From Spirochaetales bacterium (lineage in GTDB: Bacteria; Spirochaetota; Spirochaetia; JAFGDJ01): DNA of 34,329 bases. The notes under the pieces are model-generated. The model saw only the letters and a list, made by a program, of their open reading frames with translations. It was not told the DNA's origin and ran no database searches. The position numbers were made by a program, and so were the translations under genes. This document shows positions 1 through 34,329 of the stretch, piece by piece. The stretch covers positions 1-34,329 of the forward strand of contig JAFGDJ010000257.1 of assembly GCA_016932135.1 (NCBI GenBank), in the 5' to 3' direction. Position 1 is the stretch's first letter. Every line of letters begins with the position of its first letter.

Positions 1-411
1 ACCGGCGGGCTTTGTATGTTCGGGGGCTTCTATGATTTCTTCACCCTTCCCAGGCAGGTGGAAGAGGCAAACCTTCGGCTGGATTACCGCAAAGCCCTGG
101 AAAACCGCCGCGGCAGAGACTGGGTAACCGATTATCGAAGTTCCGGATGGGGGGACCGTTTCCGCCAGGAATTCAATCGTGATTCACCGGAAAAAACCAT
201 CCTGAAAGCCGCCAGAAATAACAACGGCGTGGCCACCCCCGCTTCCGTAGCCCTGGAAGGGGACCTCTCCATCGACGACGCCAAGAAACACCTGGATGAG
301 ATGGCTTCCCGGGGATACGCGGAGGTCAAGATCACCCGGTCCGGTACCATGGCGTATCTTTTTCCCGAATTTGTCACCGATCCGGGGAAGCTGGATTTCG
401 AGGATCTGTAA
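1..411 (+). CDS. Hypothetical membrane-anchored protein, C-terminal part (5' end outside window)
   Basis: The frame is open from the window edge to the TAA at 409-411, so the gene probably starts upstream. A Met at position 16 has no clear ribosome site in the few bases available. The first visible residues are hydrophobic and could be the end of a membrane segment. A charged linker follows, then a roughly 65-residue C-terminal module beginning EKTILKAARNNNGVATP and ending near YLFPEF. That module is clearly paralogous to the end of the protein at 11669-12103 (EKQVLKAAKVNGGVVTP...). The pattern of helices followed by 'RGYAEVKITRSGTMAYLF' suggests a small winged-helix-like fold, which is inference. 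The gene is convergent with the amidohydrolase gene that ends at 444. No function is assigned. Confidence 0.75.
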   Translation, partial: TGGLCMFGGFYDFFTLPRQVEEANLRLDYRKALENRRGRDWVTDYRSSGWGDRFRQEFNRDSPEKTILKAARNNNGVATPASVALEGDLSIDDAKKHLDEMASRGYAEVKITRSGTMAYLFPEFVTDPGKLDFEDL

Positions 412-443
412 TTCGTCCTGGGGATCTCGAAGGATAACCTTTA

Positions 444-2078
444 TCAGATATTTTGATACACAATACGCCCGTCGCTGATGGTGAGCAGGACCCGGTATTT
501 CAGGATGTCTTCGGGGTTGCCGGGAAGGAGATTCTTGTCGAGAACGGTAAGATCCGCCAGAAATCCGGGCTGAAGTCTGCCCAGCGAGCCTTCCATAAAG
601 CTGCCCCAGGCCCCGGCCCGGGTATAACAGTCCAGGGCTTGCTGTATGGAGACCTTTTCGTCCGGTGTCCAGCCCCCCGGAGGGTTGTTATCGTCATGGA
701 CCCGGGTAACGGCCCTGAAGAGTCCCTTTCTCGGGTCCAGGTCCACCACGGGAAAATCACTGCCGTAACATACGGGAATTCCCAGGTTCAGGAGGCTGCG
801 GTTCGGCCAGAGAAATCGCTCACGCTCCGGACCCAGCCTTTTTAAGTAGGGGCTTTGGTCGAACCGTTCGGTCATGGCCAGGTGTTCCGGCTGAATAGAG
901 GCGATCACTCCGAGATCTTTCAACCGGCGGTACTCTTCGGGATGGATGGTTTCGATATGTTCCACCGTGTGCCGGGAATCTCGTCGGCCGTTTTTTCTTC
1001 TAGCTTCCTCGTAGCAGTCCAGGGCTGTCCGGAGGGCCGCGTCTCCGCAGGTGTGCAAACGCAGGCGGAAACCCCCGGCATCGGCTGCCCGAACCCAATC
1101 GGCCAACCGGTCCGGGGGAATCAGGGTTCCTCCCCGGGTGCCCGGCCGATCGGAATAGGGATCCACCAGAAAGGCCGTATAGGTAGTGGCCACTCCGTCA
1201 ACGAATTGCTTCAGCCCCGAAAACCGCAGCATCGGAGACCTGTATCGGGACCGCAGGGCCTCGGCTTCCTTAAGGGGAGAGGCCAGGTCGGCTTCCAGAA
1301 AAACGCGAAGAGTCAGAAGGTGTTCCCTTTCGAATGCTGCGTATACCTCGGGATCCCCGCAACTGAATCCGGGCAGGGGCAGCATATCGTGGACCGAAGT
1401 AACTCCCAGGGATGCCGCTTTTTGAAGAAAGGACTTTAAAAGCTTTTCTTTTCTCCCGGCGGGAATATTCAGAGCCCGGGACCCTACCAGTCCCATGGCT
1501 GTTTCATAGAGAAACCCTGTAGGTTCCCCGGCAGTGTCCCGCTCTATTCGCCCAAAGGGCGGGTCCGGGGTATCCCGGGTAATGCCGCAGACTTTCAGGG
1601 CTTCGGAATTGACCCAGGCGCCATGGTACTCGGCGTTGAAGAGGAACACCGGGCGATGGGGGATAAGCCGGTCCAGGCTTTTTCGGGTGGGAAGGCGAGG
1701 GGTATCCCAGAAAACGTGGTACCAATTAAAACCGAAGATCCACTGCTCATCCGGGTGTTTCCCGGCGAAAGCCGCGGCCCGGGCGGCACAGTCTTCCTCC
1801 GATCGAGCTTCGTGGAGGTCCACGCTCTCCCCGGTAAGGCTTCCCACAAAAAGGTGGATGTGAAAGTCGTGGAATCCCGGAAGGATGAGGCTGTCGGGGA
1901 GATTGAAGGTGGTGGTTTTGGCATCCCGGAGAGGCTCCAGGTCTTGCGGTGAACCGACGGCCAGGATGATATTCCCCCGGATAGCCACACCGGCTTTTGA
2001 ACGTCCGACGGAAGGCGGGTCGTAAAGGGTCCCGCCGTATAGAAGGATATCGGCTTTGTCCGATTTCCCCGGTTTCAC
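444..2078 (-). CDS. Amidohydrolase family protein (YtcJ/amidohydrolase_3 type)
   Basis: A 544-residue metal-dependent hydrolase of the TIM-barrel amidohydrolase superfamily. Visible metal-ligand motifs are H73-x-H75 in FHDFHIHL, H342 in RLHTCGD, H370/H374 in HTVEH, and D441 in YGSDFPV. K290 in GLKQFVDG is at the position often used by this subgroup. Family members hydrolyse amide, formamide or ureido C-N bonds, and the substrate cannot be read from sequence. There is no signal peptide, so it should be cytoplasmic. The start is a GTG only 13 bases after the stop of the carbamoyltransferase gene, with a weak ribosome site. The two genes are therefore probably co-transcribed from the promoter at 3081-3109. 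Next to a carbamoyltransferase, a ureido or amide substrate is a reasonable guess. Confidence 0.88.
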   Translation of the reverse strand: MKPGKSDKADILLYGGTLYDPPSVGRSKAGVAIRGNIILAVGSPQDLEPLRDAKTTTFNLPDSLILPGFHDFHIHLFVGSLTGESVDLHEARSEEDCAARAAAFAGKHPDEQWIFGFNWYHVFWDTPRLPTRKSLDRLIPHRPVFLFNAEYHGAWVNSEALKVCGITRDTPDPPFGRIERDTAGEPTGFLYETAMGLVGSRALNIPAGRKEKLLKSFLQKAASLGVTSVHDMLPLPGFSCGDPEVYAAFEREHLLTLRVFLEADLASPLKEAEALRSRYRSPMLRFSGLKQFVDGVATTYTAFLVDPYSDRPGTRGGTLIPPDRLADWVRAADAGGFRLRLHTCGDAALRTALDCYEEARRKNGRRDSRHTVEHIETIHPEEYRRLKDLGVIASIQPEHLAMTERFDQSPYLKRLGPERERFLWPNRSLLNLGIPVCYGSDFPVVDLDPRKGLFRAVTRVHDDNNPPGGWTPDEKVSIQQALDCYTRAGAWGSFMEGSLGRLQPGFLADLTVLDKNLLPGNPEDILKYRVLLTISDGRIVYQNI

Positions 2079-2091
2079 TGCGATGGTACTG

Positions 2092-3030
2092 TTATGGACT
2101 CATGGTCAGGACCATAACCGCCTTTTCGGTGTGTATACGGTTTTCTGCCTGGTCGAAGATGGCGGAATGGGGACCGTCCATGACTTCGTCGGTAACTTCC
2201 AACCCCCGGGTGGCGGGTAGACAGTGTTCGAAGATGACATCCTTGTCACATGCAGCCAGCAGGTCCTCGGTAACCCGGTAGGGCCAGAAGGCCTTCCTGC
2301 GCTCCTCCACCTCGTGTTCCTGGCCGATCCACCACCACACATCGGTATATACCATGTGGGCTCCCCTGGTGGCTTTTTCGATATCGTCCGTTTGGGTAAA
2401 AGAAGCTCCGGATCTTCGACAGTTCTCCAGAATAGGTTCACTCCATTCGGAGAGAATATGGTAAGGTTTCGGGGCGCACTGCACGTAATCGATCCCGAGG
2501 ATGGAACAGAGCATGGCTAGGGAATGGGCCGGCTGGGTCCTGTCTCCGAAAAATAAGACCTTTTTCCCCTCGAGACTTCCGAATCGTTCCATCATGGTGT
2601 AAACATCGGCCAGGGCCTGGCAGGGGTGGTTGTCTTCGGTCATGCCGTTGATGACGGGAACCTCCGCCGCGTCGGCCAGGGCTTGCATTTCCTTCCGGTT
2701 GTTCCAGCGGATCATGATCCCGTCAAGGTAGCGGCTCAATACCTTGGCCGTATCATAGATGCTTTCTTTTTTGCCCAGGTGTATTTCCCCCGGTTTCAGG
2801 TAGAGGGCGTAGCCGCCGAGCTGCTGAATCCCCAGTTCAAAGGATATCCTTGTCCGGGTAGATGGCTGATCGAAGATAAGTCCCAGGGCTTTATGTTCCA
2901 GGTACCGGGGAAACAAACCTCGCTGGGATTCCAGTTTTAATTCCCGGGTGGTTTCAAGGATAAGCATAAGCTCTTCACGGGTAAAATCATTGATATGCAT
3001 GAAGTTTCTACCCTTTACACTCGTTTTCAT
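2092..3030 (-). CDS. Ornithine/putrescine carbamoyltransferase family protein
   Basis: A 312-residue aspartate/ornithine carbamoyltransferase-family protein. Carbamoyl-phosphate motifs are intact: STRTR (57-61), HPCQ (135-138) and HCLPA (269-273). Genuine ornithine enzymes carry an SMG loop after DVW to bind the amino-acid carboxylate. Here the stretch is DVWWWIGQE (230-238), so SMG is missing, as in putrescine carbamoyltransferases. The surrounding sequence (PGEIHLG, PVINGMT, LPATRG) also fits that subgroup, from memory of its members. The likely role is reversible transfer of carbamoyl between phosphate and an amine, in the catabolic direction phosphorolysis of a carbamoylated amine. No carbamate kinase gene is in the window. 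The ATG at 3030 has GAGG about 9 bases upstream; Met11 (3000) is an alternative. The gene is first in a leftward operon with the amidohydrolase and divergent from the ABC transporter. Confidence 0.85.
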   Translation of the reverse strand: MKTSVKGRNFMHINDFTREELMLILETTRELKLESQRGLFPRYLEHKALGLIFDQPSTRTRISFELGIQQLGGYALYLKPGEIHLGKKESIYDTAKVLSRYLDGIMIRWNNRKEMQALADAAEVPVINGMTEDNHPCQALADVYTMMERFGSLEGKKVLFFGDRTQPAHSLAMLCSILGIDYVQCAPKPYHILSEWSEPILENCRRSGASFTQTDDIEKATRGAHMVYTDVWWWIGQEHEVEERRKAFWPYRVTEDLLAACDKDVIFEHCLPATRGLEVTDEVMDGPHSAIFDQAENRIHTEKAVMVLTMSP

Positions 3031-3080
3031 GGCAATACCTCGCTTGGTGGATGTCGGGGAGATGTCCCCTGGCGATTAAA

Positions 3081-3109
3081 ATTGTAAATCCTTATTAATT
3101 CACTGTCAA
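3081..3109 (-). promoter_or_regulatory. Promoter for the carbamoyltransferase-amidohydrolase operon
   Basis: On the minus strand, TTGACA (3109-3104) is followed after exactly 17 bases by TACAAT (3086-3081), a near-consensus sigma-70-type promoter. Predicted transcription start is near 3074, giving a leader of about 45 bases before the ATG at 3030. Confidence 0.75.
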
Positions 3110-3127
3110 TAATTATAGTCTTTTATT

Positions 3128-3163
3128 GTGCCGAAAAACCTAAATAAGTGGTAAAAACGGCAC
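3128..3163. promoter_or_regulatory. Putative operator between divergent promoters
   Basis: GTGCCG (3128-3133) and CGGCAC (3158-3163) are a perfect 6-base inverted repeat around an A-rich 24-base centre. The element lies exactly between the leftward -35 (3104-3109) and the rightward -35 (3192-3197). A similar sequence (TGCCGAAAAA, TAAT-A, GGTAAAAA, ACG) occurs upstream of the antiporter at 8578-8610. A further GCCGAAAC box lies in the transporter leader at 3244. The linked Lrp/AsnC regulator is the obvious candidate binder; this is inference. Confidence 0.55.
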
Positions 3164-3191
3164 CAGAAAAAGAAAAACCTTCAGATAAATA

Positions 3192-3219
3192 TTGACAAAT
3201 TGCCGTCATGGTTTACAAT
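3192..3219 (+). promoter_or_regulatory. Promoter for the ABC transporter operon
   Basis: TTGACA (3192-3197), a 16-base spacer and TACAAT (3214-3219). Predicted start is near 3226, leaving a leader of about 50 bases that contains a GTGCCGAAAC box. Confidence 0.7.
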
Positions 3220-3276
3220 AAAACAATTAGTGAAATAAATAGTGCCGAAACGGTATTCTGCTACCAAGGAGGACCC

Positions 3277-4020
3277 ATGATACTGGAGACTCAGGGTCTT
3301 ACGAAGACCTTCGGAAAACTTGCTGCTGTGAATAATATCAGCTTCGGTGTTGATGAAGGCGAAATTTTCGGAATTGCCGGACCGAACGGTGCCGGAAAAT
3401 CCACCCTCTTCAACATGGTCGCCGGGTTTTACCCTCCGACGTCGGGAAAGGTATTTTTCCGGCAGGAGGACATCACTCACCTTTCGGCGGACAAGACCTG
3501 CCGAAAGGGTATTGCCCGGACATTCCAGATCCCTTCCACCTTTCACACCCTGGATGTCTATGACAATATCCGGATCGGGGCCACCTTCGGCAGAATGGCG
3601 GGCGATCATCGGAAGATCGATGACTGGATAGATGAAATAATCGATTTCCTCGGCCTCGATGATAAAAAACATCATTCGTCGGTAAACCTCGATCTGTATT
3701 CAACCAAGGTTGTCCTCCTCGCGGCCGCCCTGGCGACGGACTGCCGGCTCCTGATGCTGGATGAACCGATGGCCGGCTTCACTATGGCGGAGATCGAAAG
3801 CTATCTCTCCCTGGTCCGGAAAATCCGGAAAGAAATGAATATCACGGTTATCATTATCGAGCATCTCCTGGATATCCTGATCGATGTGTCCGACCGGATG
3901 ATGATTATCAACAACGGGGAGCTCCTCTATCTCGGAGACCCGGAGAAGGTAACCGAGGACCGCCGGGTAGTGGAAGTCTACCTGGGCGGCAAGGATTACA
4001 AGGGGGGGCACAATGTTTGA
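3277..4020 (+). CDS. livG: Branched-chain amino acid/amide-type ABC transporter ATPase (LivG/UrtD family)
   Basis: A 247-residue ATPase, the first of two nucleotide-binding subunits of a HAAT-family importer. The start at 3277 is set by AAGGAGG at 3266-3272; a longer frame from 3208 has no ribosome site. Walker A GPNGAGKST (35-43), the Q-loop Gln84, Walker B LLMLDE (158-163) and the switch His196 are present. The ABC signature is not: the expected LPYG/LSHG-type motif is replaced by LDLYSTKV (138-145), losing the conserved glycine. The reading frame is otherwise clean, so this is not an obvious sequencing error. LivF, encoded next, keeps a normal signature. The complex would thus have one competent and one degenerate ATP site. 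The gene overlaps livF by 8 bases. The liv symbol marks the family; the substrate is unknown. Confidence 0.9.
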   Translation: MILETQGLTKTFGKLAAVNNISFGVDEGEIFGIAGPNGAGKSTLFNMVAGFYPPTSGKVFFRQEDITHLSADKTCRKGIARTFQIPSTFHTLDVYDNIRIGATFGRMAGDHRKIDDWIDEIIDFLGLDDKKHHSSVNLDLYSTKVVLLAAALATDCRLLMLDEPMAGFTMAEIESYLSLVRKIRKEMNITVIIIEHLLDILIDVSDRMMIINNGELLYLGDPEKVTEDRRVVEVYLGGKDYKGGHNV

Positions 4021-4711
4021 GATCAAAGACCTGTGCAGTGCCTATGGGGACATTCAGGTTCTCTATAACATTGATCTTCATATCGACGAAGGTGAGGTGG
4101 TCGCTCTCTTCGGCCCCAATGGTCATGGTAAGAGTACACTCCTGAAAGCGATTTCTGCCGTTCACCCCGCCAGGAGCGGTTCCATTCTTTTTAAAGGCCA
4201 GGAAATCGCAAAAACACCGGCCCATAAAATTGTGGAACTGGGGATCGCCTACATACCGGAGGAGCGGTTTTTGTTTCCGGATATGACGGTGATGGAAAAT
4301 CTCAACATGGGGGCCTATAACCTGAACGCCCGAAAGAGCATGGCTGAAAATCTCGAGTTCGTCTTCGATGTTTTTCCCCGGCTCAAGGAACGGCGGGGGC
4401 AGCTTTGCTCCACCTTGAGCGGCGGCGAGGCAAGGATGGTGGCTATCGCCCGGGGGCTGATGTGCAATGCCTCCATGCTGATGGTGGACGAACCGTCCAT
4501 CGGACTGTCGCCGAGTATGAAGTTCGCGGTTTTCGAAGCTATTGAAAAGGTCAACCGGGAGAAAAACCTCACGATCCTCATTGTGGAACAGGAGATCGAG
4601 CACGCCTTAAGAATGGCGAACCGGATGTATCAGATCAGGAAGGGAAGGATCCTCTTCGAGCGGAAGGCTGATGAGATCGACGTAAAGGAAATCGAAAAGG
4701 CCTACTTCTAG
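4013..4711 (+). CDS. livF: Branched-chain amino acid/amide-type ABC transporter ATPase (LivF family)
   Basis: A 232-residue second ATPase subunit. Walker A GPNGHGKST (34-42), signature LSGGE (135-139) and Walker B MLMVDE are intact. The switch position is VEQE (Gln193 in place of His), which is normal for LivF proteins. With the livG product it should form a heterodimer in which the LivG Walker A and His face this protein's LSGGE, giving one full catalytic site. It overlaps the livG stop by 8 bases, indicating translational coupling. It serves the membrane subunits encoded just downstream. Confidence 0.92.
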   Translation: MFEIKDLCSAYGDIQVLYNIDLHIDEGEVVALFGPNGHGKSTLLKAISAVHPARSGSILFKGQEIAKTPAHKIVELGIAYIPEERFLFPDMTVMENLNMGAYNLNARKSMAENLEFVFDVFPRLKERRGQLCSTLSGGEARMVAIARGLMCNASMLMVDEPSIGLSPSMKFAVFEAIEKVNREKNLTILIVEQEIEHALRMANRMYQIRKGRILFERKADEIDVKEIEKAYF

Positions 4712-4734
4712 AAACGGACGGGAGGGAGAGTTAG

Positions 4735-5601
4735 ATGGAAAGCATTCTGAATGCCCTGGTGAGCGGCTTTGTGTCCGGTTCACTCTACGCCATCATGGCG
4801 CTGGGGCTTACGATCATATACGGCATCAGCCGGGTCTTCAATTTCGGCCACGGAATAGTCGCCGTCCTCGGGGGATACCTGGCCTGGACGTTTTTTACCA
4901 GGGCCTCCCTGCCCTTCGTGGTAAGCCTGCTGTTCATGCTGCCGGTGATGTACCTCCTGGGATGGCTGGTGTACCGCTATGCCATCCGCGGGCTGATGAA
5001 AAAACCGAATGCGGACTTTTCCACCGTCCTCTTCATGCTGGGACTGGGCATCATGCTTGAGAATATTATTCTGCAGATCTTCGGTCCCCGGGTAAAGGCG
5101 GTACCGGAACTGGTTACAGGAAGTATTATGCTCGGCGCGATCAAGATAAAAAACCACGAATTGGCCTTAATGGTTATCGTCCTTTTAGGTATCATCGTTC
5201 TGACACAGTTTTTCAAGCGTACCAGGATGGGCCAGGCCATGAGAGCCGTTGCCCAGTCCATTCCCGGCGCCGGGGTGGTGGGAATAAATATCGAGCGTAT
5301 CTTCGGTTATACCTTCGGCCTGGCCTTCATGGTAACGGGGTTCAGCGGCGCTCTGCTGGCTTCAAAGTATTTCATGATTCCCCATATCGGCTGGGACTGG
5401 ATGGTCAAGGGCTTCGTTATCGTCGCCTTCGGCGGCATGGGAAGCATCCCCGGGGCCGTGGTGGGAGCATTAGTCCTCGGCATGGCGGAGTCCTTTACCA
5501 CCCTCGCCCTGGGAGCGGTATGGGTCTGGCCGGTCTGGTTCATCATGTTCCTCGTGCTGCTTCTGCTCAGGCCCCAGGGACTGGTAGGGGGAAGAAACTG
5601 A
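4735..5601 (+). CDS. livH: ABC transporter permease (LivH family)
   Basis: A 288-residue integral membrane protein with the LivH signature near the N-terminus (SGFVSGSLYAIMALGLTIIYG) and further hydrophobic segments throughout. The C-terminal part includes FGGMGSIPGAVVGA, the cytoplasmic coupling region common to LivH/LivM and UrtB/UrtC. A good ribosome site, GGAGGGAGAG, precedes the ATG by about 5 bases. It pairs with LivM to form the inner-membrane channel of the importer. The gene is separated from livF by 23 bases and overlaps livM by one base of the stop codon. Confidence 0.92.
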   Translation: MESILNALVSGFVSGSLYAIMALGLTIIYGISRVFNFGHGIVAVLGGYLAWTFFTRASLPFVVSLLFMLPVMYLLGWLVYRYAIRGLMKKPNADFSTVLFMLGLGIMLENIILQIFGPRVKAVPELVTGSIMLGAIKIKNHELALMVIVLLGIIVLTQFFKRTRMGQAMRAVAQSIPGAGVVGINIERIFGYTFGLAFMVTGFSGALLASKYFMIPHIGWDWMVKGFVIVAFGGMGSIPGAVVGALVLGMAESFTTLALGAVWVWPVWFIMFLVLLLLRPQGLVGGRN

Positions 5602-6596
5602 TGAAAAAGCTCAACCTCACCAGAAACACCGTAATCCTGGCGGTAGTCCTGCTGTTGATCGTGCTGTATCCCCTTCTGGGGGCAAAACCCTATCATCTGC
5701 ACCTGTTTATCCTGTTCTTTATCTGGGCCATGGTGGCTTCCAGTTGGAACCTCCTGAACGGCATATCGGGGATCAACTCCCTGGGTAACATCGGGTTTAT
5801 GGCCATCGGCGGGTACGGATCGGCTATCCTGGCAAAGACCTTTGGATTGTCTACCCTTATCACGATCCCCCTGGGGGGTATCATCGCCATGGTGCTGGTC
5901 ACCCTATTCCTCGGGCTGCCCACCCTGCGACTGAAGGGGGTCTACATCGCCCTCCTTACCCTCATCTTTGCAGATACGCTGCCGACATTGTTGACCCAGA
6001 CCCGGGCGGTTACCGGCGGCGCGGTGGGTTTGCATGAAATACCGCCTTTTTTCGCCGGGGCCGGTAAGATACATAACTACTACATCTGTCTTGCCGCTTT
6101 CCTGGTGATGCTCTATGTCATTCACAGGCTTATCAAGTCGAATACCGGCCTGGCTTTTGTGGCTCTGCGGGATTCGGAGAACCTGGCCACCTCCCTGGGG
6201 GTAAGCCGGTTCCGCGAACGGCTGAAGGTTTTCGCCATCAGCGCCCTTCTGTCCGGGCTGGCCGGCGGTTTTTACGTTCATTCCCTGGGGGACATATCTC
6301 CCACGACCCTGGCGATAGAGCCCTTCCTGATGGGCATCGCCATGATGGAGCTCGGCGGCATCGGAACCCTCTTCGGACCGGTGTTGGGCGCGGCTATCAT
6401 TGTCTTCGGCAGCGAATTTCTGAGGCTTGCCGATGTACTGCGAATGACGATCCTGGGCGGCCTTATCTGCGTAACCATCCTTTTCTTTCCCGGCGGCCTC
6501 ATGCAGGCTTTTAGAAAGCTGGGGAATCTGATGGATCGGCGGGGAAAGAGAAAAAGGGGTGAAAGTGTACAGGCTAAAGTTCAGTCCGCGGACTGA
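5601..6596 (+). CDS. livM: ABC transporter permease (LivM family)
   Basis: A 331-residue second permease. The start at 5601 shares its A with the livH stop (TGATG arrangement), and GGGGGAAG lies just upstream; a longer frame from 5520 is discarded. The protein has many hydrophobic helices and conserved LivM stretches such as NLLNGISGINSLGNIGFMAIG and SLGVSRFRERLKVFAISA. The C-terminus is basic (RRGKRKRGE). It completes the transmembrane part of the importer and is probably co-translated with livH. Confidence 0.92.
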   Translation: MKKLNLTRNTVILAVVLLLIVLYPLLGAKPYHLHLFILFFIWAMVASSWNLLNGISGINSLGNIGFMAIGGYGSAILAKTFGLSTLITIPLGGIIAMVLVTLFLGLPTLRLKGVYIALLTLIFADTLPTLLTQTRAVTGGAVGLHEIPPFFAGAGKIHNYYICLAAFLVMLYVIHRLIKSNTGLAFVALRDSENLATSLGVSRFRERLKVFAISALLSGLAGGFYVHSLGDISPTTLAIEPFLMGIAMMELGGIGTLFGPVLGAAIIVFGSEFLRLADVLRMTILGGLICVTILFFPGGLMQAFRKLGNLMDRRGKRKRGESVQAKVQSAD

Positions 6597-6609
6597 CTCA
6601 CATAGAGAA

Positions 6610-6633
6610 CCCATCGTCCGCCCGGGCGGTGGG
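6610..6633 (+). promoter_or_regulatory. GC-rich stem-loop between livM and the binding-protein gene
   Basis: CCCA...CCGC-CCGG-GCGG-TGGG can pair as an eight-base stem with a four-base bulge (TCGT) on the 5' side and a four-base loop. No T-run follows, so it is not a terminator. A hairpin here could protect the downstream binding-protein message or allow its over-expression, as known for other transporter operons; that role is inference. Confidence 0.45.
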
Positions 6634-6661
6634 ATGTTAGAAAAGATGAAAGGAGAAAGCA

Positions 6662-7912
6662 ATGCAAGGAAAAATTGGTAAAGGCTTGATGATTGTCTGT
6701 GTCCTGAGCCTCTTCATACCTTTCGCGGTATTCGCCGGCGGTCAGAAGGATGATGTGATCCTGATCGGTGCGCCGATGCCCCTCACCGGCCCCTACGCCA
6801 GTGACGGAGAGCAGATGCGGATGGCCCTGGAGCTGGCGGTCGAAGAGAAGAACGCGGCCGGAGGGCTCCTGGGCAAGCAACTGAAGCTTATCACCGGTGA
6901 TGTGGGCGCCCTGGAACCGGAAAAAATCAAGGCCGTGGGTGAACGTCTGGCCGGTCAGAATGTGCATGTGGCCTTGACCGGGTACGCCGATTCCGGTGTG
7001 GACGCCCGGGTATTTGCTCAGTATGCCATGCCCTATATCCACGCCGACGCCATGACCGAAGATGCCCTGGTGGCCCGGAAACAGATCGCAGATACCGGAA
7101 CGAGCAATCTGTTCCAGTACTGCCCGGCGGAAGTCGCCTACGGTGAGGACGCCTCCGAATATCTTTTCAAGGTCCCCGCCGCCATGGGGTGGACTCCGCC
7201 GAACAAGAATATCGCCGTAGTTAAGGTCGACTACAGTTACAACATCCTGGCTGCCGACAAGTTCGCCGAACTGTCCGCCGCCAAGGGTTATAAAATTGTC
7301 GTCGATGAGACTATCCAGTTCGGCCATGTGGAATTCGGTCCTATCCTCTCCAAGATCAAGGACGCCGGGGCTTCTTTCGTGACCTTCTGGGACCTGGACC
7401 CCAAGGATGCCGCCAACTTCATGAAGCAGTTCTACGACGCCTTCATCGACGAAGGTATCCAGGCCCTGGTGTATATGCAGTTCACCCCGGTGATTCCCGA
7501 ATTCCTCGACCTGGCCGGTGAAGCCGCGGAAGGGCTCCTGTGGTCCACCACGGTGAACCCCGTCAGTGACGGTGTAGCGGATTACGACAAGCGATGGATC
7601 GCCAAATTCGGTAGTGAACCTGCTTCCAGCTACAGCTACGGTACCCGGGACGGTTTCGACCTGTGGGTAGCCGCCGTGGAACGGGCGGGAACCGTGGACG
7701 ACTTCGAAGCGGTCATTGAAGAGCTGAAGAAGACCGACCATCGGGGTTTGACCGGCCGGATTGTCTTCGATCCGGAAGATCACACCGCCTATGCCGGCAT
7801 GGATTATATTCCCACGGTATGGCAGCAGGTCTGGGGGGGCAGGCATAACAAGTCCTTTCCCAAAGAGTTTGCCGGCGGGTATGCCTACAAACTACCTCCC
7901 TGGGTGAAGTAA
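6662..7912 (+). CDS. Periplasmic substrate-binding protein of the ABC importer (Peripla_BP_6 type)
   Basis: A 416-residue type I periplasmic binding protein. The N-terminus is a signal peptide (MQGKIGKGLMIVCVLSLF... ending VFA-GGQK); there is no lipobox cysteine, so cleavage by signal peptidase I is expected. The mature start, ILIGAPMPLTGPYASDG, is typical of the LivJ/UrtA/AmiC group. A strong ribosome site AAAGGAGAAAGC precedes the ATG. It captures the substrate for the permease encoded upstream. The ligand cannot be told from sequence. Because the operon diverges from a carbamoyltransferase and amidohydrolase, amides, ureido compounds or amino acids are all possible. The gene is followed by a hairpin and a gene relic. 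Confidence 0.9.
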   Translation: MQGKIGKGLMIVCVLSLFIPFAVFAGGQKDDVILIGAPMPLTGPYASDGEQMRMALELAVEEKNAAGGLLGKQLKLITGDVGALEPEKIKAVGERLAGQNVHVALTGYADSGVDARVFAQYAMPYIHADAMTEDALVARKQIADTGTSNLFQYCPAEVAYGEDASEYLFKVPAAMGWTPPNKNIAVVKVDYSYNILAADKFAELSAAKGYKIVVDETIQFGHVEFGPILSKIKDAGASFVTFWDLDPKDAANFMKQFYDAFIDEGIQALVYMQFTPVIPEFLDLAGEAAEGLLWSTTVNPVSDGVADYDKRWIAKFGSEPASSYSYGTRDGFDLWVAAVERAGTVDDFEAVIEELKKTDHRGLTGRIVFDPEDHTAYAGMDYIPTVWQQVWGGRHNKSFPKEFAGGYAYKLPPWVK

Positions 7913-7938
7913 TTAACTGGGGTTTGTAAACCTGACGG

Positions 7939-7970
7939 CCCTTCACCCTCGTCGCGGGGTGAAGGGCTTT
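7939..7970 (+). terminator. Hairpin after the ABC transporter operon (copy 1)
   Basis: CCCTTCACCC (7939-7948) pairs perfectly with GGGTGAAGGG (7957-7966) around an 8-base loop, followed by a short T-rich stretch (CTTTATTT). It resembles a rho-independent terminator with a modest U-tract. It is homologous to the hairpin at 10221-10245; stem position 9 changes from C-G to T-A between copies, keeping pairing. Confidence 0.65.
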
Positions 7971-8031
7971 ATTTCAATAGTGAGGAAACTGAAAGCCATG
8001 AGCGGATACAGTGACGCCGCAGCCTAGGCGG
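7939..8031 (+). pseudogene. Relic of the 5' end of a putrescine aminotransferase gene with its leader
   Basis: This 93-base segment matches 10221-10310, the leader hairpin, ribosome site and first codons of the intact aminotransferase gene. After the hairpin, 59 of 65 positions are identical. The relic has ATG at 7998 and reads MSGYSDAAA before TAG at 8025-8027, where the intact gene has TAC. Two of the differences inside the codons are synonymous (agc/agt, gca/gcg), and the ribosome site is weakened from GAGGAGG to GAGGAAA. Similarity stops just after the TAG. This is best read as the remnant of a duplicated gene left by recombination. It cannot encode a working enzyme. Confidence 0.8.
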
Positions 8032-8038
8032 GTTTTTT
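8014..8038 (+). terminator. Possible weak terminator at the end of the gene relic
   Basis: A short GC stem (CCGC with GCGG, seven-base loop) is followed directly by six T residues (8033-8038). The T-run overlaps the stop codon of the minus-strand regulator. It could back up the hairpin at 7939. Confidence 0.4.
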
Positions 8039-8519
8039 ATGAATTGAAGGAGCCGAAGCTTTTTTCCGGCGGGACCCAGCCGTCTATATCTTTCAATACC
8101 CGGGAAATAATGGTGTGGTGAGTGATTTGTACACCCTCAATGGAAGGAATGGTATAATTGAGAAAATTATAGAGATCTTCCATGGTTTTAAAGCGGGCTT
8201 CGATGGAGAGACAGTTTTTTTCCTGACAATTGGCGACAAAACAAAGCTCGGGGAACTTGAGAAGCTTTTCCGTAATGCTATCCACGCTTCCCGACTGGAC
8301 TTCCATAAAAATGTCGACGGTTATACCGAATCCAAAGGAAGGGGGATCGATGATGACGGTAAATCGACCGATACCGAGATCTATCATTCTTTCGATCCGT
8401 TTTCGGATTTTTCTTTCACTTTCACCGAGTTTCCTGGCAATTTCAACCGCCGGAGTTCTGCTGTTTTTTCTGAGTTCTTGCAGTATGTAATAATCCAATT
8501 TATCAAAGGGAGTATACAT
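8037..8519 (-). CDS. Lrp/AsnC-family transcriptional regulator
   Basis: A 160-residue regulator. Residues about 5-60 form the AsnC-type helix-turn-helix (LDYYILQELRKNSRTPAVEIA, then LGESERKIRKRIERM). The remainder fits the RAM/ligand-binding domain (FGFGITVDIFMEV...). Such proteins usually form octamers or dimers and respond to amino acids or related metabolites. The gene is divergent from the antiporter gene, and both share the 8520-8680 control region with GCCGAAAA boxes that also occur at the carbamoyltransferase/transporter promoter. It is therefore the likely regulator of the surrounding island. The ATG at 8519 has no ribosome site and sits about where transcription should begin, suggesting a leaderless message. 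Confidence 0.9.
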   Translation of the reverse strand: MYTPFDKLDYYILQELRKNSRTPAVEIARKLGESERKIRKRIERMIDLGIGRFTVIIDPPSFGFGITVDIFMEVQSGSVDSITEKLLKFPELCFVANCQEKNCLSIEARFKTMEDLYNFLNYTIPSIEGVQITHHTIISRVLKDIDGWVPPEKSFGSFNS

Positions 8520-8526
8520 TCTAGGT

Positions 8527-8556
8527 ACTATATTCGGTGTTAGGCGATTCTGTCAA
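8527..8556 (-). promoter_or_regulatory. Promoter of the Lrp-type regulator gene
   Basis: On the minus strand TTGACA (8556-8551), 18 bases, TATAGT (8532-8527). The predicted start falls at about 8519-8520, at or next to the ATG. Confidence 0.65.
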
Positions 8557-8558
8557 TA

Positions 8559-8610
8559 GCCGAAAACAACATTTAAATGCCGAAAAAGGCATAATCAGGT
8601 AAAAAAACGA
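8559..8610. promoter_or_regulatory. Putative operator of the regulator/antiporter control region
   Basis: Two GCCGAAAA boxes (8559-8566 and 8579-8586) are directly repeated 20 bases apart, about two helical turns. The second sits in a small palindrome TGCC-GAAAAA-GGCA (8578-8591). The following GGTAAAAA and ACG match the element at 3128-3160. GCCGAAAA also occurs by chance in coding DNA (for example near 14533 and 16184), so the case rests on the extended match and on position. Confidence 0.5.
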
Positions 8611-8621
8611 AAAAAGAAAAC

Positions 8622-8650
8622 TTGACAAATACAAAAAACGGGAGGAAAAT
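8622..8650 (+). promoter_or_regulatory. Promoter of the antiporter gene
   Basis: TTGACA (8622-8627), 17 bases, GAAAAT (8645-8650). The -35 and its flank (CTTGACAAAT) resemble the transporter promoter (ATTGACAAAT). The -10 is imperfect. Confidence 0.5.
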
Positions 8651-8680
8651 GAACAATATTTTTTTTATTAGGAGGCGAAG

Positions 8681-10195
8681 ATGTCAGATGATTTGAAAAA
8701 GACCGCCGATAAAAGCTTTACGGGGCCTCATTCGGTGCGCGCTTCGAAGAAGGAAATCCGACGCCGGGTGATTACCTGGGTCATCCTGGTGGGAGCTTTC
8801 TTTCTCATAGGAGCCCTGGTTCCCGAGGTGGAAGAAATGGGTATCCTTACGGTGCTGCCCTGCGCGTTTCTTCTTTTCTATATCTTCTGGACGAAGAGAA
8901 TACTCGAATCGCTGGTTCTCGGTTCGGTATTCGGTTTTATCCTTGCTTACAACACAGGTTTTTTCTGGCCCTGGACCGAGGGACTGCTGGACACCATGGT
9001 GGACGGAGACGTCGCCTGGGTCATTATCGTCTGCGGATTGATGGGGAGCCTTATCGCCCTCATCGAAAAAGCCGGCGGTGCTTTCGCTTTCGGGGACTGG
9101 GTTGCAAGAAGGGCTAAAACAGGAAAAGGCACGCTGATATGGACGTGGATTCTGGGAATTATCATTTTTATCGATGATTACCTGGATTCACTGACTTCCG
9201 GAGCCTGTATGGTGAAGGCCACCGACAAATACAAACAGCCCAGGGAAATGGTAGCCTACGCGGTCGATTCTACCGCCGCTCCCTGTGCTTTACTGGTGCC
9301 GATCTCCACCTGGTGTGTGTTCCTCGGCAGCCTGCTGGAACAGCAGGGTATCGCGGCCGAGGGAGAGGGCTTAAAACTTTTTATCAAGTCCATTCCCTAC
9401 GACTTCTACGCCATCGCGGCGGTTATCATCGTTCCCCTGGTCATTATGGGTGTTATACCGCTTTTCGGGCCGATGAAAAAGGCATATAAGAGGGTCGCTG
9501 AAACCGGCCAGCTGGCCCCTCCGGGTTCGGAAAAAATCGATATCCGCGGCGGGAAAGAGGTTGCCATACCGGAAAACCCGAAGCTCATTAATTTCTTCCT
9601 TCCCATTATCGTTCTGGTGATAGCCACCATCGCGACGGATGTGGACATGATGGCCGGCGTTATTATCACCCTGATCTTCTGTTTCTTTTACTTTGTCTTT
9701 CAGGGCCTGATGAGCGAGGAAGAATTCTTCGATCTCTGTATCGAAGGTATCAAGAACATGCTCTTCCCCCTGGTTATGGTTCTGCTGGCCTACATGTTCG
9801 CCGCCGGGAACGAAGCCATTGGTTTCATGGAATACATCATCGGTATCGCCACGGCTCATGTGTCTCCCCAGATGCTTCCCTTTGTGGTCTTCGGGGTGCT
9901 GAGCTGTACCGAGTTCGTTATGGGACTCTCCTGGGGGATGTATGTCATCGCCATACCAATAGTTATTCCCATTTCCCTGGCTCTGGGGGTCAATCCGATT
10001 ATTACTATCGGTGCCGTTACCGCCGCCGGTTGTTTCGGAAGTCACATCTGCTTTTACTCCGACGCGACCATTCTTACCTCGGCTGCCACGGGTTGTAACA
10101 ACTTCGACCATGCCCTAACCCAGGCTCCCTACGGGGCCATCGGCGCGGTCCTCGCGGCCATCGCCTTTCTGATCACGGGTTTCGTAGCCGTCTAG
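8681..10195 (+). CDS. Na+/H+ antiporter NhaC-family membrane transporter
   Basis: A 504-residue polytopic protein with a charged cytoplasmic N-terminus of about 45 residues and roughly a dozen hydrophobic segments. NhaC-family hallmarks include FIDDYLDSLTSG, DSTAAPCALLVPISTW and, near the C-terminus, GSHICFYSDATILTS followed by GCNNFDHALTQAPY. The family contains sodium/proton antiporters and also organic-ion exchangers. Position between an Lrp-type regulator and an aminotransferase favours exchange or uptake of an amino compound, which is inference. The ribosome site AGGAGG (8670-8675) fixes the start. The gene is followed by a hairpin that separates it from the aminotransferase gene. Confidence 0.87.
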   Translation: MSDDLKKTADKSFTGPHSVRASKKEIRRRVITWVILVGAFFLIGALVPEVEEMGILTVLPCAFLLFYIFWTKRILESLVLGSVFGFILAYNTGFFWPWTEGLLDTMVDGDVAWVIIVCGLMGSLIALIEKAGGAFAFGDWVARRAKTGKGTLIWTWILGIIIFIDDYLDSLTSGACMVKATDKYKQPREMVAYAVDSTAAPCALLVPISTWCVFLGSLLEQQGIAAEGEGLKLFIKSIPYDFYAIAAVIIVPLVIMGVIPLFGPMKKAYKRVAETGQLAPPGSEKIDIRGGKEVAIPENPKLINFFLPIIVLVIATIATDVDMMAGVIITLIFCFFYFVFQGLMSEEEFFDLCIEGIKNMLFPLVMVLLAYMFAAGNEAIGFMEYIIGIATAHVSPQMLPFVVFGVLSCTEFVMGLSWGMYVIAIPIVIPISLALGVNPIITIGAVTAAGCFGSHICFYSDATILTSAATGCNNFDHALTQAPYGAIGAVLAAIAFLITGFVAV

Positions 10196-10220
10196 GGGAT
10201 GTAATTATTTCGTATACAAA

Positions 10221-10253
10221 CCCTTCACTCGTCAGGAGTGAAGGGTTTTATTT
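10221..10253 (+). terminator. Hairpin between antiporter and aminotransferase (copy 2, possible attenuator)
   Basis: CCCTTCACTC (10221-10230) pairs perfectly with GAGTGAAGGG (10236-10245) around a 5-base loop, followed by TTTTATTT. It looks like a rho-independent terminator. It stands only about 30 bases before the aminotransferase ATG, and no separate promoter is evident after it, so partial read-through or attenuation is likely. It is homologous to the hairpin at 7939. Confidence 0.65.
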
Positions 10254-10276
10254 CAATAGTGAGGAGGCTGAAAGCC

Positions 10277-11617
10277 ATGAGTGGATACAGTGACGCCGCG
10301 GCCTACGCGGAAAGGTGGCTTGGGATCATCAAATCCGAAACCATCGACGAGGCGACGGCGAAGGTCGTTTCGAAGGAAACGGTGAACAATTTTGTCAATC
10401 ATTTCAACAAGGGATGGGTGGAATACCGGAAGTCGGTGACCGAAGGGGGCGAATACGCCGGGACCGAATGGTCGGGCAGCGGTGCGGTGTTCAAGGACGT
10501 TTTCGGGAACGAGTACCTGGATTTTCTCGGGGGCTACGGAGCCATGGACCTGGGGTGGAGTCACCCTGAGGTGGTGGAAGCGGTGCGGGCCCAGGCGGGG
10601 AAATCGGGGATTCCCACCCAGGAACTGATGGACCCCTTGCGGGGCGTGCTGGCCAATCTTCTGGCGCAGATAACCCCGGGGGATATCGATCACGCCTTTT
10701 TTGTCAGCAGCGGCACGGAGACCATTGAAGGGGCGCTGAAGATAGCCAAGCTGTACACGGGGAAGAGTACCTTTATCTCGACGGTGAAGGCCTTCCACGG
10801 AAAAACGCAAGGGTCCTTGAGCGTCATGGGGAAGAAGGACTACCGGGCGCCCTTAGCTCCCTTCGGGTCGCAGAACTACTTTGTGCCCTTCGGAGACGCC
10901 GACGCCCTGGAGAAGCAGCTGGAAATCCTGGAAGCGGTGGGCATCGAAGTAGCAGGCTTTATCGCGGAACCCATCCAGGGAGAAGCGGGAGCCCGGGTGC
11001 CGCCGGATGAATACTGGCCCAAGGTGCGGGAGATCTGTACGAAGCACGGGATCTTGTTGATAGCCGACGAGGTGCAGACCGGGCTCGGCCGGACGGGGAA
11101 ACTCTGGGGCGTGGAACACTGGAACGTGGTGCCGGACATCATGTGTGTGGCCAAATCCTTGGGGGGCGGAGTGCTGCCCATCGGTGCCTTCATGGGGAAC
11201 GGCCGGATCTGGAAGGCCTTTGAAGACCCGAACCCCTTTATTCACACCACCACTACCGGGGGGAACCCCATGGCCTGCGCGGCGGCGATCGCGACGATCA
11301 ACGTGACCTTGCGGGAGAAGCTCTGGGAACGGGCCGCAGAACTGGGTGATTATTTCATGGGTGAACTGAAGAAGCTCGCCGCCGAGTATCCGAAGATCTA
11401 CAAGGGGATCACGGGCAAGGGGCTGCTGATCGGGCAGCACTTCCAGGACGCCGAAGTTGGGTACAAGGTAGCCGCGGGGTTGTACCACCGGAAGGTTCTG
11501 GTGGCGGGAACCCTGATCAGCGCCAACACGGTACGCTTCGAACCGCCGCTGGTGGTAAAGAAAGAGCAGATCGACGAAGTGCTGAACCGGCTCAAGGACA
11601 CGCTGAAAGAAGTGTGA
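10277..11617 (+). CDS. patA: Putrescine aminotransferase-type class III aminotransferase (YgjG/PatA family)
   Basis: A 446-residue PLP enzyme close to E. coli putrescine aminotransferase: the opening NHFNKGWVEYRKSVTEGG and EWSGSG parallel its N-terminal region. PLP features are SGTET (145-149), DEVQTG (264-269) and the Schiff-base Lys293 in VAKSLGGG. TTTTGGNP and TLISANTVRFEPPL are also conserved in the group. The expected reaction is diamine plus 2-oxoglutarate to aminoaldehyde plus glutamate; ornithine or related amines are possible alternatives. The start at 10277 has GAGGAGG upstream; a frame from 10238 runs through the hairpin and is rejected. The gene shares its leader with the relic at 7939-8031. 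It fits a polyamine or ureido-amine breakdown route with the carbamoyltransferase. Confidence 0.87.
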   Translation: MSGYSDAAAYAERWLGIIKSETIDEATAKVVSKETVNNFVNHFNKGWVEYRKSVTEGGEYAGTEWSGSGAVFKDVFGNEYLDFLGGYGAMDLGWSHPEVVEAVRAQAGKSGIPTQELMDPLRGVLANLLAQITPGDIDHAFFVSSGTETIEGALKIAKLYTGKSTFISTVKAFHGKTQGSLSVMGKKDYRAPLAPFGSQNYFVPFGDADALEKQLEILEAVGIEVAGFIAEPIQGEAGARVPPDEYWPKVREICTKHGILLIADEVQTGLGRTGKLWGVEHWNVVPDIMCVAKSLGGGVLPIGAFMGNGRIWKAFEDPNPFIHTTTTGGNPMACAAAIATINVTLREKLWERAAELGDYFMGELKKLAAEYPKIYKGITGKGLLIGQHFQDAEVGYKVAAGLYHRKVLVAGTLISANTVRFEPPLVVKKEQIDEVLNRLKDTLKEV

Positions 11618-11641
11618 GGGATCTGGTATCAGTGTGAGTTG

Positions 11642-11670
11642 CCCCCGTCGATATAAGGCGGGGGTTTTTT
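11642..11670 (+). terminator. Rho-independent terminator after the aminotransferase gene
   Basis: CCCCCG (11642-11647) pairs with CGGGGG (11659-11664), followed by TTTTTT. It ends the rightward island 25 bases after the stop codon. Confidence 0.8.
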
Positions 11671-12103
11671 ATTGGCTGCCGCCTGTGGGGGGGAGGAATT
11701 CCTGAAAGCGGTATTCGATCTGGCCTGAGTCGGTGACTTCCATGGTGGCGTAACCCCGCTGGACCAGGCTCTGGAGCATCTTCTCAGCTTCTTCTATGGA
11801 AAGGGTGGAATCCAGGGCCACCAGGGCGGGGGTGACGACACCTCCGTTGACCTTGGCGGCTTTCAAGACCTGTTTTTCCGAGGAATCCTTATCCCGTTGA
11901 TCCCTTATCTCGTTTTCTTCATCCAGGGGATCGCCGGAACGACGGGAAGAACCAAGACGGCGCAGGAGGGGAATAATACCCAGGAACAGCAGGGGAAAGA
12001 ACCAGAAAAAACTCCAGGAGTGCCTGAAGAAGATAAACCCGAAAATGAAAAGTAAAAAAAGGCCTCCCGCGAAGGGTTCTCCGTGGTGGTTTCTGCCTGC
12101 CAT
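11669..12103 (-). CDS. Hypothetical membrane protein with C-terminal winged-helix-like module
   Basis: A protein of 144 residues starting at the ATG at 12103 (MAGRNHHGEPF). A longer frame to 12274 lacks support and overlaps the opposite promoter. Two hydrophobic stretches (FAGGLFLLFIFGFIFF and WSFFWFFPLLFLGIIPLL) suggest a membrane hairpin. A charged linker follows, then the module EKQVLKAAKVNGGVVTP...RGYATMEVTDSGQIEYRFQEF. The same module ends the partial protein at 1-411. No ribosome site is visible; TTGCCT/TACCTT (12138-12133 and 12115-12110, 17-base spacer) would start transcription at the ATG itself. Function is unknown; a membrane-tethered nucleic-acid or protein-binding module is possible. 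Its T-rich downstream flank is shared with the terminator at 11642. Confidence 0.75.
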   Translation of the reverse strand: MAGRNHHGEPFAGGLFLLFIFGFIFFRHSWSFFWFFPLLFLGIIPLLRRLGSSRRSGDPLDEENEIRDQRDKDSSEKQVLKAAKVNGGVVTPALVALDSTLSIEEAEKMLQSLVQRGYATMEVTDSGQIEYRFQEFLPPTGGSQ

Positions 12104-12205
12104 GAAAATAAGGTACACTTTTAGGCTAGGAAAGGCAATAACGAAAGGAACCTTATCGCCGTCCTTTAGAGAAAACGAAGGGGTGGTAAATCCTTTTCGG
12201 CCGTG

Positions 12206-12234
12206 TTGAAAACCTCCCGGTATCCTGCTATAGT
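12206..12234 (+). promoter_or_regulatory. Promoter of the MshEN-like gene and alaS
   Basis: TTGAAA (12206-12211), 17 bases, TATAGT (12229-12234) with an upstream TGC giving an extended -10. The predicted start is near 12241, immediately before the GGGAG ribosome site of the 12255 gene. Confidence 0.7.
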
Positions 12235-12254
12235 GTTGGCCGGGAGATATGTAG

Positions 12255-12455
12255 ATGGATGCTGAAGATATCATTTCTGTTAAAATCGGCCAGGGCCTGG
12301 TAAAGATGGGAGAGATGACGGAGGACCAGGTTCAGGAGATCCTGACACTGCAGGAAAAAGGGGACCAGCGTCTCTTTGGAGAGATTGCCGTGGACACGGG
12401 GTACATCGATCTCTTAAGTGTTATCCGGTATATGGAATCTTCCGGTATGGAATAA
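12255..12455 (+). CDS. Small MshEN/GspE N-terminal-like protein
   Basis: A 66-residue acidic protein. GQGLVKMGEMTEDQVQEILTLQ followed by LFGEIAVDTGYID is the pattern of the N-terminal domain of type II secretion/pilus ATPases (GspE/MshE), which in some cases binds cyclic-di-GMP. Here it stands alone, with no ATPase domain. GGGAGA lies 8 bases before the ATG. It is 49 bases upstream of alaS and probably co-transcribed. Function is unknown; a c-di-GMP or protein-interaction adaptor is conceivable but the arginine-containing ligand motif is not evident. Confidence 0.65.
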   Translation: MDAEDIISVKIGQGLVKMGEMTEDQVQEILTLQEKGDQRLFGEIAVDTGYIDLLSVIRYMESSGME

Positions 12456-12504
12456 ACCCCTCTTAAGCGGGAAACAGACAATCGCGACAATAAAAGACGG
12501 AACT

Positions 12505-14295
12505 ATGACGACAAAAGAATTACGAGAAAAATATTTAGAGTTCTTTAAAAGCAAAGGCCACGCGGTGATCCAGGGGGAGTCCCTGATCCCTGAAAACGAC
12601 CCGACGGTGCTGTTTACCACCGCCGGTATGCACCCGCTGGTGCCGTATATCCTGGGGGAAAAGCACCCGGCGGGGTCTCGGCTGGTGGATTATCAGAAAT
12701 GCATCCGTACCGTAGACATCGAGGCGGTGGGAGACACGAGCCACCTGACCTTCTTTGAAATGCTGGGAAACTGGTCTTTGGGAGATTACTTCAAGAAAGA
12801 AGCCATCAGCATGAGCTGGGAATTCCTTACTTCCCAGGAATGGCTGCACATCAATCCGGACATTCTATCGGTGACCTGTTTTGCCGGGGACGATGAGGTG
12901 CCTCGGGATACCGAATCGGCGGAGGTGTGGAAATCCCTGGGAGTCCCGGAAGAACGGATTTACTTTCTATGCCGGGAAGACAACTGGTGGGGACCTGCCG
13001 GCCGCACGGGTCCCTGCGGTCCCGATACGGAGATGTTCATCGACACGGGAAAAGAACCCTGTGGCTCCGACTGCAGGCCCGGTTGCGGGTGCGGCAAGTA
13101 CTTCGAGATCTGGAACGATGTGTTCATGGGGTACCGAAAAACCGAAGAGGGTTCTTATATACCCATGGAACGCAAGTGTGTGGACACCGGCATGGGGATA
13201 GAACGAACGGCGGCTATCTTGCAGAAAAAGGCTTCGGTCTACGATATCGAACTGATGAGACCTATCGTCGAAAAGGTGGAAGCCCTGGCGAACAAAGGCT
13301 ACGGTGAGGACTTCCAGGTTGATACGTCCATCCGTATTATTTCCGACCATATGAAAACCGCGGTGTTCATTCTCGGGGACCGACGGGGGGTAACCCCCTC
13401 CAACCTGGGACAGGGGTATATCCTGAGGCGTCTCATCCGGCGGGCTATTCGCCACGGCAGGAAGCTGGATATGCCGGCGGATTTTCCCGCGGAGATCGCT
13501 TCAGTGGTGATAGACCTGTACCGGGACATCTACGGTGAATTAACCGTAAAAAAAGACCATATTATTACAGAACTGGAAAAAGAGTCGGAACGGTTCCTCG
13601 CCACCCTGGCCAAGGGGGAGAAGGAATTTGAAAAAATGGTCCCCAATCTCTTAAAGAATCCCCAGAAGGTGATCCCCGGAAGGATAGCCTTCAGGCTCTA
13701 CGATACCTACGGGTTTCCGGTGGAAATAACCGAAGAACTGGCGGCGGAGCACGGTCTCACAGTGGACCGGGAAGGCTTCGACGCGGCCTTTGAGAAGCAC
13801 CAGGAACTTTCCAAGCAGGGAGCGGAAAAAAGCTTCAAGGGAGGCCTGGCGGATAATTCGGAAATGACCACCCGTCTTCACACGGCTACCCACCTGCTTC
13901 ATAAAGCCTTAAGGATGGTCTTAGGGGAGCACGTTCAGCAGATGGGGAGCAACATCACCAGCGAACGGCTGCGTTTTGACTTTTCCCACCCTGAGAAGAT
14001 GTCGGAAGAAGAGATTACCCGGGTTGAAGAAATCGTGAATGAGGTTATTCAGGCCGATCTACCGGTTACCATGACGATCATGAGCCTGGAAGAGGCCAAA
14101 CAAGCCGGCGCCCTGGCTTTTTTCGGAGACCGTTACGACGAGCAGGTAAAGGTGTACCGGGTGGGGGATTTTTCCATGGAAGTCTGCGGCGGTCCCCATG
14201 TGAACCATACAGGAGAACTGGGCGCTTTTAAAATTGCCAAAGAGCAGTCTTCGTCCCAGGGGGTTCGGAGAATCCGGGCCGTGCTGTCGGACTGA
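12505..14295 (+). CDS. alaS: Alanyl-tRNA synthetase, short form lacking the C-Ala domain
   Basis: A 596-residue enzyme that attaches alanine to tRNA-Ala. The N-terminal class II catalytic domain is clear (FTTAGMHPLVPYILG, GRTGPCGPDTEMF). The editing domain is intact: HTATH (His459, His463) and CGGPH (Cys561, His565) provide the four zinc ligands. The protein stops right after this domain at IRAVLSD, so the DHHA1/C-Ala region of typical ~870-residue enzymes is absent. Similarly short forms of about 600 residues are, to my knowledge, normal in Borrelia and Treponema. The start MTTKELREKYL at 12505 aligns with the family; the longer frame from 12418 overlaps the preceding gene. The ribosome site is weak (GACGGA), so coupling to the upstream gene may help. 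Convergent with rlmN. Confidence 0.95.
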   Translation: MTTKELREKYLEFFKSKGHAVIQGESLIPENDPTVLFTTAGMHPLVPYILGEKHPAGSRLVDYQKCIRTVDIEAVGDTSHLTFFEMLGNWSLGDYFKKEAISMSWEFLTSQEWLHINPDILSVTCFAGDDEVPRDTESAEVWKSLGVPEERIYFLCREDNWWGPAGRTGPCGPDTEMFIDTGKEPCGSDCRPGCGCGKYFEIWNDVFMGYRKTEEGSYIPMERKCVDTGMGIERTAAILQKKASVYDIELMRPIVEKVEALANKGYGEDFQVDTSIRIISDHMKTAVFILGDRRGVTPSNLGQGYILRRLIRRAIRHGRKLDMPADFPAEIASVVIDLYRDIYGELTVKKDHIITELEKESERFLATLAKGEKEFEKMVPNLLKNPQKVIPGRIAFRLYDTYGFPVEITEELAAEHGLTVDREGFDAAFEKHQELSKQGAEKSFKGGLADNSEMTTRLHTATHLLHKALRMVLGEHVQQMGSNITSERLRFDFSHPEKMSEEEITRVEEIVNEVIQADLPVTMTIMSLEEAKQAGALAFFGDRYDEQVKVYRVGDFSMEVCGGPHVNHTGELGAFKIAKEQSSSQGVRRIRAVLSD

Positions 14296-14298
14296 ATT

Positions 14299-15321
14299 TC
14301 AGGTGGCCAGTTGTCCGCAGGCCCCTAAAATGCCCCGTCCCCGGCGGTAGCGCCGGGTGACCGGGATGCCTTCACGGTGCAAAAGACCGGCCAGCGTTTC
14401 TATCTCCTGCTGGGAGGGCTCACGAAAGGTTGTTCCCTCAAAGGGGTTGAAGGGAATCAGGTTCACCACCACCTGCAGACCGCGGATAAAGGAAAGCAAG
14501 GCCTCCCCGTCCTCCTCCGACGTATTGAAACCGCCGAAAAGTACCGTTTCCACGGTGATCCTATCCCCCGTAGCCGCCTGATGTGCCTTCATGGCGGCCT
14601 TGACCTCTTCCAGGGGATACCTGGAAGCCCCCGGCATAATCCGCTGTCGCTTTTCCTCGACTGCCGTGGGGACGGAGACCGCCAGCAAAGCCCCGGGAGC
14701 CAGACATGCAAATCGGCGGATCGCGGGGGCTATTCCGCAGGATGAAACGGTTATTCTTCGGGCCGAGAGAGCCGGACCTGCGGGATGGGTGAGGATCCGG
14801 ATGGCCTTGTACAGGGCTTCTTCGTTCAGGAAAGGTTCTCCCATACCCATGAAAACAATGTTTGAAATCGGTCCCCCGGTCGTTAGACCGTGGGAGAACT
14901 GGTCGATAATTTCACCGGAGGTGAGGTTGCGTTTAAACCCCATGGCACCGGTGCGGCAGAAGGCACAGCCCATGGCGCAGCCCGCCTGGGTGGAAAGGCA
15001 AGCGGTTTTCCTTCCCTGTTCATCCGTCAGAATCACCGCTTCCACCGAGCAGCCGTCGGACAGGAGAAAGCGGTACTTGACCGTACCGTCCTGGTCCCGG
15101 AGAGCCTCCACAGCCCTGGAGCCATGAAGGCTGTAACGGATATTCAAGGTCTCCCGGAGGCTTTTGGGTAGATCGGTCATGTCTTGAAATCCGGAAACAC
15201 CGCGGTGAATCCACTGAAAAATCTGGGTGCCTCTGAAAGCGGGCTCATCCGGGATGAGACCCGCCAGGTCTTCCGGTTCAAGGCCGGAAAGGGCTAACGG
15301 GGCGAGGGAAGGTTCCTTCAC
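14299..15321 (-). CDS. rlmN: RlmN-family radical SAM RNA methyltransferase (divergent)
   Basis: A 340-residue protein expected to methylate C2 of A2503 in 23S rRNA (and possibly A37 of some tRNAs). The radical-SAM cluster motif is CAMGCAFC (Cys115, 119, 122). Cys108, upstream of it, and Cys336 in ACGQL match the two mechanistic cysteines. FMGMGEPF is conserved. However, the usual SLHA-x-N stretch is replaced by SVPTAVEEKRQRIMPGASRYP (from residue 216), and the C-terminal GDD-IDA before ACGQL is also altered. The essential chemistry appears retained while the substrate-facing region has drifted, so a paralogue with another target cannot be excluded. It starts with GTG, 9 bases after the TPR gene, in the same operon. 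Confidence 0.88.
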   Translation of the reverse strand: MKEPSLAPLALSGLEPEDLAGLIPDEPAFRGTQIFQWIHRGVSGFQDMTDLPKSLRETLNIRYSLHGSRAVEALRDQDGTVKYRFLLSDGCSVEAVILTDEQGRKTACLSTQAGCAMGCAFCRTGAMGFKRNLTSGEIIDQFSHGLTTGGPISNIVFMGMGEPFLNEEALYKAIRILTHPAGPALSARRITVSSCGIAPAIRRFACLAPGALLAVSVPTAVEEKRQRIMPGASRYPLEEVKAAMKAHQAATGDRITVETVLFGGFNTSEEDGEALLSFIRGLQVVVNLIPFNPFEGTTFREPSQQEIETLAGLLHREGIPVTRRYRRGRGILGACGQLAT

Positions 15322-15330
15322 GGCAGAGGC

Positions 15331-16476
15331 TTACACCTGTTTTCGTAACCGGTCCAGGTACTTAGAGACATAGCTGTTCCGAATTCCCAGGCGCTGAAAC
15401 TGTACCAGAATCTCGAAGGCGCTGTGTTTGTCACCCATGCTTAAATAGCAGTCGGCGATTTCCGTGTACAGGCGATGATTCTTGGGATCATTCTTCAACA
15501 GGCCCTTTAAACTCTCGATGGCTTCAGCATAATTACCCCGCATTTTGTTAATCAGGGCGAGACCGAGAATGGCATAAGCGTCAAATTCGATATTCAAGGC
15601 TTTGCGGTAGTATTCCTCCGCGTCGTCACATTCACCCATGCATCGGTAAGCGTCGCCTGCCCGAGTGAGAATCACCTTGTTGTTCGGTTCCTGCTCCAGA
15701 ATCCTCATCCAGTAATTCAGAGACTCTTTATGGTAATTCAAACCCCGGTAACAGTCCGCCAGGCCGAAGAGAGCGTAAAAATTATCCGGTTCGATCTCCA
15801 GGGCTTTATTGAAATATGCAATCCCCTTTTCATAGGTTTTGAGTTTTCGGTGGCAGTTCCCCAAAGAGGTTAGCACCCGGATATCGATATTTTCCTGGTT
15901 GACTTCCAGCATCCGTTCCCAGTACTTCAGGGCTTCCAGGTATTCCCGGAAATCGTAATGAAGATGACCGAGACCGATAAGAGCGTAGGGGTTATCCGGT
16001 TCCATCTCCAGAACCTTAAGGTAGATTTCCTTGGAACGCCTGAAGTTTTTCACCTTGCGATAAGCGTCCGCCACCCTGGTCAGGACGGTGACATTGGTAT
16101 CGTCATGCTGAAGGTATTGTTCCCAGATTTCAATAGCCTGCTGGTACTGATTTAAAGCCTTATAGCAATCCGCCAGGCCGAAAAGTGCGTAGTTGTTCCC
16201 CGGGTGAAACTGTAAACATTCCCGGTAAAAATCGATGGCTTTTCGGAAAGCATTCTGCTTTCGAGCCGCGTCTCCGAGGCCTACCAGGGCGTAGTTATTC
16301 TTTTCATCCAGCTCGAGGATCTTGTTGAAACAATCCTCCGCGTCTTCGATAAAATCCTCTTTGAGTAGTTGGTATCCCCGCTTGGAAAGTTCAGAAATTT
16401 CATTCAATGTTTCTTCCGGTAAACCGGAAGTGTTATCCATGACTTGATTGTCAGGATCAAATGATAATTCATTCAT
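15331..16476 (-). CDS. Tetratricopeptide-repeat protein
   Basis: A 381-residue protein made almost entirely of TPR units from about residue 25 to the end (motif NNYALFGLADCYKALNQYQ and variants). The repeats alternate between two types, giving a longer period of about 68 residues: units beginning ALFGLADCY/ALIGLGHLH/ALFGLADCY alternate with units of the VLTRVADAYRK type. There is no signal peptide, so it is probably a cytoplasmic scaffold for protein-protein contacts. The ribosome site AAAAGGA precedes the ATG by 8 bases. It lies 4 bases after the small partner gene and 9 bases before rlmN. Partner proteins are unknown. Confidence 0.9.
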   Translation of the reverse strand: MNELSFDPDNQVMDNTSGLPEETLNEISELSKRGYQLLKEDFIEDAEDCFNKILELDEKNNYALVGLGDAARKQNAFRKAIDFYRECLQFHPGNNYALFGLADCYKALNQYQQAIEIWEQYLQHDDTNVTVLTRVADAYRKVKNFRRSKEIYLKVLEMEPDNPYALIGLGHLHYDFREYLEALKYWERMLEVNQENIDIRVLTSLGNCHRKLKTYEKGIAYFNKALEIEPDNFYALFGLADCYRGLNYHKESLNYWMRILEQEPNNKVILTRAGDAYRCMGECDDAEEYYRKALNIEFDAYAILGLALINKMRGNYAEAIESLKGLLKNDPKNHRLYTEIADCYLSMGDKHSAFEILVQFQRLGIRNSYVSKYLDRLRKQV

Positions 16477-16480
16477 TGTT

Positions 16481-16822
16481 TCATTCCTTTTTATCTTCTA
16501 TTATCCATTTTCGTATAACGGCGGATACTTTTGCAAGGAGTTCTTCTTTTTTATCCGGAGCGGGGGCGAGATAATACATCCTCAATGCTTCAAGGGGGTT
16601 GTTATTTTTTTCATAATAACAACCCATTCTCACTAACCCGTCGGTATACCCTGTTGTAATAAAGATCCTTTTTGCCGTTTCATATTCTCCTGCGTTAAAA
16701 AGCTCGTTGCCCCGACGTATAAGCACACTCTTCTGAGAACTCGATATTTCGGTTTCCTGCTCTCTGCTAATTTTCAGGAAACCCGTCCGGGGGAGCGAAT
16801 CAAGAATGTTTTCTTTCTTCAT
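16481..16822 (-). CDS. Conserved-looking small hypothetical protein preceding the TPR gene
   Basis: A 113-residue protein (MKKENILDSLPRTGFLK...). The middle, RRGNELFNAGEYETAKRIFITTGYTDGLVRMGCYYEKNNNPLEALRMYYLAP, resembles one or two TPR-like helical pairs, so it may be a short repeat protein that works with the adjacent TPR protein. The start at 16822 is chosen because a longer frame to 16870 begins with TTG in the promoter region and lacks a ribosome site. AAAGGA lies immediately before the ATG, an unusually tight spacing. It is first in an operon with the TPR gene and rlmN. No function is recognised. Confidence 0.75.
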   Translation of the reverse strand: MKKENILDSLPRTGFLKISREQETEISSSQKSVLIRRGNELFNAGEYETAKRIFITTGYTDGLVRMGCYYEKNNNPLEALRMYYLAPAPDKKEELLAKVSAVIRKWIIEDKKE

Positions 16823-16841
16823 TCCTTTACCAATATACACA

Positions 16842-16870
16842 ATAATAAATATTATATAGAAAATCAACAA
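16842..16870 (-). promoter_or_regulatory. Promoter of the small protein-TPR-rlmN operon
   Basis: On the minus strand TTGTTG (16870-16865), 17 bases, TATTAT (16847-16842) in a very AT-rich context. The predicted start is near 16835. Confidence 0.55.
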
Positions 16871-16889
16871 TGAGGAGGTAAAAACCTCA

Positions 16890-17480
16890 CTATTCCAGGA
16901 CTCCTTTTGTTGAAGGAATCTCCTTTGTTGATGACCGGGTGTAGGCGATTTTCAAGACTTTTCCCAGGGCTTTGAAGAGAGCTTCGGCCATGTGGTGACT
17001 ATTCTCACCGTAACGCACCAGGGTATGCAAGGTTATATCGGCCGTCCGGATGAGGCCTAAGAGAAATTCCTTTATCAAGGCTGTGTCAAAGGTACCGCAT
17101 CTCTCTTGAGGATACTCCGCTACATAGACCAGATGAGACCGGCCTGAAACATCCAACACCACTTCCGCCAGGGCTTCGTCCATGGGAATCACCGCGTGGC
17201 CGAACCGCTGAAGGGGACTTTCGCTTTCTGCCCGTTTTCGCAGAACCTGGCCTAAGACGATGCCGGTATCTTCCACCAGATGGTGAGGATCCGCTTCGGT
17301 GTCTCCCCGGGCGGTGACGGATAAAGAAAAACCGCCATGGAAAGCCAGGGAAGTAAGAAGGTGATCAAAGAAGGGAACCGTGGTGGCCACGGACACTGTG
17401 CCGGCCTTCTCCAGGTCCAGGGAAACCGTAATATCGGTTTCTTTTGTTTTTCGGGTTACCGATATATGCTGCTGCTTCAT
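16890..17480 (-). CDS. hisB: Imidazoleglycerol-phosphate dehydratase
   Basis: A 196-residue enzyme of histidine synthesis that dehydrates imidazole glycerol phosphate to imidazole acetol phosphate. The metal-binding signatures HHLVEDT and ENSHHMAEALFKA are intact, as are FFDHLL and FGHAVIPMDEAL near the active site. It is the single-domain form, without the phosphatase half seen in E. coli. GAGG lies 8 bases before the ATG. It is the last gene of hisZ-hisG-hisB, 4 bases after the hisG stop. A small inverted repeat after its stop may end transcription weakly. Confidence 0.95.
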   Translation of the reverse strand: MKQQHISVTRKTKETDITVSLDLEKAGTVSVATTVPFFDHLLTSLAFHGGFSLSVTARGDTEADPHHLVEDTGIVLGQVLRKRAESESPLQRFGHAVIPMDEALAEVVLDVSGRSHLVYVAEYPQERCGTFDTALIKEFLLGLIRTADITLHTLVRYGENSHHMAEALFKALGKVLKIAYTRSSTKEIPSTKGVLE

Positions 17481-17484
17481 TCTG

Positions 17485-18114
17485 TCAGCCTCGTTTTAAC
17501 AGATCAACTATAGCGTTGATCCTTTCATAATGTAGTTTATAGTATGCCGGATTCGCTATGAGATGTACATCTATTTTTTCCAGGATTTCAATGATTTCCA
17601 GATTATTGGCCCGCAGGGTCTCTCCGGTTTCCACCAGATCCACGATAAACGGAGCGAGGCCCAGAACCGGAGCAAGTTCCACCGAACCGCCCAGTTTTAT
17701 AATCCGTACGGAGATCCCCAGGGAGTGATAATACTGCGTGGCGAACCGGGGGTACTTTGTCGCGATGGTCATATGACGGGTATCGCTTTCCGGCGAGGTG
17801 TTCTTTTTCCCCGCCAGGCACATCCGGGTTCCGCCGAAGGAAAAGGTATGAAGGCGGTAAAAAGGATAAGCGGATTCGTATATCACATCGTCACCGCAGA
17901 TACCCAGACCGGCTATGCCGAAGTTCACATAGGTAGGCAGGTCGGAGTTTTTTACCAGGATGATCTTCAGCTTCTCTTCCGCGTCTAAGGCGGTGAGCTT
18001 TCGATCTTCCAGGTCTATCCTGATACCCTGCTGATTGAGCAAACGGGTTATTTTTTCCTGCAGGCGGCCCTTCGGAATCGCCAGGGTGATAGGAGCTGAA
18101 GACAGGGTACTCAT
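17485..18114 (-). CDS. hisG: ATP phosphoribosyltransferase catalytic subunit, short form
   Basis: A 209-residue short-type HisG, which condenses ATP with PRPP in the first step of histidine synthesis. It begins MSTLSSAPITLAIPKGRL and contains GIAGLGICGDD and the PRPP-region stretch FIVDLVETGETLRANNLE. Short HisG lacks the C-terminal regulatory domain and needs HisZ, encoded directly upstream. The start at 18114 overlaps the hisZ stop in an ATGA arrangement. An open frame extending to 18516 is only read-through into hisZ in another frame. Confidence 0.95.
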   Translation of the reverse strand: MSTLSSAPITLAIPKGRLQEKITRLLNQQGIRIDLEDRKLTALDAEEKLKIILVKNSDLPTYVNFGIAGLGICGDDVIYESAYPFYRLHTFSFGGTRMCLAGKKNTSPESDTRHMTIATKYPRFATQYYHSLGISVRIIKLGGSVELAPVLGLAPFIVDLVETGETLRANNLEIIEILEKIDVHLIANPAYYKLHYERINAIVDLLKRG

Positions 18115-19205
18115 AGGATGACTCTCTTTCCGTTTCGTCTCAGCTCTTCGGCGTGGCGTATTTTTTCCAAAAAAGTGGTTCCCCGGGCTTTCTCCACGCC
18201 GTCGGAGGGGAAAAAACGTTCCGGCCGGCCGATCCAGGGCTCTATTTTCCGGGGAAAAAAGGAAAATCCTACGGATGGAGCTGAAAGCCCGAAGGTGCTC
18301 AGGAGCCCGTCGTAGCGTCCTCCGCCGAGAAAAGCTGAATCCAGATGCTCCATATAGCCCTGGAACACCAGCCCGGTATAATAGGGCTGGGAACCGATTT
18401 CCGACAGGTCGATCCTGATGTGTGAAGCCATTCCCGCTTCTTCCAGAATATTCCCCAGGTCTAGAAGATACTGGAGTTCCCTTTTCATATCTTCCGACGG
18501 TATTCGCGCTTTGCATGCCTTAAAAAGATCTCGGTATTCCGCGGTGGTGCCTAAAAAGAGAAGAAGGTCGGCGGTAAGACGGCATACCGCCGGAGATTGG
18601 GTCTTTTTCAGCAGATTGAGGATATCACCGCGTTCCCTTGAACAGACCGCGCCGCTTAAGGTTTTTACTTCTTCAGGAGAAAGTCCCTGACATGCCGCGT
18701 TATAAAAAGCCCTGGAGCCGATATGTATGCGGGCGGATACCTCCAGGGTTTCCAGGATTTTCAAGGTGAGAAAAAGGATTTCCAGGTCCCCATCTTTTCC
18801 CGGTTTCCCGATCAATTCGGCTCCCACCTGGAAGAACTCGTTGCTGGATATATCTTCCTGATTCTGGTGGCGTAAAATGACATCGGCATAGCAAGCCCTC
18901 ACCGGGAGATTATCCTTTCGTAAGGAAAGGCCCAGTTGTTTTGCCAGGAAGAGGGTGATGTCCGACCGAAGCATCAACAGGTCTCCTTCCCGGTCGATCA
19001 GGCGGTATATCTTTTCCAGGTCCCGACCGTGGAGGAGGGGACGGTAAATATCAAAGAAATCGAAAACCGGGGTCTCCACGGGAAGATAACCCCAGTGAAA
19101 AAAAACATCGTTTAAAGCCAGTAAAATTTCTTGATGTCTATGGGCGTCTTCGAAACGAAGGCCTTCGATAGCCCCGGGAAACTGTAACAACCGTTTTCTT
19201 TCCAT
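18111..19205 (-). CDS. hisZ: ATP phosphoribosyltransferase regulatory subunit
   Basis: A protein of about 364 residues, a paralogue of histidyl-tRNA synthetase catalytic domain that serves as regulatory partner of short HisG and carries histidine feedback sensing. Class II synthetase-like motifs are visible: FFQVGAELIG (motif 2 region) and FLGGGRYDGLL (motif 3 region), and there is no anticodon-binding domain. The start is placed at MERKRLLQFPGAIEG (19205), with AGGG about 11 bases upstream; Met at 19214 is a close alternative. The longer frame to 19265 begins with GTG and lacks a ribosome site. First gene of the hisZGB operon and divergent from the barrel-protein gene at 19316. Confidence 0.92.
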   Translation of the reverse strand: MERKRLLQFPGAIEGLRFEDAHRHQEILLALNDVFFHWGYLPVETPVFDFFDIYRPLLHGRDLEKIYRLIDREGDLLMLRSDITLFLAKQLGLSLRKDNLPVRACYADVILRHQNQEDISSNEFFQVGAELIGKPGKDGDLEILFLTLKILETLEVSARIHIGSRAFYNAACQGLSPEEVKTLSGAVCSRERGDILNLLKKTQSPAVCRLTADLLLFLGTTAEYRDLFKACKARIPSEDMKRELQYLLDLGNILEEAGMASHIRIDLSEIGSQPYYTGLVFQGYMEHLDSAFLGGGRYDGLLSTFGLSAPSVGFSFFPRKIEPWIGRPERFFPSDGVEKARGTTFLEKIRHAEELRRNGKRVIL

Positions 19206-19315
19206 AGTTATCATTACCCTATCAGAGATTTTTGTGAAAATAAAGCGTTTGTTATGAAAAATCACTGAAATGGTATATACTAGTATCAGTCATACAATGA
19301 GGAGCATCAAGGCAG

Positions 19316-19879
19316 ATGAAAAAAATAGCGAGCATTGTCATTCTTTTAACTGTTTTTATTTCTTCAGGCTGGACGGAAAAAGCCAAGGCCAATGCTTTCT
19401 CCGAGTTTCCCGAAGCCCTGGGGTTCTATTACGGCATGATTTCGGGAACCGGCCTGACCTACCACCGCTGGGATAATAATCGGGGTTATCAGATTACCGC
19501 CGGGGCCCTGTACCTGCCCCCCGAGGCAGGAAACATGAATATACTTGATTATGTGGTGGGGTTCGAGAACCAGTATGTTGTCTATTCAGAAGATTTCACC
19601 GGCTGGCTCAGCGGGCTGCTCAGTCTTTTCTGGGGTATCAATCACCGGGGTTATATTCCCGTTGAATATAATTATGATACGGATACCAGTACTATCGGAT
19701 CCTACGTTCCGACCTTCACTCTTGGTGGCGGAATCGGGATCGAGGTTCTGGGATTCAAGCATTTTTCCTTTCCCTTTGAAGTGGGGTATGGCGCAACCTA
19801 TCTCCCCCTGGCCGACAGGGTGGCGGATATGTTTCTGGTGGACCTGTATTTTCAGGCCGGATTTCGATACAGGTATTGA
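19316..19879 (+). CDS. Exported beta-barrel-like hypothetical protein
   Basis: A 187-residue protein with a clear signal peptide (MKKIASIVILLTVFISSGWTEKAKA) and likely cleavage after AKA. The mature part is rich in alternating aromatic and glycine residues (FYYGMISGTGLTYHRW, FTLGGGIGIEVLGF) and ends with FRYRY, a terminal aromatic typical of outer-membrane barrels. It is probably an outer-membrane or periplasmic protein. GAGGAG lies 11 bases upstream of the ATG with AAGG closer. No family is recognised. It is followed after 22 bases by a 62-residue gene. Confidence 0.75.
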   Translation: MKKIASIVILLTVFISSGWTEKAKANAFSEFPEALGFYYGMISGTGLTYHRWDNNRGYQITAGALYLPPEAGNMNILDYVVGFENQYVVYSEDFTGWLSGLLSLFWGINHRGYIPVEYNYDTDTSTIGSYVPTFTLGGGIGIEVLGFKHFSFPFEVGYGATYLPLADRVADMFLVDLYFQAGFRYRY

Positions 19880-19901
19880 AGATCCGCGGGGGGAGAAGAG
19901 T

Positions 19902-20090
19902 ATGAAAGGTGATCTGGAGCTTTCTATTCCGGACGATTGTTTCGAATTAAGGAACGGAAAAAAGATAGATTGTCATTCTGTTACGGATTATTCCGAATTC
20001 GGTCAGGAGTTTCCCGGACCTCTCTTCGCCTATAAGAAGCAGAGCCTTAAGGAACGCTGGGAAGCCTGGATCGGAGCGATAGACCGCTGA
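19902..20090 (+). CDS. Small hypothetical protein, 62 residues
   Basis: Starts at ATG 19902 with a strong ribosome site (GGGGGAGAAGAG). The protein begins MKGDLELSIPDDCFELRNGK, has two cysteines, a PGPLFAYK stretch, and ends with a charged helix (SLKERWEAWIGAIDR). There is no signal peptide or membrane segment. It follows the barrel gene closely and converges with rsmD 7 bases later. No homologue is recognised; good ribosome site and spacing support that it is real. Confidence 0.6.
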   Translation: MKGDLELSIPDDCFELRNGKKIDCHSVTDYSEFGQEFPGPLFAYKKQSLKERWEAWIGAIDR

Positions 20091-20097
20091 AAGGTTC

Positions 20098-20628
20098 TTA
20101 TCCTTTTCGATAAAAAAGCAGTATCGATCCCCCGTATTGTTTTTCCCGTTCCAGCGATAGCGAGCCCAGTACTTCCGGGTAGATCTCTCCCTTCGGGTGA
20201 TGCAGAAGGAGCCTCCCCCCGGACGGAAGAACATGCTGATCTTCTATTGACTTAAGAAGACGTTCTTTTCCCTTCATGGCGAAGGGCGGGTCCAGATAGA
20301 CGGTATCAAACTGCATTTTCAGCCTCTTGATAAAAAGAAACACATCCTGGGAATAAACGAGGGTTTCCTCCTCCACAAAGGAGAGATTTTTCTTCAAAAC
20401 GGGGATTTTTTTCCGGTCTTTTTCTACAAACACTACCGGAGAAGCCCCCCGGGAGGCGGCTTCCAGGCCTACAATGCCGGATCCGGCAAAGAGATCGAGA
20501 AAAGAGGTTTCCGTCAGATCCCCCAGAATGGAAAACATGGACTCTCGCATACGATCCATGGCCGGTCGAATAATTCCCTTGGGACAGGTGACGATTCTAC
20601 CGCTGTAAGTTCCTCCGGTGATACGCAT
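20098..20628 (-). CDS. rsmD: 16S rRNA (guanine966-N2)-methyltransferase RsmD
   Basis: A 176-residue SAM-dependent methyltransferase that modifies G966 of 16S rRNA in the small subunit. The start MRITGGTYSGRI, the motif RPAMDRMRESMFSIL, the SAM site DLFAGSGIVGLEAASRGA and the catalytic YLDPPF are all characteristic. Length is normal for the family. An extended -10-like TGATATACT (20644-20636) ends 7 bases before the ATG, so the message may be nearly leaderless, though a GAAGG also lies there. The gene is downstream of recG, separated by a hairpin at 20678-20708. Confidence 0.93.
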   Translation of the reverse strand: MRITGGTYSGRIVTCPKGIIRPAMDRMRESMFSILGDLTETSFLDLFAGSGIVGLEAASRGASPVVFVEKDRKKIPVLKKNLSFVEEETLVYSQDVFLFIKRLKMQFDTVYLDPPFAMKGKERLLKSIEDQHVLPSGGRLLLHHPKGEIYPEVLGSLSLEREKQYGGSILLFYRKG

Positions 20629-20677
20629 GGCCTTCAGTATATCAGGGAGGTAATGACAATATCTACCGTTAAAATAA

Positions 20678-20708
20678 CAGGCTCCTTCCCTGACAGGGAA
20701 GGAGCCTG
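20678..20708 (-). terminator. Terminator-like hairpin between recG and rsmD
   Basis: CAGGCTCCTTCCC (20678-20690) pairs perfectly over 13 bases with GGGAAGGAGCCTG (20696-20708) around a 5-base loop. In the minus direction it is followed by TGTTATTTTAA, in the plus direction by A/G-rich DNA, so it most likely ends leftward transcription. The remaining intergenic DNA to 20884 is AT-rich with no recognisable gene. Confidence 0.6.
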
Positions 20709-20884
20709 AAAGCAGAGAGAATAAAAACAGCCCACATTATTTATATTTCACTTTATCTTTCTTTGATCAAGTATATACCTGATCCTAGGATAGCACAAGT
20801 TTTTTTGTAAAAAACCAGGAGTTTTTATTACTGTTAGTAAAAAGTAACCTATCTTTCTAGATAGAATGGATATATAAAAGGATA

Positions 20885-22951
20885 TTAAAATGTGCTTACG
20901 AGCCTTTGATCGAAGGGAGGGCACCGTTCGAGAACCGCTGCCACAACCCGATGGGGAGGTTCCAGCAGCCCCGGGTCGGTTTCCGCCAGGGAAAAGGCGG
21001 CTTCCCGGGCCTGGGAAAGCAGAGAGGTGTCTTTGGTGATATCCGCCACGGTGAAACGGAAATACCCCGATTGTTCAAGCCCGGTGAGGTTTCCCGGTCC
21101 CCGGATTCGCAGATCTTCTTCGGCTATGAAAAAGCCGTCGGTGCTGTTTTTCATGACCTTCAGCCGCTCCTTGGCATCCTCCGTAAGATTGCCGCTGTAG
21201 ATCAGGAAAGCGTAGGACTGATGGCTCCCCCGGCCGACGCGGCCTCGGAGCTGATGGAGGGCCGATAAGCCGAAGCGTTCTGAGTGTTCGATGACCATAC
21301 AGGTGGCGTTGGAGACATCAACCCCCACCTCTACCACGCTGGTAGCCACGAGAATATCGATGTCTCCCCGGTTAAAGGAATCCATGGTTTCTTTTTTCTT
21401 GTCTTCGTCTATCCGTGAGTGAATCAGGGCTGTTTTATACTCGGGAAAAAGAGAATCCCGGATCTTCCGAAACATGGTCTCGGCGTCCTTTATCTCCAGC
21501 TTGGCAGATTCACTGATCAGGGGATACACGAAATAAGCCTGCCGCCCTTTCTTCAGCTCGGCGCGTACGGCGTCGTATACCTTCTTTTCATTTCCTTCCC
21601 GGGCCAGGTGGGTGATCACCGGTTTTCTGCCCGCCGGAGCTTTGCGCAGGGTAGAGACGTCCAGGTCGCCCAAAACGGTCATGGCCAGGGTTCTGGGAAT
21701 GGGTGTGGCGGTCATGAGAAGCAGATCGGCACCGGTTCCTTTCCGCATCAGAGCGGTCCGTTGATGAACGCCGAAACGGTGCTGTTCGTCGATAATCACC
21801 AGTTTCAAATTATTAAAGGTGATGTCGTTTGAAAAAAGGGCGTGGGTGCCTACGAGGATATCGATGTCTCCCTGTTTCAGGGCGGCTTTCAGAAGATCAC
21901 GACGGCCGGACGGCAGGTTCCCGGAAAGAAAAGCCAGGTTAAGCCCCAAAGGAGAGAGCAAGCGAGAGGCGTTTTCCGCATGCTGCCGGGCCAGCAGTTC
22001 CGTGGGGGCCATAAAGGCGGTCTGTCCCCCCCGGCGGACGTATCCTAGAGCAGCCATAAAGGCCAGCAGAGTTTTTCCCACCCCCACATCACCCTGGATA
22101 AGCCGGGCCATGGGATAGGGACCCGACATATCCTGGAGGATTTCCTCCAGGGAGCGCTCCTGATCCTCGGTGAGGGAAAAAGGGAGGCTATTCCGCAGTT
22201 TTTCAATGAGGGTTCTGTCCGGAGGACAAGGCTCCCGGTGGGTGACCCGCCGTTCCATGGCTGCCCGGGCTGTGATGAACTGAAGGTAAAACAATTCCTC
22301 GAAGGCCAGGGTTTTTCTCGCTTTCAGGATTTCTTCCCCACTACCGGGACGATGGAGGATGGAAAGGGCTCGCTGTTTATCCATCAGATCATGGTCTTTT
22401 ACGATATCCGTCGGCAGTTCGTTTTCTATATGTTCTGCGTAGAGCTCCAGAGCCCGGTCCACCGCCCGGCGGAGCATCTTTTGCCCCAACCCGCTTGTTA
22501 AAGGGTAGAGGGGTAAAATTCTGCCGAACTCCTCGGGTTCCTCGGACCAGGGTTCCAGCTCGAAGGCGCTGCTCTGCAGTTCACCGTAACGGTACTGAAA
22601 GGTTCCGTAGAGAAAGTATGACCGGTCCTGTCGAAGGTATTGCGCCAGAAAGTTTCTGTTGAAGCAGAGAAGGGAAGCCTGTTTCGTTCCGTCTTCCACG
22701 ATAATTTTTAAGGTTTTTTTCCTGCCGAAACCGAAGTAAATATGCTCCCGCACCCGGACCGTGGTATTGGCAATACCCTGTCCCCTGATGCTTTCCAGGG
22801 ACGCAAGAGTCTTTCTGTCTTCATAGTCCCTGGGGAGGTGAAGGAGCAGGTCGGCGATACAGGAAATTCCCAACCTGCCGAAAGCCTCGGCATGTTTTGC
22901 CCCGATGCCTCGAACCGTGGTGACCGGTTGTTTCAGCTCCCGGAGAAACAT
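20885..22951 (-). CDS. recG: ATP-dependent DNA helicase RecG
   Basis: A 688-residue branched-DNA helicase that remodels stalled replication forks and Holliday junctions. The N-terminal wedge/OB domain (VRGIGAKHAEAFGRLGI, LLLHLPRDYEDR) is followed by helicase motifs: GDVGVGKT (Walker A), DEQHRFG (Walker B region), MTATPIPRT, and HQLRGRVGRG (motif VI). Length is the usual one. It lies 3 bases after yggT and is probably expressed with dnaE and yggT. Confidence 0.96.
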   Translation of the reverse strand: MFLRELKQPVTTVRGIGAKHAEAFGRLGISCIADLLLHLPRDYEDRKTLASLESIRGQGIANTTVRVREHIYFGFGRKKTLKIIVEDGTKQASLLCFNRNFLAQYLRQDRSYFLYGTFQYRYGELQSSAFELEPWSEEPEEFGRILPLYPLTSGLGQKMLRRAVDRALELYAEHIENELPTDIVKDHDLMDKQRALSILHRPGSGEEILKARKTLAFEELFYLQFITARAAMERRVTHREPCPPDRTLIEKLRNSLPFSLTEDQERSLEEILQDMSGPYPMARLIQGDVGVGKTLLAFMAALGYVRRGGQTAFMAPTELLARQHAENASRLLSPLGLNLAFLSGNLPSGRRDLLKAALKQGDIDILVGTHALFSNDITFNNLKLVIIDEQHRFGVHQRTALMRKGTGADLLLMTATPIPRTLAMTVLGDLDVSTLRKAPAGRKPVITHLAREGNEKKVYDAVRAELKKGRQAYFVYPLISESAKLEIKDAETMFRKIRDSLFPEYKTALIHSRIDEDKKKETMDSFNRGDIDILVATSVVEVGVDVSNATCMVIEHSERFGLSALHQLRGRVGRGSHQSYAFLIYSGNLTEDAKERLKVMKNSTDGFFIAEEDLRIRGPGNLTGLEQSGYFRFTVADITKDTSLLSQAREAAFSLAETDPGLLEPPHRVVAAVLERCPPFDQRLVSTF

Positions 22952-22954
22952 GCG

Positions 22955-23542
22955 TTAAAAAGGAAGTTTTAACAGCAGAGCGGCAAGAAAGTTGACCAGT
23001 AGTTTCCCCACAATGACTGATACTAACAGGGCTCCCCCGGTAAAACCTAAAGCGGTTCCGTAGCCAAGAATCCTTTTTTTAAAGAAGGTTCGCTTTAACC
23101 AGGTCATCAGAGGGTTGAGGATGATGTCCAGGGTATGAATCAGGGGAGATACGGTATTGCCGCCGGTAAAATGGACGAAGAGACGAATTACCGTCATGAT
23201 GAGCATAAAGGTCAGCAGGAAGGATACCGCCGACCAGAGGGCTGTAAGAATGATTGAAAGAATGATCCCCAGGGTGATCTTTCCATAGACCTGCAGGGTG
23301 TTGATGATGTTGAGAACAATCACCAGGACCAGCAGAGCCGCGATGGGGGAAAAATCAACCCGTTCGGTGCGCAGGAAGGTAAGTTTTCGAAAAAAATTCA
23401 GATAAGGATCGGTAATACGGTTTATCACATCGATAGCCCGGCCTTGAGGCAGTCCTCTGAACCAGGTCAGCATAATCCGGATAAAAATAATCAGCATATA
23501 CGTGGAGATGATCGCTCCGAGTATTCTAAGTACTGTCTGCAT
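22955..23542 (-). CDS. yggT: YggT-family membrane protein
   Basis: A 195-residue protein with two tandem YGGT domains, each a pair of hydrophobic helices (LRILGAIISTYMLIIFIRIM with LTWF, and VRIT-type DPYLNFFR after the first pair; a second pair followed by LNPLMTWLKRTFF). Family members are small inner-membrane proteins linked to cell-envelope or osmotic functions, of uncertain role. GGAGG lies 7 bases before the ATG. It sits between dnaE and recG. Confidence 0.88.
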   Translation of the reverse strand: MQTVLRILGAIISTYMLIIFIRIMLTWFRGLPQGRAIDVINRITDPYLNFFRKLTFLRTERVDFSPIAALLVLVIVLNIINTLQVYGKITLGIILSIILTALWSAVSFLLTFMLIMTVIRLFVHFTGGNTVSPLIHTLDIILNPLMTWLKRTFFKKRILGYGTALGFTGGALLVSVIVGKLLVNFLAALLLKLPF

Positions 23543-23665
23543 GTAAAGCCTCCAATAATCTTGTCTTATTAATCTCTTCTATCATTAACAGCAATATGTG
23601 TGAGTGTAGGGTTTCAGTGTGAGGGTAAACGGTCTCTCCCTTCCACCGATCACCCCATACTGCAA

Positions 23666-26600
23666 TCATTCCTTCCACACCTCCCGGACAAAGGGCAGAT
23701 GTCGTAATTCCGCCTCCAGGGACTTGTTCCAGGTCGTGGTAATCTGGTCCGACGCTTTGATGATACATCGACCGTTGTTACCGTTTTCGGGGAGGTGCAG
23801 AAAGACCCGGCAGTTTCCCGGATAATCCATGCAAAGGGACCGCAGGGCTACCAGTTCGTCTTCTTCATACCTGCCGTTTTCAAATTCTATGTGAACCTCC
23901 AGGGCTTCCCGACAGTCCAACTCTTCCGGAGACATTACCTCTTCCACAATGAGCTGATTTGTCCCCCGACGATCGTCCAGGGTACCCCGGATAGCGATGA
24001 TATCGTCAGCCTGCAGTTTCGTCCGGTATTGCTCCCAGATTTCCGGGAAAAAGACAATCTCCATAGATCCCGTATAGTCCTCCAGCCGCAGGAACGCCAT
24101 CAGGGGACCTTTCTTGGTCTGAATCTCCCGGAGGCTGGTAATGATCCCCAGCGTAGTATAGGTCTTTCCCCGGGTACTCCTTTCGGGATTCTGAAAATCG
24201 ATGTTCCTGACCTTTTCCCAGATAGACCTGTATGCATCCATGGGGTGCCCGGACACATAAAAGCCCAGCATTTCCTTTTCGAATTTCAACAGTTCCCGTT
24301 CGGGCCATTCGGTTACCGGCTCAAGAACCGGTGAAGCGTCCACCGGTTCTTCCGCTCCGTCGAAGAGGGATGCCTGGCCGTACTGCCTGAACTCCTTGCT
24401 TCGGGAAACGAACTCCAGGACCCTGTCGAGATTGTACATCAACATGGCTCTGGGGGTGCCGAATTGATCGAAGACCCCGGTCTGAATAAGGGTTTCCAAC
24501 ACCTTTCTGTTGACGGTCTTTCCGTCCACCCGCATGAGAAAATCCACCGGAGATTCAAAAGGACCGGCGGTATTTCTTTCGGTAATTATCGCGTCCACCG
24601 CCGCCCCGCCGACATTCTTAATGCCGATAAGCCCGTAGACGATGTTGCCCCGGTTGACCGTGAAGGTTTTCTCGGAAAGGTTGATATCCGGCGGCATGAC
24701 CTTCAGGTTCATCCTGGTGGCTTCGTTGATATATTCTCTCAGTTTCTCGGTGTCGTTTATTTCATTGGTCAGGTTGGCGGCCATGAATTCCGCAGGGTAA
24801 TTGGCCTTGAGAAAGGCGGTTTTATAGGCCAGCACCGAATAGGCGGCGGCGTGGGATTTGTTGAAGCCGTAACCGGCGAAGGGTACAAGGAGGTCGAAGA
24901 TCGCTTCCGCGTCCTTAATATTGTACCCCCCCTTTATGGCTCCTTCGATAAAACGGAGCTTTTCCTCCGTCATGACTTCTTCTTTTTTCTTTCCCATGGC
25001 CCGTCTGAGGATATCCGCCTGCCCCAAGGTGTACCCTCCCACAATCCGGGCGATTTCCATCACCTGTTCCTGGTAGACGATGACGCCGTAGGTTTCCTTC
25101 AATACCGGCTCCAGGGCGGGAAGGAGATAATTGATGGGCTCCCTGCCCGACTTGGCCCGGCAGAACTGATCGATGTTGTCCATGGGTCCCGGGCGGTACA
25201 GGGCGTTTAAGGCGATGAGATCTTCGATGGATTCGGGTTTGGCTTTTTTCAGTACCGCCTGCATACCGGTGCTTTCGAACTGAAACACACAGGTGCTTGA
25301 GCCCTCTCCCAGCATGGCGAAGGTTTTCTTATCGTCCTCCGGAATCTTATCGATATCAAAGTGGGGATCCACCTTTTTTATCAGGTCTTCGGTGTGCTTT
25401 ATCAGGGTGAGAGTCTTGAGTCCCAGAAAATCCATCTTTACCAGGCCGCATTCCTCCAAAAGGTCCATAGTGTACTGGGTGGAAATGGACCCGGTTTTGG
25501 GGTCCCGGTAGAGGGGCACGTAGTCGGTCAGGGCGGTACGGGCGATGACGATACCCGCCGCGTGGGTCGATGCGTGGCGATGGAGGCCTTCGAGCCTCAA
25601 GGCTGTGTCGATGAGTTCTTCGTGAACCCCTCCCTGTTTCCTGATCTCTTCCAGCTTGGGTTCCTGGGCCAAGGCGTCCTTCAAGGTGACCTTTATCCCT
25701 CCCGGAACCAGCTTGGCGATACTGTCCGATTCCGCGTAGGGCAGGTCCAACACCCGGGCTACATCCCGCAACACGGCTCGGGATTTCAAGGTGCCGAAGG
25801 TAATGATCTGCCCTACCTTGTCCGTTCCGTATTTGGAGGTGACATAGTCTATCACCTGGCCGCGGCCTTCGTAGCAGAAATCGATGTCGAAGTCGGGCAT
25901 GGATACCCGTTCGGGATTGAGGAACCGCTCAAAAAGCAGGCTGTATTTTAACGGATCGATATCGGTAATTTTCAGCGCGTAGGCAACAATGGAGCCGGCG
26001 CCGGAACCCCGGCCAGGACCCACGGGGATATGCTGCTGGTGAGCCCAGTGGATAAAATCCCACACGATAAGGAAATAACCGGTAAACCCCATGGAGGTGA
26101 TTACGGAGAGCTCGTATTCGGCGCGGTTGGCGATGGCTTCGGAATAACCGGGATACCGGTCGTCCAGTCCTCGAAGGGTGAGATGCTTCAGGTACTCGTC
26201 GGGAGAGGAAAAGCCTTCCGGAATCTCGTAATCGGGAAGCAGAGGACCCGGAAGGTCGATGGTAAGATCACACCTCTCGGCAATGGCCAGGGTGTTCCGC
26301 AGGGCTTCGGGGATTTCTGAGAACAGGGCGTTCATTTCTTCCGGACTCTTCATGTAAAACTGGTCCGTCTGAAACCGCATTCTTTCCCGCTCGAGTTTCT
26401 TTTTATTAGTCCCGATGCAGATGAGGATGTCCTGGGCGTTGGCGTCTTCCCTGTCCAGATAATGATTGTCGTTGGTGGCGATCAGAGGAAGCCCGGAACG
26501 CCGGGATATGTCTACCAGGGCTTTATTGACCACCGCCTGTTCTTTCAGACCGTGGTCCTGCAATTCCAGATAAAAATTGTCTTTGCCGAAGAGATCCCCG

Positions 26601-27088
26601 TAATAACAGGCTTTTTTATAAGCCCCTTCCTCATCGCCCTGCAGGATAAGCCGGGGAATCTCTCCGGCCAGGCAGCTGGACGAGCCAATCAGGCCCTCGG
26701 CGTGTTCTGCCAGCACCTGATCGTCTATCCTCGGTTTATAGTAAAAGCCCTCCGTGTAAGCCAGGGAGCTTAAGGCGATAAGATTTTTGTACCCGGTTTT
26801 ATTCTTTGCCAGGGCAATGAGGTGATGATAGCGGTTTCCCTGTTCGCTGCCGGTCTTTTTCAACCTGGAATCCGGCGCCAGATAAAACTCACAGCCGATG
26901 ATAGGGTGTATTTCCGAAGTCTGGCAGGCTTTGTAGAACTTCAGCGCTCCGAAAAGATTTCCGTGATCCGTTAAGGCCAGGTGTTTCATCCCCAGGGTTT
27001 TGGCCTTTTTTACCATCCGCGACAACGGGGACGCTCCGTCTAACAGGGAATAGTCGGAATGGTTGTGAAGATGGACGAAGTCAGGCAC
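23666..27088 (-). CDS. dnaE: DNA polymerase III alpha subunit
   Basis: A replicative polymerase of 1140 residues starting with GTG at 27088, supported by AAGGAG 5 bases upstream and by the family start PDFVHLHNHSDYSLLDGA. An open frame extends 112 codons further but lacks a start signal. The N-terminal PHP domain (HLHNHSDYS, LTDHGNLFG) precedes the polymerase core; PDFDIDF (about residue 395) and MDFLGLKTL carry the catalytic aspartates. The segment near YGQASLFDG resembles a clamp-binding QxxLF motif, and TTLGIITSLREIQTKKG marks the C-terminal OB fold. It has its own promoter in the 71-base gap after the FAD-subunit gene and is followed by yggT after 123 bases. Confidence 0.96.
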   Translation of the reverse strand: MPDFVHLHNHSDYSLLDGASPLSRMVKKAKTLGMKHLALTDHGNLFGALKFYKACQTSEIHPIIGCEFYLAPDSRLKKTGSEQGNRYHHLIALAKNKTGYKNLIALSSLAYTEGFYYKPRIDDQVLAEHAEGLIGSSSCLAGEIPRLILQGDEEGAYKKACYYGDLFGKDNFYLELQDHGLKEQAVVNKALVDISRRSGLPLIATNDNHYLDREDANAQDILICIGTNKKKLERERMRFQTDQFYMKSPEEMNALFSEIPEALRNTLAIAERCDLTIDLPGPLLPDYEIPEGFSSPDEYLKHLTLRGLDDRYPGYSEAIANRAEYELSVITSMGFTGYFLIVWDFIHWAHQQHIPVGPGRGSGAGSIVAYALKITDIDPLKYSLLFERFLNPERVSMPDFDIDFCYEGRGQVIDYVTSKYGTDKVGQIITFGTLKSRAVLRDVARVLDLPYAESDSIAKLVPGGIKVTLKDALAQEPKLEEIRKQGGVHEELIDTALRLEGLHRHASTHAAGIVIARTALTDYVPLYRDPKTGSISTQYTMDLLEECGLVKMDFLGLKTLTLIKHTEDLIKKVDPHFDIDKIPEDDKKTFAMLGEGSSTCVFQFESTGMQAVLKKAKPESIEDLIALNALYRPGPMDNIDQFCRAKSGREPINYLLPALEPVLKETYGVIVYQEQVMEIARIVGGYTLGQADILRRAMGKKKEEVMTEEKLRFIEGAIKGGYNIKDAEAIFDLLVPFAGYGFNKSHAAAYSVLAYKTAFLKANYPAEFMAANLTNEINDTEKLREYINEATRMNLKVMPPDINLSEKTFTVNRGNIVYGLIGIKNVGGAAVDAIITERNTAGPFESPVDFLMRVDGKTVNRKVLETLIQTGVFDQFGTPRAMLMYNLDRVLEFVSRSKEFRQYGQASLFDGAEEPVDASPVLEPVTEWPERELLKFEKEMLGFYVSGHPMDAYRSIWEKVRNIDFQNPERSTRGKTYTTLGIITSLREIQTKKGPLMAFLRLEDYTGSMEIVFFPEIWEQYRTKLQADDIIAIRGTLDDRRGTNQLIVEEVMSPEELDCREALEVHIEFENGRYEEDELVALRSLCMDYPGNCRVFLHLPENGNNGRCIIKASDQITTTWNKSLEAELRHLPFVREVWKE

Positions 27089-27110
27089 CGGAACTCCTTG
27101 GTTATCTGAA

Positions 27111-27139
27111 AGTATATCTGAAAAGCCCGTTCCAGTAAA
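27111..27139 (-). promoter_or_regulatory. Promoter of dnaE
   Basis: On the minus strand TTTACT (27139-27134), 17 bases, TATACT (27116-27111). The predicted start near 27104 leaves a 16-base leader holding the AAGGAG ribosome site. Confidence 0.6.
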
Positions 27140-27159
27140 GAAGGCGGTTAATAGCGGGG

Positions 27160-28011
27160 TCAGAGATCTCCCAGTTTTTTTAAGGTATCGAAAAGAAGAG
27201 CGGTGATCTGGTGCTTTCGCCAGGGCAGCAGGGGAGTGGAATGGGATTCCAGCATTTCTTCCAGGCTTTCCACAGCCCGGGAAATATCTTTTCCGCTTAA
27301 AGGACGTTTTTTCCCTTCCACCAGGGATTCCATGTCGGGATTCCGAAGGACTCCCGTTCCGTTTATGCAGAAGGAGCACCCGAAGGATGAAATTATTCCG
27401 TCTTTGTGCAGATCCGCCAGGCAACAGAAGGACAGGGCACCGGACTCCAGGCCGGAACGTTCCTGAAAGATTTCATAGCGTTCGAAGGCGGATTGAAAGA
27501 TAGGAATCCGGATGCGGGTGATAATCCACGGATCCGGATTATCCGATGCTTCTTCATAGTATTTCCGGATGGGAATCCAGGCGGAACCGCTCAGGCCGCG
27601 AACCTCCAGCCGGGTACCGAGGAGGTATAAAACCGCCGGCAGGTTCACCGTTTTCGCTTTCAGGGCGATATTCCCCCCTAAGGTAGCCCGGGTTCGTAAG
27701 GGACCGTTCCCTAAAGCGGTCAAGGCTTCGTATAAAGCCCGGCTGCCCAGGTGCCGCTTCAATGAAAGAAGTTTCTCCAGTGTAATCCCTGAGCCCACCT
27801 CAAGATAGGATTCCGTTTTATTGAGCTTCAAGGTATCGGACAATTGATCCAAGGATATGATATCACCCGTGGGGACCTCTTTCGTCCAGGGGCTCATTAC
27901 ATAGGTTCCCCCGCCGAAGGGGAAGCTCCTGGGGTGGGCTTTCCGAAGGGCCTGGAGTTCCGAGGTGTTCCGGGGTGTGTAGATATGTGCCTGCTTAGCG
28001 GGTTTGTTCAT
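27160..28011 (-). CDS. FAD-binding subunit-like protein of the xanthine dehydrogenase family
   Basis: A 283-residue homologue of the medium (FAD) subunit of molybdenum hydroxylases. The PFGGGTYVMS segment (31-40) matches the first FAD loop and TLGGNI (110-115) the second, so flavin binding may be retained. A conserved ASPxxD-type continuation after TLGGNI is changed to ALKAKTVN. In active enzymes this subunit passes electrons from the iron-sulfur subunit to NAD or another acceptor. The start overlaps the preceding iron-sulfur-like gene by 17 bases. Because the two companion subunits have lost key residues, the true role is uncertain. Confidence 0.8.
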   Translation of the reverse strand: MNKPAKQAHIYTPRNTSELQALRKAHPRSFPFGGGTYVMSPWTKEVPTGDIISLDQLSDTLKLNKTESYLEVGSGITLEKLLSLKRHLGSRALYEALTALGNGPLRTRATLGGNIALKAKTVNLPAVLYLLGTRLEVRGLSGSAWIPIRKYYEEASDNPDPWIITRIRIPIFQSAFERYEIFQERSGLESGALSFCCLADLHKDGIISSFGCSFCINGTGVLRNPDMESLVEGKKRPLSGKDISRAVESLEEMLESHSTPLLPWRKHQITALLFDTLKKLGDL

Positions 28012-28459
28012 GGTGCCTTAAAAACCTCCTCCTCGCCGCCAGGCGCACACCGTCCAGAAGACTCAAGTAGCCGCCGCAGATCGGATGAAAGCCGGTAAAG
28101 GCGGCGGCCGTGTCGGCTTCTTCGGGATGGGAGACTCTCTCCAGGAGAGCATGTACCAGGAAGGTATACACCGGACGATGGATGGGACAGGGACAAAAAT
28201 GAGCTTCTTCAAACCCGGTTTCTATATCCTCACAGTCGGCGGTTCCGGAAAAACCTTCATAGGTTGTCACCAGCCGGCCTTTCAGATGAAACGCCGGTAC
28301 CAAATGGGGAAAGACCGGCTCGCCGTCCAGCAGGATGAGGGTCTGTTCTTCCGGACCTTCAATCAGGCGGTAGAGGTCCCGCAGAAGATCCGAAAGCCTC
28401 GTCAGGGGAGAGACGTCCGGTTCCACAAGGTTTCCGTTGAGATAAAAACGAACCGTCAT
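27995..28459 (-). CDS. Degenerate iron-sulfur subunit-like protein of the xanthine dehydrogenase family
   Basis: A 154-residue protein with the length and layout of the small [2Fe-2S] subunit: it starts VRFYLNGNLVEPDVSP, has TTYEGF, and ends with a GFHPICGGY segment where GNLCRCTGY is usual. Normal members use eight cysteines for two clusters. This one has only four in total (76, 89, 91, 128). The first-cluster loop is deleted altogether, and the second-cluster pattern CGFC is reduced to CPC. It almost certainly cannot bind both clusters and probably binds none. It overlaps the molybdenum-subunit gene by 4 bases (ATGA) and the FAD gene by 17. Confidence 0.78.
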   Translation of the reverse strand: MTVRFYLNGNLVEPDVSPLTRLSDLLRDLYRLIEGPEEQTLILLDGEPVFPHLVPAFHLKGRLVTTYEGFSGTADCEDIETGFEEAHFCPCPIHRPVYTFLVHALLERVSHPEEADTAAAFTGFHPICGGYLSLLDGVRLAARRRFLRHHEQTR

Positions 28460-30483
28460 GGTTTTACCCGGATTTCGAAAAGGGTTTCATCCCCCGCGGG
28501 AAGCTGGTTTATGGAATGACCTGCGGCCTGCGAAAGGGCGGTGAGAAAGGCGGCTGAAAGCCCTCCGGCGGCCAGGTTTGACAGGCCGCTGCTTTCTTTT
28601 TTTCCATCTTCCAGAAAGGTGATGGAAAGGGGAATCATCCGGTGGAGGGGTATAATTCCAGGAGTGCCCGTCAGCTCCTGCAGAACCGAATAGATATCCG
28701 TCTCCAGACAACTCCGGGCGGCTTGAGAATCAAGAACGGGACCGCAGTTTAAGACCAGGGTAAGGTCCTCCACCGAGGTCCGCAGCAATACCGGATCGAA
28801 AAGAACTTCCACCACCCAGGCAGCCCAGGTGAGGTTGTGAAAATAGGTTCCTTTCATCGTGCGGTTATCCCAGGTGACTGACCGGGGAAGACGGAAGCTG
28901 CTTTTCCCGTTGATGGGAAGGGGAGATCGAAAGCGTTTCCGCTGGATGGACGCAGCGGTTTTTTTGATCAGTTGATTTACCACGGTTACGTTGCGGGAAA
29001 ACACACCGGGGCCGGTGTCCGGGACCAAAGTAGTGTCCGGCATGAGAAGGGTAATGTTCCGGGGATCCAGGGATAAAATCGAGGCCGCTGTTTTCTTCCA
29101 GATCAGGGCGGTGGCCTCGTGTCCCGGGACAGCGGAGGTCTGAATGGACAGATTGCTTTTCGTATCCAGGTGAAGCCGGAGGGTTCCCGCCAGATCGTTT
29201 TCTTCTTCACCGGGAAAGGAGCCGTCACAGAAGTTTATCGCCAGACCGATACCCCGTCGTTTCCCCGGAGGACCGTTTATGGCGGTGTCCTTCTTTCGGT
29301 TCAGCTCATAGGAGCTGTATTTCCGGGAAAAATCGGTGACCGCGGCGGCGGTATCCAGTAGTCTCTTGACTGTTTCGAGATGACGCTCATTTCGAAGTCC
29401 CGCGGTTTTGCTGCCGGAAGATCGCAGATATTCCTTCCTGATCCAAAGGGGGTCTCTTTCCCCCACCGAAGACGCCCGGGTGATGTGGGTTTCCAGGGCG
29501 GTTATCGCCGAAGAAACACCGCCTCCGGCACTGATGTCCGCCGGCGGGTTATTGGTCACGATTACCCGACCGTGAAGGGTGATATGGGGACAGTTGTAGA
29601 TCCCCGTCACCGCCGTGACAGCCCGCTGAAGTATCATTTCCGCGGCGACGGGATAGGCTCCCGCGTCAATGTCCAGCCGGATATCCCGGCTCGAGATTCG
29701 CCCGTCCTCCCCTAAACCGGTCCGTAGGCGCAGTTTCATCGCCGGACTCTCAGGGAGGAGGAACGGTTGTTCCTGCCGATTCAGCAATAGCAGACAGGGC
29801 TTCCCCGTATGCCGGGAACAGAGGGCCGCCCAGACAGCTAAAAGCGAGGGATACCAGGAAAGACAATCTTCCGAAGGGCCGGGGGAAAGAGCTCGTAAGG
29901 TAACCCGTTTCTTTTCCATTCCCAGGGCTTTTGCCGCGGCTTCGGCAGCGTGGTGAATCCACCGGGAGGTCACATAAACGGTGAGGTCGCCCGATTCATA
30001 CCAGGCCCAGGCGCCAAGATTGCCGCATACCCTTGGTGAGGTTCCGGGAAGGGTGTACTCTTCTTCAAGAACCCGGGCGGCATTCTTCAAGGCTTCTTCG
30101 CTGTTTCCTTTCTTGTAATGCGTTTCCGCCGCCACACCGGCGGTCTCGGGTCTCTCCAGGCTGCTGAGGGTATAATCGGTCTCATAGTCCAAACGTACTT
30201 TTTTCAAGGCTTTGTGGAGCCGATCGGAATCCGCCGAAGCGGCCAGCAGAACGGGTTCCCCCTCGTATCGTACCATTTCGTCCGCCAGCAGGGGTATTTC
30301 GGTATTGAAAGCCGTAAGGGTCTTTTTCCCGGGGATATCTTCGGCGGTGATGAGATGGACATCCTTGGCTTCTTCGGGAAAACGCAGGCCGGTTATCCTG
30401 CCGGAGGGTACGGTAGATCGCACCAGGGTCATATGCAGGGTGTCGGAAGTCACCAGGTCTTCCAGGAAGTTATGTCTCGTCAA
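28456..30483 (-). CDS. Degenerate molybdopterin-binding subunit-like protein of the xanthine dehydrogenase family
   Basis: A 675-residue protein, shorter than the usual ~750-780. The N-terminal a/b hammerhead domain is recognisable (LVRSTVPSGRI, TAEDIPGKK, VRYEGEPVLLAAS). The cofactor-binding domain is eroded. GGGFGGK is replaced by SPGPSEDC (200-207), the arginine-glycine motif before PQ by ISAGGGVSS (317-325), and the catalytic region GxGEPP by SNLAAGG (635-641), with no glutamate. The frame is nonetheless fully open. The start is TTG with AGGAGGT about 7 bases upstream. It follows the sugar aminotransferase gene by 4 bases. It is unlikely to be an active hydroxylase; a structural, binding or regulatory role is possible. 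Confidence 0.8.
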   Translation of the reverse strand: MTRHNFLEDLVTSDTLHMTLVRSTVPSGRITGLRFPEEAKDVHLITAEDIPGKKTLTAFNTEIPLLADEMVRYEGEPVLLAASADSDRLHKALKKVRLDYETDYTLSSLERPETAGVAAETHYKKGNSEEALKNAARVLEEEYTLPGTSPRVCGNLGAWAWYESGDLTVYVTSRWIHHAAEAAAKALGMEKKRVTLRALSPGPSEDCLSWYPSLLAVWAALCSRHTGKPCLLLLNRQEQPFLLPESPAMKLRLRTGLGEDGRISSRDIRLDIDAGAYPVAAEMILQRAVTAVTGIYNCPHITLHGRVIVTNNPPADISAGGGVSSAITALETHITRASSVGERDPLWIRKEYLRSSGSKTAGLRNERHLETVKRLLDTAAAVTDFSRKYSSYELNRKKDTAINGPPGKRRGIGLAINFCDGSFPGEEENDLAGTLRLHLDTKSNLSIQTSAVPGHEATALIWKKTAASILSLDPRNITLLMPDTTLVPDTGPGVFSRNVTVVNQLIKKTAASIQRKRFRSPLPINGKSSFRLPRSVTWDNRTMKGTYFHNLTWAAWVVEVLFDPVLLRTSVEDLTLVLNCGPVLDSQAARSCLETDIYSVLQELTGTPGIIPLHRMIPLSITFLEDGKKESSGLSNLAAGGLSAAFLTALSQAAGHSINQLPAGDETLFEIRVKP

Positions 30484-30487
30484 GAGC

Positions 30488-31681
30488 CTACCTCCTGGCC
30501 TGCCGACCCACGGCTCGGACAGCCTCTACAACCCGTTCCGCTTCCACATCCCTTAATCCCGGGTAGATGGGAAGGCTGAGACAGTGCTGATAGGTCCTTA
30601 AACTGACGGGAAAGTCTTCCGGTTTGTAACCGTACAGGTTCCGGTAGTACGTCATCATATGCAGGGGCTTGTAATGGACCGATGTTCCGATCCCCCGGGC
30701 TAACAGAGCATCGGCAAAGGCGTTTCTGTCCAGGGTCAGGGCGTCCGGCAGAAGCTGCAGGATAAAGAGATGCCAGGCGTGTTCCGGGGTTTTCTCGGGA
30801 AGCAGGAGATAATCCTGATCCGCCAGCTGTTCAAAATAAAAAGCGGCTATTTCCTTTCGCCGCCGCAGAAAAGAGTCGGCTTTCTTCAATTGTTCCAGCC
30901 CTAAGGCGGCGCACAGGTCCGAGAGGTTGTACTTGTATCCCGCGGCCACCACATCGTATTCCCAGGCTTGCCGCCGGTTCGAGGTGTACCTGTCCCAGGC
31001 CTTTCTGTCGATACCGTGAAGCCGCATCATGGAAACCCTCTCGGCGATTTTTTCCGACGGAGTCACCACCATGCCCCCCTCGCCGGTGGTGATAGTCTTG
31101 GTGGCGTAGAAGGAGAATACCCCGGCGTTTCCAAAGGTTCCCGCGGCTTTTCCCCGCTGATACACCGGAAAGGCGTGAGCGGCGTCCTCTACCAGGGGGA
31201 TACCGAAGCGTCGCGATAAGTCCGTCAAGGGTTCCATGGAACACATTCTGCCGGCCAGGTGGACGGGAAGGATGGCTGATATGGGTTTGCCGCTTCTCTC
31301 CAGGGCTTCTTCCACGCCCCGGGGATCCAGGTTCAGGGTTTGAGGCTCAATATCGACAAAAAGGGGGTGGGCTCCCAGATAACGAAGAACTTCGGCGGTG
31401 GCGGTAAAGGTGTAGGGAGATGTGATAACCCAGGTGTCCGGTTGTATACCCAGGGCTTCCAGGGAAAGATGCAGTCCCGCGGTAGCGGAATTGACTGCCC
31501 GGGCAAAGGGAACTCCCAGGTATTCCTGGAAGGCTTTCTCAAATTCTTCGGCGTACCTGCCGGAAGTAAGCCATCCGCTTTCCAGGACCCGTATTACCAG
31601 GTCCCGCTCTTCGGGGCCTAAGGACGGGCGGGCAAAGGGAATAAAAGAAGGCGCTGTTTCCTCAGTATTTCGGTTCATCAT
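30488..31681 (-). CDS. DegT/DnrJ/EryC1-family sugar aminotransferase
   Basis: A 397-residue PLP enzyme that transaminates a nucleotide-linked keto-sugar, normally in surface polysaccharide or glycan synthesis. The fold signatures are ESGWLTSG near the N-terminus, VNSATAGLHL, VEDAAHAFP and the Schiff-base Lys195 in SFYATKTITTGEGGM. It begins ATGATG inside the end of the dehydratase gene (20-base overlap), and the dehydratase probably supplies its 4-keto substrate. The product would be a 4-amino sugar nucleotide; exact sugar unknown. Confidence 0.9.
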   Translation of the reverse strand: MMNRNTEETAPSFIPFARPSLGPEERDLVIRVLESGWLTSGRYAEEFEKAFQEYLGVPFARAVNSATAGLHLSLEALGIQPDTWVITSPYTFTATAEVLRYLGAHPLFVDIEPQTLNLDPRGVEEALERSGKPISAILPVHLAGRMCSMEPLTDLSRRFGIPLVEDAAHAFPVYQRGKAAGTFGNAGVFSFYATKTITTGEGGMVVTPSEKIAERVSMMRLHGIDRKAWDRYTSNRRQAWEYDVVAAGYKYNLSDLCAALGLEQLKKADSFLRRRKEIAAFYFEQLADQDYLLLPEKTPEHAWHLFILQLLPDALTLDRNAFADALLARGIGTSVHYKPLHMMTYYRNLYGYKPEDFPVSLRTYQHCLSLPIYPGLRDVEAERVVEAVRAVGRQARR

Positions 31682-33140
31682 CTTTTTCTTCCAGGCTGGG
31701 GACAGCCCGCCGCAGGACCCGCCGCAGCTCTCTCCTATTACGGTAGACTTCCTTGTTTTGGGAAGTAAAGAAACAGATCGGCAGTAATTCCTGAAGGAGT
31801 TTTTCGGAGTCCAAGGGTTTTGCTCCGTTGCTCTTTATTTTTAAAATACCCGAAAAACCGGTTTCTTCCGGTATTTCGTCGACCGACCAGAGGCGTTCAT
31901 CGATTTTTTCTCCCGGCCTTAAGCCTATGGTGGTAATGGGAATCTCCATTTCCGGTTCAAAACCGTAGAAACGGATCATCTGTTCGGCCAGTTCGCGAAT
32001 CGATACCGGCTCTCCCATATCCAGAATATAGAGGGTTCCCCCCTGGCCGACTCCGCCGGCTTTTAATACCAGGGACGCGGCTTCGGGAATAGTCATGAAA
32101 AAACGCCGGCAGTCCGGATGGGTAATGGTCACCGGTCCGCCCTTCTGTATCTGCTTTTCAAAGAGGGGGACGATGGACCCGCGGGACCCGAGGACATTTC
32201 CGAAGCGTACCACCATATACTCGGTATCGGGACCGTTTCCTTCCAAAACAATTCGTTCGGCAATCTTTTTCCCCGCGCCGTAGACGCTGTAGGGGTCCAC
32301 CGCTTTATCGGTGGAGATAAAGACAAATCGCCGGCATTTTGTCTCCGCGGCGGATCTGACAATATTGCGGGTGCCGAAGACATTATTCTTTATGGCTTCC
32401 ACGGGATTCTGTTCCAGCATGGGGACATGTTTATAGGCGGCGCAGTGGAAAATCACGTCCGCCTTCAGACGACGAAGAATGAAGGTAACAAACTCCTGGT
32501 CCAACAGTTCGCCGATAACCGGCACAATGACGGCATTTTTGCCGATTCCTTCCTCTTGCAGGAGTTTGAGCTCCTTTTCTATTTCATAGATGCTGTTCTC
32601 GTCGTGATCCAGCAGATAGATCCTCTGGGTGCCGCCGGACAGAAGCTGCCGGGCCAGTTCACTGCCGATGCTTCCTCCCGCTCCGGTAATCAGCACCCGG
32701 CTTCCTTTCAAGTATTCCAGGCTTTCTTTCAGGGGTATCAGTACCGGGTCCCGGGCAAGGAGATCCCGGGGATCGATGTCCCGCGTCTGGATAAGGTGGG
32801 CGTCACCCTCGACAATTTGAGAGATCTGTGGTAGTAAACGAATTTTCCTGAAGTCGGCTCTTTTGAGGGTCCAGTATATCCGAAGAAGATCCTTCTGCCG
32901 GGCCCCGGGGATAGCGATGATTGCCTCTTCCGCGGGGATTTCTCGAAGAAAGGTTTCCACCTTCGCGATGGGTCCCAGGACGGGTATTCCTCCTATGGAA
33001 GTACCGATTTTCTCGGGATCATCGTCCAGGAAGGCTTCCACCTGTCCGAGGATTCCCTTCTGCCGAATTTCCTGAGCCAGAGCCTTTCCGGCAAACCCAG
33101 CTCCTATGATGTACATGAAAGGGTGTTGTTTTGTTTTCAT
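31662..33140 (-). CDS. NDP-sugar 4,6-dehydratase/epimerase (CapD/WbpM-type, soluble form)
   Basis: A 492-residue protein with two Rossmann parts. Residues 1-130 contain YIIGAGFAGKALAQE, the CoA-binding-like domain found in CapD/WbpM proteins. The SDR domain has GAGGSIGS (153-160), CAAYKHVPMLE, and STDKAVDPYSVYGAGK (276-291), then RFGNVLGSRGSIVPLF. The four N-terminal membrane helices of WbpM are absent, so it should be soluble. Tyr287 and Lys291 form a classical YxxxK pair, where many CapD proteins have Met in place of Tyr. It would act on UDP-GlcNAc or similar, feeding the aminotransferase. It overlaps loaP by 4 bases. Confidence 0.88.
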   Translation of the reverse strand: MKTKQHPFMYIIGAGFAGKALAQEIRQKGILGQVEAFLDDDPEKIGTSIGGIPVLGPIAKVETFLREIPAEEAIIAIPGARQKDLLRIYWTLKRADFRKIRLLPQISQIVEGDAHLIQTRDIDPRDLLARDPVLIPLKESLEYLKGSRVLITGAGGSIGSELARQLLSGGTQRIYLLDHDENSIYEIEKELKLLQEEGIGKNAVIVPVIGELLDQEFVTFILRRLKADVIFHCAAYKHVPMLEQNPVEAIKNNVFGTRNIVRSAAETKCRRFVFISTDKAVDPYSVYGAGKKIAERIVLEGNGPDTEYMVVRFGNVLGSRGSIVPLFEKQIQKGGPVTITHPDCRRFFMTIPEAASLVLKAGGVGQGGTLYILDMGEPVSIRELAEQMIRFYGFEPEMEIPITTIGLRPGEKIDERLWSVDEIPEETGFSGILKIKSNGAKPLDSEKLLQELLPICFFTSQNKEVYRNRRELRRVLRRAVPSLEEKDDEPKY

Positions 33141-33673
33141 CGCTGTTCCGCCATTTTTTCCATCAGTTCAAAGGAAAAATCTACCAGAAAGGAATTCTCA
33201 TAAAGGGATAGCCTGACCTTTGCCCGTTTTTTTCGTTTATCCACCTTGACGATTCTTCCTTCAAGACCGGTCATGGGACCGGAAACCACCCGTATTTTAT
33301 TGTTTTCGTCAAAGAATACCTGGGAGGTTTCCACGGTCTCACCGAAGGACAGAAAATGCAGGAGCAGTTTTTCATCCTCCCCGGAAAGGGGCTCCGGGCT
33401 TCTTTCCCCCCGAAGAAAGCGAAAGAAACCGGGGGTTCGCCTGAACAACCAGTAGATATCCGTGGGAATACCCGCAGATTGAAAGAAGATATAACCCGGA
33501 TATAAGGGCAGGAGCGTCTCCTTTATTTTTCCCCTCCGGCGGGTGATAAGTTTTCTGCGGGGCAGCAGAAGATCTTCCCCGATATCAAGGCCCAGGGTAG
33601 CTATTCCTTTTCGCGCGAGGTGGATATATTTTTCTTCTTCCCTTGTTTTTACCTGGATGACATAATAACTCAT
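33137..33673 (-). CDS. loaP: NusG-like specialised transcription antiterminator (LoaP/RfaH/UpxY type)
   Basis: A 178-residue NusG paralogue starting MSYYVIQVKTREEEKYI. The NGN domain includes PLYPGYIFFQ and the phrase WLFRRTPGFFRFLRG; the C-terminal KOW region reads IRVVSGPMTGLEGRIVKVDKRKKRAKV. Such proteins stay with RNA polymerase and suppress termination in long operons for polysaccharides or secondary products; LoaP is the group known from spirochaetes and Gram-positives. It lies directly upstream of sugar-nucleotide genes, as expected. The start at 33673 is chosen over a TTG at 33730; the ribosome site is weak. A weak TTGAAG/TACCTT promoter (33730-33702) fits this start. Confidence 0.85.
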   Translation of the reverse strand: MSYYVIQVKTREEEKYIHLARKGIATLGLDIGEDLLLPRRKLITRRRGKIKETLLPLYPGYIFFQSAGIPTDIYWLFRRTPGFFRFLRGERSPEPLSGEDEKLLLHFLSFGETVETSQVFFDENNKIRVVSGPMTGLEGRIVKVDKRKKRAKVRLSLYENSFLVDFSFELMEKMAEQR

Positions 33674-33848
33674 GGTTTGTGAATCGAGAGCTCCGAAGGA
33701 AAAGGTACCATGGAATTGGAATACCTTCAACTAGGTTTAACCAGGACCGATTGATCGAAGTTCTCTTGAAACCTGGAGGCTTCCATCCATTCTGGTATCG
33801 ATTGAAGAGACCGGTAAAGGCAGCTTGCAGGACGCCGATAATCGAAAC

Positions 33849-34329
33849 ATGTTGATCAACGCGATTACCAGAATGTGTCCCCCTAAGGCTGTTTTTTTTA
33901 TCCTCCTCCCGTTGCTCTTTCTCCTGCCGCAATCCGCGCGGTGTGACATGGTGTATATCGAGGTGAGTATTCCGGGAGAAGAGGAGCTTCCCATTCCTCC
34001 GGAGGTTCTGGGGGCTTTTGAAGACGGAATTATGGACCCCTTTTTCCAGGATTGGCATATCGTCTGTAACGGCAGAAAGGTGAAGGACATTGAAAAAAGG
34101 GTAACCGAAGCTGTTAGGGGAATGGATTTCTATATTTATATAGATACTCTTTATGCATCGAATCAAAGAAGGTTCGGGGATTTCTCCATAGCCTATATTC
34201 TTAAGGCTTCGGACGGAGAAAAGGTTTTATTGCGGGGAGAACATTCCTCCCGGGAGTTTGAAGATCCGAATTCCCCGGACCCCCTGGAAATCTACAGGCT
34301 TCAGGGCCATTCTTCAGCCATGGAAATAC
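33849..34329 (+). CDS. Secreted hypothetical protein, N-terminal part (runs off the window)
   Basis: An open frame from ATG 33849 to the window end, 160 codons visible. MLINAITRMCPPKAVFFILLPLLFLLPQSARC looks like a signal peptide with a basic start and a hydrophobic core; the start could also be the ATG at 33873. The mature part has a mixed charged character (VSIPGEEELPIPPEVLGAF, FYIYIDTLYASNQRRFGDFS). A cysteine just after the hydrophobic core (QSARC) is not a good lipobox. The ribosome site is weak. Divergent from loaP. The opposite-strand frame here is considered a shadow. No family is recognised. Confidence 0.65.
   Translation, partial: MLINAITRMCPPKAVFFILLPLLFLLPQSARCDMVYIEVSIPGEEELPIPPEVLGAFEDGIMDPFFQDWHIVCNGRKVKDIEKRVTEAVRGMDFYIYIDTLYASNQRRFGDFSIAYILKASDGEKVLLRGEHSSREFEDPNSPDPLEIYRLQGHSSAMEI

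Follow-up and report, generated by a model that had tools for sequence, protein, structure and literature searches.

The closest described systems belong to the xanthine oxidase family, e.g., XdhABC, nicotinate dehydrogenase (3hrd), the xanthine dehydrogenase (XDH) of R. capsulatus (1jro), aldehyde oxidoreductase (1sij), and quinoline 2-oxidoreductase (1t3q). A survey of molybdenum utilization from 2018 described orphan proteins of this family in genomes without synthesis of the molybdenum cofactor (Moco), and either new Moco genes or molybdenum-independent forms were proposed, but a sequence-level signature of molybdenum independence was not found in that survey (PMC6147048). That a complex of the family can fold without the Mo-pyranopterin is exemplified by the CO dehydrogenase of Hydrogenophaga (1ffu), which is the apo form of an otherwise Mo-dependent enzyme. 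The locus described here is different, because the site itself has been lost by evolution. A literature search, which did not reach most subscription journals, retrieved no paper on it.

The window, i.e., the whole stretch of DNA that was analyzed (34,329 nucleotides from a Spirochaetales bacterium), contains a trio of minus-strand genes that encode, one after the other, the large, the FeS-type, and the FAD subunit (L-S-M). The large subunit (28456..30483) has 675 aa, a xanthine-oxidase fold from which the Moco site has gone, and a TTG start that is preceded by a strong ribosome site, GGAGG. The FeS-type subunit (27995..28459, minus strand) has 154 aa with a CoxS/XdhC-like fold and a basic C-terminal tail, and the FAD subunit (27160..28011, minus strand) has 283 aa. 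The overlaps are 4 bp between the large and the FeS-type gene and 17 bp between the FeS-type and the FAD gene; thus, the three genes are indeed open and overlapping, as had been stated in the preliminary description. Pfam searches revealed Ald_Xan_dh_C (2e-12), MoCoBD_1 (4e-35), and MoCoBD_2 (1e-12) in the large subunit and FAD_binding_5 (1e-24) in the FAD subunit, while the FeS-type subunit matched only Fer2_2 at 4e-4, which is under its cut-off. The matches of the trio to the NCBIfam XDH equivalog models were also far under the cut-offs. AlphaFold models were confident (pLDDT 87 for the large and 95 for the FeS-type subunit), and both agree with structures of the xanthine oxidase family, the TM scores of the modeled large subunit being 0.84-0.87 when it is compared with xanthine oxidase and with aldehyde oxidoreductase; the models were built on an alignment of relatives and say nothing about the presence or absence of cofactors. 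The subunit set encoded in one operon, the domain order, the predicted fold, and the FAD motif are shared with the xanthine oxidase family, to which the trio belongs by descent, whereas the identity in the structure alignment is only about 17-20%, and the Moco loops, the arginine, the catalytic Glu, and, in the window, the FeS ligands are missing.

The alignment with canonical paralogues revealed that every Moco signature has gone from the large subunit of the window, confirming the initial observation that it lacks the GGGFGGK motif, the arginine motif before PQ, and the Glu of GEPP. The former GGxFGGK loop (29860..29880, minus strand, residues 202-208) now reads GPSEDCL, and in the former AFRGxGxPQ loop (29509..29535, minus strand, residues 317-325) RGxGxPQ has been replaced by SAGGGVSS. 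The former Moco-binding turn MGQG (29110..29124, minus strand, residues 454-458) is now GHEAT, and in the former GAKGxGEPP segment (28567..28596, minus strand, residues 630-639) GEPP has become SGLSN, with Asn at residue 636 in the place of the catalytic Glu. The window retains 22 of the 43 positions that are near-invariant in 17 canonical proteins, and the losses lie mainly in the known Moco motifs. The canonical paralogues were aligned alongside as controls, which ruled out that an intact Mo enzyme was hidden by a poor alignment. Thus, from the features that define a working molybdenum hydroxylase, the window has neither the Moco signatures (GGxFGG, RGxGxPQ, MGQG) nor the catalytic Glu nor the ligand sets of eight Cys for the [2Fe-2S] clusters, and only the FAD-binding GGT/TLGGN is present.

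Next, 68 large subunits of the same operon type were compared, including that of the window. The Arg of RGxGxPQ is present in none of the 68 and the Phe of GGxFGG in five, and the Gln of GQG, the Gly of the GG loop, and the equivalent of Gln1194 are almost all gone. The catalytic Glu is retained in 24 of the 68 proteins and the equivalent of the apical Gln in 40. In the canonical paralogues Arg, Phe, Lys, Gln, and Glu are each found in 14 of 14 sequences; the Arg was the label that defined the canonical set, and the remaining motifs and the tree agree with it independently. Positions that were gained and conserved in the large subunits of the clade include W175, R387, W462, R517-F518, and L522-P523.

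The 68 loci form one clade (SH-aLRT 100), and the sister clade consists of XDH-like proteins of about 712 aa from the same class (L045, L050, L053-L056, L059, L111, L123, L135, L137, L141). These proteins resemble the trio in the L-S-(M) order of many loci, but their motif set FGKRQEQG is fully intact, they also occur in other classes, and none of them was observed at the NusG-CapD-DegT/dnaE locus. Outside Spirochaetia, every canonical-type copy that was read from the phylum (from Brachyspira-like and other bacteria) likewise had the intact set FGKRQEQG, and, thus, Spirochaetia is the only class in which the eroded clade was detected. Protein and profile searches detected open-frame homologues in 53 of 60 sampled relatives and in 208 of 247 genomes of the class, counts that include canonical copies, and the stripped-down complex has been kept in nearly all sampled families of Spirochaetia. 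An apparent T. pallidum genome carries the trio at about 87 kb in the same tight operon, and one clade member of the T. denticola group shares 88% identity with Treponema putidum (NZ_CP009228.1). The search of the class genomes did not detect the trio in a very small Borrelia-like family (f19), and the plasmid records contained only ordinary XDHs with at most 25% identity among the matches listed.

The dN/dS values of the three genes were 0.02-0.17 in four close pairs, all of them outside the genus of the window, for which no congener was found, and they were similar to those of the adjacent DegT, CapD, and DnaE genes. Only close pairs were relied on, because distant pairs were saturated or had higher values; in the highest pair, whose dS was close to 1 and whose ORF starts were wrongly set, they reached 0.35-0.59. 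Decay of the genes in this genome alone, or an error of the assembly, could have been suspected, since the window protein lies on a long branch of about 1.5 changes per column and the loss of FeS ligands exceeds that of most relatives. However, the three overlapping frames are intact and headed by a strong ribosome site, about 48 nonsense changes would be expected under neutrality and none is present, and the loss of the Moco site is common to relatives across the class. The shared loss in a single clade and the low dN/dS values have already refuted private decay, and the losses are ancient and common to the clade. With a conserved fold, missing catalytic residues, and purifying selection across lineages, the trio has the features of a pseudoenzyme. 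The preliminary description had proposed selection for a non-redox or rewired function, and a selected function without Moco is well supported, because the relatives share the site loss, form one clade, and are under strong purifying selection; intact relatives beside one decaying copy, which would have spoken against it, were not found.

The capacity of the host genomes to synthesize Moco was also analyzed. MoaC and MoeA are both absent in 41 of the 65 trio-bearing genomes that were tested. In 15 genomes that are nearly complete, several as a single contig, MoaA, MoaC, and MoeA were all missing and the trio contains the sole MoCoBD_1 gene (G026, G047, G044, G074, G006, G131, G122, G115, G206, G069, G190, G128, G152, G239, G059), and also in the apparent minimal genome of T. 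pallidum the trio is retained while no Moco pathway was found. Missing Moco genes alone are no proof, since intact canonical xanthine oxidase genes also occur in some genomes that lack them, but in combination with the loss of the site they make a strong case for independence from Moco. The window itself contains no cofactor-maturation gene near the trio, as had been noted at the outset. Elsewhere in the genome, MoaC and MoeA are encoded, MoaA has a weak match, and XdhC is present once; three further MoCoBD_1 genes exist there, and the motifs are largely intact in at least two of these. This genome makes Moco, and, therefore, its trio lacks the site despite available Moco.

The retained apical Gln and Glu residues, together with the Moco synthesis of the window genome, could be taken to indicate that the trio has remained a molybdenum hydroxylase whose Moco site has diverged strongly. 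This is very improbable, given the complete absence of the Arg, the nearly complete loss of the other Moco-binding residues, and the 15 near-complete genomes without MoaA, MoaC, and MoeA. Because the apical Gln equivalent and the Glu have been kept in the proportions given above, some members may have a pterin site that is weak or altered. On balance, it is highly likely that the trio is independent of Moco.

Two further groups of genes were noticed during this comparison. Ten genomes (G007, G176, G003, G029, G002, G046, G016, G136, G215, G023; loci L053, L124, L145, L146) have genes of the xanthine oxidase family beyond the trio, but no match to MoaA, MoaC, or MoeA. In the extra genes that were read (from G007, G176, G046, and G023) the Moco motifs are largely intact, and these ten genomes present the opposite kind of orphan molybdoprotein, which perhaps uses scavenged Moco or an uncharacterized route. 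The second group consists of xanthine oxidase-type proteins of 928-959 aa with fused FeS and large domains (L059:16216-19001, L111:13016-15895). Their FeS domain has none of the eight cysteines, the large domain reads YSKQKETG, and they are a separate candidate for cofactor loss.

The FeS-type subunit has lost ligands as well, which the preliminary description did not mention. In the window, the former loop of [2Fe-2S] cluster I (28304..28366, minus strand) has none of the four cysteines and a deletion of seven residues. In the former cluster-II region (28076..28189, minus strand) C91-x2-H94 ... H125-P-I-C128 replaces CxxC...CxC, i.e., C/H/P/C occupy the four cysteine positions and two of four ligands are left. 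Judged from these residues, a 2Cys/2His metal site may have arisen at this place. All eight FeS cysteines have been retained in 53 of the 66 relatives, also in genomes without Moco synthesis, and ligands have been lost in 13, which corresponds to nine changes on the tree. Most or all ligands have gone in the window, G026, and G131, and other lineages have lost one of the two sets; for example, the T. pallidum-like copy lacks cluster I like the window, yet cluster II is retained. The FeS-type subunit of the clade has gained a C-terminus rich in Arg and Lys, with a mean charge of +4.7 versus +0.2 in canonical proteins (Mann-Whitney p 2e-6, an optimistic value because the sequences are related). 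The FAD subunit of the window has kept TLGGN as well as GGGT, in agreement with the earlier remark on its TLGGNI. Across the clade GGT is found in 47 of 66 members, GGN in 51, and both are intact in 37; many of the remaining variants are conservative (GAT, GCT), and G131 has GGT instead of GGN. Because FeS ligands have been lost in 13 of 66 members, the universal core of the complex is the fold plus, usually, FAD.

These distributions bear on the possibility that the trio is a rewired redox enzyme throughout, i.e., an FAD/[2Fe-2S] oxidoreductase in which the reaction takes place at the flavin or at a newly formed substrate site in the cavity that once held Moco. The retention of the FeS ligands and FAD motifs in most relatives favors rewired redox chemistry at the level of the family. 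The loss of the FeS ligands in the window and several other lineages favors a non-redox or FAD-only core, and the genes have stayed intact there, as they have in members with an altered FAD motif such as G131. A redox enzyme in all members is thus a serious possibility, albeit somewhat short of an even chance.

The gene neighbourhood was also compared. The locus order is NusG-like - CapD - DegT - L - S - M - dnaE - yggT - recG, and a specialised NusG paralogue (33137..33730, minus strand) heads the operon. The block from the NusG-like gene to recG (20098-34166 of the window) is conserved over much of the class, and the predicted roles of its parts are unrelated. A DegT/PseC-like aminotransferase gene (30488..31681, minus strand) lies directly upstream of the large-subunit gene in 53 of 66 relatives, and a gene for a CapD-like nucleotide-sugar dehydratase (31662..33140, minus strand) is found upstream in 51 of 66. 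This tight arrangement, which is also present in the apparent T. pallidum genome, could indicate that the trio is an accessory factor of the CapD-DegT amino-sugar pathway, e.g., an enzyme partner or a regulator. However, G131 (a single contig), G087, and G036 contain the trio without a match to CapD or DegT, so that a universal dependence on CapD and DegT was ruled out, and in four families the trio lies beside dnaE without DegT. An accessory role in this pathway is therefore unlikely. The dnaE gene (23666..27088, minus strand, probable GTG start at 27088) is directly downstream in only 31 of 61 relatives, and, thus, a functional linkage to dnaE is weak; loci of the Treponema type have CapD-DegT without dnaE. 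Because the neighbours vary and three genomes keep the trio without CapD and DegT, the trio is a stable unit, but its neighbours are not. In one locus (L031, genome G004) the CapD and DegT ORFs are fragmented while the adjacent trio is intact, which may be a sequencing error or a real loss.

Taken together, the best explanation, with a probability of roughly three in four, is that the trio is a Moco-free pseudo-molybdenum-hydroxylase that has been redox-rewired in most lineages and is an FAD-binding scaffold in the window. Its single origin, the shared loss, and the purifying selection were observed, and the exact timing is inferred: in one copy of an XDH-like L-S-M operon the Moco pocket would have disappeared a single time, no later than the base of Spirochaetia, and the complex would then have been retained for another function. 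In most descendants, which kept FAD and both [2Fe-2S] sites, electron movement probably persists, for example from NAD(P)H via FAD and the clusters to a partner at the old Moco place, or in the reverse direction. The lineage of the window has shed the FeS ligands as well and would be left with a three-subunit FAD-binding scaffold, which most likely binds a ligand or partner rather than performing hydroxylation or FeS electron transfer; the chance that the core function of this copy is non-redox is about even. The complex does not require CapD or DegT in every genome.

Tentatively, the whole class might run a Mo-free derivative of xanthine oxidase with a single origin and a new cofactor-independent role, as a ligand-sensing or assembly scaffold; some lineages would have lost not only Moco but also FeS and a portion of the FAD site, with the three-subunit body being kept. 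The trio resembles the orphan molybdoproteins of the 2018 survey as a protein of the xanthine oxidase family in genomes without a complete Moco pathway, but it has a clear sequence signature of molybdenum independence, which that survey did not find (PMC6147048). The clade thus supplies such a signature: its members, a monophyletic group under strong selection, have the loss of the Moco loops in common, and they often occur without MoaA, MoaC, or MoeA. The textbook hydroxylase role is most probably not the job of the trio. Automatic labels like 'xanthine dehydrogenase' or 'quinoline 2-oxidoreductase', the latter being an annotation in T. pallidum, would therefore be wrong for these genes, and the trio is a testable puzzle in a minimal genome that seems to be that of T. 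pallidum.
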